Assembly (NCBI RefSeq): GCF_000004825.1
Contig: NW_008805078.1
Span: 772,069-836,068, forward strand
Length of the DNA stretch: 64,000 nucleotides
Reading direction: 5' to 3'
From: Heterostelium album PN500
Lineage: Eukaryota; Evosea; Eumycetozoa; Acytosteliales; Acytosteliaceae
The notes under the pieces were generated by a model. The model was not told the origin of the DNA, ran no database searches, and was given only the letters and a program-made list of their open reading frames with translations. Of this stretch, positions 1 through 64,000 are shown piece after piece. Position 1 is the first letter of the stretch, and every line of letters starts with the position of its first letter. A program made the position numbers and the translations under genes.

Positions 1-1006
1 GCATTTTCTTTATAGAAATAGTTGTTAATAACAATACCTTTGATTGCTCTGAATCTGGTGATGTAACAGTTATTGGTCTACCTGAATCGGATAGCTCTCT
101 AATCTTTAGATTCAATGGTACTTCACCCAATATATTGATACCGAGTCTCTCTGCTGTCTTCTTTGCTCCACCATCTCCGAAAATATGTGATTTATGATGA
201 CAGTTTGGACATTCGAAATGACTCATATTCTCAACAATACCTAGAATCTAACATGTCAAACCGTTTAGTATATTCGCAATACTATTATCTCTAAATATTA
301 TAATACCATAACTTACGGGTACTTGTACTTTCTGGAACATCTTTACACCACGAACAACATCGGCGAGTGCAACGTCTTGTGGAGTGGAAACAATGACCGC
401 ACCAGACAGTGGAACACGCTGACACATCGTTAGGATGGCATCACCTGTTCCGGGTGGCAGATCGACCACTAGGATGTCAAGATTGCCCCAGGCGGTGTGA
501 TTGATCAGTTTCTCGAGGCCTGACATCACCATTGGACCACGCCAAACGATGGCATCGTCCGGCTCCACCAAGAATCCCATAGACATGCACTTTACACCGT
601 AGTTCTGCAGGGGAATCATCTTTTTCGTAGATTCTTCAATGGCTGGTTGCACATCGTTCAGGTTCATCATGATCGGCAGTGACGGTCCAAACACATCGGC
701 ATCTAGAATACCGACAGAGAGATCGAGACCCTTCAACGACGACAATGCCAACGCTAGATTGACAGACATCGTTGACTTACCGACACCTCCTTTTGCTGAT
801 GACACTGCAACAATATGTTTGATGCCTGGTATCGATAGTTTGGGTGGTACACCTTTTCCACCGACAGGACCACTGCCATGAGAATGTCCACCACCAAAAC
901 TACTATAACATCTACTACTATATGAATTTAAAAAAGCATTACTTATTGATTTTTTAGAATTACTACTACGATTTCTAGTAAATATATTTGATACAACTTT
1001 CAACAT
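1..1006 (-). CDS. NUBPL: Mitochondrial Mrp/NBP35-type P-loop ATPase, NUBPL (Ind1) homologue, 3' end outside window
   Basis: NUBPL/Ind1 delivers iron-sulfur clusters during assembly of mitochondrial complex I. Exon 1 (1006-317) starts with about 50 Ser/Asn/Arg-rich residues that look like a mitochondrial presequence, then carries the deviant Walker A motif KGGVGKST and the switch-like DLPPGTGDA motif. A GTAAGT donor follows codon VP, and exon 2 (247-38) resumes in frame with ILGIVENMSHF and the CPNC pair expected to bind the bridging cluster, then HIFGDGGAKK and IREL. A second GT donor lies at 37, so the last exon is beyond the left edge. Both the phase and the family alignment support these borders. 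The presequence and the CPxC motif favour NUBPL over cytosolic NBP35/CFD1. Confidence 0.93.
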
Positions 1007-2738
1007 CTTAGATCAAGTTCTTACATAATTTCAAAAAAGTCTAAATTTCACCCCTTTTCACCATTTTTTATCACATTTTCCACTTTTTTTTTTTTGCACA
1101 ACTAAGAAGACCATCGATTTGGAATCAAGAATTTAATTTATTTATTCTTTTATAAATTTATTTATTTTTTTTTGATAGATTAGATATTTTTAAAATTAAT
1201 TTAGATTAAAAATATTTATTTGTTCATTATTCTTTTTAAGAATTTTCAAGGGTTGTCACAAATTATTTCTTTGTTTTTTCTTTTAGAATAGTAATTATTT
1301 CTTTAAAAGATTAAAAGAAAGGGTTCATCCTCTGGTTTAATTTTGTCACAATCTCCTTTGAACCCAGGTACCTAAGCTGTTCTTTTTATAATCTGAAATG
1401 TTTTTAACAATCATTTTTTCTTTCTGTTTATAAACAAACTTCACTATATAATGACTATTACCATTTAAACAATAAACAATCTATGACCAATTTTTTTTGC
1501 TCCAAATGTGAAATGTTTCAACAAGTGTGACTATTTTTTTTATTCATTTTTTCACATTCATTTTTTACATTGGATTTCACATTTGGAGCAAAAAAAAAAT
1601 TGTTGTGTTCTGACAATGAATAATAATTTTTTTTCTTACCTTACAGTTATTTTTAACACACCACCAATACAAACCCAAAAAATAAAAAGTATTCTATCAA
1701 CACTTGAATTAAATAGAAAATAAATCAAATCAAATCAAATTAAAATTAAACACAAAGAAGAAAATATAATTTTATCGAAACCCTGTAAACATACTAATGT
1801 ATTCATAAAATACAAATATCTGGTTGATCAAATCTATTTTATGTAGAAATAATATGGTTTACTATTATTAGTGGGACAGGAGTAACAATGTTATTATCAA
1901 TATCTATTTTTTAAATTGTTGTTTTCCAACAGACTGAACATGAAAAATATAATTCCATTTAGAATTTGATTATCATGTATCGTGATGCATCGGACAATTA
2001 TTCCATTTAGAATAGTGATTTGAATTTGATAAATTTATTATTAATTAGTTGGAGCGAAAACAATTTAATTCTTTCTAAAACTAATTCTTTAGTTCTTATA
2101 GATTTTTTTCCTTTTTTATGTATATAAATACCAAAGAAAAACGATAATATAATTTTGATGATAATAAATAAATAGTGTATACCATTTTCTAACAATGACA
2201 TGCTTTGTTTGCATTTTTCTTTTTTGTTTTCTAGGAGCAGTTATGATCTTCAGCATACTATTCACTATGTATTTAGTTAAAATAATTTGTATGGCACCAA
2301 AAAAAGTTATTTTAAAAGAACCTGTATGATTCATTGAATCTGTTATTAAAAAAATCATTCAAATTTACTAATAAAATAAAACAATTTAATTAATTAGAAA
2401 TCAATTACGATAACAACAGAATATTTTAATCCTAATAATAATACTGAAAATAATAATAATAGTGAATTTGAATCCAAGAATATAGAAATGTCTAAAAAAA
2501 AAAATAGTGATTAAAAACGAAAAAAACATTAAAATATTTAAATATTAGATACCTTTGTAGTTTTTATTGGAGGGTGTTCATCTTTGTTACAAAAACTCAT
2601 AAAGAACATGTAAATTCAATTTTTATTGGCCGTCTTAATAATTTGGATAATGGATTTAATATAAATAGTGTATAAAATAAATAAAAATTTTTCTCTGTTG
2701 ATAAATTTATTGTCTTTTATTTAGCTGATTGTTTAATT
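1007..2738. other. Intergenic, AT-rich, with one long hairpin
   Basis: This gap separates the start of the NUBPL homologue from the 3' end of the ankyrin-type gene. It is dominated by A/T runs. The only structure I can support is the inverted repeat at 1488-1602. Short open frames here (for example 1508-1723 and 2007-2358) have no codon bias or similarity that I recognise. Confidence 0.6.
1488..1602. repeat. Inverted repeat with arms of about 27 bp
   Basis: The left arm 1488-1514 (T-run, then GCTCCAAATGTGAAAT) is mirrored by the right arm 1574-1602 (ATTTCACATTTGGAGC, then A-run). Apart from one or two extra A residues the arms are complementary. The loop of about 60 nt is T-rich. It could form a cruciform or an RNA hairpin, or be the remnant of a small inverted-repeat element. 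Confidence 0.75.
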
Positions 2739-4751
2739 TTATGATTTATCATCCAACCTAACAAATTTGTTGGTTTCCTCCTTATTTTCATTGTAATCAG
2801 TATTGGACATCTTCCGCTTTAGACTGATATTAGTATCATTGTTATTATTGTTATCATCCGAGTCGGAGCTTTCACTAACGAATGAATCTTCAAATTGTTG
2901 TCTATAGAGATACAGAGGATATGCTTTGTCATCGAGTGACTTTGGTTCAACGTTTGGTGGTATTAAATTTAGAATAAATTGTTGTTGTATTCTCGCTAAA
3001 AAGAATATATATAGCTCTATTTGACCATGTTGGATAGCCATCTTTATGAACTCAACCATTATGATTAGATTTGGCTGAATCATCTTAGATCGAACCAAGT
3101 TAAGACGTACCAACTCTAGATTTCCAGAGAATATAGTATCATCCCAATACACTTTGCTATAGGATGGGTATTCATTGTATAGCGATTTAATGAATTGAGT
3201 TTGACCGTTTAACGATGCCATTTTATGAACCAGTCTAATATTGAAATCATTGAATTGACCGAGTAGCAATGGTTCGCCCAGCAATAGCTGCATACTTGAG
3301 AAACTACCAACCGAACCGACCAATTCGAAATTCTCTGTATTAGTCTTGGCACCATATTGAACTACAAGATATTCCAAGACATTGAGTTTCTCATTAATTA
3401 TCGATAGTTTGATGAGTTCATCTGTGTAGCTAGCTTTTACTCGCTTGGTGTGACTGACGGTCATGAGATTCTTTAGTTTCTCCACGTCGCCCTTCCAAGC
3501 TGCACGCTTTGCACTTCGAAACCAATGATGATCTGTCATCTCTTTGAAACTCTTGGTTGACTGTTCATCTGGTAAACGGAAATGGTATGCTACAATGATG
3601 GAATCTGTTGCGTCAGTGATGCCACCAAGCTTTTCATAGAAAGCAGTTCTCTTTTCACTCGCGACAAAAACATGGTCTATCAGGAATGGAATGATATATG
3701 AATGGCCAGTCGATCTAATGATTATATTCTCGATATCGGTATCGTATATAGTTGGAGTTTGGTCTTTATTAATTGTGCGTATCAACATTATCGTCTGAAT
3801 AAAGTAATTCATTTGTTGGAGATTCGGTGTGAATTGAGGTTGATACCTAATCTCATTGATTGTATTAAAGTTGTTGAGAGTATCGATGCTATTGGCTATA
3901 GATTGTTGTAGGAGTTCATCACATTTACTTTTGAATCGGTCGACATCCTCAAGAAATCCAAACACATTACAAGTACAATAGAGTTGTTCTAAATGGCTTT
4001 GAATAGGTTCCCTATAGTTTCCAACTATCACCGACAAGTGATATCCTGCATGAAACAATTGCGTAGAAAAAGAGTTTTGTGTGAAATACACTTGGAATTG
4101 CTTGAGAATGAATTCAAGTCTTGACAATGGCTGATTTCTTGTTGCTTTGAAGATTAGTTCCATTTCTGAATTTTGGTGATCGGCAACTGGTTTACCTATG
4201 GATGTTTCTTTGGCTTTGGCGTCGAATAGCTGTTGAAGAGATGGATGTCGGTCGTCTGGTTCTCGAGCGTACAATTCATCGATTAGGAATTCCACCATTT
4301 CATATTGATAGCTTGATACAGCCTTTTCGATAAGATATTCATGGTCGTACAAATTGGAAATCTCAACTGGATAGCGTTGTTTCAATAGAATTCTGGTGGC
4401 TGCAATATTACCAGAGCCGATTGCGGTTAGTAAGCACTCGGGATTGGTGAAGTAGATAATCTTGTGATTGTAGACCACTGTAAATATATCGATATCTCTG
4501 ACCTGTTGACAGAGCAAATCTGCATCGTCTGTATCGAATCGAAGAGAATGACCCGATTTGATTCTATCGGACAACAGGTGATACCAGCCATTGTTGATGA
4601 TACGCGAATCAGTAAACTGATCGTACCGATGTAAATAATAATATTTGTAATCATTCAGAGGACAATCATTATCACGCAGTTCTCTGAGAAGTGTTGAGAT
4701 ATGTCTTAATAGATATTTATTACAAAGTACTGAAATGATAGGTGACTTCAT
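2739..4751 (-). CDS. Dictyostelid ankyrin-repeat-family protein, 670 aa, intronless
   Basis: One long open frame of 670 residues. I recognise the style of the large dictyostelid ankyrin-like family: repeated units with the pattern hydrophobic-AA-xx-G-xxxx-hydrophobic-L, such as AIGSGNIAATRILL near residue 115, AVSSYQYEMVEFLI near 150, AAWKGDVEKLKNLM near 425 and ASLNGQTQFIKSLY near 515. The repeats are diverged, so individual ankyrin units are hard to delimit. The C-terminus is acidic and Ser/Asp/Asn-rich, followed by a basic KRKMS patch. The ATG at 4751 is the first in frame and gives a typical family N-terminus. It is transcribed divergently from the FNIP gene across a duplicated promoter segment. 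The molecular partner is unknown. Confidence 0.8.
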   Translation of the reverse strand: MKSPIISVLCNKYLLRHISTLLRELRDNDCPLNDYKYYYLHRYDQFTDSRIINNGWYHLLSDRIKSGHSLRFDTDDADLLCQQVRDIDIFTVVYNHKIIYFTNPECLLTAIGSGNIAATRILLKQRYPVEISNLYDHEYLIEKAVSSYQYEMVEFLIDELYAREPDDRHPSLQQLFDAKAKETSIGKPVADHQNSEMELIFKATRNQPLSRLEFILKQFQVYFTQNSFSTQLFHAGYHLSVIVGNYREPIQSHLEQLYCTCNVFGFLEDVDRFKSKCDELLQQSIANSIDTLNNFNTINEIRYQPQFTPNLQQMNYFIQTIMLIRTINKDQTPTIYDTDIENIIIRSTGHSYIIPFLIDHVFVASEKRTAFYEKLGGITDATDSIIVAYHFRLPDEQSTKSFKEMTDHHWFRSAKRAAWKGDVEKLKNLMTVSHTKRVKASYTDELIKLSIINEKLNVLEYLVVQYGAKTNTENFELVGSVGSFSSMQLLLGEPLLLGQFNDFNIRLVHKMASLNGQTQFIKSLYNEYPSYSKVYWDDTIFSGNLELVRLNLVRSKMIQPNLIIMVEFIKMAIQHGQIELYIFFLARIQQQFILNLIPPNVEPKSLDDKAYPLYLYRQQFEDSFVSESSDSDDNNNNNDTNISLKRKMSNTDYNENKEETNKFVRLDDKS

Positions 4752-4755
4752 ATTG

Positions 4756-4930
4756 ATAGTATGTTTTGATTCTATTTATCTATCTTTTTAAAGGAAAATT
4801 TAAATGTTTTTACAAAAAAAAAACAGCAAAGAATATATATATAATGTTACATATATAGTATGTTTTGATTCTATCTGTTTAAAGGAAAAATTTAAATGTT
4901 TTTACAAAAAAACAAACTGCTAAGAATATC
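4756..4930. repeat. Tandem direct duplication in an intergenic promoter region
   Basis: A segment of about 80 bp at 4756-4836 recurs at 4855-4930. Both copies start ATAGTATGTTTTGATTCTAT, continue through AAATTTAAATGTTTTTACA and end near AAGAATAT. They differ by small indels and a few substitutions. The first copy sits directly upstream of the ankyrin-type start codon, so the duplication copied its 5' flank. Confidence 0.85.
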
Positions 4931-5029
4931 AAAAAGATATTTGCAAAGATGCTCATTTTCATCCATTATTTACAAATTTAATTAAACTTTCTAATTTGAA
5001 TAAAACTTAATTCAATAAAGTTTAAATTC

Positions 5030-5218
5030 CTGTTATCAAAGATAGTTCATTGTTTAGATGATCATTTAGATAAGATTGTTTTACATAGGTTTGTAAAAGA
5101 TGGTTCAATGAAAGACATAGAATTCTATATTTTAATACTGATCATCATTCAACCATCATCGATGAAAGTAACAACCATTTTATTCATTTAAATTCATACA
5201 AATCAATAGTCATCAAAA
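5030..5218 (+). pseudogene. Truncated, decayed copy of the F-box part of the neighbouring FNIP gene
   Basis: About 190 bp closely match 5455-5632 in exon 1 of the intact FNIP gene, from the KIVHCLDDHLDK codons to HLNSYKS. Within the copy one T of a T-run is lost, shifting the frame. A TTG codon has become TAG, and further substitutions occur near the end. No start codon, intron or FNIP-repeat portion accompanies it. It looks like a partial local duplication left as a relic. Confidence 0.88.
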
Positions 5219-5393
5219 TCTGTTGTTTATCCTATGATTTACAATATTTACTTATTTTATTATTAAAAAAAAATATGTTGTTCTCTTTTTTTTTTGGCGG
5301 GAAAGATTAAAAGTGTTTTAAAACCAACTTCAATAAATAGTTCTCTCGTCATGTTTTGAATACAAAGTTTGTCAAAAGATTTATAAACAGATA

Positions 5394-7210
5394 GTGATGA
5401 ATTTGGATCCAAATAATAATAATAAATTTGTTAATTTATCACAACTATTGGTATCAAAGATAGTTCATTGTTTAGATGATCATTTAGATAAGATTGTTTT
5501 TACATTGGTTTGTAAAAGATGGTTCAATGAAAGACATAGAATTCTATATTTTAATACTGATCATCATTTAAGAATCATAGATGAAAGATACAAACCTTTT
5601 ATTCATTTAAATTCATACAAATCAACAATCATTGATCAGATCAATAGAAAGAATAACTGTAATGCCATTTATAGTTGTGTATCACAGAGACATCATGACT
5701 ATCTAATAAATCCAGGTAACTATATTAATATTAATATTCTGAAGAATTTAAATAATCTAAATCAATTAACATATTTTTCTACTTTTTTTCAGAAAAACTT
5801 GATGATATCGATATCGATAGATATAAATCGTTAAACATTGATGAACTTACTATTGGTGTAGTTCCAGACAATTTGGATGAAGTGAAGAAGCTATATCAAT
5901 TGGTGTCCGATATTAACATACCAAAGTTAACTCGAGTCCCAACCTATCGTCTATTGCCAGAGAATGTTCGATCGATATCATTCTATGATCAGTTTGACGT
6001 CCAATTAGAACCTGGATGTTTTCCACCGAATTTGGAAAAAATCATCTTTAGTAACAATTTTAATCAACCAATCAGAGCAGGTGTTCTTCCAAATGGATTG
6101 ATTAAATTGGTTTTCCAAGAGTCATTCGATCAACCAATTGAACCAGGTGTATTACCGGCATCTCTGAAAGTTCTAAGATTGGTTAAAACAGGAACTCTCT
6201 ACAATCACACATTTATAGTTGGATCACTGCCACCAAATCTCAAAGAACTAGAGCTGGGGGGAAACGATTCACCGATAGATAATGGAGTATTACCACTATC
6301 ACTTCAAACTCTGAGAAATGTACCGCTTTCTTGGATGCCAGCAATTAAATCACTTACAAATCTAAAGACATTATCATTCTATGAATTCAAGTATGAAGAT
6401 GACGATGATGAACAATTAGAAGAAGTTGTCCAAGTGGTTGGTCAATTAGATCTGAGTTGTCTCCCACCTTCACTCACCAGTTTAACAGTCTTTGGTGATG
6501 CTAAATTGATCAATGTGCTTCCAACTTCCACTAGATACCTTGATTTGGATGGATGCGAATATGATATCAATTCAATATTCAAAGATCGATCACAATATCA
6601 ACTCGATTATCTAAAGTTAAATATTAGCAGAGCATCATCACTCCGTGGCTTGAACATCAAACATTTGGAAATCGATATGCAACCAGAAATTGAAAAGGAA
6701 GTTGAAGAAGGGACAGAAGCAAAGAGTAATGCTGGTTTACCATCATTGGATATTCCACTTAGCGTTGAAACACTATCTATTCATTTGAATAAGAAAATAG
6801 AACTTAAACAACAGATACCAAGTTCTGTTAAAAAGTTGATTGTTTATGGTGATATCGATGGTATCAAGGATCTTCAGCACAATAATGACATGTCAATTCA
6901 AGAGTTGGTCGTCAACTTTAATGTTAGTAGATTTGATCGTAGGAGACAATCAAATGCTATTCCAGAGATCAACTATCCATCAAACACTCTATTTATACTC
7001 AGTTGCCTTGGAGATGAAAAGATCTTTATTCGAATGATAGATGATTTACACTACCTTGTATTCAGTCAAACACCGATCATGACAGCCATTGTTCATCAAT
7101 CACAACTTCAAAAATACCTATTGAACACTATTGGAAAGTACCAAAGATTTAGAGAACCAACATTTGCATTCTCTGCTTTAAGAAGAGATTTCAATGTACC
7201 ATTTTTATAA
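5394..7210 (+). CDS. F-box-like FNIP-repeat protein
   Basis: Two exons, 5394-5715 and 5793-7210, joined across a 77-bp GT-AG intron that keeps frame (a split GAA codon); about 579 residues. The N-terminus resembles an F-box (LSQLLVSKIVHCL, then LVCKRWF), which would recruit an SCF ubiquitin ligase. From about residue 145 the protein is built of FNIP repeats, seen as FNQPI, FDQPI and similar units ending in GVLP or G.LPPNL; these form a leucine-rich-repeat-like array. FNIP proteins are strongly expanded in dictyostelids and are presumed substrate receptors, so the substrate cannot be inferred. A broken copy lies just upstream. Confidence 0.9.
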
Positions 7211-7736
7211 AGGTCCAAAATAAAAAAATTAATCATAGATTAAATGATTTCAAAACATATTATCTTTATGTGTTGATTATCTATCATTTGTTTTTTATTA
7301 TTATTTATTTTTAATCATCTTTGAATATATATTTATTTAAGATTTCGATCTAAATATTATAGACTTGTAAACAAAAAATTGATGCTAAACAAAAATCAGA
7401 AAAAACTAAAAAAAAAATTCTCTTTGCAAAAAATTTTCTTGATAAAAGTTTCGATGAAAAAATTAATCAAAAAATTAAACACCCCACCACTATCCACAAT
7501 TCTTTAATTAGCTTCAAACTTTAAAGAGTCAGACATCTGACACAATTATAAATACCATTTGATTAGTAGTTAAAAATGTATCATCAAATAATAAATAATA
7601 ATAAATATAAATATAAATTTAAATTAAAAACAAATAGTTTAAATATTTTATTTAAAAATAACAATAGTTAAATAAAAAATAATATTTAGTTTTTTTCTTC
7701 ATAACAATATATATAACTAAATAAATAATAAACAAA
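7211..7736. other. Intergenic between the FNIP and Rac genes
   Basis: AT-rich flank holding the 3' region of the FNIP gene and the promoter of the Rac gene. T- and A-runs and a TATATATAA stretch lie close to the Rac start codon. Nothing else is recognisable. Confidence 0.5.
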
Positions 7737-8405
7737 ATGCAACATATTAAAGTAGTAGTAGTTGGAGATGGTGCCGTCGGAAAGACTTCAATGCTTATTA
7801 GCTATACAACAAATGGATTGCCAACAGACTATCAACCAACCGTTTTCGATAACTACAGTGCATTGGTGATGCACGAGAAGAAGCCTTACAACCTTGGTTT
7901 GTGGGACACTGCCGGACAAGAGGATTTCGATAAGCTGCGTCATCTCAGCTATCCACACACCGACGTCTTCTTGGTGTGCTACAGTGTCATCAATCCGGCA
8001 TCCTATTCCAACTGCTGGGATAAGTGGTACCACGAAATCAAATCGCACTGTCCCAACGTGCCAATCGTGTTGGTCGGTGCCCAGTCAGATCTCAGAACCA
8101 ACAATGTCATTCTCGAGCGTCTATCGGATCGCAAGCAACAGCCGATCACCACGGAACAAGGTGAACTCATGGCCAAGCGAATCGGAGCAGCTTACTTTAT
8201 GGAATGCTCTGCACTCACACAGAAAGGATTACACGAAGTATTCGAACGCACAATCGATTCATTCCACGGAAAGAACATGAATTCCAAGCCATCTAAATTT
8301 TCATCAAAACAAAAGCAACAACAAGAATTGAAATCAAAGAAATCAACATCAAATTTAACAACATCATCATCAACAAAGAAGATTAAATCTTGTTCTATAA
8401 TGTAA
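7737..8405 (+). CDS. Rho-family (Rac-type) small GTPase with atypical nucleotide-binding residues
   Basis: 222 residues, intronless. The G domain aligns without gaps to Rac1 at its start: P-loop GDGAVGKT at 10-17, effector loop PTVFDNY at 34-40, DTAGQ at 57-61 and CSAL near 157. Rho-specific insert residues follow around 120-135. The tail is long and rich in Lys, Ser and Gln and ends in the prenylation box CSIM, so the protein should be membrane-anchored. Two guanine-contact residues differ from Rac1: position 28 is Leu instead of Phe, and the TKxD motif is AQSD (Gln at 116). In mammalian Rho proteins F28L gives rapid nucleotide exchange, so reduced nucleotide affinity is a reasonable inference. 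Gln61 is retained. I cannot assign it to a named dictyostelid Rac. Confidence 0.95.
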
Positions 8406-8556
8406 ATAATATAATATAATAATAATATAATAACAATATAATAAAACCTTTTTGTACATAGTTTAAATATATATATTTATAAATAATATATATAAACAAT
8501 TTAAAAAATAATCTTGTTCTTTTTCTTTATATTTTTAATTACTATTATTATTATTA

Positions 8557-8975
8557 TTATTGTTTTGTACTACTATCTAACATTTCACTCTTTTGTTTCT
8601 CAATTAATCTTTTCTTTATAAAATATTCTTTCTATAATATTGATTTTAAAATTTGATGTATTAGAGTTGAGTAATCTCTCTAAAGATAAGAATATTATTA
8701 CGTACCCAACTACTCAAACAAGAACTACTAAATTCATCATAAAACTGTTTACATATCGATTGATTCTCATTGTTTGCATCGAGACAAGCAAAGTATTTAT
8801 CACGAGCACTCCAGCATTGCGATCTAGAAGTCGATAGAACTTTATCGTCTGTACCATGATAGTCAGGTGCTCTCAACAGTGAGTATTTAGTTCTCTCTTC
8901 TGGTGTCATCGCTGAAAGATCCACTGGTACTCCTCCAGTAGCTCTCTGTTGTTGTTGTTGTTGCTGCTGACTCAT
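8557..8975 (-). CDS. COA6: Cytochrome c oxidase assembly factor COA6
   Basis: Two exons (8975-8706 and 8631-8557) joined by GTACGT...ATAG; about 114 residues. After a Gln-rich start the protein carries the twin-cysteine helices CX9C (CWSARDKYFAC) and CX10C (C-KQFYDEFSSS-C). This spacing is typical of COA6 rather than COX6B. The second exon supplies the family's C-terminal helix, KEYFIKKRL. COA6 is an intermembrane-space copper chaperone factor acting on the CuA site of COX2, imported through the disulfide relay. The short second exon is too small to be seen as a free-standing frame; it was chosen because only this donor gives the SSW-KEYF continuation that matches COA6. Confidence 0.92.
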
Positions 8976-10174
8976 TTCTTCTTCTCTTCTTCTACTTCTT
9001 CTTATAAAATAATAATAATAATAAGAATTATCTTATTTCTCAACAAAAAATTAATAAAACTAAACAAATCAAATCAAAGAAAATCAAATCATCAGATTTC
9101 AATGATCAGAATCATAATTCATTCGTCAAATGAAAAAAATTTAAAAAAAAAGTAAAAACAACTTAATTAAATTTTGCAAATAAGGATATTAGAATTATTA
9201 ATACTTATAACATTGTTTCTTTTATTTTTTTTAAAAAATAAAACATTTTATTTTATTCCATTTTATTTTAATATTATCATAGAACAAAATAGAATAGAAA
9301 GAAAAGAATGGAGAAGAAGTTCAATTTCTTTGTCTTGTCATTCAAATTTTAACCGTTAAAAAGTTGCCTGCAATTTGAATTTTATTTTTTTTAAAAAATT
9401 GTTTGATGAGTAGGTTTATGTGTGGGGGTTCTTTGGTGTGGTTAAAAAAATTTTCATTTTTCAAAAATTTGTTTTTTTAATTTTTTTTAGTTATTATTTT
9501 TTGCTCTTCTTCCTCATATAAAAAAAATTAGTACGCGCTTCTCACAATTATTAAAATTTTAACTCACTCTCAGAAGAAATTCAAGCTTTCAAAACAGGTC
9601 GGGTTATTTGTTTTACAAAAGAAAAAGGTGTAATTAATTTCACCAAAAAAATAAAAATCACCAATATCTTTTTGTCCATCGGAGGCAAACATTCATCTTA
9701 AGATCTATTTTATAATATTATTTATATAATTATATAATATAATTATTTATATAAAAAAAAAAGAAAAAGAAAAGAAAAAAAAAGAAAACAAAACAAAACA
9801 AACTTCATAATCAAAAGTACCAAGGTACCTTTTTAATAGATATTTTAGTTATATATATATATATATATATATACAATTAGTTTAGTATACAATAGTTTTT
9901 TTTTCTATGTTATCTATTCTATATAAATAATAAATAATAAATAAAACAAAACAAAACAAACAAAACAAATAAACAAAACAATTACTATATAAATATATTT
10001 ATATAATAATTGTAGTAGATAGATTGTAATCTAAAGAGTTTACTAGTTCGTTTACATTCACTCATTCATTTTTAATTAATTGCAATTAATTAATTAATCT
10101 GACTTTTTGTTTTTGTTTGCTATCTTCAAAATCTATTTTAAAATTTATTTTTATACTATTTTGTATTACTCACA
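8976..10174. other. Divergent promoter region between COA6 and the Snf2 gene
   Basis: About 1.2 kb of AT-rich DNA shared by two divergent genes. It contains a TA dinucleotide run near 9850-9872, several A-rich AAAAC arrays near 9780-9800 and 9940-9980, and an ATTAATT-rich block near 10075-10100. I see no coding potential. The length is consistent with a regulated promoter for the remodeller gene. Confidence 0.5.
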
Positions 10175-13100
10175 ATGTCACCGAGTTTAGCAGATGAATC
10201 TATAGGTAATTATTTAAAAATCGAATCAAAAACACAACAAATACACAAAACATATAACAAATATTAATATTTATTTTTTTAAATCTGTTTTTAGATAATC
10301 ATCAAAATGATGTAGATATAAATAGTAATGGCAGTGTCAATGGCAACAATGTAATATTAAAACAAATTATAAATAATAGTAGTAATAATAATAATCATCT
10401 ATTAAATAATAATAATAATAATAATAGTAATAAAGATGACATTGTTTTAAATCAATTCTTGAATACTTTGATAAAGTTAAAGGAGAATGGTATCGATGAA
10501 ACCGACACTCGATTCAAATCATTGTTGCAGCTAGCTCAGCTATATTATAATAGTAGATCGTTGAATAATGCCGATCACTACGATAACGGTTTATCTCAAC
10601 CTCCACAGACTATAACCACTACAATTACAACGGTAGTCACAACAAAAGATAATAATATTAATAATAATAATAATAATAAAGATAAATTAGTGGAATTGGA
10701 CAGTAGCGATAAACAAGCGGAAGCTGAAGAGGATGTCGAAATGTTGAATATAACAGAGAATGGTGGTGATGATGATGTTAATGAAAAAGATAAACAGAAT
10801 GAAAAGGATAAAGAGAACGAACCAAAAGAGAATGGTAATCATACACCTTCTTCTTCTACATCTACAACGACAACAACTACAACGACAGCTTCAAGTGGCG
10901 CTAATGATTCGATTATGACTGATTTGGCATCGTCGTCAATGTCCACCACAACGACAACAACTACAAACACTAGTAACTCAACGACTACCACTACAACCAC
11001 TGTCGATAGCATCGAAGTAGAACCAATGAGCACCGAACAGATTGGTGTTTTCAAAGCAGAGCTCGATTCATTTAAATATCTCTCCAGAAATCTACCAATG
11101 TCGACCAGATCGATCTATGAAATCGCCAGTAATCTACCATATGTATGTATATCAATCAAATTCATTAATATTGAATCGTTTAACCAACTAACTTATACGT
11201 TTTTGTTTCAATTCAAAAGGATTCACAACAAACACATGATATCAAATTCCATCCAAAAGGTTTGATTAAACTTGATTCACGTATGTTATATATTCCAATA
11301 TTTTACTTTTCTTCTTTCTTTTTTTTTTTTTTTACTTATTCAATTCAATTCAATTCAAACCTAATATATATATATATAGTTCAACAACCAAATCCAGATA
11401 TACCAGAAACAAATAAAGGATTGTATGAAGCGGTTCAATCGATTCATGAAAGAGAGGACCGAATCAACTCGAAAATACACTACAGATTGGAGGAGTTGAA
11501 AGAGTTGCCAGCCAATATCTTGCCAGAGTTGAAGACTAGCTCGCTCATTGAGATGAAGCAACTCAAGGTGTTGAGTGTACAGAAGAAGGTGAGAAGCGAT
11601 ATCGTCAGTGAGCTTGCCAGTGAGATCTATCTCAACTCGGTGCACCAAGAGATCGATATGTTTGTTCGACCGATCCCACGTGCCGGCAGCAAGCAGCCGT
11701 CCGACCTCATGTACGACGTCAACAACACCCAACTCCTTCCGGACTCTGTGTTTAGCGGTGTCCAACAACGCAAGAAGTTCTTCAATGCACTGTTTGCACA
11801 CCACAAGGACTTCAAGGAGTTCCACATCTGGAGAGAGAAGTGCTTGAAGAACGTGCTCAAATCGATCGCCAGATATCACAAGGAGAAGGAGAGACGTGAG
11901 CAAGAACGTCTCGCACAGATTCGTATTCGTCTGTTGCGTGAGGGTGACAACGAAGGTTACAGAGAGCTTCTAGCCAGAACCAAGAATGAAAGACTCGAGG
12001 TGCTACTCAGTCAGACCGACACCCTATTGGAAAAGATTGACTTTTTGGTTCAGAAGGAAAAGATTGACCAAGAGGAGAAAGCACTCAAGGAGCGTGAACG
12101 TACCGAGAAGGAGGAGGAAGAGAATGCTAGAAAAGAAGGCGGTAATCTCAATGGAACATCATCAGCTGATTTATCCACCACATCAACACCACCAACAACA
12201 ACAACAGATGAATCTGAAAAGGATAAAGATAATGTAGATACTAATAATAATAATAATAATAATAATAATGGTGATTCCACTACAACTTCCACTACCACTA
12301 CTACTACTGCCACACCAACCACTCCAGCAACTACAACTACTTCACAACCAAGCGGAACAGTTTCTACAACTATTACAAAGAGAGCTAATATCAACAAGAT
12401 TGAAATTGTCAAGGAACAACCAGAGGTTATGTCTGGTGGCAAGTTGAAGGAGTATCAAATCACCGGTTTGCAATGGCTTGTCAATCTCTATAATAACAAG
12501 TTGAATGGTATTCTGGCAGATGAGATGGGTCTTGGAAAGACAGTACAGACCATCTCTTTGATTTGCTACTTGTTTGAGCGTAAAGTTTTGGAGCCCTATC
12601 TCATTGTGGCACCACTCTCTACCATTTCCAATTGGGAGTCAGAGTTTGCGCGTTGGGCACCGAAGCTACCGGTCATCATCTACCGTGGTAAGCCAGACGA
12701 ACGTAAATTACTGGCCAAGCGAATTCCACGTAATGGATTCATCGTTGTCATCACATCGTTCGAGTATATCATTGCGGACAAGCAGATTCTCAGTCGTCAT
12801 ACCTGGTGTTACATCATCATTGACGAAGGTCATCGTATCAAGAACAAATCTGCCAAGCTCTCGGTACAACTCCGTCAGTATCACAGCAAGAATCGTCTGC
12901 TTCTCACCGGTACACCATTGCAGAACGATCTCGGTGAGTTGTGGTCGTTGTTGAATTTCCTGTTGCCAAACATCTTCAATTCGCTCGACACTTTTGAGCA
13001 GTGGTTCAATGCACCATTCGCCAACACCAAGTCTGCCAAAGCCAACTCACTCATCAAGGTCAACGAAGAAGAATCGCTGATTATTATCAATCGTTTGCAT

Positions 13101-15467
13101 CAGGTTCTCCGTTATTTCTTGCTGCGTCGTCTCAAGAAGGACGTAGAGTCGCAGTTGCCAGAGAAGAAAGAGCGTGTCATCAAATGCAATTTGTCGGCCA
13201 TGCAAATCTGTATGTATCGTTCCATTGCAGAGTACGGACAGCTTCCAATGGATCCAAACTCTGAGATCTACAAAAAATCGAAAACCAAGATGCGTGGATT
13301 CAACAATGTCGTCAAACAACTCCAAAAGGTATCGAATCATCCATATCTCTTCTTGACAGAGTGGGATATCAACGAAGATTTGATCCGTGCCAGTGGTAAG
13401 TTTGATATGATGGATCAGATCCTGATAAAGATGAAGGCAAGCGGTCATCGTGTGCTTATCTTCACTCAGATGACAGAGATTATCAATATCATGGTAGAGT
13501 ACTTCTCGATACGTGATTGGGGCTACTTGCGTCTCGACGGTTCCACCAAGCCCGAAGAACGTTCGCGTCTCGTCGTCGAGTGGAACAGAAAGGATTCGCC
13601 ATACTTTATCTTTGTACTGTCGACACATGCCGGTGGTTTGGGTATGAATCTTCAGACTGCAGACACCGTAATTATCTTTGATTCCGATTGGAATCCACAG
13701 ATGGATCTTCAGGCACAGGATCGTTGTCATCGTGTCGGTCAAGTCAACCGTGTCAATGTCTTCCGTTTGATCTCAGCCAGCACCATTGAAGAGCGTATTT
13801 TGGAGCGTGCAACCGACAAGCTCGATCTCGACGCCAAGATCATTCAGGCCGGTATGTTCAACACCTACTCCAATGACCAGGAGCGTCGTGCCAAGCTAGA
13901 GGAGTTCCTTCATGGATTCCCCAACAACACCACCGACGAAGTACCAACCGATTTAGAGGAGGTCAACCGTTTGATTTCCAGAGATGACGAGGAGTTCCAG
14001 CAGTTCCAAGAGATGGATGCTGAGCTGGCGAAAAACGAAAAGAAATCGCCAAAGAAGAAGTCACACAAGTCGCGTCTCATGTCGGAGCAAGAGTTGCCAG
14101 AGTGGATGCTACGTAATCCGGTGGAAGAGGAAGAGGTAACTCCAGCTCATCGTCGTCGTTCCATCATCAATGCGGATGCTGTCGATGACTTGACGGAGAT
14201 TCAGTTTGCACAGATGGTAGAGATGGGTATGAGCATCCCAGAGTACAAGGATTATATCAACAATCGTAAGATAAGAAACAAGAAGAAGAAGGAAATGAGA
14301 AGAAAACGTGGACGTCCATCGACTCGTGGAGAAGGAGAAGGCGAGGGTGAGGAAGAAGAAGACGATGACGATGATGACGACGATGAGGACGACGACGACG
14401 AAGAGGAAGAAGAAGTAGTCATCGAAGAGGAGAACTCAGAACCCGAGGTCAAAGTACCAAGAAAGAGAGGTAGACCACCAAAGAGAGCACACAAAGAAAT
14501 TGTCCAGCAATCGGCACGTGACGATGAGAACACTGGCGACGAAGAAAAGGCTGGTGACGATGACTCTGGAAACACTGTTGTCGACGAAACAGCTGTCAAA
14601 GAAGAAGGTGAAGCCACACATACACCTGGCCGTAGAGGTAGAAAGAAGTTGAAGCCCGACACTCCAAATGGCGGTAGTCCAACAACAATCCCACGTTACC
14701 CACCGGCACCAACCCCGAAATCCGGTCGTGGAAGAGGACGTCCACCCAAGGTTGACAGAGGAGAACACAACGTTGTCATCAGTCACAGTCCATCGATCGA
14801 TCAGGACAAGTCTGACAATCACGTTGTCGAAGAGAACGCCAGTCCACTTTCACCTACCAGATCCAATCGTAAACTCACATTTACCATTAATAATAGTAAT
14901 AAGAGTGGTAATACTATTGATCAACCAATTTCACCAGGTTCACCAACTTCCACCACCACCACCACCAATAATAACAAGATGGATGTTGTCACACCTGACA
15001 ATGGTACACCCTATAAACCAAGACGTGCATCTGCCGCTTCAAACAACACCCCACTATCACCAAGAGAATCATCCAATAGCAGCAGCAAACCTACAGCTGT
15101 AGTCGACCCAAGTACTCTCGATGACCAAGGCAAGATGCAGTTGGTTTGGGACAGAGTAAGACACGCAAAAGAACGTACCAGAAAGCTTTCCACTATATTT
15201 TTGGAGTTACCAGGCCGTGACGACTATCCCGACTACTACAAGGAGATCAGTAACCCCATCTCAATGTCGGAAATCAAAGAAAAGAAATACTCAACACCAA
15301 AAGAGTTTGCACAAGACTGGAAACTAATGTTTGACAATGCATTGATTTACAACGATCCTTCCTCACAGGTCTACAAAGATGCTCTAACTCTTTATAATAA
15401 TATTTTCGCTTCATCAATGAAAGAGTTGTTTAACGATATAGTTATAGAAGATCTAAACAAAATATAA
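10175..15467 (+). CDS. SWI/SNF chromatin-remodelling ATPase (Snf2/Sth1/Brahma type)
   Basis: Four exons: 10175-10205, 10295-11142, 11220-11280 and 11380-15467, about 1,675 residues; every junction preserves frame. Domains in order are a QLQ-like segment (about 256-283), an HSA domain that would bind actin-related proteins (about 444-535), the Snf2 ATPase with DEMGLGKT (about 694) and DEGH (about 795), helicase C with HRVGQ, a SnAC-like acidic segment (EVNRLISRDDEE, near 1165), three AT-hooks (KRGRPST, KRGRPPK, GRGRPPK) and a C-terminal bromodomain (about 1564-1671). This order is that of SMARCA4/Brahma and yeast Sth1/Snf2, the motor of SWI/SNF-RSC complexes. PolyN and Thr-rich inserts separate the domains, including one just before the ATPase. 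The tiny first exon (MSPSLADESI) was chosen because its split codon fits exon 2. Confidence 0.95.
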
Positions 15468-15626
15468 AGTTTGACAAAAAAAAGAAAAAATTAAAAAAAA
15501 AAAATATAAAAAAAATAAAATATACAAAAAAAAAACAAATAAATGTTTTATATATTAATTTAATTTAATTAATCACTTTTCATTTCAATTTATTAGTTGA
15601 AATATAATATATACATATATAATAAG

Positions 15627-16560
15627 ATGTCAAAGAGAAAATCAAAACAAAAGATTGAAGAGTTGGATGAAGAAGATGATGATGATGTTAATATTGAAGA
15701 GGATGATATTTTAGATGATGAAGATGATGAAAATGAAGATGATGATGATGATTTAGATACAAATAACAACAATAATAATAACAATGATGATGATGATGGT
15801 TATTATGATGATGAAGATGATGATGATGAAATGGTAGATGACGATGAAGATGATGCGGAATCAGGAAGTCGGAGATTAACATCAAGACAAAGAGATTTAA
15901 AGAGAACCGGTGGTACAGGACCATCTTTAGCTGCAATTCCTGATTTATTTGGTAAATCATGTATGTATTCATTTGTGTATTCTATAGTTAACTAAAATGA
16001 TATTATTCTGCTGACACACAAAGATCATATGATATCATATTCATTCAATCAAGCCGAAAAGAAAGAATTAACAGAGGAAAAACTACAGAGAAAACATGAA
16101 CTAGCACAACAAAGAAGAATCAAAAAGATATCAGAGACCGAAGCAGAGATGAGAGATGTAGTAAATCAACTGTTAAATCGTAAAGAAAAAGTAGAAACAA
16201 AAGAACTTATTTCAAAACCAACTAAACGTGTATGTTTATTTATATTATTATCATCATTATTAATGATTAACAAACTTATTTGTAATGAATGGTGATATTT
16301 AGGAAATGCTTTTAAAATCGATGGGAGATGTAATTGAGTTTCATGACGGCGAGAATAAATCTAAAACAGTAACATTCCCAGAATCATATTACGCCGATAA
16401 TGTCGATTTTCTTAAACCTTTAAATCATTCACCGGTAACAAAGCAACAACCAATGCGATGTTCTGCCCCCGGTTGTAATAATATCAAGCGATACAGTTGT
16501 CCTAGTAATGGCAAACCTGTTTGTACATTAGAGTGCTGGAATAAAGTTAATAACACTTAG
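15627..16560 (+). CDS. INO80B: INO80 complex subunit B (Ies2-like), PAPA-1 region plus zf-HIT
   Basis: Three exons (15627-15960, 16024-16229, 16303-16560), about 265 residues. The N-terminus is a long Asp/Glu-rich, low-complexity tract. LTSRQRDLK at the end of exon 1 and LTEEKLQRKHELAQQRRIKK in exon 2 match the conserved PAPA-1 region of INO80B/Ies2. Exon 3 ends in a HIT-type zinc finger, CSAPGCNN...YSCPSNGKPVC..ECW. In yeast and animals the protein binds the Ino80 ATPase and activates nucleosome sliding. It follows the Snf2 gene in the same direction, 160 bp downstream, so two remodelling-complex genes are adjacent. The upstream in-frame TTG was not used as start because the ATG at 15627 heads the basic-acidic N-terminus. 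Confidence 0.9.
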
Positions 16561-19157
16561 TTATTTATTTATCACTCGAACCAATAATTTATCAACAACA
16601 ATCAGAGTATTTTGGAAATATCAATCTTATCATATCATTCATTTCAATCAATGCTTTTTTTTTTGCAAAATACTACTGATATTAATTTCAATCTAATTGA
16701 AATTGAAACAAACAGACTTGCCCATAATCAGATTTCATTCTTTAGGATAGATAGTCCGGATAGTTAATAAAAAAATTATTTATTTATAAATATATTTTAA
16801 ATCCATTAACTTAACAGTTTAATTTTGTAAACTTATACTGTTCCAAAAAGACAATTCCAATTTATTTATTTTTAGACTCTATACCAATTCCATTTAAATT
16901 GTATCAAACCTATAGGTTGAAGTGTCAGTTGAACAATGAATACAACTAAAAAAAGTTAATTAATTAATTGGTAATGAGGATTAAACCTTTTCCTTTTCGA
17001 TGATCAAAAAAAATTAAACAAAACACCTACCCTTCCTTTTGTTTTTTTGAATTGTTCTATTTATACATAAACATCTATTATGATAAACCTTAATTTATTT
17101 CTTTTTTATTATGATTTTCTATAGTATGATTAAAATCAATATTCTAATGATAACTATACAATTACAATCACAACCACAATTGTGAATCTGGATCATGATT
17201 GTACATCTCAAATTTTGTTTGTTGTTTCTTTTTTGTTTTGACATGTTCCTACTAACACCATCATGATTTCTTTTTTTTGAAGTATTGCAGCTGCAATGTA
17301 ATTATTTTTCTAATAGATAACCACATTTTGTTGAATGTTGTGTTTTTGCTATTTATTTGTTTGATGGATTTGATAAACCTATGAGTTTGGTTATTTTAAA
17401 ATAATGATGTTATTGCAACAAGAAAGCATTTATAACACATCAATCACCAACCTATAGTATAGTCGATTAAGAGGTGTTTAGAAATATCACCACACTAATC
17501 TGATTTGGCGGTGATGAACTACACACACACAAAACCACAACCACCTTAATCACAAAAAAACTCTCCAAAAATTATGAACCACATTAACAACACCTTTCAT
17601 TCATTATTAAATCTTATAAAATAATTTTTGTTTTCTATATTTAAATACTTTTTTTTTCTTTTTTTGATATAATATATATTCAAAAATATTTATTGTGTTT
17701 TATTGTTTAATCAGTTATAATTAATTAATAAATCATTACAAATTAAATTATAAACCAACAACAATAACAATAACAACACAACAACAATCAGAAAATAGTT
17801 ACAACATTGAAACAGAGAGTAGCACATCACCACTAAAATTCAATATCTTATTTTACCATATATCTTTTCATATCAATCTTTTAGCTACCACTATTTAGTG
17901 AAAAACAAAAGAAAACAAAACATTTCAAATTAAAATATCATGCTCTAACATTGGTAATGTAGTAGTGCTTAGTTCAAGACAACTGAGAATAACAACAACA
18001 ACAACAGCAAACTTTTAATTTTTTGATTTGATTATCAAAACAATTATTTATTTATTTATTTATTTTCTAACTGTTTTCAAACTTGTCGATATACCCTATA
18101 ATATAATATATCTGTCTATTTAATCGAAACATTAAAATTTAGTTTTATTTAATTTATTTTTATTTTTATTGTACTTTTAATCTATCTTGTCGTAACAATA
18201 TATCATTAATACTATAATTAATAATTAGCTTACCATTGACTCTATACACCAATCTGATAATAAAAACAAACATAATTTCTAATTGATTATTGAATCAAAA
18301 TTTGTAAGATCAATCCAAAACATTCATTCTGTCAAACCAAAAATCACTTTTACAAATTAGAAAAACACTACCACCAATTATAAAAAAGATAATCAAAGAC
18401 TGATATGTATACATATAGATTGGTATAGAATTCGAATTATTATTTTTATAAAAGCAACAACTATTAGTATTTACACCATTTAATCATATTACTTTAATGA
18501 ACAACAACCAACCACAATAACTAATCTATCAATTAATCATCATATCCAAAAATTTTAATTTATTAACATTTATTAAATTACTACTATTAATAGATATTTT
18601 ATTAAAAAATACTTCGATATTGGATTTTTGTGAATTTAGGGATCGTAGGTGTATTAAAAACAGCGTCATCATATTCAATATCAATAAAAGGAAAAAGGAA
18701 AGGGAATTGTAGTTATATAAATTAGTTGTCTCCTAATCAAAACACAATAACATCAAAACAATTTGATTGTAATCGACAAAATACAATTGAAAATTTTATT
18801 TTATTTCATCTCATCCATCTCTCTATTATTTATTTAATATCTATTTATTTAAAATATAATTTATTATTATTTTTGTATTGTATTCATCAATTTTCATGAC
18901 ATCGGTAAAAGTCATCTAAAATTAATATCTTTTAGAAATTGAATCCATATTTCCAAATTTCCAATTCCCCACTCTTACATTTTTAATCACATTTCGAATT
19001 GTCTATCAATTTACCAAAAGAGTTTATTTATTTTCAGATTTCATTCTATAATTTATCATTCATATCATAAATCTATCAATTTTTTTTTTATTTTACATTT
19101 TTTTTCTCTATCGATATTTATTTATTTATTTATACTTTAAATCCTATTTATCTATAA
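16561..19157. other. Long AT-rich intergenic region (2.6 kb)
   Basis: No convincing gene on either strand. The region contains CA-rich patches (17520-17545, 17755-17790), ATTT arrays (18040-18063), a short imperfect hairpin TCACCAC...GCGGTGA near 17490-17515, and many T/A runs. The unusual length suggests an extended upstream regulatory region or long 5' UTR for the next gene; I cannot identify specific sites. Confidence 0.5.
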
Positions 19158-21943
19158 ATGTATTATAATTTCACTCTCTCTCATATATTAATTGTAATAT
19201 TTTTATTAGAACATGTATACGGTAAGTAAAGAAATTATATTTTTTTCTAACATAATTTAATATTAATAAAAAATTAAAGCAAAATCCGATTTCCTGTATG
19301 GAAGTGGTGTAAAAGCAGGTTTCAATTTTGCAGCTTTAGGTTTAATTGCTGCAATTATAGTTGGAACACCTTGTTTTTTTATTATAAATAAAATATTAAA
19401 GAATTATGAAAGTAAGTAGTATTTGTTTTTATCTTTTTTCAATTTGATTAATAAAAATCATTCTTTCAAAAAAATAATTAGAAAATAGAATAGAAGAACA
19501 AGAATTAAGAGAAATTCAAAAGAAGATTATGAATAGAAAGAATAATGAAGAACTAACTACAACTGATACATATGGAACATCCAAGTTGCTAAAAGAATGT
19601 ATAGATCGAACTACAATTATTCAAATTTTAAATAATGGACAACCATTAAGTCAATCACAACAGAGTCAACCGATCTCTCAATCGGATTCCTCGAGTTCTC
19701 TAGCTATTTCAACACTGACTGGAGCATTCAGTCCACCACCACAACCACAACCCAGAACAACTTCTTGTACATTTTCAAAGGTATCTTCCTCTGAATCAAT
19801 CTCAGAGATGTACCACAATAATAATAATAACCACGACGATTCAGAGTGTAGTTCTCTCTCCTCCAGCACTGCAATTACCATAACAAACACTGGTGGTTCA
19901 AACGATACACAGGAAATCATCAACAAGCTGATGACTCCACCATCGCCAGTGTTAGCAACCTTTGGAAAACAGACTGGTGAATTCAATTTCAACGGTGGTT
20001 TAATCTCACCTATAAACAAGACAAAGCTGAGTATCAACATACCGCAAATGTCACCTGTAATTAAGAGAACGATTGCATTGGATCCACCAACACCATCACC
20101 ACCACCAAGTGCTCGTCCTAAAAAATTTAAGAATTTCACAAAATGCAGCACTGCTCAATCTACTGAGTAGTAATACCATTCCAAAAGATCATTGGCATTG
20201 TATTGTCTATAGAGTACTGGAGATTGCAATGTCCTATTGGAGTCCACCAAAATACGATGGACAAGCATCGGTCACTTCTTTGAATCAGTTGGAATTGTCA
20301 TTATCTGGATTTTCAGATCAAGAACAACTTAAAAAACATATTGAAACAATTGGTAAATATAATATATTACTTACTTTTTACTATCCATTTATTAACATTC
20401 ATTATATTTTAGATGATCAGAAATATTTTAGTCCTATCATTTTTGAATTATACAATAAAATTCTACCTTTGCATGAATTCATTAGATTCAGATCCAACAA
20501 AACAGAAAAGGATATTAATAGTGTTTTTGGAGTGTTTACCATCATACTAAATAGTCTATTCAACTCTTTCAATAATTGGATTGACGATACACTTACTTCA
20601 CCAGAGGCAAGACGATACACTATTAATCAATCCAAAGAGAGTATTATTTTGAAACTAGGAGAGCAAATCAATGACAAAGCATATCTTCATAAGATTACCA
20701 TGAATCATTTAATTGTGGTATGTTTATAACTATTAATTAATATCTTGATGAACTTTACTAATATATATATTTCTAAACAAAAAAAAAAAAGTATATTAGA
20801 AATCTATTATTTACATCAATTAGAGATTATGATGGTGAAAGTTTATATAAGATTGTCGATCATTACCATGGTATTGCAGATGATATCGATAAGATATTGT
20901 TTGAAAACGAGAATAATGTGGATTCCGGACAGCTAAAGGGAATCAACCAACAGCCAGACATTCAGATTGTCATTGATAAGCTGCAGCTGGAACAGGAGGA
21001 TGTCGAAGATTCACATCAACAACCATCAACATTGCATACATCGTCTTCTACATCGACAATAAGCCATACTCCACCTGCAGTTGGATCTCTCTGTCCTGAC
21101 GAAGAGAATCTCGTAAATATTATCAGTTCCGTTACCAATAGATTCGAACAGATCGACAACTATCTTGAGAATCCAACACCGAATCCCGAAGCCAAGACAA
21201 TGCTGACTCTAGAACAACAGAAAACAGTGGTTTCATCGTGTTACAATCATTTGCAGACATCGATCGATATCTTCTCGGTTGCAGACTATCCTTCGAAATT
21301 CAAAGTCGACACGGTTCCAGTGTTGCGAATGATGCTTTCCACTCTCAATACTCTGGAGGGATACATCGACAGTGGAATGTCCATCGTCAATATGAAACCA
21401 GGCGAGATCCTAGAGTGGACTGCAACATTCACAAAGATTGCAACCAGTTTGAACAATTTGATACTGAAGAATAGCTCGATACTCTCGGCAACACAAATCG
21501 TAAACTACACTAACCACGGTACACCAATACAGTCGAACAGCGGTAGCTACGGTAACTTCCCAATCCGATCGTCAGGTAAAATCAAGCCTCCAAGTTCACC
21601 GTTTGGATCACCAGCGATCATGTCATTCCTGATGGCAAACAACAGCGACCAGAGCTACAGTCCAACAAACGAAGGTTCCAAATTACTATCACCACTTCCA
21701 CCACCCAGAGAAAGATGTTCACAGATGATTCAACTCTCACAAGACTCGATTATGTTATCAGTGATGTCTGCCTTTGCTCTATGTATAAAAGATCAAATGA
21801 ACGGTGTATTGCCACAGTCTCTCAAAAATGTTTCGAAATTCTTCAACGATAACCTAGCAGTATTCCTAACCTCCATACGAACCAATATCTTTTGTACATA
21901 TATACTTTTAAACCCTATTTATGATATGCAATCATTTACTTGA
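19158..21943 (+). CDS. Unrecognised membrane protein with a large cytoplasmic part; apparent +1 frameshift
   Basis: I do not recognise this protein. The exons I can support are 19158-19221, 19280-19411, 19482-20352, 20413-20717 and 20792-21943; all four junctions keep frame. The N-terminus is a hydrophobic helix (HILIVIFLLEHVY). Exon 2 gives a second helix with Gly/Ala packing (AALGLIAAIIVG) followed by a charged coiled segment (RIEEQELREIQKK), suggesting a membrane hairpin with the rest in the cytosol. A Ser/Pro/Thr-rich linker leads to a helical region containing KDHWHCIVYRVLEIA and SWSPPK-like residues, then another disordered stretch and a helical C-terminus. Within exon 3 the frame must move by +1 at about 20116-20122 in an AAAAAA run; dropping one A restores one continuous frame. 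Without the shift the protein stops at 20170. Confidence 0.72.
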
Positions 21944-22232
21944 AAATAAAAGATATAAAATAAAAAAGATGTTTTAAATAATCATGAAAAGAAAATTCAA
22001 CCATTAAATTGTTTAAACCAAAGATTTTTTGAAGTTCATTTAAAAAAAATTAAATTTTAAAACAAGTTTACGTAATTTGTAAGCTAAAAAACTAAAGAAA
22101 TCAACTAAAACAACAAGAAATCAATTGACTATTGAATTATATCCTAAATTAATTAATTGTTTTTTTTTATTATAGTTTTTTTTTTTTAGTTTTTTTATAA
22201 ATGGTCACCAATAAAAACATTTGTTTAAATAT

Positions 22233-23057
22233 TTATTGATCCAAAGTGGCAATGTATGAACCTCTCAATCCATATAATTTGGTGTCATACCAGGTCATGA
22301 AGACAAAGGTGAAACCATCCTTGGTGATATCCTTGGCAAAGACACGGATACGAAGGCTCTTGTCTTGGGCACAATCGATTTGAGTTAAAGCACAAACAAC
22401 TTCTGGAACTCTTGGGAATGGTTTGTTGAACTTGATAACATGTTCAGAGTATTTCTCACCAATTGGTTCTCCAGAGTTGAACTTTTGTGTTTCGTCAATG
22501 ACGAGACCAGTCTTGGTGATGGTGTGCTTGATTGGACGGTAGAGAGCATCGAATCTCATGGTTACAAAACCTTGCCAGGTAAGTGGGTGAATGGCAATGG
22601 AACGAGCAACAATTGGTGGAGACAAAGTGTTGGTAACGATGGTGTGACGGTCAGTGTTGGCTTGGAATGTTTGACCATCAACCCAGTTAACTCCATCTTC
22701 AGTGTAACGAATCTTGTATGAGGTAACCCATTGTGATAAATCATCATCTCCTCTTCCTTTATTCGTACATTGATGGAAAAGAAAAAAATTAACTAAAATT
22801 AAATCAGAATTAGAAAAAATCTTACCTTGGGTCTGGATTTGACAGAATTCAACTGGAACTGGTGAACTCAAAGTGACCCATTGCTTGTCATCAGCAGTGA
22901 GAGCGTGCCACGAAGAGGAGGAGCTGGCAGAGGAGATATGACCCTTCTTGTAGTTGATTTGTGAGTAAACAACAGAGCAGTCTGGTGACCAGTTGGATGA
23001 TGAACGAACGTTCAAGGTACCATAGGCATTTCCTGGGATTAAACCAGCAGTTGACAT
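22233..23057 (-). CDS. Discoidin I-type lectin, copy 1
   Basis: Two exons (23057-22826 and 22756-22233), 251 residues, close to the 253 of D. discoideum discoidin I. The first part is the F5/8-type C (discoidin) domain, with SSSNWSPDCSVVYSQ and SSSSSWHALT; the C-terminal third is the H-type lectin domain (FNKPFPRVPEVVCALTQIDCAQD...FVFMTWYDTKLYGL). The intron removes a GTAAG...AAAG segment and joins QTQG to RGDDD, recreating the RGD motif known in discoidin I. Discoidins bind GalNAc/galactose glycans and are secreted during development without a classical signal peptide; none is visible here. It lies in tandem with a second copy whose promoter is almost identical. Confidence 0.96.
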   Translation of the reverse strand: MSTAGLIPGNAYGTLNVRSSSNWSPDCSVVYSQINYKKGHISSASSSSSWHALTADDKQWVTLSSPVPVEFCQIQTQGKIFSNSDLILVNFFLFHQCTNKGRGDDDLSQWVTSYKIRYTEDGVNWVDGQTFQANTDRHTIVTNTLSPPIVARSIAIHPLTWQGFVTMRFDALYRPIKHTITKTGLVIDETQKFNSGEPIGEKYSEHVIKFNKPFPRVPEVVCALTQIDCAQDKSLRIRVFAKDITKDGFTFVFMTWYDTKLYGLRGSYIATLDQ

Positions 23058-23162
23058 TTTGATGATTATTTAATTATAAATTTATAAAACTTTAAGAAGA
23101 GATAATTGTTTTTGTTTTGATTTGAAATTAAAATTCCATTTCATTCTCTCTATTTATAATAA
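23058..23162 (-). promoter_or_regulatory. Promoter of discoidin copy 1, with TATA box
   Basis: Reading on the minus strand, a TATAAATA box (23158-23151) lies about 94 bp before the ATG. The roughly 105 bp from TATA to ATG match the corresponding segment of copy 2 at all but about two positions, and similarity stops abruptly just upstream of the TATA box. Confidence 0.75.
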
Positions 23163-23846
23163 TCTTGAATGTTGTATTGCAGACTTTGAAATTGTAAACA
23201 ATTTAATACTTGTACTTACTTATTCAGATTTAGACATTTTTAATGTCATACTTTAAATCAGATAAAGATAGACCAGATCATATCCACTTATTTTAACTTT
23301 TATGAATGTCTAATTACAGTGATCAAAACTCAGTGATAAATTTAAACTTTATTCGACACCAAAAAATGGGGTTGTCACAAATTATTAAAAAAATTCGAAA
23401 GCCAAATACAACTAAAACTTAATGAATAACTGGGCATTTTTAAAACTAGTCTTGTGTCAATTTAGAACTAAAAATTCCATTTTATTATTCATAAATAATT
23501 TAATTATCATTCCTTTTAATTTAAAGACTGAAGACTATTTAACTTTTGAATTATTCAGTAACAACTTTCTTTCTGCATTTATTTGATTTTTTTGATTTTT
23601 TTGATTTTTTTTTTTTTTGGTACCTTGTCATGAAACAAACATTATATTTTTAAAGAGAAATCACCAATCAAAAATTTATTCCCTTTAATTAATTGAAACA
23701 AATCTTTTATTACTTTTTTTTTTGGGCTTTTGTATGTATTCGAACCGAGAATTTAATATGTATTAGAAATGTTTGTAATTGAAACAATCAATTTTTTTAC
23801 TATTTTATTGAATTTATTGATTCAGTTAATAAATTTGTTTAAATAT
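23163..23846. other. Spacer between the two discoidin genes
   Basis: AT-rich DNA carrying upstream promoter sequence of copy 1 and the 3' flank of copy 2. It includes repeated TTTTTTGATT units near 23582-23610. No gene is seen. Confidence 0.5.
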
Positions 23847-24679
23847 TTATTGATCCAAAGTGGCAATGTATGAACCTCTCAATCCGTATAATTTGGTGTC
23901 GAACCAGGTCATGAAGACAAAGGTGAAACCATCCTTGGTGATATCCTTGGCAAAGACACGGATACGAAGGTTCTTGTCATTGGCACAATCGATTTGAGTC
24001 AAAGTGCAGACAACTTCTGGAACTCTTGGGAATGGTTTGTCGAACTTGACAGGGTATTCAGCGGTTTTCTCACCAATTGGAAGTCCAGTGGTGAATTTAA
24101 GGCTTTCGTCAATGACGAGACCAGTCTTGGTGATGGTGTGCTTGATTGGACGGTAGAGAGCATCGAATCTCATGGTTACAAAACCTTGCCAGGTGAGTGG
24201 GTGAATGGCAATGGAACGAGCAACAATTGGTGGAGACAAAGTGTTGGTAACGATGGTGTGACGGTCAGTGTTGGCTTGGAATGTTTGACCATCAACCCAG
24301 TTAACTCCATCCTCAGTATAACGAATCTTGTATGAGGTAACCCATTGAGACAAATCATCATCTCCTCTTCCTTAATTTATAGAAAAGCAATAGATAAATT
24401 TAGTTTAATTCACTTTTAATTTATCATATATATAATTGAATATTTACCTTGAGTTTGGATTTGACAGAATTCAACTGGAACTGGTGAACTCAAAGTGACC
24501 CATTGCTTGTCATCAGCAGTGAGAGCGTGCCATGAGGATGAAGAATTGGCGGAGGAGATATTACCTTTCTTGTAGTTGATTTGTGAGTAAACAACAGAGC
24601 AGTCTGGTGACCAGTTGGATGATGAACGAACGTTCAAGGTACCATAGGCATTTCCTGGGATTAAACCGGTATTTGACAT
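23847..24679 (-). CDS. Discoidin I-type lectin, copy 2
   Basis: Two exons (24679-24448 and 24370-23847) with exactly the same exon lengths as copy 1, 251 residues. Discoidin domain, RGD motif across the splice junction, and H-type lectin domain are all present. The middle of exon 2 is nearly identical at DNA level to copy 1, whereas the start of the H-type lectin domain differs (ESLKFTTGLPIGEKTAEYPVKF against ETQKFNSGEP.. in copy 1) and the introns differ completely. The pattern suggests recent duplication or gene conversion confined to exons and proximal promoter. Ligand preference may differ between copies, but the substitutions are not at positions I can assign to sugar contacts. Confidence 0.96.
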
Positions 24680-24784
24680 TTTGATGATTATTTAATTACA
24701 AATATATAAAACTTTAAGAAGAGATAATTGTTTTTGTTTTGATTTGAAATTAAAATTCCATTTCATTCTCTCTATTTATAATAA
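24680..24784 (-). promoter_or_regulatory. Promoter of discoidin copy 2, with TATA box
   Basis: TATAAATA on the minus strand at 24780-24773, again about 94 bp before the ATG. The segment to the ATG is nearly identical to that of copy 1, so both genes should share core-promoter output. Confidence 0.75.
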
Positions 24785-25479
24785 GCTGGTTGTATAAATT
24801 TACCATATTACTTTTAAAAGTATCTTAACAAACTGCTGACTTGATAAACTATAATTTAATTTGTAAACTGCAAAAGCAAAAAAGATATTATCTTTTTTGG
24901 GTTTTGAGTGTTCTAATCACTCCCAATTGTTATTCATTAAGACTAATAATTATTTTAATTATTTTTGGGACTATTCATTGCTAATATTAATCATTTGAGA
25001 AGATTTAAAAAATGGGGCGATCATGATCAAATAAACACACATAATTTTTTTTCAACCAAAATTTTTAAACTTTGCAGGTTGTTTGTGGTTGTTTAAAACA
25101 ATCATTTAAGTAAAATTTGTTACGGAACCTCCGCCTGATTTTCATTTCATAAAATGGTTTATCTTGTGTGTGACATATTACACTAACAATGTGTCAATGT
25201 GTTTTAGCTGAAACATAAAATTTGATCAAGATCAAAATGAACTATGAGTTCCCAAAAGGGTGTAGCTTTATGAAAAGAGTGAAGTGCAATATATCTCAAC
25301 AAACTTGATTTAAAGAAAGTGGTTATATCACAACAAAACTGTAACCAAGCAGTTATTTATCTTGTACACACTACGAAATTTCAGAATAAAAAAAAATTAA
25401 AAAAAAACAAACATTTTTTCTTTTCAATTAAGCTTGTTTGTCATTTTACAATTACCATTTATAGTAAAGAAAGAAAGAG
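24785..25479. other. Divergent intergenic region, discoidin copy 2 and LYR-type gene
   Basis: AT-rich with a modestly GC-richer stretch at 25075-25330 (for example GGAACCTCCGCCTG near 25123). No open frame or known RNA motif is evident; it may hold upstream discoidin control elements. Confidence 0.45.
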
Positions 25480-25953
25480 ATGGCTTCTGTAGTACCCTCT
25501 AAATCATCAATCATTTCAATTTATAGACAACTACTATACTACACTGGTCTTACAGGTGCAGGTAAACAGATAAAACTAGATGAAATAAGAACGACCTTTA
25601 GAGAAAACCGTACCATTACAGACCCTCAACAAATAATAAAATGTTTTGATAGTATGTATATACATCTATGCTAATAGTATTATATCTATTGTTTAAATAT
25701 AAAAGTAACAAACCTATAATGATTGATTTAAAAACTAGCTGCACAAAAGAAATTAAAGTTTTTAAAAGTTATAACACCAAGATCGCCGAGATCACATAAA
25801 GTTGCAGGTAAATATGTCTATGAAGATGGAAAGCTTATACAAGGACAAGGTGAAGCGAAATCAAAGAGCAAATACAAAGATCAAGGAATAGATATCATGG
25901 ATTACAATAGACATCAACACTTACTTAAAAGACAACACTTTGGTGGTAGATAA
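25480..25953 (+). CDS. Small LYR-motif (Complex1_LYR-like) protein
   Basis: Two exons (25480-25651 and 25739-25953), 128 residues, with a split codon across GTATGT...CTAG. Near the N-terminus is SIYRQLLYYTG, a variant of the LYR tripeptide signature, followed by two basic amphipathic helices (LDEIRTTFRENRTITD and QKKLKFLKVITPR). This is the arrangement of LYR proteins, which act in mitochondria as assembly or Fe-S transfer factors bound to acyl carrier protein. The basic C-terminus ends LLKRQHFGGR. The exact family member is uncertain; the FMC1/LYRM groups are candidates. I am sure of the gene, less so of the family. Confidence 0.75.
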
Positions 25954-26045
25954 AGAACGGAATGGTATAGCCATAATCATATATAAATAAAATACAATGT
26001 AAATATTAATATATATATATATATTGTGTTAATTTATTTATTTAT

Positions 26046-27110
26046 TCATTCGTCACTACTACTACTACTTGATGAATCCGATTCATAATCAGACTCTTCA
26101 GATTCAGATTCAGACTCTTCTTCTCTTTTCTTTCTTTTCGATTTAGAGTTGTTGGTTGTTGCTTTGGTTATGTTTTTCTTTTGCTGTTTTAGTGGTTTGA
26201 ATCGGTCCATTCTTTCGTATTTTGAAGATGCTTTTATCAGTTCATCGAGTCGCTGCTCTCTTGTCTCTTCTCGCACCGCATTCATCACGTATCGACTGGA
26301 AACCTTTTGATAGTAATCGGTTTGTTCCGTGTAGAATTTGTATGCCTCTTTTGACCGCTTGAATTTGGCTAGCAAACTACCTGTGAGCTTTCGGTTCTCT
26401 TTCTCGTAGGCCTCTTCGGCAGTGGCAACTTTTCGCTTGGCGAACGCCTCCAAACCCATCGGCTTCATTCGATTCTCCTCGATGAGTTTCTCCACCTTTT
26501 TGATATTGATAAAACTCCAGTTGCTTGTTGGACGCCTTGGTGTATAGCGATTGCAGTAACTCTCGTCGTCACAGCGACGTCTGACACCGTCGATCCACCC
26601 GAAACACAACATCACATCGAGAACCTCTTCCCATGAGATCGACTTCTTTCCGCTGTCCTTTCGGTAGAAGCAAATAAATAACTCTTTGGCGGTCTTGTGA
26701 TTTTCCTCTAGCCATTTGTGTAGATCTCCGGTCGTATAGAAATGTCTGTAAATTGTATTACCCTCGATCTTTTTCACCATATTTCCGATTCTCTCGAGTT
26801 CGTCGACGTCCTCAACCACAGCCTTAGAATCACCATCGTCATTCTTTATTTTTTTATTACTCTTTGTTTTACTACTCATTTCTTTTAAAGGTATATTTAT
26901 TTCACTCTTATTTATAACAATATTATTATTATAACTTAATGTACAAAAATTAAATCGGCTATTATGATTAATATTACAATTGTTATTAAAAGAATTTATT
27001 AGAGATCGAGAAGTACAATTTAAATTGTAATGAGACAAAGTTGTTTTAGGAAAATAATTGGTTTTATTAAATAAATATTTAGATATAATAATATTTGATC
27101 TATTAAACAT
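26046..27110 (-). CDS. YdeI/OmdA-family protein of bacterial type with eukaryotic extensions
   Basis: 354 residues, intronless. Residues about 118-227 match the bacterial YdeI/OmpD-associated (OmdA) family: YTTGDLHKWLEENH, then CFGWIDGVRRR, YTPRRPTSNWS, IEENRMKPMGL. In bacteria these are small cytoplasmic or periplasmic proteins with an ill-defined role in stress or bacteriocin resistance. Here the core is preceded by about 77 residues rich in Asn/Ser/Arg with few acids, resembling a mitochondrial presequence, before a second in-frame Met at 26879. It is followed by a lysine-rich segment and an acidic-serine tail. The absence of an intron, amid split genes, fits horizontal acquisition followed by addition of termini. 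Which Met is used is open. Confidence 0.85.
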   Translation of the reverse strand: MFNRSNIIISKYLFNKTNYFPKTTLSHYNLNCTSRSLINSFNNNCNINHNSRFNFCTLSYNNNIVINKSEINIPLKEMSSKTKSNKKIKNDDGDSKAVVEDVDELERIGNMVKKIEGNTIYRHFYTTGDLHKWLEENHKTAKELFICFYRKDSGKKSISWEEVLDVMLCFGWIDGVRRRCDDESYCNRYTPRRPTSNWSFINIKKVEKLIEENRMKPMGLEAFAKRKVATAEEAYEKENRKLTGSLLAKFKRSKEAYKFYTEQTDYYQKVSSRYVMNAVREETREQRLDELIKASSKYERMDRFKPLKQQKKNITKATTNNSKSKRKKREEESESESEESDYESDSSSSSSSDE

Positions 27111-27392
27111 TTACTTGTTTAAATTTGATTTGGTTTGTTTATTTTTCGAAAAATAATATAAATAGAACTGATTAATCATTTAAATTGCTTATTTTAAAAT
27201 AGCATTGTTGGAGGTCGCAAAAAAAAAACTATTTTTCTTGGAAATACAATTATAACCACTCAAATTGTTAAAATAAGTGTGGTTAGAAAAATGAACATTA
27301 GCCTTAATTATTTATTTACATCTTTTTATTTATTTAATTTCGATTCGATTAGTTTTTCTAGAAATCTAGATTTAGTTTAGAGTAGTTAATTT

Positions 27393-28513
27393 CTATTGTT
27401 GATCAACTGATACATCGATAAAAGAGTTATCGAGTGTTTGACTGACTTCGACTGTTTTCCTTGAATTTTGTGCGGTAACAGTCAGTTCGTTGGATGTTGT
27501 AGAGTTGGATTCGATGATCTCTGGGAATCCCAGTAGAATTCTAATGCGAGTACAAAGGTATGATCTTCCCAAGATGATGGAGACGCAGTAGACATTGATG
27601 TTCTCTGCTATAAAGATTCCGAGATTCAACCAATCTTGTGGTGCTTTTTCAATACCGATGGTAAGATAGAGTACATTCAAAACCCAAATGAGAGAACCCA
27701 ATATAATAGTCAATCCAACGATACCTTTGATCTTCTTTATCAAAATTTCATCCATTGCACGCTTACTATTCAATTGAATAAGTATTTTAAGTCCGAAATA
27801 TGCTAATGAACTTGCCAACACTGCCACATTCACCAAAAAATAGATTCTATAATATAATAGTGTGATCACATAATCATTAAAGGATTAGTTGCTGTGTTTG
27901 TTGTTTTCTTTTTTATATGTTAGTTCATAATACTCACCTCCATACTGCATCCCACCATCTTGGAGTCAACTCTTTTGTCAAAACAGCTTGTAAGATTACA
28001 AACACAGTATAGAATAATAGAGAGATTGCAATGTTTGCGTAGACTATAATATCTATTATTCTTACTCTATTCAATGGAAGATCATCTTTTGCATAGAATA
28101 CCAATGCCATCTTGATCCAGAGTAAACTGATACAGAAAAACTCTATACACATAAATTGAACGGCAAAGGCGTAGAATGCCATACTAGCTCTATCTTGATG
28201 AATTGCATCGGAATCATAATGATATGCTGTAAAACCTGCTATAATTCTCACTGGAAATATAAAATAGGTTTGTCAATACATAGCAGAATTCAAAATAAGG
28301 AGGATCGAATTACATACAAACCAATGCAATAACCATAGAAACAAATACCAGGAATGGAATTGATTTCAAATATACTCTTTTAATTGTTAAATGTTTCGAT
28401 TTACTCTTTATTATTTCTATATAGACATTCGGTATCACTAATATCAATAGTGTTGGAATATAAAATATGGATTCTCCAAATAACATCCATGTTCCTCTCT
28501 GTAAATCTGGCAT
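27393..28513 (-). CDS. Seven-transmembrane protein (possibly THH1/TOM1/TOM3-like)
   Basis: Three exons (28513-28318, 28250-27938, 27846-27393), 320 residues, all junctions in frame. Hydrophobic segments: two in exon 1 (around residues 14-32 and 50-68), two in exon 2 (FYAFAVQFMCIEFFCISLLW and the IVYANIAISLLFYTVF region) and three in exon 3, giving seven helices. The C-terminus is a Ser/Thr-rich cytoplasmic tail after SYLCTRIRILLGFPE. The general look resembles the THH1/TOM1/TOM3 family of seven-helix proteins, but I see no decisive motif and it could be another orphan receptor-like family. No classical GPCR signatures (DRY, NPxxY) are visible. Confidence 0.8.
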
Positions 28514-29568
28514 TTTTCAAAACAAACCAAATATATATATCTATATAATTTATATATATTTATAATAAAAATAATTATAATTTTTATGTATTCTATTCTT
28601 TTTTTGTATTACAACAAACACAACAAATGAAAATTATCGTAAATAAACTGTATGGTTGTTGTCAACTTCTATACGGTTTGTATTTCGAAAGGACTTCTGG
28701 TGGAGGATGATGGGCAACATGCTATTGCGATTCAAAAAAAACAAAATGTGGTGATCAAAAAAATATTATGCGTAAGTTTGATTGTTATATTTATAGTGTC
28801 CTTAATTTCTGTTGACAATCTAAACAAACAAACACCAATTTTCGAACCAGAACTATCGCTCTTCCTCATTCCAACACTTAAAAAACTGTTTTGCAATAAA
28901 AATCATTAAAATAATCTTCTTAAACCACCTCTTTTTGGTAATAAGTGTTATTGGTTTATGGTAGATCAACACTTATCAACCAACTGAAACAAAAAAATTC
29001 TTTACATCAAGACCAGCAAGTCTCGAATTCATCCAAACCATTGTTTTTTTAACTGCATTAATGGGCACCAAAAAAACAACAAAAAAATCTCATCTTATTT
29101 TTAAAATTTCTAGAAAGAAAGAAATAAAAAAATCATCAAAAATCGAGAAAACAAAAAACAATTGCTAGACATAATTATGGGGGTTGCTGGTGTCAAAAAA
29201 GTTTTAAAAAATCAAAAATAAAAATTATTTGAACCTTGGTATTGACTGATTCGACCTGTCATCATTCTTTTGGATACCGAGTTTAGAAATATCATGATTC
29301 ACGAGGTAAAAATATATAATTTTTTTGTAAAAACAACAACAAAAATAAAAAAAATAGATCGTCTAGTCGATCGATGGTCAAAAAGACGAGATTTGCAATC
29401 CCCTTGCTCTAAAAATAATAATAAAAATAACTTTTGATTATTTTATAAATATGAATAGCAATTGATACTTTTTTTTTATTTAATTTAAACAAATTTTAGT
29501 TTTATAAACCATGGTATTTATAGTCTTAATTAATTAATGTGAGTCTGTATGTCTTTTCAGGTGAATGT
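28514..29568. other. Intergenic between the seven-helix gene and the API5 3' end
   Basis: Mostly A/T runs. A frame at 28652-28909 could encode 85 residues with one hydrophobic segment, but it has no similarity or promoter context that I can support. A slightly GC-richer patch at 29170-29400 includes ATCGTCTAGTCGATCGATGG. Nothing is assigned. Confidence 0.45.
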
Positions 29569-31598
29569 TTAGAAGTTCTTTGATCCTCTGCCTTTGAATT
29601 GTTGTGGTTTTTTCGATTTTTCGGTATTGAATTGAACAACATACTCATCGGAACCTTGCTGCTGTGGTTGCTGCTGTTTACGTTGTCCACCGCCACCACC
29701 TCTCATACTTGGTGGTACATATGGAGAATAACGAGTCTTTGGTTGATCTCTTGTTTGCTTACCAGCACCAGCACCACTATTATTATTATTATTATTATTG
29801 GACTTATTATTTTGATTTTGATTATTATTGTTGTTATTATTATTATTTTTAAATGGTTGTTGATGTTGCTGCTGCTGTTTGTTTTGTTTGTTTTGTTTGT
29901 TTTGCTTGTTATTTTGTTGTTTGATACTAAAGGTGGGTGTAATATTTGCATGTAAAATGGGTGGGTTTTTCGAGAGATTCTTAATAAGTACAATTATATT
30001 TTGAGTGATTGCGAATGTTTGGTCGATCTTTGGACGCTCGGGGTCGCTCATTGGAATGACTTCCTTTGCCTTTTTCAACTTGGCGTCGGTGACACCGATC
30101 TTCTCATTCAGTGCTCTAAGTCGAGCAACAAACTCCTCGAATACCTTTGGATCCAAATCGATTGCCATATCACTTGGCTGTCCAGTGTTTGTTTTGTAAC
30201 CACAGAGACTTCGCAACAAAGCAGGACTCTTATTACCCAAATTCGAGAATGACAACAGCAATGCTTCTAAAATTTGGAATTTAAATTCATATTGCTCTGG
30301 AACTGGTGATGGTATATTATCCTAAACAAAACAACAATATTTTATTAGTCATTCAATTCTCTATTACCACCATGCTTTGTTTTGCTTTACTTACTTTGAT
30401 CAAACCAAATATCTTTTCAAAGAGTGGTGAAGAATCATTGACATTTGCAAGGTGTGAAATCTGAGCAAACAATGTCAACATTTCAGTTTTGTCGGCTTCG
30501 TCCAACTCATTGATACTTGGGAATATCTTATTTGAATAGAAGTTGAATATCTTGCAACTAACTGGTTCTTGTTGTGCCTGTGTATGTTGATTAGTTGATT
30601 TGTGTTGTGTTTGCGATCGCTATCGATCGATCGATCGATCGATTTATTTGTCAGAGACAAATGATTACACTTACCTTTGATCTCTTAATGAGTTGTTTGA
30701 TGAGAAATACCAATTTCTTTTTGTATTGAACAAATGGTTTCGACTCAAAGAGTGGAATGACATAGTCGAGATAGTCAACTACATTCTTGATGGAGTACTC
30801 TGGAAAACATTGAAATAGCTCCAACAGTACTTCGGACTCTGCGTCGGTCGACACAGTCACCAGCTTGAGTATACGTTCTCTAAAGAACGATTGTGCTTCT
30901 GTCTCGCTCTTGTAGTCTACTTTTATCAGTGCAATAAGCTTCTCCTTTAAGAATCGCAAAATATACTCCTTCTGAGTGTCCGACTCTAACATGGTCAACA
31001 CCGAATTCAAAGTGGTTGCAGAGTTCAACTTGTACAGCTCTATCAATGAATTCTTTGTATTCTCCAACTCGATAGGTGAATCTAAAACGTTAGACAAAAT
31101 GAATGATTATTAATATTACTCTTAAATACTACTGATCAGTAATCGATCGATCGATCAATCATCATAATATTATTATAGTTTACCTGTGTTTAAAAGTTGA
31201 CCAAGAATATCAACGAGTTTGGTGATGTAGTCGGGATTGTCTCTGCAGATCGAGGGTATCGACTTGAGTGCACCCACTCTGATTGGAATGTCGTCTTCCT
31301 CTATCAGATCGATCAGTCCATCGACTGCACGTTCTTGCAGTGCAGGGAAACGCTTAAAGTATTTCGAAAGGAACTGAGAGCTCAGTTGTTTAGTTTGTTT
31401 CGATACTTTCGACAGTTCCAGTATCTGCAAGAAGAGTTTACTGTCGTCAGCAAACGATGGATTTGCATCCAATTGGTGTGCAATATCATATAGTTGATTG
31501 ACTGCTTCACTTCCACCACTAGAAGTAGCTGTAGTACTGCTGCTAGTTGTAGTAGTAGTGGTTGTTGTTGTAGAAGGTGCAGTATCCATTTTATCCAT
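29569..31598 (-). CDS. API5: Apoptosis inhibitor 5 (API5/AAC-11) homologue
   Basis: Four exons (31598-31184, 31081-30675, 30577-30395, 30321-29569), 585 residues, all in frame. After a Thr/Ser-rich start, the body is a helical HEAT/ARM-type solenoid: AAQFIPKFFKHFP of human API5 corresponds to SSQFLSKYFKRFP, and the following DDIPIRVGALKSIP, ILGQLLNT and FFRERILKLV segments also correspond. The fourth exon ends in an Asn/Gln/Lys-rich tail with a GGGG...R-rich RNA-binding-like stretch. API5 is a nuclear scaffold linked to mRNA export and to survival signalling in animals; the amoeba role is probably the nuclear RNA one. Two introns contain CGAT repeats. Confidence 0.93.
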
Positions 31599-32075
31599 AT
31601 TTTTTTTCTACTTTATAGTTATATATAAAAACTAAACTAACAAACTGATTTTTATTTTTAACAAATATAAATAAATAAAAATATAAAATATAAATAATAA
31701 TAAATTAATCTACGTGTTGCTGACAATATAATTCAAGTTTTATGACAGTTAAAAGCTATATCAATCAACACCACCAACTTTCAAATGTTGTTCAAAAAAG
31801 GTTTTTTTTTTAAATTTTTTTTTTTTTGAAAAACAAATTTAAATTGTTTAGTTTTTTTTTTTTAATTTTTTAATTATATATTTATTTTTGTTATGTTTAA
31901 GATAGTGTGATAACATAAAGATAATTGTATCTCTTTGAAACTACTTTATATGAGTAATTTTTAAAAAAACTATAATTATTCTTTTTTTTTTTTAATTTAA
32001 TTTTGCTTATTTGTATAAATCATGATTTCGGGTTTGATTTGTGATGTTGATGACCACTTTACTTTATTCGAAAAA
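31599..32075. other. Divergent promoter region, API5 and PSME3IP1
   Basis: About 480 bp of very AT-rich DNA with T-runs near 31801-31866 and 31983-31993. An in-frame ATG at 32022 lies upstream of the start chosen for the next gene. Confidence 0.5.
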
Positions 32076-32872
32076 ATGTCTTTTGTAAATAAATTTATTA
32101 GTGAGAAAGAGATTGAAGAACAAAAAGAACTATATGATGGTGTACCAAAGAAACAAGTAGAGTATGATCCAAGAACTCTCTATGAGAAACTACAGGAACA
32201 GAAACAAAAGAAAGAAGATGAGTTGGCTTTAAAGTATAAGGATAGTAAATATCTACTACTTGTTTATTATAGAACAGGATAACATTAACTAACTACAATC
32301 GATCGATCGAATCTTATAATAGAGGCTTCAGAAGGTTTGAATGACGACGATATTTTATATTATAAAGAAAAGGAAAGAGCTGAAAGCGAGAAGAAACGAG
32401 CAGAATTGGATGAAATCAATAGAGAATTATTAATGTTTAAGGTATAGACTTTAATCAATTGTAAAATATCATCATGTGATCAACAAGTATATTAATATAG
32501 TAATTTTTATCAAATACGTATGTATCACAGAAAGAACAAGCAAGTTTATTAGTTAGCAATACAAACCAAAATAATACAAAGAAAGTGGAGGATGAAGTTA
32601 TACCGGAACCAGTGAAGCCAACCAATTCAAAGAAGAATAAATTGGTGAATGTAAAGTTAGTTTCAACAACCAAAGAGACAGAAGCAGAAACACCATCATC
32701 AAAGAAACAAAAAGTCTTAACGACACCAACAACAACTGCATCCACAGATGCACCATCACCGAACAAATCATCATCTCTTTTCTCATCTTATGATAGTGAC
32801 AGTGACAACGATAGCGATAGCAGTGACAACAATGAAAGTAAAGATAAATCAAAAAAAGAAGGGGGAGAGTGA
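32076..32872 (+). CDS. PSME3IP1: PSME3-interacting protein (FAM192A/NIP30) homologue
   Basis: Three exons (32076-32244, 32323-32441, 32531-32872), 209 residues. The N-terminal domain FVNKFISEKEIEEQ...YDPRTLYEKLQEQK...LALKYKD matches the NIP30 signature (FVSEAELDE...YDPRSLYERLQEQK) of human FAM192A. Exon 2 continues it with GLNDDDILYYKEKER. The C-terminus is low-complexity and ends in an acidic-Ser stretch followed by KKEGGE. The human protein binds the PA28-gamma proteasome activator in the nucleus. The start at 32076 places MSFVNKF at the family N-terminus; an alternative ATG at 32022 would add 18 residues without conservation. Confidence 0.88.
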
Positions 32873-33317
32873 AAGAAAAGAATCAATCAAACATACAAAG
32901 ATAAAAATAATATATATTTTGTAAAAAAATCTGTAAAAAGACTTTTTTATTTTTTTGAAATCGATCGAGATTTGGATCGAGATGCGTTCTTTGTGACAGT
33001 TCATTTTGATTGAATTTCTTGAAAATGATGAAATCAAAATGAATCTCAAACCGAACTCATGAGAATCGTAACATAAATTCAGAATCATGATTTTAGATAA
33101 ATAATCTGATCGATCAGAAAACACTTAAACAAAACGGTTTTGTGTTTTTTTTTGGGATCCATTTGTTGATATAACTTACAATCAACGATTTATTTTTATT
33201 CATAATCAATCTATCAATATATCTTTCCCAAACAAATATTATTCTATTTATCAAAACAACAAAAACACCAATATATTTCTATTTATTTGAATTTCTTATG
33301 ATAAATATTTTTATCAG
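32873..33317. other. Intergenic before the giant pseudokinase-SecA-like gene
   Basis: AT-rich spacer with a short palindrome CTGATCGATCAG at 33106-33117 and A/T runs. It should contain the terminator of PSME3IP1 and the promoter of the next gene; no clear elements are seen. Confidence 0.45.
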
Positions 33318-36300
33318 ATGAGTTCATCAATTTCAAACTACAGGTTTATTGAAAAACCCTATTCCTTATACCAAAGTATGTTTAAACTCTGCAATACACA
33401 TTAAAAAACCACACAACACTGTGTGGATTTTTCAAAAACGGTACAAAGATCATTATTTTAATTTTATCTATCAAAAAAAAAAAAGATGCAATCCATATCA
33501 AAACAAACAAAAAGGTATTCATTCATATGTTTAGTATCGATGTGACAAAGTATGGCAATGATTTCCAAGGTAGACTTTCAAGTTTTGTTCGTGATCTCGA
33601 TCATCTCCATATCGTAAGGGTATACGAGATATTCGAGCATCAGCCAAATGTATTTATGGTTATCGAGTGTCGAAATGATTGGACAAGACTCTCGGATGCA
33701 TTGACCAGCGATTGGAAAGCTTTGCGAGAGAGTAGACCTCTGCCGATTTTCGAAGATCTTGTTCGTCGACTCTTCCAACAGTTGGTCTCCGCACTCGACT
33801 TTTTCCACTCACACATCGTGTTGAAACACGGTGATCTGGTAGTGGCGCCAATCGTCCAAGAGAAAGAACATCGTAAACTATCCGTTGAATCGCTACTCTA
33901 CGATGCCACTACACTCTCACTTGCAATCAACCCTGTTGATCTCTACATTAATACTGTCAGTATGCATCCATACGATTATGTATCTTCATGTGGAGAGATT
34001 CTCTATGAAATGGTATACCAAGAGAAATTCGATCCAAACACCAGTTTCCTATTGAAACCTCATTTAATTATTTCAAAAGAATGTGAAGATCTCATCTCAA
34101 GAATTCTTCAACCGACAACCAACCAAATTTTGACACTCGAAGATGTTCAGAAACATCCTTGGTTCAAAATTGGTTTACCAACCTACTTGTACCACAACAA
34201 TAATCATATCAAACCAGGCGAGGTATCAAAGATCGAACAATTAAAGAAGAAAGCACTCATCGACTTGATTGGTGAAAAGAAATTCCAAGAAAGTCAAACT
34301 GGTTTATTGAATCCAGTAAGTACATAGTTTATTAATTAGAAATACCTTAATTATAAGTTTATTAATTTTATTTATAGAATCTTAGATTGTTTGATGAATT
34401 GAGATCACTTGATTGCTTGAAATCTATTGATTATAAATCAGTTGTGAAGAGAATCAAGAATAACCAAAGTGAATCAGTTGATAATTTCGAATACCTTTTG
34501 AGAAATCTAGAGTCAGGCAAGACCGATATCAATTGGTATCATTTGTTACAGAGAGTTGGACTATCAAATATAAGAGTTGATCATCTCAAGAGGATCTGCG
34601 AGAGTGATCCATCAAAGAAGAGGGTGGTTCAATATATTCTGGTACAAATCATCAATGCTTTTGCTTTCTTGATCGATAGCAGCGAGGAGAACCAAAAGAA
34701 ATCATTGAATTTCACAAATTACTTCCTAACTATATTCGACCAACATGTAGACGTACCAACTCTTAAACATTCAATACAATCCAACTCAAACCCAAATAAG
34801 CCGAAGCTCAGTAAAGAAGAACCAGTCTTGAAATTAATTGGTGGAGCCAAGAGATTCGTTTATTCAGACTCCAAAGATGCAATGAATCAAATTGCCAATA
34901 ATGTTGTTGGTAATTTAGTAAAGTTTAGAACTGGTGGTGCTAGTCAGACTCCAATTCATATTGAGAGTAATAATAAGGTATGGAGTTTAACATATATTCT
35001 TTATTTTTTATTTTAAATTATTAACAATTGATTTTAGAATGCAATTTTATTGACAGAGGCAAAGATAAATCAATGTGGTGGTTTCTGGATGGAGAATCCA
35101 GTTTTACTTAAATCAGGATTCATTTGTAGTTTTACTTTCAAAATTGAAAAGGAAGCCGGAAAAGATTCTGGTGCAGATGGTTTTGCATTTGTAATTCAAC
35201 CAGAATCCAACACTGCTTACGACTCATTGAGTGTTGGTTCACAAAAGGGTTACGGTAGATTTAAGAATTGTTTTGCAGTCGAGTTTGACACTTGGCGTGA
35301 AAAACCGAATCATTTCATTTCATTACAATCCAGTTCGAAGAATAAAGACAATAGTTCAGGTATTCCAGATATATCACACTCTTTAACACCTCGTTTCATG
35401 ACAAACAAGATCCAGGTCAATTTAAATGATGGAAATGATCATCAAGTTATGATTATCTATTGGCGCGAATCACTCAGTGTCTTTGTCGGCGGCAAATCGG
35501 TATTCAAGTGCTTTGACCATGATATTCACAACGATTTGATTGGTTCGCTTGAAGCTGATAAATCCAAACCAGTATTCATTGGTGTGACTGGTGCAACTGG
35601 CGGATCTTATCAAAAACAATCGATTAAATCATTTACATTCAATACCTATCAGCCTGATCTCCATATTAAATCAACTGGTTCGATTTTAGATCTACTTGAT
35701 AAAGCCGAATCCAATAGTATCAGTTTTGTTGATACATTCCGTTGGATTAATTTCAAGTTGCTTGGTGATTCCACAGAGGTTCATAATGTGTTTGATCCAT
35801 ATGTAAAATTCTCTCGTGGTGCAATTTGGACAAAAGATCTTTATGATTTAAGAGATGGATTTGTTTCTCGATTCAAGATTGGTGTTAATGGTTCCGTCAA
35901 AGATAATCCATTTTCATTCGTTTTACAACCAACAAACTCTAAATTCATTCCAAATGAATCCCAAAGTTTTATCATTAAGTTTGCCAATGATACAATTTCA
36001 CTGTATGTCAACAGTCAATTAAACCAAGAGTCACATTATCCAGCATATTCATTCAAAACTCCTGGTGGTTTGCTCATCGATGATAACAAAGATCACGAAG
36101 TGGTTTTCAAATACTCTGGAATGTATATCACACTTCAAATTGATGGATTTACAGTTGTTGATCCATTGAAATTCAATATTCAAAAGATGCTGGCTTACAA
36201 TACCATTTATATTGGATTGACATCATTGGATAGTTTTGAAGGTGTTGTGATGCATGCAGTTGGAGTTGGCAAATCACATCAATTGAAATCATTCGTCAAT

Positions 36301-37332
36301 GAGAGATTCATGATTGACAATGAGGTTGCAAAGGAAATAGTCAGTTATGAACTTTTAAATATTATACGATATTCCAATATTCATAATATTCGAAGTCATT
36401 TCACTGGAAAACACTACCAAAATACCTACTTCAAGACAATTGAACATTTGGAAACTTGGATTGGTGACAATGTAGAAGAGCTCTATGTAATGGCACAATA
36501 TGGATATTTGTTTTCAGAGGAAACCAAATCACAGATCTTGGAAAAAGCATTGGAAATCCATACTGAAAGTAAATATCTTGAATTGGTTAAAATCATTCCA
36601 ATTGATTCCAAAGTTACTCTTAAGCTGTTCGACCAGGTTGTCAAAAATATCAGAGTGGTTTCTACAACAATCCTTGAGATTCTAACTCGATACATTGAGA
36701 CTTCTGAACGAGACAACTTCAACAAACTCTCTGTTTATTTCACCAAAATTGTATGGGATACATATTCACAAAAGGATTTATTCGATCAACCTCAGCTTTT
36801 CAATTCACTTTTGAAAACTACAAATGCAATTCTATCGACAAACTTAACTGGAATTCCAAATAATGTTGTCAAAATATTGTTTGATTCCATGAAACTATGT
36901 ATCGATAATCCATCAAGTAATAAGGACTACAGAGAATCGATCACTCAGTTGATAATGCAACTTCTTCATAAGCCGTCATTGGTTGAAATGTTCAAAACAT
37001 TCTTTAAATCAATGACATTCAATGAAGACAATATCAAATCAATCATTCTGGTATTCCCAAATACTCTTCCAAATGATAAAGAATCAATTCAACTCTTGGA
37101 TGAATATTCTAAATTGCTTTATCATTTTGTTGGTCTGGATAGTTTGAGACGTCCCATCAATTCCAACAACTTTGCAACATCACTGACATTGTTAAAGATT
37201 ATCAATCTTTATATTTGTTATGATTTCGATATTGATCAAACAATTATCAGCAAACCTCCAATCGAGTCACTACAGATTCTTTTACTTGCAATCACCAAAC
37301 ATTTCACTTATGATCCGAATGAAGAAAATTGA
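33318..37332 (+). CDS. Giant multidomain protein, N-terminal part: pseudokinase plus tandem lectin-like domains
   Basis: Exons 33318-33375, 33486-34315, 34378-34977 and 35038-37332, in frame at all junctions; it ends at a TGA (37330-37332) that looks like the product of a frameshift, because coding continues at once in the +1 frame. Residues about 10-240 form a CAMK-like protein kinase fold with degenerate catalysis. The VAIK lysine is not recognisable, the catalytic loop reads KHGD, and there is no DFG. C-lobe features remain (SSCGEILYEMV, LEDVQKHPWF). Residues about 500-716 form an L-type (legume-lectin-like) domain: GGFWMENPVLLKSGF, DGFAFVIQ, CFAVEFDTW, then VFIGVTGATGGS. A second related beta-sandwich spans about 718-916. 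An alpha-helical region follows. No signal peptide is seen, so the lectin domains face the cytosol unless export is unconventional. Symbol unknown. Confidence 0.85.
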
Positions 37333-40300
37333 TGGTGATAATGAAGAGTCTATCGATGGTCAATTGGAATTGGATCTCTTTAAATATTCTCAGATTTTGG
37401 AAGGTTTTCAATTAACAGAGGATCATCTTTGGTATTTAATTGATATTCAATTGACATTTAGATACACTCTCAAAGATTTCACTGAGATCCTCAGAATCCT
37501 GAGTGTTGAGTTGAAGTCAAAGATTGACCGACTAATTCAATTGGAAATTGTTGACACACCATTGGAATACATTCGAAAAATGTGGATCAAGTCATTAAAA
37601 CCATTTTCATCTTTAGAGGATTCAGTTCTAGACCAATTGAAAACATTTAATTACCAAACATTAGATTGGTTAATTAAATGTATCACCGATGAAGCAAAAT
37701 TACAAGAGTTTACCAAGTTCTTGGAGTTGTTAAGATATTATAAACTTGACCGGTTCGAGTCTGATAGTTTGATCATCAGTTCCATCAATGAAACCAACAA
37801 TATTAGACAATGGAAACAATCACTTGCAGAGTATATCATCAATGGTTATTATCTAAGTATTAGTTTCGAGGAACATTCTCATTCTCAATTATTCTTGGAG
37901 GTGAAAGAGAAGATGGCAGAATTACTCTTCATTGGTGATTGGTCACTCTCATCAATTGAACCTCTCATTCGAAAGACACTGGTTGATTCAAAGACTATAG
38001 ACCCAGATCTAATGAAATCTATGATTCGTATTTTACATACAATTATTGATTTCAAATTAAGTAAAGATGACTGCAACAACCGGTTCAATACAGTATCATC
38101 GTTCTTTAAATATCCAATCAACTACTTAGCAGATCGAATCGATGATTTGGTTGTCGATAAATATTTTGTGGAAAGTTATCACAAGAATATCATCCAATTG
38201 ATCAAAGAGATTAAAGCTCACAATCCATCATTGTCAATACCAAAATTAATGGATCAATATCATCAATGTAGAATCAAAATTCAAACTGGTAAAGCTGTTG
38301 AAAATCAATGTTTGGATCAATCATCTTATTCCAAGTTGACTCTTCAAGATCAAATTAGTATTTTAGTACTATCATGTCAAAGATCAATGAATATAACAAT
38401 CAGAGAAATTCAATTGTTATCATTGATTTTATTGATCGATAAACCACAATCAAGTGGAAGACTTCTCCAAATCAACACTGGAGAAGGTAAATCAATATTG
38501 ATTGCAATGTTGGCAGTTCATCAAGCACTTCTTGGTTTGCAAGTTGATGTTATAACAACCACTGAAGAACTGGCAAAACCTCAACAGCTATTGGCAGCTC
38601 CATTGTTCAAGTCACTTGGCTTATCACCACAATCTATAACATACTCAGGAATCTGTGATTTCCAAAGATCAGTTTTGGATGAACATTTCAAGAAAGGTGA
38701 AAGTAATTTTACCAAAGGTGTTGGAAGATTTGCAATTATTGATGAAGCAGATTCAATGATGTTGGAAGGAAATGATTCCATTGTGATGTTATCAGACGCC
38801 ACACCAGGAATAGACTCTCTCATGCCATTACTTGCTGCAACTTGGGCGCAGTTGGACCAGGTTGATAAAAGAATTGCATATTCAGATGAAGGTGAACTTT
38901 GTTATATTATTCCAGTGGAACATGACTCGAGTGGTAAAGTCCTACCCGAGGATAAACAAACCTATGAGTTCTATCCAATCAAAGATAAAGATCCAAAAGT
39001 TTTCATCAAAGAACTAATTGAAGAACACATTCGTAAATTAGTTAGAGATCAAACTGGTTTGGATAAAATGGATATCACTCCTGAAAGAAAAAAGATTGAT
39101 AAAGATTATCCTCAACTTATGATCCCAAATCATTTACAATCATTGGTGAAGGAGAGTCTCATCAGCAAATGGATTGACAGTGCATTGACAGCAATGTATA
39201 AAATGGATGTGAATAAGCATTATATTATCGAAGACAATATCGTCAAACCAGTGGATGCACACAATACTCTTTGCAAATCACTGGTTGGAACTCAATGGCG
39301 AAATGGACTTCTCCAATTCCTTCAATTCAAACATGGATGTAAGATCACTGCTGAGAATTTGACAACCAATTTCATTTCAAACATATCATTTATCAAACGA
39401 TATAACAACAACATGATTTGTCTTACTGGAACACTTGGAGGTACCAATGAAAAGAAGTTACTCGAAGACTTGTATAAAGTTGATATTCTTGTTATTCCGC
39501 CATTCAAAAACAAACAACTTATCGAACTCGAACCAGTCATTGTCCATGATAATGATGTCAATCGATGGTATAATTCAATTGTGTATCATACACATTCGAG
39601 ATTATTATCGAAAAGGGCAGTGTTGATTATCACAAAATACATTTGTGATGTCGATGAATTACATAAAAGATTGGTTGGAATCGTCAATCAAGATAAAATC
39701 AAACTCTTTAAATATGGAAATGAACCTTCAATTATTGATAGAAAGATTGAACCTGGTGATGTTATCATTTCAACAACTTTTGCAAGTAGAGCTCTTGACA
39801 TAAATGCCGATCAAATTGAAAAGTATGGTGGACTCCATGTATGTGTAACTTTCTTGCCTGAGAGTGAACGTGTCGAACTCCAAAGCTATGGAAGAACATC
39901 CAGAACTGGAAACAAAGGAACCTGTCAACTCATCGTTTTGGATCAAGAAGAACACAATACAATTGATCAACTCAAGTTGAATCGTTCAGAATCATATGAA
40001 CAAAAGTTGAAGAGTAGTAGAGTTACAATTCAACAAATTTCAAAGAGAGATGAAATCTTTTCGAAATTCTGTAAATTCAAAATTTCAATGTCAACGAGGT
40101 ATACGGCAGCCGGAGATCACATTGTTATCAGTGCTTTGGAAGAGAGATTTGCAATTTGGTTCAGAAAGTACGAAGATATGTCATTTGATTCCATTCCATA
40201 TCAGGATTTTGAGAACAGGTTAAGAGAGGAGTTATCAAAAGGAAAAGTCATTACCAATCCATTCTACTATGTGAAACTTGGAAATTATTTCTCTGATTTG

Positions 40301-43216
40301 GGAAAACATCAAGATTCATATAATCAGTTCAGTAAAGCAATTGAAATTGAAAAGAATTTTGTTGCCAATGCATATTACAACAGAGCTCATGTCATTCTTT
40401 CAATGGATAAAGATCGTTCTTGGGAATCGAATAAGAGTAAACCAAATCCAATCGATGACTTGACTAAAGCCAAGAAAATCATTGAAGATAATTTAGAACC
40501 AATGTGGATGTTGTTGGGACAAGCATCGGAATCACCTTTGATATCAAAACAAATCAGAAATATATTGTATCTCTTTGGAATGTTAAAAGGATCAATTGAA
40601 GATATGATTGGATATCACGATTATGATAGAGATCATGCTATTCTCAAGAAAGAACTTGAGAGAAAAGGAATCACTGATAAAGATAAAGAGGAAATCAACA
40701 AACAAATCAAAGAGTTGACTGAACGTCGTGATAGAAAAGGATTGATACAATCTGGTAACGAACACATCCAGAAAGTAGAGTTGATAAGCTTCAATTCGTT
40801 ACCACAAGGTGAGAATGCACAGGAGTTTAAAGATGAAACTACCCTTTTCAATACCGATGGATATATGGGATATACTCAGGTGATCAACAAACAACCAGAA
40901 AAGAAAATCCAATGGGGAAGTGTCATTGGATTGATTTTCATTGGTGTAGCACAGATTGTTGTTGGTGCTGTTATCACAGTTGTGACCGAAGGTATTGGCG
41001 CACCAGTTGGTGTGGCATTGATGGCTGAAGGTATTTCTGACATTATCACTGCTGTCCACGAAGGAATCATTGAAAGAACATTCACATGGAAGCAATGGGG
41101 AATTGAAAAAGCAATAAGTCTCACTGTTTCCGTAATCACCGCTGGAACTGGTTCGATTAAAGCTGTTGGAAAAGTCGCTTGGACAGCTGGAAAGAAAATA
41201 TTTACAATGGGAGCTGGTAAGGTATTGGCAAACGCTTCAAGGAAATTTGCTGTTCGAAATCTCTTTAAGTTTGGATTCAAAGGTGTGACCACGCGTATCC
41301 TCATCAAGAAGACAATGTACAGGGCAATGAGAGATCAAGTTATCGAATATGTACTTACACAAGGACTCAACTATATCTATGATCAGCTATTCGTTCCAGA
41401 GTTGATCAAGTTCATCAAAACACAAATTCGTCCGATCATCGAAACACACTTTGGAGGAAATAGTAAACTAAAAGGTTTACTCAAGTCTCATGTAGGATTG
41501 GTATCGAGTAGAATTAATTCATTGATTCATACAGATGAAGAAAATAGTGTATTCTATCGAATTTCAACTGGAATTGCAACTGGACTCATTCACAGCAAGA
41601 GTGTCAAATTATCAATACTCTTTGATATTCTCAGAGGATTGAAGGCAGTCAATGATATTCGAACAATGTTACCAGAATTCTTAAGCAAAGCAGACAAGGA
41701 AATCGATAAGATCGCAACTGAGAAGCCAGTTGATAATTTTGTTGATAATGCAGCCAACGCCATTATTGCACATCGTTTACAAGAGCTTGTAAATGATAGT
41801 GTGAATTCGATTGCTATGGAAATATCAAACCAAGTGAAATACTACATGGTCCATCCAGTTAGCAGAAGAATTTCATCTCATATTGTGACCAGAACTTTCA
41901 AAGGTGATAATGAACGACATCAAGCAGAACTGAATGCATACTATGCAGCTCACATTCAACATAAAATTGCAAATGGAAAGCTTCCACTCACTCCAATAGA
42001 ACACCTCAGCCCAACTCAATCAAAGCAATTCATTGACGAACAAATCAAGAATGTAAAGGGCAATGGTGAACTTGGAGTTGTTCACTTTGAAGCACTCAGT
42101 GGTCTTCTCCAACAACCAATCATTGTTCATGACAAGAATGGAGATGTAACAGTTTATGATAACTCTGGAAATGGAAAACCAAACAACGAACACACACCTC
42201 CAATTGAACTTCAATATATTCCACCCGACAAAAATAATAAATCAGGTCACTGGATTCCAAAGGGTGAAAGTCACGATTGGAAACTACCAGCCGACAAAGG
42301 AGGCGGTGGAAAGAATAACTGTTCACTCGATGCCATAATACATTGTAGAGAGAGATCTGGGCTCAGCAATGACCATAATCTAGCAGTTCTTCGTGACAAT
42401 TTGGTTAAATATTTGGACAGTGACAAAGGAAGGAAATCTCTAGCCAATCAAGCTTACTATGTAAAACAATTGGAGGCCACGAAAAAACAATGGTTGTATC
42501 AAGGTGGAGCTCGTGTCAAGCGTGGAAAGAAAAAGAGAGTTTTGAGAACAGCAACTAAATATAATCTATCTGGTAGGACAATGAAAGTGAATCTAAAGCG
42601 TTTGAGATGGAACGAGAGATACCATAGTACTGGAATGGGTGGACTTCACGAGTTGATTCCAATGAACATGAGAGCCAAGAATGGACTTTGTGAGAAAATC
42701 ATGAATCGTTGCGATACACCCGCCAAAGACCTCTTTATGAAATTCCTGATCGAAGGAAGACTCCACACAGGAGCTGTATTTTTCTTGGGTACAACAACCA
42801 ACAATTTGGTGGATGGTGCCATGCATTCCAGTAATATGAAATCAGTCCACAGCACTGAATCACAAGCTGACTTCCACGATATCTTGAGAAAACCTATAAT
42901 TGACCTCCACGATACAGTTGTGGTTAAAAAGAGAGTAGCTGATATCACACACGCAGAGATTCAACAAACCATTAAATCGGTGATTGATCTTCAACTTAAG
43001 AACACACTGAGTGGTGCCACCGGAAATCCAGCACAACATCTTCATCACTCTATGACAGCTGCACAACGTTTGCAACATAATTATTTTGTAGCAAAAGAAC
43101 GTGATTTCTTGAAGGGCATGGCCACCAGATATGGTATTGTACTAGATAACCCAACACCAATTATTGGACCATCACCTCCACCCAATACATTTGTAATGGA
43201 TTATACATTACCATAG
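37319..43216 (+). CDS. Giant multidomain protein, C-terminal part: SecA-like ATPase, TPR, glycine-zipper, OTU-like tail
   Basis: Continuous open frame; positions are counted from the ATG at 37319, though this is probably the downstream half of one protein of about 3,220 residues. Helical residues 1-370 precede a SecA-type DEAD motor: INTGEGKS (about 385, Walker A), IIDEADSMML (about 472, Walker B), LTGTLGG...DLYKVDILVIPP (about 700), GDVIISTTFASRALDI, GGLHVCVTF and GRTSRTGNKG (about 857). Order and spacing follow bacterial SecA more than ordinary helicases. A TPR-like hairpin (about 980-1035) and Gly/Ala-rich hydrophobic segments (about 1199-1250) follow. The last 400 residues contain an OTU-like core (ALSGLLQQPIIVHD...SGHW, then GGKNNCSLDAIIHC) and an unknown domain with GMGGLHELIP. 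SecA preprotein export is absent from the amoeba cytosol, so the motor must act on something else. If the two halves are separate, this ATG would be the start. Confidence 0.85.
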   Translation: MKKIDGDNEESIDGQLELDLFKYSQILEGFQLTEDHLWYLIDIQLTFRYTLKDFTEILRILSVELKSKIDRLIQLEIVDTPLEYIRKMWIKSLKPFSSLEDSVLDQLKTFNYQTLDWLIKCITDEAKLQEFTKFLELLRYYKLDRFESDSLIISSINETNNIRQWKQSLAEYIINGYYLSISFEEHSHSQLFLEVKEKMAELLFIGDWSLSSIEPLIRKTLVDSKTIDPDLMKSMIRILHTIIDFKLSKDDCNNRFNTVSSFFKYPINYLADRIDDLVVDKYFVESYHKNIIQLIKEIKAHNPSLSIPKLMDQYHQCRIKIQTGKAVENQCLDQSSYSKLTLQDQISILVLSCQRSMNITIREIQLLSLILLIDKPQSSGRLLQINTGEGKSILIAMLAVHQALLGLQVDVITTTEELAKPQQLLAAPLFKSLGLSPQSITYSGICDFQRSVLDEHFKKGESNFTKGVGRFAIIDEADSMMLEGNDSIVMLSDATPGIDSLMPLLAATWAQLDQVDKRIAYSDEGELCYIIPVEHDSSGKVLPEDKQTYEFYPIKDKDPKVFIKELIEEHIRKLVRDQTGLDKMDITPERKKIDKDYPQLMIPNHLQSLVKESLISKWIDSALTAMYKMDVNKHYIIEDNIVKPVDAHNTLCKSLVGTQWRNGLLQFLQFKHGCKITAENLTTNFISNISFIKRYNNNMICLTGTLGGTNEKKLLEDLYKVDILVIPPFKNKQLIELEPVIVHDNDVNRWYNSIVYHTHSRLLSKRAVLIITKYICDVDELHKRLVGIVNQDKIKLFKYGNEPSIIDRKIEPGDVIISTTFASRALDINADQIEKYGGLHVCVTFLPESERVELQSYGRTSRTGNKGTCQLIVLDQEEHNTIDQLKLNRSESYEQKLKSSRVTIQQISKRDEIFSKFCKFKISMSTRYTAAGDHIVISALEERFAIWFRKYEDMSFDSIPYQDFENRLREELSKGKVITNPFYYVKLGNYFSDLGKHQDSYNQFSKAIEIEKNFVANAYYNRAHVILSMDKDRSWESNKSKPNPIDDLTKAKKIIEDNLEPMWMLLGQASESPLISKQIRNILYLFGMLKGSIEDMIGYHDYDRDHAILKKELERKGITDKDKEEINKQIKELTERRDRKGLIQSGNEHIQKVELISFNSLPQGENAQEFKDETTLFNTDGYMGYTQVINKQPEKKIQWGSVIGLIFIGVAQIVVGAVITVVTEGIGAPVGVALMAEGISDIITAVHEGIIERTFTWKQWGIEKAISLTVSVITAGTGSIKAVGKVAWTAGKKIFTMGAGKVLANASRKFAVRNLFKFGFKGVTTRILIKKTMYRAMRDQVIEYVLTQGLNYIYDQLFVPELIKFIKTQIRPIIETHFGGNSKLKGLLKSHVGLVSSRINSLIHTDEENSVFYRISTGIATGLIHSKSVKLSILFDILRGLKAVNDIRTMLPEFLSKADKEIDKIATEKPVDNFVDNAANAIIAHRLQELVNDSVNSIAMEISNQVKYYMVHPVSRRISSHIVTRTFKGDNERHQAELNAYYAAHIQHKIANGKLPLTPIEHLSPTQSKQFIDEQIKNVKGNGELGVVHFEALSGLLQQPIIVHDKNGDVTVYDNSGNGKPNNEHTPPIELQYIPPDKNNKSGHWIPKGESHDWKLPADKGGGGKNNCSLDAIIHCRERSGLSNDHNLAVLRDNLVKYLDSDKGRKSLANQAYYVKQLEATKKQWLYQGGARVKRGKKKRVLRTATKYNLSGRTMKVNLKRLRWNERYHSTGMGGLHELIPMNMRAKNGLCEKIMNRCDTPAKDLFMKFLIEGRLHTGAVFFLGTTTNNLVDGAMHSSNMKSVHSTESQADFHDILRKPIIDLHDTVVVKKRVADITHAEIQQTIKSVIDLQLKNTLSGATGNPAQHLHHSMTAAQRLQHNYFVAKERDFLKGMATRYGIVLDNPTPIIGPSPPPNTFVMDYTLP

Positions 43217-43512
43217 TAATATTATTAAAAAAATAAAATAGTTTCTAATATTAAATAAAACAACATACCTTTATTTTTAACATAGTTAAAAACTTTACAA
43301 AAATTAATAATTAATAATGAAATCTTTTTTTTTTAATTTTAAAAATACAATATGATATTACTAATAATTAATAAAGTAATAAATTTACAATTAATTTCAA
43401 GTTTAAAACTAGTTACATATGATTAGTACAAACACAAGTTTTGTGTTATGGTGTGTAAAAATATTTATTTTTACCCAATCATTTTTTCTTTTCCCAAAAA
43501 AACTTAACATTA

Positions 43513-44156
43513 CAGAATAACAAATCAATAATAGTCAAGAGTCTACGTATATCTTAATATTAGAAGTCGTCTGAAGGAAAGAAGATTAGGAAACTATTTA
43601 AAGAATGAATTTCATTACTTTTAATATCATTCAAAAAAAAGATATTTATCTAACTATAGTTATAAATAGATTTCTAAAAATAAAATATAAAATGAAGATT
43701 GCTTTGTTCTCTTTGTTATTGGTTGCTTTGACATGTTTGTCAGCAGTAAACTCAACATTTGTTGTTGGAACATGTGATTCCAGTAAATGTGGTGCCGGTC
43801 AAGTTTGTATCTGTGAAGGTGGTGTCAGTCACTGTGTCTTGTTGGATCAATGTCATGATGTTGCCATCGTTCAAAGCATTGAACGTAGTTGGGTTGAGAA
43901 TGGTCAATCATTCACATTGTACCGTGTCCACATCTTCAACTATGGTCCAAGAACCTTGAAGAACATCGCCATCCAAACCGATTGCACTTTGGATCCACGT
44001 GATCAAAGTTCAGTCTGGAACATCGAATATCACAATGGATTCTTCTCACTTCCATCATACGGTCAAGGTATTGCCACCGGTAAAGAGTTTGTCTTTGGTT
44101 ATATCGATCGTGGTATGCGTTCTCCAAATCTCTTCATCCGTGCCCTCCAATATTAA
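43513..44156 (+). repeat. Left arm of a 0.64-kb inverted repeat
   Basis: This arm includes the CBM49 gene and about 180 bp of its 5' flank. It is matched on the opposite strand by 50570-51212. The coding parts encode the same protein; flank differences are a few substitutions and small indels, mainly near 43566-43580. Similarity ends at the stop codon on one side and near AGAATAACAAATCAAT on the other. Confidence 0.92.
43692..44156 (+). CDS. Secreted CBM49 (cellulose-binding-type) protein, copy 1
   Basis: 154 residues. The first 20 residues (ATG at 43692) are a classical signal peptide: MKIALFSLLLVALTCLSAVNS. Then a small Cys-rich segment (CDSSKCGAGQVCICEGG) precedes a CBM49 domain of about 95 residues with the family pattern W..NGQSFTLYRVHIFNYG, LKNIAI, SSVWNIEY and F.LPSYG...FVFGYI. 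In dictyostelids such proteins bind cellulose of the stalk, spore coat or slime sheath. An upstream in-frame ATG at 43605 would bury the signal peptide and is rejected. The intergenic stretch before it (43217-43512) is AT-rich and without a gene. The protein is identical to that at 50570-51034. Confidence 0.92.
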   Translation: MKIALFSLLLVALTCLSAVNSTFVVGTCDSSKCGAGQVCICEGGVSHCVLLDQCHDVAIVQSIERSWVENGQSFTLYRVHIFNYGPRTLKNIAIQTDCTLDPRDQSSVWNIEYHNGFFSLPSYGQGIATGKEFVFGYIDRGMRSPNLFIRALQY

Positions 44157-44512
44157 ACATCATATAAACAAACAAAAACAATATAAATAAAATAAAATGT
44201 TTAAAAATATATTTTTTTAAATAGTTAATTACTCCTTTACTTCTTATTCACCATAAACATAAATAAATAAATATCTGGTTCAAAAAAGATTGATTGTGGT
44301 CCAAATCAATGAAATTTAAGATTTTTTTTAATTTTATTTTTTTATTATTAATTTTTTATTTTTTTTCAGATACTTATTATTATTTTGTATAATAATTTTT
44401 TGTAATTTATTTATTTATAGTTTAACAACTTAACATTATCTACATAGATAGATAGATAGATAGATAGAGATATATAGATAAATTAGATTGATTAGATTGT
44501 TTGATCAATGAA
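44157..44512. other. Intergenic between CBM49 copy 1 and the lvsG-like gene
   Basis: AT-rich, ending in a GATA tetranucleotide run (about 44445-44466) and an in-frame TTG/ATG region just before the lvsG start. No other feature is seen. Confidence 0.5.
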
Positions 44513-47500
44513 ATGGGACAACAACTATCTAGAGAGATTTTGAAAGAGGAAATCGAAGGAAATCTAAAGCTTGCATTCCTCTCACAACACCAAGAGAATC
44601 AAGAATTCGATAATAATAACAATAATCTTGCTACTTGTTGTGTAAGTAATATTAACTTTTACAAAGATCATAAAAAAGTGATGAATTCTTTGATTCTAAT
44701 GATATTGCTAATATAGTGTCAAAGAGGTTTAGTTGATAGATACTTTTATTATTTATCAAAGAAGAAAGAGAATAACTATATAGAACAATTGATACAATCG
44801 TTTGACAAATCAGTACTATTAAGAAAGACGCTAGATGCTGAATTAGAGGAACAACTACAAAAGAAAGAGGCATTACATTCATCAAGAGAACAATTACCAT
44901 CTTTATCAAATAGTAATAATAATAATAACAATAACAATAGCAGTAATAGTAATAGTAGTAGCAATAGTAATAATGATGATCAACCATCGATATTAAATCG
45001 TATAGAATATCAACCATATTCATTGCAATCAGCACAGCTTGAAGGTGATGAAATATTCATTCATATCATTGAGAAATGCTATAATGAAATGAAATTGTAA
45101 GTAAATAATACTCGATATCGAGTCTATTTAGCTCACTATCATCTAACACTTGCCACCATTAACACTCATTATCATTTATAGTGAACCAACATTGTTTGAA
45201 AGAGTATATGTTCCACAATCAATGAATAATCAATATAAATTACAACCGAATGAAATACTTACCAGTTGGGAATACTTTGATGAGATAAACTCTACTCCGA
45301 TCTTCTATCAAATCAACCCATTGTACAATATGATAAACTCTGATAACTATATAGTGCAAGAGAAGACACTAACCAAACTGAATCAATCAAACTTTGAACA
45401 AGCAACAAAAGTATGTTATATATAACTATCATCATCATCATCATATCATCGTCATTTAATGTTAGTTCAATTTACTTATTTACAATTTAATTTGTTTAGG
45501 AATATTTATTGAATATATTACAATTGTTTTCAACGTATATAAGTCCATTACCAAACTCAATACATTTCAATGATAGTAGTATTCCATCTTCTATCGATTA
45601 TAGTGCACCGAACCTGCTGAAGTTACATCCTAATCTCCTGCCGATACTAGAGATCATCGAAAGCGACAAGTACTTCTTTATGGTGCATCAAAAGTATCAT
45701 TACTCACTGGATAATCTGCTGCGTTATAGCAACCAGTTCTTGTTGAAGAACAGCAAGATCACAGCTTTTATACTATACCAATTGATTCAGCTCGTTAGTT
45801 TCCTTCATGACAAGGAGATTGTACACGGTGACTTGTCACCCGCTTCGATTGCACTCGACAACAACATGTGGCTCGGTCTGCACGGCTTCAAATTCCCTTC
45901 GGCGCCGCTCTACTACGAGCCTGCACCAGACTCGGCTGTCACTCTCTGGGTGCAAGGCAGCATGTCCAACTACAACTATCTGCTGCTGTTGAATCATCTG
46001 GCGCATCGGCGTCACGGCGACCACATGAAACACCCGGTACTTCCTTGGATCATCGACTTTACTCGTCATCCATTCCAGTCGCCGCCAAGCTGGCGTGACT
46101 TGACCAAGACCAAATATCGTCTCAACAAAGGTGATGAACAATTGGATTTCCAATTCCAGAATGCACATAATTCACCTCACCACATCTCTGACATCCTCTC
46201 GGAACTGACCTACTACAGCTACTTGGCAAGACGCACCTCTGTCCCAATACTGAGAAGATTCGTTCGTTCCAACTACGAACCAAATGAGTATCCCTCGACG
46301 ATGGAGAGACTCTATCGTTGGACTCCCGACGAATGTATCCCGGAATTCTTTACCGATCCAACCATTTTCAAGTCGATTCACAGCGATATGCCCGATCTCG
46401 CAATACCCGAGTGGGCGTCGACACCCGAGGAGTTCATCGCCATCCACATGTCGGCACTCGAATCGGAACCGGTCTCTAAACAGCTACACAACTGGATTGA
46501 CTTGACATTTGGTTATCTGCTAAGTGGCGAAGCTGCAATCGCCGCAAAGAACGTCGCACTCGTCGATACCTCGGTACCGCGCACCAGTGGAATCGTACAG
46601 CTGTTTGCCAAGCCACATCCACCCAAGAAGACATCGACCTCCACCAACTCGGATCTATTCAAACAACTCTCGAACGAGCCAATTATCAGATTCAACGAAC
46701 AGCAATCTTCGTATTTGAATCAATCGTTTGGTGACAGCTCTATGAATCCACTTCAGAACAGCAGTAGTGCAGGCAACGTTTCAATAATCTCATCGATAAC
46801 AGCTTCGGTTGGACCGATTTCTCTTGGACCATCGTCAACAATCACCAACTCCAACCAACTATCACAATCTGCATTCATTCAACCACAGACATCAAACGCT
46901 AACAACCGTTCATCCACAGCCATCGCCGCCAACAACAATCCCATTTCCAACTCCACCTCTTCCATGTCCAACAATCAATCCACCACCACCTATTCAAAAC
47001 CTACAACCAAGAAAGAAGATAGTGCTAAAACATTTGCTAAATTCTTACCATCACTATTTAATAATAACAACAATAATAATAATAATAATAATAACAATAA
47101 CACTAACAATAGCAATAATAATAATAGTAATGATCCAACTGCTGGTGGATCACCAGATTCAACACAACTTTATAATTATAATCAAAAACCGATGGTACAT
47201 TCTAAATCTGAGGAAACTATCAATAAGAGATACTCTGGTATTGTTACTTCAAGACAGAATTCTGGATCACCAATGAAAGAGTTGATGGTTAATTCCGATA
47301 GTGCAATCAGCACTGTTACTACTCCACCATCACCCTCAACATTCAATCGTGGTTCTTCAGACATTGATATCACACCACCCAGTCCGATCTCACCGGATCT
47401 TCCAATAACACACATCATAGAACCGCTACCAGCAGATCTTGATTTCGATCTCTATGATTATGAAAGACTTTCAAATCAAGGCATTTGGGAATCGTCTGGC

Positions 47501-50369
47501 ACACTCGGTACCAATAGCAACAATAGTGCAGTGGCACCTGATATCTTCCTACAGGATCTACAGATCTGTGAGAATAGCTTGTCTTTTAACCAGTCGTTTG
47601 CCAATTTGACACCGATCTACCGTCCATTGGAATTCGATCGATCGCAACAACAGCTACCTGGATTCCTCGCGTATCTCACCCACAAGAAAATGACACCCCT
47701 CGAAGTCATGAAGTCCAACGATATGTATGCCATTGGTTGTATCATTGCAGAGCTCTATCAAGGTGCACCACTCTTCACATCTTCAAGCATAGCCAGTCAC
47801 TTCCAGCCAAAGTCCAACTCAACCGCAACACCATCGGGCATGTCGCACCACAGTAAATTCAACCCTCACCGACACCCATTCCAACAACATCAATCGGTTA
47901 CATCGAATCTACCCACCCCGATCAGAGAACTAGTTGATCAGTTAGTTCAGCCAAATCCCGAGGATCGTGCAACTCCAAAACAGCTGCTGGCATCACCTAT
48001 ATTTCCATCTTACTTTAAACAGATGTATCATTTCCTTTGCCACTACCATTCTCTACACACCTACGAGGAGAAGCTAACCTTCACATTGGCAAACATTGGT
48101 ATAGTAACATCATTGCCAAACGAAGCAATGGATTTGGTACTGCCGTTTATCCTTGAGCTGTTCAACCATTCAACAACCAAAGTCAGTGCACTGATCGATC
48201 TTCTCGATCCGCTATCTCAGCGGCTTGGACCACTGCTCTCACAAACCTATTTGTTACCCTGTGTTATCAACCTCTATCAGTTGCATGACGATCATCTCCT
48301 TCAGTGTCATCTCATTCAGATTCCTCTGATCGACATGATCATCTCTAGATTTGGACGTGATATCTACATACACCACATCCTACCGTTCCTTCTGGATAGT
48401 GTAAAGACTAATCCACGTGACAATCCCAACCATGAAATGCTTATCACAGCACTCATCAACATCTCCAAGGTTTTGGGTATCCCACTCACCATACGTCACA
48501 TCATGTACCCACTGTTGGTTGCTCTTACCAAACCACATTTACAACATATTAGTGAAGCATTGATTGCAATCGCTTCGTTCTTGGGTGAACCGATCATTGT
48601 TAAATTCTATTTCCCAGCAATCTTTATATTGATTCAGAAGCATTCGTCCAAAGCAACAAGATCGGAATCCATTCCATGTACATTACTATCACTCCTACAA
48701 GAGCTAATCCTGCTGGTTAGACCTGGATTGGTATTAAGATCACTATTGAAAGAATCAACTCAATTGGCCAGTCTATTATTGAACCCACCAAATCCATCAC
48801 TCCTCATTCCACTCTCGGAAACAATCCTTCGAATTGCACGTAGAATTGGTGTAAACAATACAAAACAATTTGTAAGTTATTAGATATATTACAATTTACA
48901 ATAGTATCATTCTAACAATGTTTATTCAATTCACTTTTTTTTTTTTTAATAGATATTAAAATATTTGCAACAATTTTATTCAAACTACTCTGATCTTTAT
49001 ACTTTTAAAGATAATGGATTGATTTCGAATGATACCAACAAGCAGTTGCGTGCAATCTACTCACCAGAGATGACCTATCATCTCTACTTTAGAATGTCAA
49101 GAGTAATTGGTTATGATATTCTTAGAGCAGAGATCAGTGAAAATGCTCTGATTGAGCACATCATGTTGCAGTACATCAGAGAGAACAATGTAAAGCCTGA
49201 GCCACAGACTACCTCTATCATTCCACCCTATGTATCAGATGATGGTTTATTCGATGAAATCGAACCGTCAATCGATGAAAAGATCTGTACAACCTATATA
49301 TTGGATGACTACCAGGACTATGATGATTTAATCACCGACCAAACCTTCTCACTTGAGGGTAACGTTGTAGCATTCTACAGAGAGCACACAGCAGCCATCA
49401 AATCGATTGCTGTCTCACCTTCAGAATCGATATTTGCTACAGGTAGCAAAGACAATCTCGTCAAAATCTGGTCACTCGATAGCACTAAATCTCTGACTAC
49501 CTACAACCAACATCCGCACACAACTCATACCGTTCATTTCGTATCTTCGTTGGTTGCATCGTGCGACTCGACATCCATTCACATCTGGGATCCCGAAAGT
49601 AAGGTGAAAGTACATGTTTTCGTTGAACCGACAGGTAATTTCTCATGCTTTGAACCCATTACCAACAAGTATTTGGTTGCATCTTCTGGCGACTCAAACC
49701 TTAGCTTCCTCGATTTGAATCTTGGTTTAGAGACACACTCTTGGAATCTCCCATTCCAAGGAGGCAGTTCAATACGTTGTATTACTACTTCAAACGATCA
49801 CTTCATACCAAGCAACTCCAACTCGCTCATGTCGAATCCACCCATTTCATTCCCAAGTTGGATTGCTGCAGGTTCATCCTCTGGCGTCATCAGTATCCTT
49901 GACACAAGAACTGGTTCAATTATAGACACTTGGAAAACAGATGGACCAATTATCAAAGTAAGATTATTTTTATTCATCTTGAATCCTTTAATAATCTTAA
50001 TTTAACATTCTTATTCTATTATAGTTAATTGGTCAGGATTCAAGATATTTAATTTCTACTTCTGAGAAATCAGTTATTCAATGGGATTTAACAACCTCAC
50101 CACCTTCAATCGCAAAGATATGGAAAGGTTTCAGAGATTCTATATCATCATTGACTCTTTGGCAAAATGATATTATCACTGCCTATGGAAGCAAGCTTTC
50201 ATCAATGTCATTACTTGACGACCTACATGGAATATCTGGATCCTACAGAACTGAAGGAATCAAATTGAACACACTCAAACAATCGAATATATCTTCAACA
50301 GCCTTCCTTCCACTTCATCATTTACTTCTCTGTGGTACTGAAGATGGTCAAACAAAGATTGTACATTAA
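44513..50369 (+). CDS. lvsG: LvsG/WDR81-like protein: BEACH domain inside a pseudokinase, plus HEAT-like and WD40 repeats
   Basis: Six exons (44513-44641, 44717-45096, 45182-45410, 45500-48871, 48953-49957, 50025-50369), 1,819 residues, all in frame. The N-terminus MGQQLSRE has Gly2 and Ser6 and fits an N-myristoylation signal. Residues about 287-377 carry kinase subdomains with the degenerate loop VHGDLSPASI. The BEACH domain follows (about 393-600: SNYNYLLLLNHLAHRR, PWIIDF, ELTYYSYLARR, FFTDP). A long polyN/Ser/Thr linker comes next, then kinase C-lobe sequence (NDMYAIGCIIAELYQG, QPNPEDRATPKQLLASP), a HEAT-like helical region, and WD40 repeats from about 1506 (HTAAIKSIAVSP..IFATGSKDNLVKIWSL). 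This is the LvsG/WDR81 architecture; WDR81 controls endosomal PI3P and aggrephagy. Catalytic activity is unlikely. Confidence 0.88.
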
Positions 50370-50569
50370 AATCAATCACAGATAAATAAATATTTTTTTA
50401 TCAAGCCAAAGGCATTCTACACTGAGTCAGTTTTATTATATTTCGCTTTGGCATCAAATTAATCATAAATCTATAGAAAAAATAAGATTTAAATTGTTTA
50501 ATTTTATAACTTCAACTCTTAACTTTTAAAAATAAGGAAAATAATCTTAATATTTTATTATTTGTTTAT

Positions 50570-51034
50570 TTAATATTGGAGGGCACGGATGAAGAGATTT
50601 GGAGAACGCATACCACGATCGATATAACCAAAGACAAACTCTTTACCGGTGGCAATACCTTGACCGTATGATGGAAGTGAGAAGAATCCATTGTGATATT
50701 CGATGTTCCAGACTGAACTTTGATCACGTGGATCCAAAGTGCAATCGGTTTGGATGGCGATGTTCTTCAAGGTTCTTGGACCATAGTTGAAGATGTGGAC
50801 ACGGTACAATGTGAATGATTGACCATTCTCAACCCAACTACGTTCAATGCTTTGAACGATGGCAACATCATGACATTGATCCAACAAGACACAGTGACTG
50901 ACACCACCTTCACAGATACAAACTTGACCGGCACCACATTTACTGGAATCACATGTTCCAACAACAAATGTTGAGTTTACTGCTGACAAACATGTCAAAG
51001 CAACCAATAACAAAGAGAACAAAGCAATCTTCAT
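50570..51034 (-). CDS. Secreted CBM49 (cellulose-binding-type) protein, copy 2
   Basis: 154 residues, identical at protein level to copy 1, with the same signal peptide, Cys-rich segment and CBM49 domain. It lies on the opposite strand, converging on the 3' end of the lvsG-like gene 200 bp away. The upstream flank is also conserved, including a TATAAATA on the minus strand (51065-51058) that corresponds to 43661-43668 of copy 1. The 3' flanks are unrelated. Identity of the whole coding sequence implies very recent duplication or ongoing gene conversion. Confidence 0.92.
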   Translation of the reverse strand: MKIALFSLLLVALTCLSAVNSTFVVGTCDSSKCGAGQVCICEGGVSHCVLLDQCHDVAIVQSIERSWVENGQSFTLYRVHIFNYGPRTLKNIAIQTDCTLDPRDQSSVWNIEYHNGFFSLPSYGQGIATGKEFVFGYIDRGMRSPNLFIRALQY

Positions 51035-51212
51035 TTTATATTTTATTTTTAGAAATCTATTTATAACTATAATTATATAAATATCTTTTTTTGAATGATA
51101 TTAAAAGTAATGAAATTCATTCTTTAAATAGTTTCCTAATCTTCATTGTCTCAAACCACTTCTAATATTAAGATATACGTAGACTCTTGACTTTAATTGA
51201 TTTGTTATTCTG
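50570..51212 (-). repeat. Right arm of a 0.64-kb inverted repeat
   Basis: Inverted partner of 43513-44156. The arms are separated by 6.4 kb containing the lvsG-like gene and nothing else. Confidence 0.92.
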
Positions 51213-51572
51213 GGTTCTAATATAAATATATCAATAGATCTTTAAAATAAAAACTATTGGTTAAAAAAATTATTTATACAAATAAATGAGTGTGGTTGTG
51301 TTTTTTTTTACACATGTACTAAGTTTTATTTTTAAACTTGAAATTATTAGTGTTTATATTGTAAATTTATTACCAAGTATTAATTATGAGTAATATCTTT
51401 ATTGTGATCATTGATAAAACTTTAAAATATAATAAAAAAAAAAATTAACAAAACATTGATTTTATATGAGTATTAAATATGTTAAAAATAAAGGCTATTC
51501 TATTTATTGATTGAACAAAAAGATTGAGTTGAAAATTGTATATAAAAAGTTGAATAAGTTTATAGAAATTGT
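51213..51572. other. Intergenic between CBM49 copy 2 and NOP58 3' end
   Basis: AT-rich 3' flank of NOP58 and far 5' flank of the CBM49 gene. Nothing else is visible. Confidence 0.5.
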
Positions 51573-53539
51573 TTATTTCTTGTTCTTCTTGGTAACTTTC
51601 TCTTCTGATTCCTCACCATCTCTTGATCTCTTCTCACCGGATGATTTCTTTGATTTCTTATCCTCCTTCTCCTCTTTATCTTTCTTTGATGATTTCTTCT
51701 CTTTCTTTTCTTCCTTATCGTCGGACTTCTTTGATTTCTTCTCCTTCTTGTCCTCCTTGTCTTCCTTCTTTTCCTTCTTGCCTTCGGATTTCTTTGACTT
51801 TTCTTTCTTCTCTTCCTTATCGTCTGATGATTTCTTTGATTTCTTTTCCTTCTTTTCTTCTTTTTCCTCTTTCTTTTCTTTCTTTTCCTTCTTGTCCTCC
51901 TTGTCTTCCTTCTTCTCCTTCTTCTCTTTCTTTTCCTTCTTCTCTTCCTTCTCCTCCTTCTTTTCTTTCTTTTCTTTCTTGTCTTCCTTCTCCTCCTTCT
52001 TCTCCTTCTTCTCCTTCTTTTCTTTCTTTTCTACCTTGACATCCTCCTTGGCGTCGACTTCCATTTCGTTGCTCTCCTCCTTGATATTCGATTCCTTCTT
52101 GGTGTTGATCTCAGCGTTTCTGGTTTGCAAAGAGTTGGAGTTCTTGGTGTGATCGTATTTGGTTTGTTGCTTGGCTGGCTTCTTGTTGGTGGAACGACGA
52201 ACGATACCATTCTCAATGTCGATAGCACGTTGCTCAACCTTTGCCTTGTAGGAGATACCGTAGCTGTTATCGGAGACTTCGCACAAAGCGTCGAAACGAG
52301 CGGACAAAGCAGCCTTGGCAGCCAAAACTCTGGACATCTTACCCTTGTTCTTCAGGGTGGCGTCACTAACCAACTTGGCATTGTAGATCAAACCATACTT
52401 TGGAGTGTTGTTCTTTGACTTGATGGCACGGAACAACGCTTTCTCAGCACCGAGAATCTGAATGGTGGAAGCTGGATACTTGGCGAGATTCATCAACGAA
52501 CCGGCCTTGCAAATCAAACGAGCACCGACGATCTCACCGACCAAGATAGTCAAGTTTGGTGCGATGGCGTTCATTCTGTTCTTGAGATACTCTGCGAGTT
52601 GAGTACGGTATTCATCGATGCTGATGTATTGATCGCAGAGTGCGTTGATGTGATCGAGATCCTCCTCAGAGATGTCGGTACCCATAGAGATTTGGGCGGC
52701 CTCTCTAACTTGCTCGGCAATCTCGTCGGGGATGATAGCAGAGAAGTCGGTGGTGGCGGCGTTCTTACGGTTACCCATGGCACGCACGCAACGAGTGTAG
52801 TTGGTCGAGTCTTGGTCTTGACCGGTGAAGATCTTTGAGAGCTCTGGGAAATGCCAACCGTACCACTCACGTGCTCTCATTCCGTAGATGTTCAACTCGG
52901 TGTTCAACTCGTCAAGCAACGAGATGGCGTGAACGATCATAGTGTCGACCTTGTCAGGCGAGAACTTCAACTTGTAACGCGAGTACGAGTGAGACAAACC
53001 AATGGACATAGCATTCATATCCTTCTCCTTCAAACCGGTGACCAATGAGTTGATTTGATTACGAATACCTCTGATCAATTCCTGTGAGGTCTCATTGCAG
53101 ACGACCTTGATATTCAATGATTCCTTGATGGCATTACCAAACTTGTGATCGGCAACATACAATTGATCACTGAGCTTCTCCTTGATAATATTGTTTGTCA
53201 AGAAGGTCGAGAGTGAATCTGGAACTGAGTTTTCTGCCAAAGCAGTTGCTGCATCCAAAGCTGCTAAAGTATCTTCAAATTTATAGAATTTCTTCAATGA
53301 AACACTAAACAAAAATGATAATATATTTTTATTTTTATATTTAATATATATTAATAATTTATGAATTAAAACTTGTTTGATATTTTTATTTTAAAAACAT
53401 AACAAACAACTTACACTTTAGAAGCATTCTCTGGTGTAGAGAAATATTTATGAATGTCAGTGGCAGACTTTGAGATTTTACCCTCATCTAAAACCTTGAA
53501 CAAGGCAAAACCTGCTGGTGTTTCGAATAATACTAACAT
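51573..53539 (-). CDS. nop58: Box C/D snoRNP core protein NOP58
   Basis: Two exons (53539-53415 and 53304-51573), 618 residues. Exon 1 gives the conserved N-terminus MLVLFETPAGFALFKVLDEG; the split GTT codon leads to SLKKFYKFED, matching human VKLKHFEKFQD. The coiled-coil and NOP domain follow (AMSIGLSHSYSRYKLKFSPDKVDTMI, MRAREWYGWHFPEL, EYRTQLAEYLKNRMNAIAPNLT, GSLMNLAKYPASTIQILGAEKALF). NOP58 is part of the nucleolar box C/D snoRNP that guides 2'-O-methylation of rRNA. The C-terminus is a long KEKKE-type lysine/glutamate tail, longer than in animals and typical of nucleolar proteins. The antisense frame over this tail is a composition artefact. Confidence 0.97.
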
Positions 53540-53998
53540 TTTGATATATAGATACTAATCTTTTAAGGGATAGATGATAGATAGATAGATAGATATATTT
53601 GATCCAAAAGAGATATCGGATACAAAGATACACAATTCTATGAGAAAACCGAACGAGCGACAACCCACACACGCAGAAACATAAAATTTTCATTTTTTTT
53701 AATTTTTTTAATTTTTTATTTTAAAAACTCGCTTTCATTTAGCACTAACTGCTTTCTACAAACTAAATAATGATATGTTAAGATAAGCTAAGCTAAGATT
53801 GCATTAGATAATATAAGATTATGAAATATATTTAAATAATATAAAATAGTTAGTTTTTAGTTATTATATTTATATATTTATTAAAAATTATGATTGATTT
53901 AATAATCATAATTTAAAGATAATAATAGGTGAGAGGATTGGGGGTATTGATTGATATTTTTTTTCTTTTCATTTTTCTTCAAACTATTTGTTGTAGTT

Positions 53999-54045
<47 letters not shown>

Positions 54046-54061
54046 GTTGTTGTTTGTTTGT
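53540..54061. other. Intergenic with simple repeats
   Basis: Contains a GATA run (about 53576-53595) just upstream of the NOP58 start, and an (ATT)n array of about 16 units (54000-54048) next to the permease stop codon. No gene is seen. Confidence 0.6.
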
Positions 54062-56041
54062 TTACATTAAAGTTATACATCTGACACCACCGAAATCACC
54101 TATTCCATTCAAACTTTGACTCTTTGGACAAGCGATAAACATAAAGTTTTTGGGTATTTTGAGGAGTTTGGAGATTTTCTCGACTGTCGATGGAGTGAAT
54201 TCACCTTGTACTGTGATGAGATCGATACGAATCTTTGGGTAGCAACGATCGATGATTGCGACGTTCTTGGCGAGCTCAGCGGGTGGTTCGTTTGTATAGC
54301 AGTGTACCATACGCACCCAGTTGGTCTGCTCGTTGTCACGGATGTAGAGAATCGATTTGTTGAGGTAGGCAAGGTCGGTTTTCGATGCAAAGAATACGAT
54401 CGACTGTGAATTGATGACTTTGATCGCCTCGCCAATGTGCACGGTGAAGCGCTCGCGCAACGACGAGAACGGCGCCAGGATGATGCGACCAAAGAAGAGC
54501 ACCATCTTGAGCAACTTGGCACGAATGAACATGAGCAGAATGACAGAGGCAGTGACGACAAAGTAGATGGCAAAGTAGCCGACCGACGAAGGGTCGCCCA
54601 TGATGTTGGCGACGAGCGCAGCCAGCACGAACAGCACCGCCAAGATGACACCCCACCACGGCGAGATAATCTCGCGCTTCAAACTGGCACGCTTGTACTT
54701 TAGCAGCATATTACCCAGGCCAAACAACGACATCACTCCGAGGAATGCAATCGTGTAGACACCGGTCAACACATTGGTGTTAAAGTCGGCGAGCACAAAC
54801 AACGAAGTACAAATCAAGAAGAAGAGAAGGATGATAAAGTGGTTCGTTCGACGACAGCTGTTCTCCATCAGGAGGAACTGTGGCAGACAACGATCGAGTG
54901 CCATACGACGAACCAAACCAATCACACCGACATAGCTGGTGATGACCGAACCCGAGAGTACCATCACCGCGTCGATTCCCACCCACAAACGGAACCAGTC
55001 GCCAAAGATGGCGTTGGCCAAGTTCGCCAGGACACCACCCTGTGGATCACTAACAATAAAACAAGTGTACATATAGCAGAGATTCAGCAGACCAATGAGA
55101 GGATTGAAAAAGGTGACGATCGCCCACATGTTTCTCAGAGTTTTCGGGAAGACACCGCGCTCTTGCTGCTCGATAAAGTTGGAGGAAGTCTCGAAACCGG
55201 TGACACCAAGCATGGCAGCACCAAATCCAAAGTAGATATTGTAGGCAAAGTTGTGTCCGAGATATTTCATCGACGACTCTGGCACCGCCGCGCAGCCGGT
55301 GTAGCTGTGTGGCACCACGCCATTCCAGTTGTCGCGCAACACATCGAAATTGTGATGATAGAACAACTTGATGTAACCACCAAACACTATCATAGTGAGT
55401 GTCACCATGTGGCAGATAAATATTATGGAAGCGACAATTGCACTCTCGCCAATACCGATCAGGTTGAGACATGCAAAGATCGCTAGGAGCACGATGGTCG
55501 AGTAGTGATCGCTCACCTGTGGCACCAAACCATTGAAGTAATCCATTGCAGAGTATGCCGAGACTACTGCGGTTGCCACGTACGAGATCATTGTCAATGC
55601 CGCTGCCAACGATGCGACATGCTTGCTGGTGGTGTTCAGCAGCACATTGTAGGCACCACCATTGAGTGGCAGTGCACTACCGACCTCACCATATACCTTT
55701 CTAAACAAATACAGAACAATACAGACGATTGCCAGCGAAAATGGTGCATAAATACCCGCAAACTGGGTACAACTTGCGCTTGTATAAAATATACTTGATG
55801 TAATCTATAAAATATATCATAATAATAAAGTATTATTATTATTATGTATCGAAAACACCACAAACACATTCCTACAGTTACATACATCATTGCCACAAAT
55901 GGCAGTTGCCAAAACTTCACCAATCTTATGTTCATGTGTTCCATCGATTTTATTTGGTTTGACAGGTGGTGATTGACTTAGATCATAGTTTTCATTATTC
56001 GTTCCAATTAAAACAACACTATCCCTTATACTTTTATCCAA

Positions 56042-56083
<42 letters not shown>

Positions 56084-56356
56084 GTTATTATTGTTGTTAT
56101 TGCTGTTATCACTATTATCATTAATTGATGGTCCTCCAGCTTTGGATTTGAAAAAGAATTAATTGTTGAGTGTCAAAAACAAAAAATGATTGGTCGATCA
56201 AATTTTCAGAATCAATCAGCCAATCAAAAAATATGACATACCATCTAAATCTAAAAATGATTGTGTTCCTACACCAGGGTACATAAAACTATATGGATTC
56301 TTACTGGTTGCACCTCCCAGCAGGTAAGTATCTTCATCTTCAGGTGGTCTTCCCAT
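54062..56356 (-). CDS. APC-superfamily amino-acid permease with extended termini
   Basis: Three exons (56356-56242, 56139-55886, 55804-54062), 703 residues, all junctions in frame. The N-terminal 120 residues are cytosolic and contain a long Asn run. Exon 3 begins the transporter: a first helix (FSLAIVCIVLYLF), GEVGSALPLNGGAYN (the conserved APC loop), VTGFETSSNFIEQQ (substrate-site helix 6 style) and about a dozen hydrophobic segments up to FFGRIILAPF. The last 130 residues form a soluble alpha/beta region (SIVFFASKTDLAYL, LITVQGEFT, FMFIACPKSQ) that resembles a universal-stress-protein-like regulatory tail. The substrate is probably an amino acid; specificity is not readable. Internal initiation at the FRKVY Met-like codon is rejected because upstream exons are in frame. 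Confidence 0.88.
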
Positions 56357-57921
56357 TTTCTATTTCGATAATATTTTTTTTTATATTTCTGGCTGATTAA
56401 CTAAGCTTGATTCGATTTGAATGAGAGTGTAAAATTTAATTGTTTACCAATGTTTAAATATATAATTATATCTAATTTAAATAAATAAATAACAAAGTTG
56501 TTGTTGCTGACTCTGAATGAACATTACTTGTAAAATTCTAAATCTAAAATTGTATAAGGAAATGTATATAATTGGTGCAAAAAATATTATTGTTAGTAAA
56601 TATTGGTGCAAAAGAGAGATATATATTGGGATAATATTATATATAAATGGAGTGAGTGGGTTATGATGGTTGTGCAAAATCAAATTTTTAGTTTTTTAGT
56701 TGTTTGATGATGTGTGTGTTTAATTTTATTGATAAAAGTATTAAGAAAAATAATAAAGAATTTAAATTATAATAATTTTTATTATTTTTATTAATATTTT
56801 TATAAAAAGTGTAAAAGATAAAATATATTAACACTTACATTATTATTTATTGTTAATTTATTAAAGCATAAATATTTATTATTTTTTTTTGTTTTTAGCT
56901 TTTGTGGTAGAGGTGTGACCTTTCGTTGTGTTTGTTGATCCAGCAAAATTTTGTAATATCGGAGTTGTAAATTTTTAAATTAATGTTTTTGTTTTTGTTT
57001 TTTGTTTTTTTTTTTTTGATATATGAAGGTGGTGGGTAACCTTAATACCACATTTTTGACACTATCAATAACTTTCGTTGGAGTTTTATTTTAAAAAGTT
57101 TGCTCATTCAATACAATCCAATTCATTGTCATTTTTGTTGTTGTGGAACAATATTAATAATCAGCACCGCAATAATAATTGGAGATGACACCTTTTTTGA
57201 CAACCCAACACCAAATAAATTTTACTATTCCCTGGTAGATAAAATAAAAACAAAACCATTTTATCTCTAATAAATCGGATATTCATTCTTAGAGTATGGA
57301 ATCTTTTAATTGATACACAATGAATTCATCCATTTTTTTTTATGGTCAAAAATAGAAATATTTAATAAGATATTTGCAAACATCTCTTTTTTCTAAGTGT
57401 TAACTTTTTTTTTTTACACTTTCGGATTAGTGTAATAATTGTTTCTTAGTTATTCCTTCTTTTTTTTTTTTTTTTTTGATCATACTTTAAACTTTGATTT
57501 TTAAGATATATGTGTAGGGTTGGTGGGTAACAATTTCATCCTGGTGAATACCTAGGTATTAATATCACCAATAATAAAGAGACCAGGTGGCCGACACTTA
57601 TCAAATTGAATAATAGGAAATTAGTTCTAATACCAATCAATAACCAGGATGATCAAATTTGATGAACTTAATCTTTTGAAAATTGTGTTTAAAGTAATCT
57701 TTCTTGATTGTTCAAGAAAGAAAAATAAAAATTCTTTATTAAATAATTACAATTCCATTTCAGTGAAGGGGTTTTAATATAAATGTTATACTATAGTAGT
57801 AGTATATTAGTTATGTTACTAATAGAGGGGTAGGTTATTCTGATGATTTGATTTGATTTGATTTGATTTGATTTTGTTTGATATATATTATGTATGATTA
57901 TTATGTTATTATTATTATTAT
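56357..57921. other. Intergenic, AT-rich, with a palindrome
   Basis: 1.6 kb with long T-runs (57000-57020, 57460-57477). A GC-richer island near 57500-57660 contains the perfect palindrome AATACCTAGGTATT (57547-57560) inside a weaker TGGTGA...TCACCA stem. Pentamer GATTT repeats lie at 57846-57873. No coding region is supported. Confidence 0.5.
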
Positions 57922-58759
57922 TTACAATATTACGAAATCATCTATTTCTCTTTTGATATAATCGTTTAGTTCTTCTTCGCTGATGTTCTTTTTCTCTTCC
58001 TCCTGTTGTTTAATTTCATTTTCTATGTCAATGTTTGAAACGTATTGTTCGACCTGTTGAAGCTGTTCCTCAGAGAGGTCGGTATGCTCTTTGATATGCT
58101 GTTTCTCCAGTACTACCCAATCTAGTAGTTCCTCTTCCTTGCTGTTGTTTGCTGTACTTCCGCCACTACCTGCTACCGCTCTATAGGTTGACACCAAAAC
58201 ATATTTAGCACCTCCAAGTGCTGTATTTACTGCTTTTCTAACTACTAACATGCATATTGCTATTTGTTTGATAAATAAATAAATAGATAGATTGATAGAT
58301 ATCAATATTAGATTAATTAATTATATATTAAAAACAATCAATAAATATATATATATATATACATACTTTCTGATATCTGTACAATTACATAATATGTGAT
58401 AGCGTTAATCAGTGAAGTACCACCCGTTCCCATTATAACGGCAATCGGTGCATATGAAAGCGATGTTCTCAGTACACGAACTGCACCTACAGGTATAACA
58501 CCTTTGGTAGATGCATTCACTACATGATCTATCAGTTTTGGACCTTTAATATTTATATATTGTGTTTTTATATATAGAATTAGTATAATCTAATCTAGTC
58601 GATCGATATCGATATATTTGATTTTGTCTTTATGAGCTGAGTTAGCTTAATAGATTGCTTACCTATTGACAGTGCAGCATAGTTTGCCAATCTCTTTATA
58701 CCGACAACTCTAAGTATACTATTTGCTAAAAATCTAACAACATAGTTATTCATTTCCAT
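57922..58759 (-). CDS. Unrecognised small protein, three exons, one membrane segment
   Basis: I do not recognise the family. Exons 58759-58663, 58543-58367 and 58259-57922 join in frame to about 203 residues; an in-frame ATG at 58753 would shorten it by two. Exon 1 is basic with FLANSILRVVGIKRLANYA. Exon 2 contains a Gly/Ala-rich hydrophobic stretch (APIAVIMGTGGTSLINAITYYVIVQI). Exon 3 starts hydrophobic, then becomes a Gln/Glu/Lys-rich amphipathic region (LSEEQLQQVEQYV, EEEKKNISEEEL). A peripheral or single-pass organelle membrane protein, perhaps mitochondrial given the basic N-terminus, is a guess. The three junctions with good splice sites make the gene itself credible. Confidence 0.7.
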
Positions 58760-60887
58760 GAATATATATTTACACAAATATTATTTAAATTCTTTTCTTT
58801 TGATCTTTTCTTTTTCTTCTTCTCTCTTTCTTTTTATTTCAATCTACAGTTTTATATGTCTGTCTATTATACAAAAATATCGTTCGTTACTTCTATATTA
58901 ATTTATATAAATATATCCAATGTACACTACTTTTCGTTCGTTAAATATTTAATAAATCTATTTATTACTCGATTATTATGATTCTTAATTATAATATATT
59001 ATTTCAATTGAAAAACAACAAATAAAATAATAATAATAATAAAACAAATAAATACAAAAGGAATAAAATTTTTGTTGACAAAAAAAAAAATTGAAAAAAA
59101 ATTGAAAAAAAAAAATTTATATCGTAGTGGGGATTTCTCTCATTATAATGAGAAATTTAGGTCAGCGGATCAGAACCTAAAAAATTAATATATTAAAAAA
59201 ACAAAATTAAATTTTTTAGTTTTATTAATAACTTTGGATAGATTTCAATTTGGAATAATCAAATATTTAAAGAAAAAATCTTTGATTCTAATTTCTCAAA
59301 CAAAATTATTAAGTTGTAAAAATTTAGGATTTAAGTTCCATATATTAATACAAAAAAATAATTTCTTACTCTAACTATTAAAATTTTTATTTTAATATTT
59401 TAATATTTTTAAATTTCAATAATTATAATAGTAGTCATATTAAAAAGAATATTTTAATCAAATAACAAAAATAAGATACAAAAAGGTATAGAGTAAATTG
59501 ATGACTTTTTAAAACTTTACCATCTTGACAATAGGTTTTGGATTATTTAAATTTTGAATTCAAAATTCGCAAAGGTTCAATTTTTTTTATTTTATATCAA
59601 ATTGATTATACATTTATCTATAATTTATCTTCTTATCTTTCAATTCATCTATAGAAAGCTATACTATAAAAGTATAAAGTGGGATTCTTTCCTTTATCAA
59701 TTTTATAAAAATTGAATAAAGAATAAACAACTATGATGATTAAAAATAATATTTTAAACAGTTTTAAAATTTAGTATTGTTCTTCATAAAAGTATAGGTG
59801 TCAAAATATCAAACATTGCAATAAAAAATCTATTCGTTCTACAGCAATCCAAACAGCTACCACATAAACTCATCTTAATTTTTATTTTTAGGTGTAGTGT
59901 GTGTTTAAAAATTGAAAAGGTGTGGGAGTGTTTTTACTTTGTTTGGTGTTATTTAGTATGTGTGGTTGTCTTTCAACATCATCATATACATATTAATTAA
60001 AATATTGAGACGAATTGTTATGATAAAAAAAAATTCATACCCACTTAAAAATTCAAAGATAAGACAAACAAACATATCAAAACATTTCCAACCATAACAA
60101 TGTTTAGTACAATATTCTTAAGTGTAAATAATATAAATACTATAAAAGTAATAATTATTTGTTATTATTAATTTATTGGTGACAATTTTATTAAATATCT
60201 ATCTATAAAGATAATATTAATTATTATAATTAGTAATAGTAGTCATTGTTTTACACTTTATTTCAATTTCAAATATATTTGTTTAGATATCTATCTATTA
60301 TTTGTTTTATTGTCAAAATATCTTTTTTGTTAAGTTCATTGTTTTTATTTATTTATTTATATTTCATTTCATTAATATATATATATTAGAATTCCAATAT
60401 GAGAGATAGTAAAACAACAAACAAAATCATGGTAATCCAAAAAACAAAACTAAAATTTAAATATATTTTTAAATGTTGCCAAAGAAGAAAGATAAACAAT
60501 AACCATAGCAATAGCTCAAGTGTATGGGTAAGTTACATTAATATAAAAAATATTGATTTATAGATTACTAATATTGATATTAAAAATAGTTGACTCTCTC
60601 TGTTTCATAACTATCATTTTGATATTGTTCCTTTAAACACGAGGAATACATATTAAGATGTACTTGGAATGTCGATTATCACTATTGTTAAAGATATCAA
60701 ATGACAATCGTTGAAAACTGATCAAAGTCACTATTGGATGAACAAAAAGAAAGATGATTTCTTTTTCAAATTACATGCTGCTCAAGAATAGATTACAATT
60801 AGAATGTTTAGTCAATCAATATACAATCAAATAACATGATAAACTATCGAATCGAAATATTGTGATATAATTAAATATAATAAATAT
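58760..60887. other. Long intergenic region with a structured GC-richer island
   Basis: 2.1 kb, AT-rich. At 59120-59181 a GC-richer island holds two adjacent hairpins, CTCATTATAATGAG (59139-59152) and TTAGGT...ACCTAA (59157-59180). At 60399-60528 a short frame from an ATG ends at a good GTAAGT donor, but I cannot confirm a gene. The remainder shows nothing. Confidence 0.45.
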
Positions 60888-63202
60888 TTATTTCTTTTTC
60901 TGTTTAAATTCTTCTGGTACATCGCTGGTGATTTTGATACCGACAATGGTAATATCCTCGAGTGGACGATCGCTCTTGTCGGTCCTTGCATTTTCGATGG
61001 TGGAGACCGCCTCCATACCTTTGTAGACACGTCCAAACACGGTGTGTTTATTGTCGAGTCTGGTAACTGGCACCGTTGTAATGAAGAATTGAGATCCGTT
61101 TGTGCCTGGTCCGGCGTTGGCCATCGAAACAGTGAATGGACGATCGTGTCTCAGATTTCTGCTAAATTCGTCCTCAAAGTCTTTGCCCCAAATACTGGTA
61201 CCACCGGTACCATCGCCCTGAGGATCACCGGTTTGCACCATGAATCCCTTGATGACACGATGGAAGATGATACCATCGTAGTAGCCATTCTTGGCGTGTG
61301 TAGTGAAGTTCTCCACGGTCTTTGGACACTCGTCTGGGAACAGCTGAACATGGACATCACCGACCGACGTATGAATGACAGCATTTCTCGGAAGTTTTCT
61401 CGCTGTATTGTGGAGCAACATCTGTTCATCCTTATTAACCTTTTCATTAAATACATCTCTACCTAAATCTGCATTATCACTATTTAATAAAACCAATTAG
61501 TTTAATGTTATTACCTTAATAATAATAATAATAATCAAACATACGTATCTTCAGGTTCTCTTCTTGAGAACATGTAAAATCTTTGTTTTTTATAAGCCAA
61601 ACAGAATAGAGTTGGATCGGGTGTAGCATCTCTCTTTTTTGTTCCCATGAATAGATCTCCTTCGTTCTTACCTTGATACAATGAAATACCAAGGAATCTA
61701 GTTGAATTCTCAATCATTCCCAATACTCTTACAACCTTATTACTTATCATATTGATAACTAAATTTCATTGTAGTGGAATATTTATATTAGCAGCGCTCT
61801 TAATACAATACAATATTAAATAATCAATTGATTTGAAATGAAACAACATACTTTTTATACCAATTAAAGTTGGATACATTAAGAATGAATCGGATTCATC
61901 GAAAATGATGTTGGATGGTGGTGGAATCGATGTGGTCGGTTTCACAAGATTATCGGGATGTATCGATTGATCAAAGTTGTTTTCGATGTCACGCTCCACA
62001 GCCATACGTCTTCCAAAGTCATTGGGATCGATGTGATAGGGAGAATCCTCCTCCTTTTGAATCTGATTGAGTACGGTGTACGATTCGTCGTAGACACGAT
62101 GCAGCGATCCACTCGCGTAGTTGAATACACGAATCTTTCTGTCGCGTGCCATCATCGCAAAGTACTGTCCGTTGTTACTAAAGTGCAGACTGGTCGCCAC
62201 TGTCTTTTCCTTCTTCAGCACGTAGAGATCGGTGTCGAGCTTATAGCTAAACTTCAACTCGGCGGTCGGTTCGTTATACTCGTGTTCCGGTGACCAATAT
62301 TCAATCATACCGGCCAAATCGACAGAGACAACCGTTCGCTTCTCCACGTTGAAACCAATGAGATGCACCGGTCTCTTGTGAATCGTCAGAGTATGGACGA
62401 CCTGCGATGTCACCTCTCCACGAATATCATATACAAAAATATTTGGTGATTCTCTACTCGATATTGCCAGTAGCTGTTTTCCAGATTCCTTACTATAGAT
62501 CCATTGACATGCCAACGGTAAATAATCAATTTTAAATGAATTTACAATATCTAGATTTGTGTAATCAAACTACCGTTAGATCATCATCCCCTTATTATTT
62601 GGGTGGTGTAAATCTGAATGTGTTTTGTTGATATTTACCAAAGTTATTTACATCGAATATTCTTACGTTTTTATCTTGACCTGCAGAGCACATCCATAGA
62701 CCATCGTAGCTGACGGTCATTGTGAATAGACCTTGATGTGATTTGAATGTCTTTACAAAATCGATGCCATTCGGTTGTTTCTTCCAGAATTTAATGTACC
62801 CAAGTATATCACCCGTTATAATAAACTCTGTCTTTGTAACATGCATTTGATTGCAAACATCCTTATGCATATAACTTCTTTCATACATCTCTGTATTTGG
62901 TAGATTATCTAAATAAACTTGTTCAAATGGTAGATCTCCTAATTATTATAACGAAACTGTAAGTAATTATGTTGAAACATATTCTATATGTTATGTATAT
63001 TAAACATACTTTTAACTTTTTTCTTTTCATGATTATCTTTATTATTACTATTACTATTATTATTATTATCAGTATCAATTTCAGATGATTCTTTTTCTTT
63101 TAATCCTGTTTCACCTTTTGTTTCAGAATGTTCATGTTTACTCTGTACATCATCACCATCATTATTTAAATCTGTTTCTATACCACGATCTCTTTTAGAC
63201 AT
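60888..63202 (-). CDS. PPWD1: PPWD1: WD40 plus cyclophilin peptidyl-prolyl isomerase
   Basis: Five exons (63202-63010, 62938-62639, 62550-61852, 61758-61545, 61479-60888), 665 residues against 646 in human PPWD1. The N-terminus is acidic with a polyN run. WD40 repeats span about residues 85-400 ([48 protein letters not shown]). The linker keeps [11 protein letters not shown] as [11 protein letters not shown]. The cyclophilin domain occupies about 500-655, with [32 protein letters not shown] and [11 protein letters not shown]. The Arg, Phe, Met, Gln and Phe residues of the active site are present, but the tryptophan that contacts cyclosporin is His (DNKHTVF), as in PPWD1. It acts in the spliceosome. 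Exon 3 was fixed by [15 protein letters not shown] replacing the false read-through. Confidence 0.95.
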
Positions 63203-63746
63203 CTTTAATTAAATAATTTTTTGTTATAATAATAAAATTTGTGTTTTGAAATAAATGCAAGCAGATCAATTTCGTTTTTTAATTGTTTTCTTGATTTGAT
63301 GAAAGTTCAACAAATAATATATTAATGTTTCAAATTTACTTAAAAAAGATATTGTGCTAATTAAATTAAATAATTTTATTTATTTGTTTTTTTTATTAAA
63401 AAATTAGGGGAGTGGAGTTGTAGGCTAACAAATATAATGCAGATGTTAATGTGCTTGTTGAGTAACCAATTTGATTAAAATAAATAATGTTGTTGATTGG
63501 TTTCTTTCTTTCTTTCTTTTTTTTTTTTCTTCTTCTTTTGTTGTAATTTAGTTATTATTATAATGATCTAACTTTACATTAAAATAAAATAAAAAATAAA
63601 GATTAAGTTGTTTGTTGTCTTTGTTCTGGTTTGTTCTGTTCTGTTCTGTTTTGTTTGATATGTTATGTTGTAAATTGCTGGTTGTTTAGTTGGTTGGTTG
63701 ATTGTTTAGTTGATTGTATTTATAATTCTATTTAAATATGTTATGT
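63203..63746. other. Intergenic between the PPWD1 start and the edge gene
   Basis: AT-rich with TTTC runs (63502-63525) and TTGTTCTG-type repeats (63615-63650). No gene is seen. Confidence 0.5.
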
Positions 63747-64000
63747 TCATTGTACACTGTAAGTTTGACTATTATTACTATAGGTACTTAATAGACTCTG
63801 TTTCTCTTCTCTTCTTCTGATGTTTGCCTGTTCGGTATCCGAGTAGTGGTAGTTTGATTTACTACTAGAGAAATTATCGTCGACCGTTCCCATGTTGGAT
63901 CCAAAGAATATCAGTGCCACCGTGACTGCTATTGCCTCTGGTAAATAGTTGAGTGCATACAGATCCCATATGTTTGATACAAACGGTGATCTTATATTGA
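63747..64000 (-). CDS. C-terminal exon of a membrane protein, 5' part beyond window
   Basis: Minus-strand frame of 84 residues open from the right edge to a TGA at 63749-63747. It contains a hydrophobic segment LPEAIAVTVALIFFG after WDLYALNY, then a Ser/Asn/Arg-rich cytoplasmic tail ending in NNSQTYSVQ. The helix-plus-polar-tail arrangement recalls the last helix of the seven-helix gene at 27393-28513, and membership of the same THH1/TOM1/TOM3-like class is possible. No start codon is present in the window. Codon use is clearly coding. Confidence 0.65.
   Translation of the reverse strand, partial: NIRSPFVSNIWDLYALNYLPEAIAVTVALIFFGSNMGTVDDNFSSSKSNYHYSDTEQANIRRREEKQSLLSTYSNNSQTYSVQ

Follow-up and report, generated by a model that had tools for sequence, protein, structure and literature searches.

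A duplicated dictyostelid gene joins pseudokinase and lectin-like domains to a SecA-type chassis also carried by giant bacterial proteins

How does a eukaryotic gene come to combine a degenerate kinase, lectin-like folds and a SecA-type motor, and what could such a protein do? We addressed this question for one locus, which occupies positions 33318-43216 of the window, the whole 64,000-nucleotide stretch of DNA that was analysed. A preliminary description, made from the sequence alone, had read it as one multidomain locus. The domain order proposed there was largely right (Table 1), but the gene is spread over two frames separated by a break at 37309-37351.

Table 1. Coordinates of the features of the gene in the window
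Feature	Position	Strand	Basis
Exon 1, coding start	33318-33375	+	donor GTATGT at 33376, acceptor 33485, frame kept
Exon 2, degenerate protein kinase domain	33486-34315	+	Pfam match; 59% identity to paralog
Exon 3, linker	34378-34977	+	codes for a linker without assigned fold
Exon 4, first frame	35038-37332	+	stop at 37330-37332
Introns	33376-33485, 34316-34377, 34978-35037	+	splice-frame reading
L-type (legume-type) lectin domain	35128-35628	+	Pfam E 9.6e-14; PDB lectin 7elv E 3.5e-7
Second beta-sandwich, laminin-G-like	35956-36216	+	Pfam Laminin_G_2 E 2.6e-4
Frame break in linker	37309-37351	+	ends of both paralog alignments; codon-usage switch nearby
Pre-motor region, second frame, likely helical by eye	37352-38335	+	61% identity to paralog
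SecA-type motor half	38336-39961	+	Pfam, PDB, NCBIfam, alignment, tree
TPR-like region	40067-40885	+	Pfam TPR E 0.1; paralog segment against bacterial giants
Glycine-zipper hydrophobic stretch and downstream part	40895-41461	+	profile matches, hydrophobicity
Permuted OTU-like region (putative)	41939-42493	+	six-row alignment; Pfam OTU
C-terminal domain	42494-43213	+	counterpart found only in paralog

The locus and its second copy

The four exons join into a single frame of 1260 residues ahead of the stop, and the second frame is an ORF of 2006 codons (37196-43216). A second copy of the gene (L018) lies on the same contig, 0.3 Mb away (about C17:1117735-1127561), with the same domain plan and a last exon that runs unbroken for 2714 codons. 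Its exon 1 donor is identical to that of the window and is followed by the identical residues NAIHIK; an alternative first joint (33380/33534) is likewise open but less canonical. Two introns whose phase would fit a bridge between the frames, 37266-37461 and a 34-base candidate seen by eye at 37217-37250, were rejected because they would delete or alter residues conserved in the paralog. The break is either an assembly error or a recent mutation, and we left it unmended.

The window and its paralog share 46% identity in the first frame (356/768) and 58% in the second (1146/1970). In every one of the ten segments compared, codon position 2 differs least and position 3 most (0.36, 0.27 and 0.61 for positions 1, 2 and 3 in the last domain), a pattern that shows past constraint on all ten.

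The host genome that we searched (32.9 Mb in 39 contigs) contains 12 matches to the Dictyostelium class I RNAs, 11 of them over the cut-off, as against none in 14 control genomes; the locus was therefore taken as dictyostelid. An Rfam search of the window itself gave no match. Bacterial contamination is ruled out by the introns, the 1.3-Mb contig, the second copy on that contig and the class I RNAs, and the locus is real and dictyostelid. Two further ORFs of the window were noted by eye. A small one (43605-44156), which begins like a signal peptide and is rich in Cys along one stretch, may encode a secreted carbohydrate-binding protein, and a neighbouring one (45680-48883) has a kinase-like stretch, which we take to resemble BEACH-associated inactive kinases such as lvsG.

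Recognition-like front and SecA-type motor half

As had been proposed, the N-terminal domain is kinase-like and lacks both VAIK and DFG. Pfam Pkinase matches it at E 1.1e-11 (sequence from base 33527 on), VFIHM stands in place of VAIK with His replacing the Lys, HGD replaces HRD, and none of the three marks of an active kinase (the VAIK Lys, HRD and DFG) is present in the window domain. Elsewhere in the host genome, C22:220448-221236 weakly resembles the kinase-like exon (E 9e-6 and 9e-4). The exon 3 linker matches no Pfam family at an E below 0.14.

The claim of an L-type lectin fold followed by a second beta-sandwich also gained support from the sequence, with both window matches below the Pfam cut-offs. 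The lectin domain scores 52.2 bits against a cut-off of 78.3, and its paralog counterpart also stays below it (74.4 bits, E 1.5e-20); the sequence supports a legume-lectin fold with putative sugar- and metal-binding residues. For Laminin_G_2, the window falls just short of the cut-off (21.9 bits) and the paralog exceeds it (E 1.5e-6). Four other loci of the host genome match the lectin domain at 32-36% identity (C6:402109-408655, C3:1078606, C17:758720). Read by eye, the sequence shows no sign of a signal peptide.

In the second frame, the pre-motor region has no bacterial match better than E 0.94, and the motor that follows is of SecA type. Pfam SecA_DEAD matches the window at E 1.1e-20, over the cut-off, and the paralog at 9.1e-20; the window matches to the P-loop domain (4.5e-5) and the cross-linking domain (0.0022) are weaker. 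All 24 PDB sequences matched by the second frame at E ≤ 0.01 are SecA. The preliminary description had reported a full set of SecA ATPase motifs. Walker A (TGEGKS), DEAD/DEVD, TGT (CGT in the paralog) and motif VI (GRTSR) are indeed kept, but motif V is altered in both copies: in place of AGRGTD, the window has ASRALD and the paralog has ASRAID.

The best stretches of the NCBIfam SecA models end at 471-570 of their 762-814 positions (742-743 of 1118 in one), with scores of 70-112 bits against cut-offs of 725-1493. The match is therefore to a motor half and not to the SecA translocase, and comparison with these models did not reveal a complete SecA that includes the helical scaffold, wing and two-helix finger. 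In other words, the gene resembles the SecA preprotein translocase ATPase in its nucleotide-binding and cross-linking domains and in most motor motifs, and differs from it in motif V and in leaving the C-terminal part of the SecA models unmatched. To our knowledge, no SecYEG partner would be expected in the cytosol.

SecA_DEAD has seven matches at six loci of the host genome, and only two of these loci, the window gene and its paralog, are matched by the tail at E ≤ 0.1. Three of the loci are clustered at C12:923756-959040 (L013-L017), one of them interrupted in frame by stops or introns; the tail query has no match in this cluster. An ankyrin-SecA gene at C5:1219791-1224464 (L022) matches SecA at 4.5e-52, more strongly than the window does.

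After the motor, the proposed TPR region is weak when taken alone, but in a small-set comparison eight bacterial giants match the corresponding paralog segment at E < 0.001. The stretch described as a glycine zipper is hydrophobic.

A chassis with exchangeable ends in giant bacterial proteins

The chassis running from SecA to the glycine zipper is shared by giant proteins of bacteria, and several of these proteins come from intracellular bacteria. Its carriers are plasmids of Megaera and Legionella geestiana (and, in part, Bandiella), Legionella- and Chlamydiota-related genomes, and two IMG/VR contigs. When the SecA part was compared by tblastn with 72,556 plasmid records, 30 records matched; among the 20 listed, the best were Ca. 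Megaera (3e-75), Ca. Bandiella (2e-53) and L. geestiana (2e-47), and the others were at 2e-16 or weaker. The three plasmid giants measure 5225, 2966 and 2947 residues, respectively. In a small set, the second frame matches the Megaera protein over the zipper as well (1.3e-10). Directly after the 5225-residue gene, the Megaera plasmid carries a second SecA-like gene (L039, 16046-17551 and beyond), which matches positions 2-678 of the 1055 of the chassis profile.

Relatives of the SecA part are encoded at 11 loci of viral (IMG/VR) contigs, and two of these proteins, L122 and L123, cover query residues 3-955, that is, from SecA into the zipper. Three phage records match the SecA part (E 6e-11 to 1e-8) and are not chassis giants as far as shown. 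In a pattern scan of genome contigs, at least 457 of 592 stretches were found to encode relatives, which are probably ordinary SecA for the most part; 80 were kept, and no close relative of the SecA part was confirmed in these contigs.

A profile built from the window and its paralog from the zipper onward, with the SecA part excluded, matched 4 of 143 genomes of the uncultured Legionella's order (4 places) and 4 of 232 genomes of the Protochlamydia MAG's phylum (7 places), so that most genomes of both groups are without a detectable match. All 11 matches sit in ORFs of 1329-5178 codons. SecA sequence lies upstream in nine of them, one of which (L153) holds the SecA end alone because its contig stops there, and is absent from L151 and from L157, a contig fragment. 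The profile had no match in the Legionella MAG G001 or in G002; a five-row profile does detect the zipper in G001.

Beyond the amoeba pair, SecA followed by the zipper was found in 13 proteins in the small-set comparison (Megaera, L. geestiana, L122, L123 and nine ORFs) and, by the five-row profile, in L042. Bandiella has SecA and the TPR-like region, no zipper match in the small set, and a hydrophobic stretch in a comparable place. The eight giants with the TPR-like segment are those of Megaera, Bandiella and L. geestiana together with L149, L152, L153, L156 and L158; the segment sits between SecA and the zipper, or after SecA in Bandiella, and is unmatched in L148, L150, L154, L155, L122 and L123 in the same small-set comparison. 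Among the ten giants whose N-termini were scanned, none has a kinase or an L-type lectin (scans run at E 0.1 for some and at E 0.01 for the others).

The ends of these proteins vary. Over residues 1-3410, L122 and L123 share 92.6% identity; in the last two bins the identity falls to 0.41 and then 0.22, and L122 ends in a WHH nuclease (2e-15). A constant trunk with swapped tips, as in polymorphic toxins, is thus seen in this pair, and the tips differ in further giants. Four of the nine tails scanned have a Pfam match at E ≤ 0.01 and five have none; the matches are to an ART-like family (4.1e-5), a second ART family (2.2e-4), Lipase_3 (0.0013), OTU (0.0018) and DUF6674 (3.8e-4), the second ART family being the sole one to reach its own cut-off. 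The Megaera giant matches RickCE_cat at 1.3e-4, below the cut-off. The C-termini of L156 and L158, both of genome G235, look OTU-like by eye, in the usual Cys-before-His order, and have no Pfam OTU match at E 0.01. Unlike the swapped tips of the bacterial giants, the tails of the two amoeba copies are alike. A search of plasmids, phages and viral contigs with the window tail returned nothing at the limits used.

The amoeba tail had been described as OTU-like with Cys and His. Both residues are present, but the profile match is weak and the candidate His (42248-42250) precedes the candidate Cys (42320-42322). Gly-His, Cys and Leu-Arg are kept in all six rows of the alignment (window, paralog and four bacterial tails), which were picked by eye once these motifs were known, so that the invariance is partly by choice. 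Pfam OTU matches four of the six members, at best with 9.8e-5; the window reaches 0.0096 (16.9 bits, cut-off 23.3), and its E ranges up to 0.12 with the stretch submitted, always below the cut-off. With the halves submitted separately, OTU positions 48-117 are matched by the His half of the window (E 0.065), positions 53-102 by that of the paralog (E 0.02), and positions 5-38 by the Cys half of the bacterial tail L157 (E 0.05). The remaining seven halves have no OTU match in Pfam, the best match of the L154 Cys half being DUF7863 (0.003).

Comparison of the amoeba pair with the four bacterial rows by hhalign was not significant (P 0.34, probability 0.2%), shuffled local alignment of the window tail with the Megaera OTU-like region was null (456 and 942 of 1000 shuffles did as well), and PDB profiles gave no meaningful match to the tail (OTUD1 at E 1.4). 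Altogether, these data lend weak support to an OTU-like domain in permuted order, with putative protease activity. A His-before-Cys order is reported, as observed only there, for the bacterial OTU deubiquitinase EschOTU, and the amoeba tail resembles it in that order, with its weak OTU profile match (PMC7396840). Going by the accessible part of that description, the two differ at His+2, which is Asn in EschOTU and Ile in the window and paralog (A/A/Q/C in the bacterial rows); none of the six rows has an acidic residue or Asn there. A nuclease of HNH type, considered by eye for 42494-43213, was dropped.

Origin and possible role

We found no title or abstract describing this architecture or a family of giants with a SecA trunk, in a search that covered few subscription papers. 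Zhang et al. (2012, PMC3482391) list SecA-like helicase-related domains as part of the varied C-terminal repertoire of Amoebophilus effectors. As far as the available part of that account goes, the giants resemble polymorphic toxins and giant endosymbiont effectors in being large, multidomain and repeat-containing, with a constant trunk and a changing C-terminus, and share OTU, lipase-like and nuclease ends with them. SecA is, however, an internal trunk common to many giants and not an end as in Amoebophilus, and the amoeba gene is eukaryotic and fused to pseudokinase, lectin and LamG domains. The eukaryotic association module of phage WO likewise places a SecA domain in endosymbiont mobile-element genes, and its description, in the part available, mentions no fusion to lectin or kinase, unlike the amoeba gene (PMC5062602).

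The SecA tree comprises 29 rows, was rooted at the midpoint and includes the amoeba as the sole eukaryote. Five blast-matched sequences of short coverage (L045, L047, L048, L103 and C12a) were dropped beforehand, rows without a match at 1e-8, such as C12b, L063 and L117, fell away, and the tree does not include the fragments L151, L153 and L157 or two partial ORFs. A split with 100/100 separates fourteen giants and the amoeba pair from 13 other rows, which are ordinary SecA, two SecA-like proteins (L043 and L046) and the amoeba C5 gene, the latter pairing with a Protochlamydia SecA-like protein (86/52). The fork that nests the amoeba pair among nine giants has 92/90 and is not starred, and in 8% of bootstrap trees the giants stand alone on one side. 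With a midpoint root and this unstarred fork, sisterhood or the reverse transfer is therefore possible.

Outside the amoeba, giant toxin-like proteins of bacteria are the carriers of the chassis that this analysis encountered, which suggests capture by the amoeba. A dictyostelid ancestor would have gained a toxin- or effector-like gene from a bacterium of the Rickettsiales/Legionella/Chlamydiota sphere, bringing the SecA motor, the TPR-like region, the glycine-zipper hairpin and an exchangeable C-terminus; this chassis would then have been joined to the pseudokinase, L-type lectin and LamG modules, and the gene duplicated. We see an even chance that such a chassis was captured, equipped with host recognition modules and turned on glycan-marked bacteria or vacuoles. 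The domain layout fits a putative cytosolic glycan sensor with an ATP-driven effector, much as the preliminary description had imagined. In the proposed mechanism, the lectin and LamG arms would bind, in the cytosol, glycans exposed on bacteria or torn vacuoles, and binding would release the motor from a pseudokinase/helical clamp. ATP-driven movement could then insert the zipper hairpin into the marked membrane and place the tail at or across it; this tail may be a cysteine protease of permuted OTU type with a further domain. That the delivery chassis of an endosymbiont became in this way a host weapon against bacteria, a cytosolic, lectin-guided and ATP-driven machine that inserts into membranes and brings a protease tail to bacteria inside the cell or to damaged vacuoles, seems doubtful to us as a complete account.

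Capture may also have led to no defence role at all, the protein serving housekeeping such as ubiquitin editing or vesicle remodelling via lectin-tagged membranes. Past constraint in all ten segments would suit this reading, as would the lectin relatives elsewhere in the host genome and the fact that ancestry is the sole tie to bacteria; variable, partly toxin-like tips and a glycan-binding front would, we argue, suit conflict better, which leaves housekeeping a minor but real possibility. We give a similarly modest chance to the window copy being a dying pseudogene while the paralog alone works. It would explain a break that no acceptable intron spans next to an unbroken paralog, but the 2006 codons of the second frame hold no further break and the differences between the copies are of the constraint type; pseudogenisation would therefore be recent, or the break an assembly error. 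It is improbable, in our opinion, that an older eukaryotic gene family gave the chassis to intracellular bacteria, a direction that the unstarred nesting fork would accommodate. Against it, most of the diversity sampled lies in the giants, which span Rickettsiales and Legionella- and Chlamydiota-related genomes, the amoeba being the sole eukaryote, and the amoeba's own C5 gene, its one other SecA gene with a place in the tree, groups with the ordinary SecA and SecA-like rows.

If capture and re-use by the amoeba are true, this gene would show a host taking a parasite's giant effector and re-aiming it with its own recognition domains. The findings also suggest that giant bacterial proteins with a SecA trunk and exchangeable ends form a family, and make the amoeba an organism in which the role of this chassis can be tested by gene removal.
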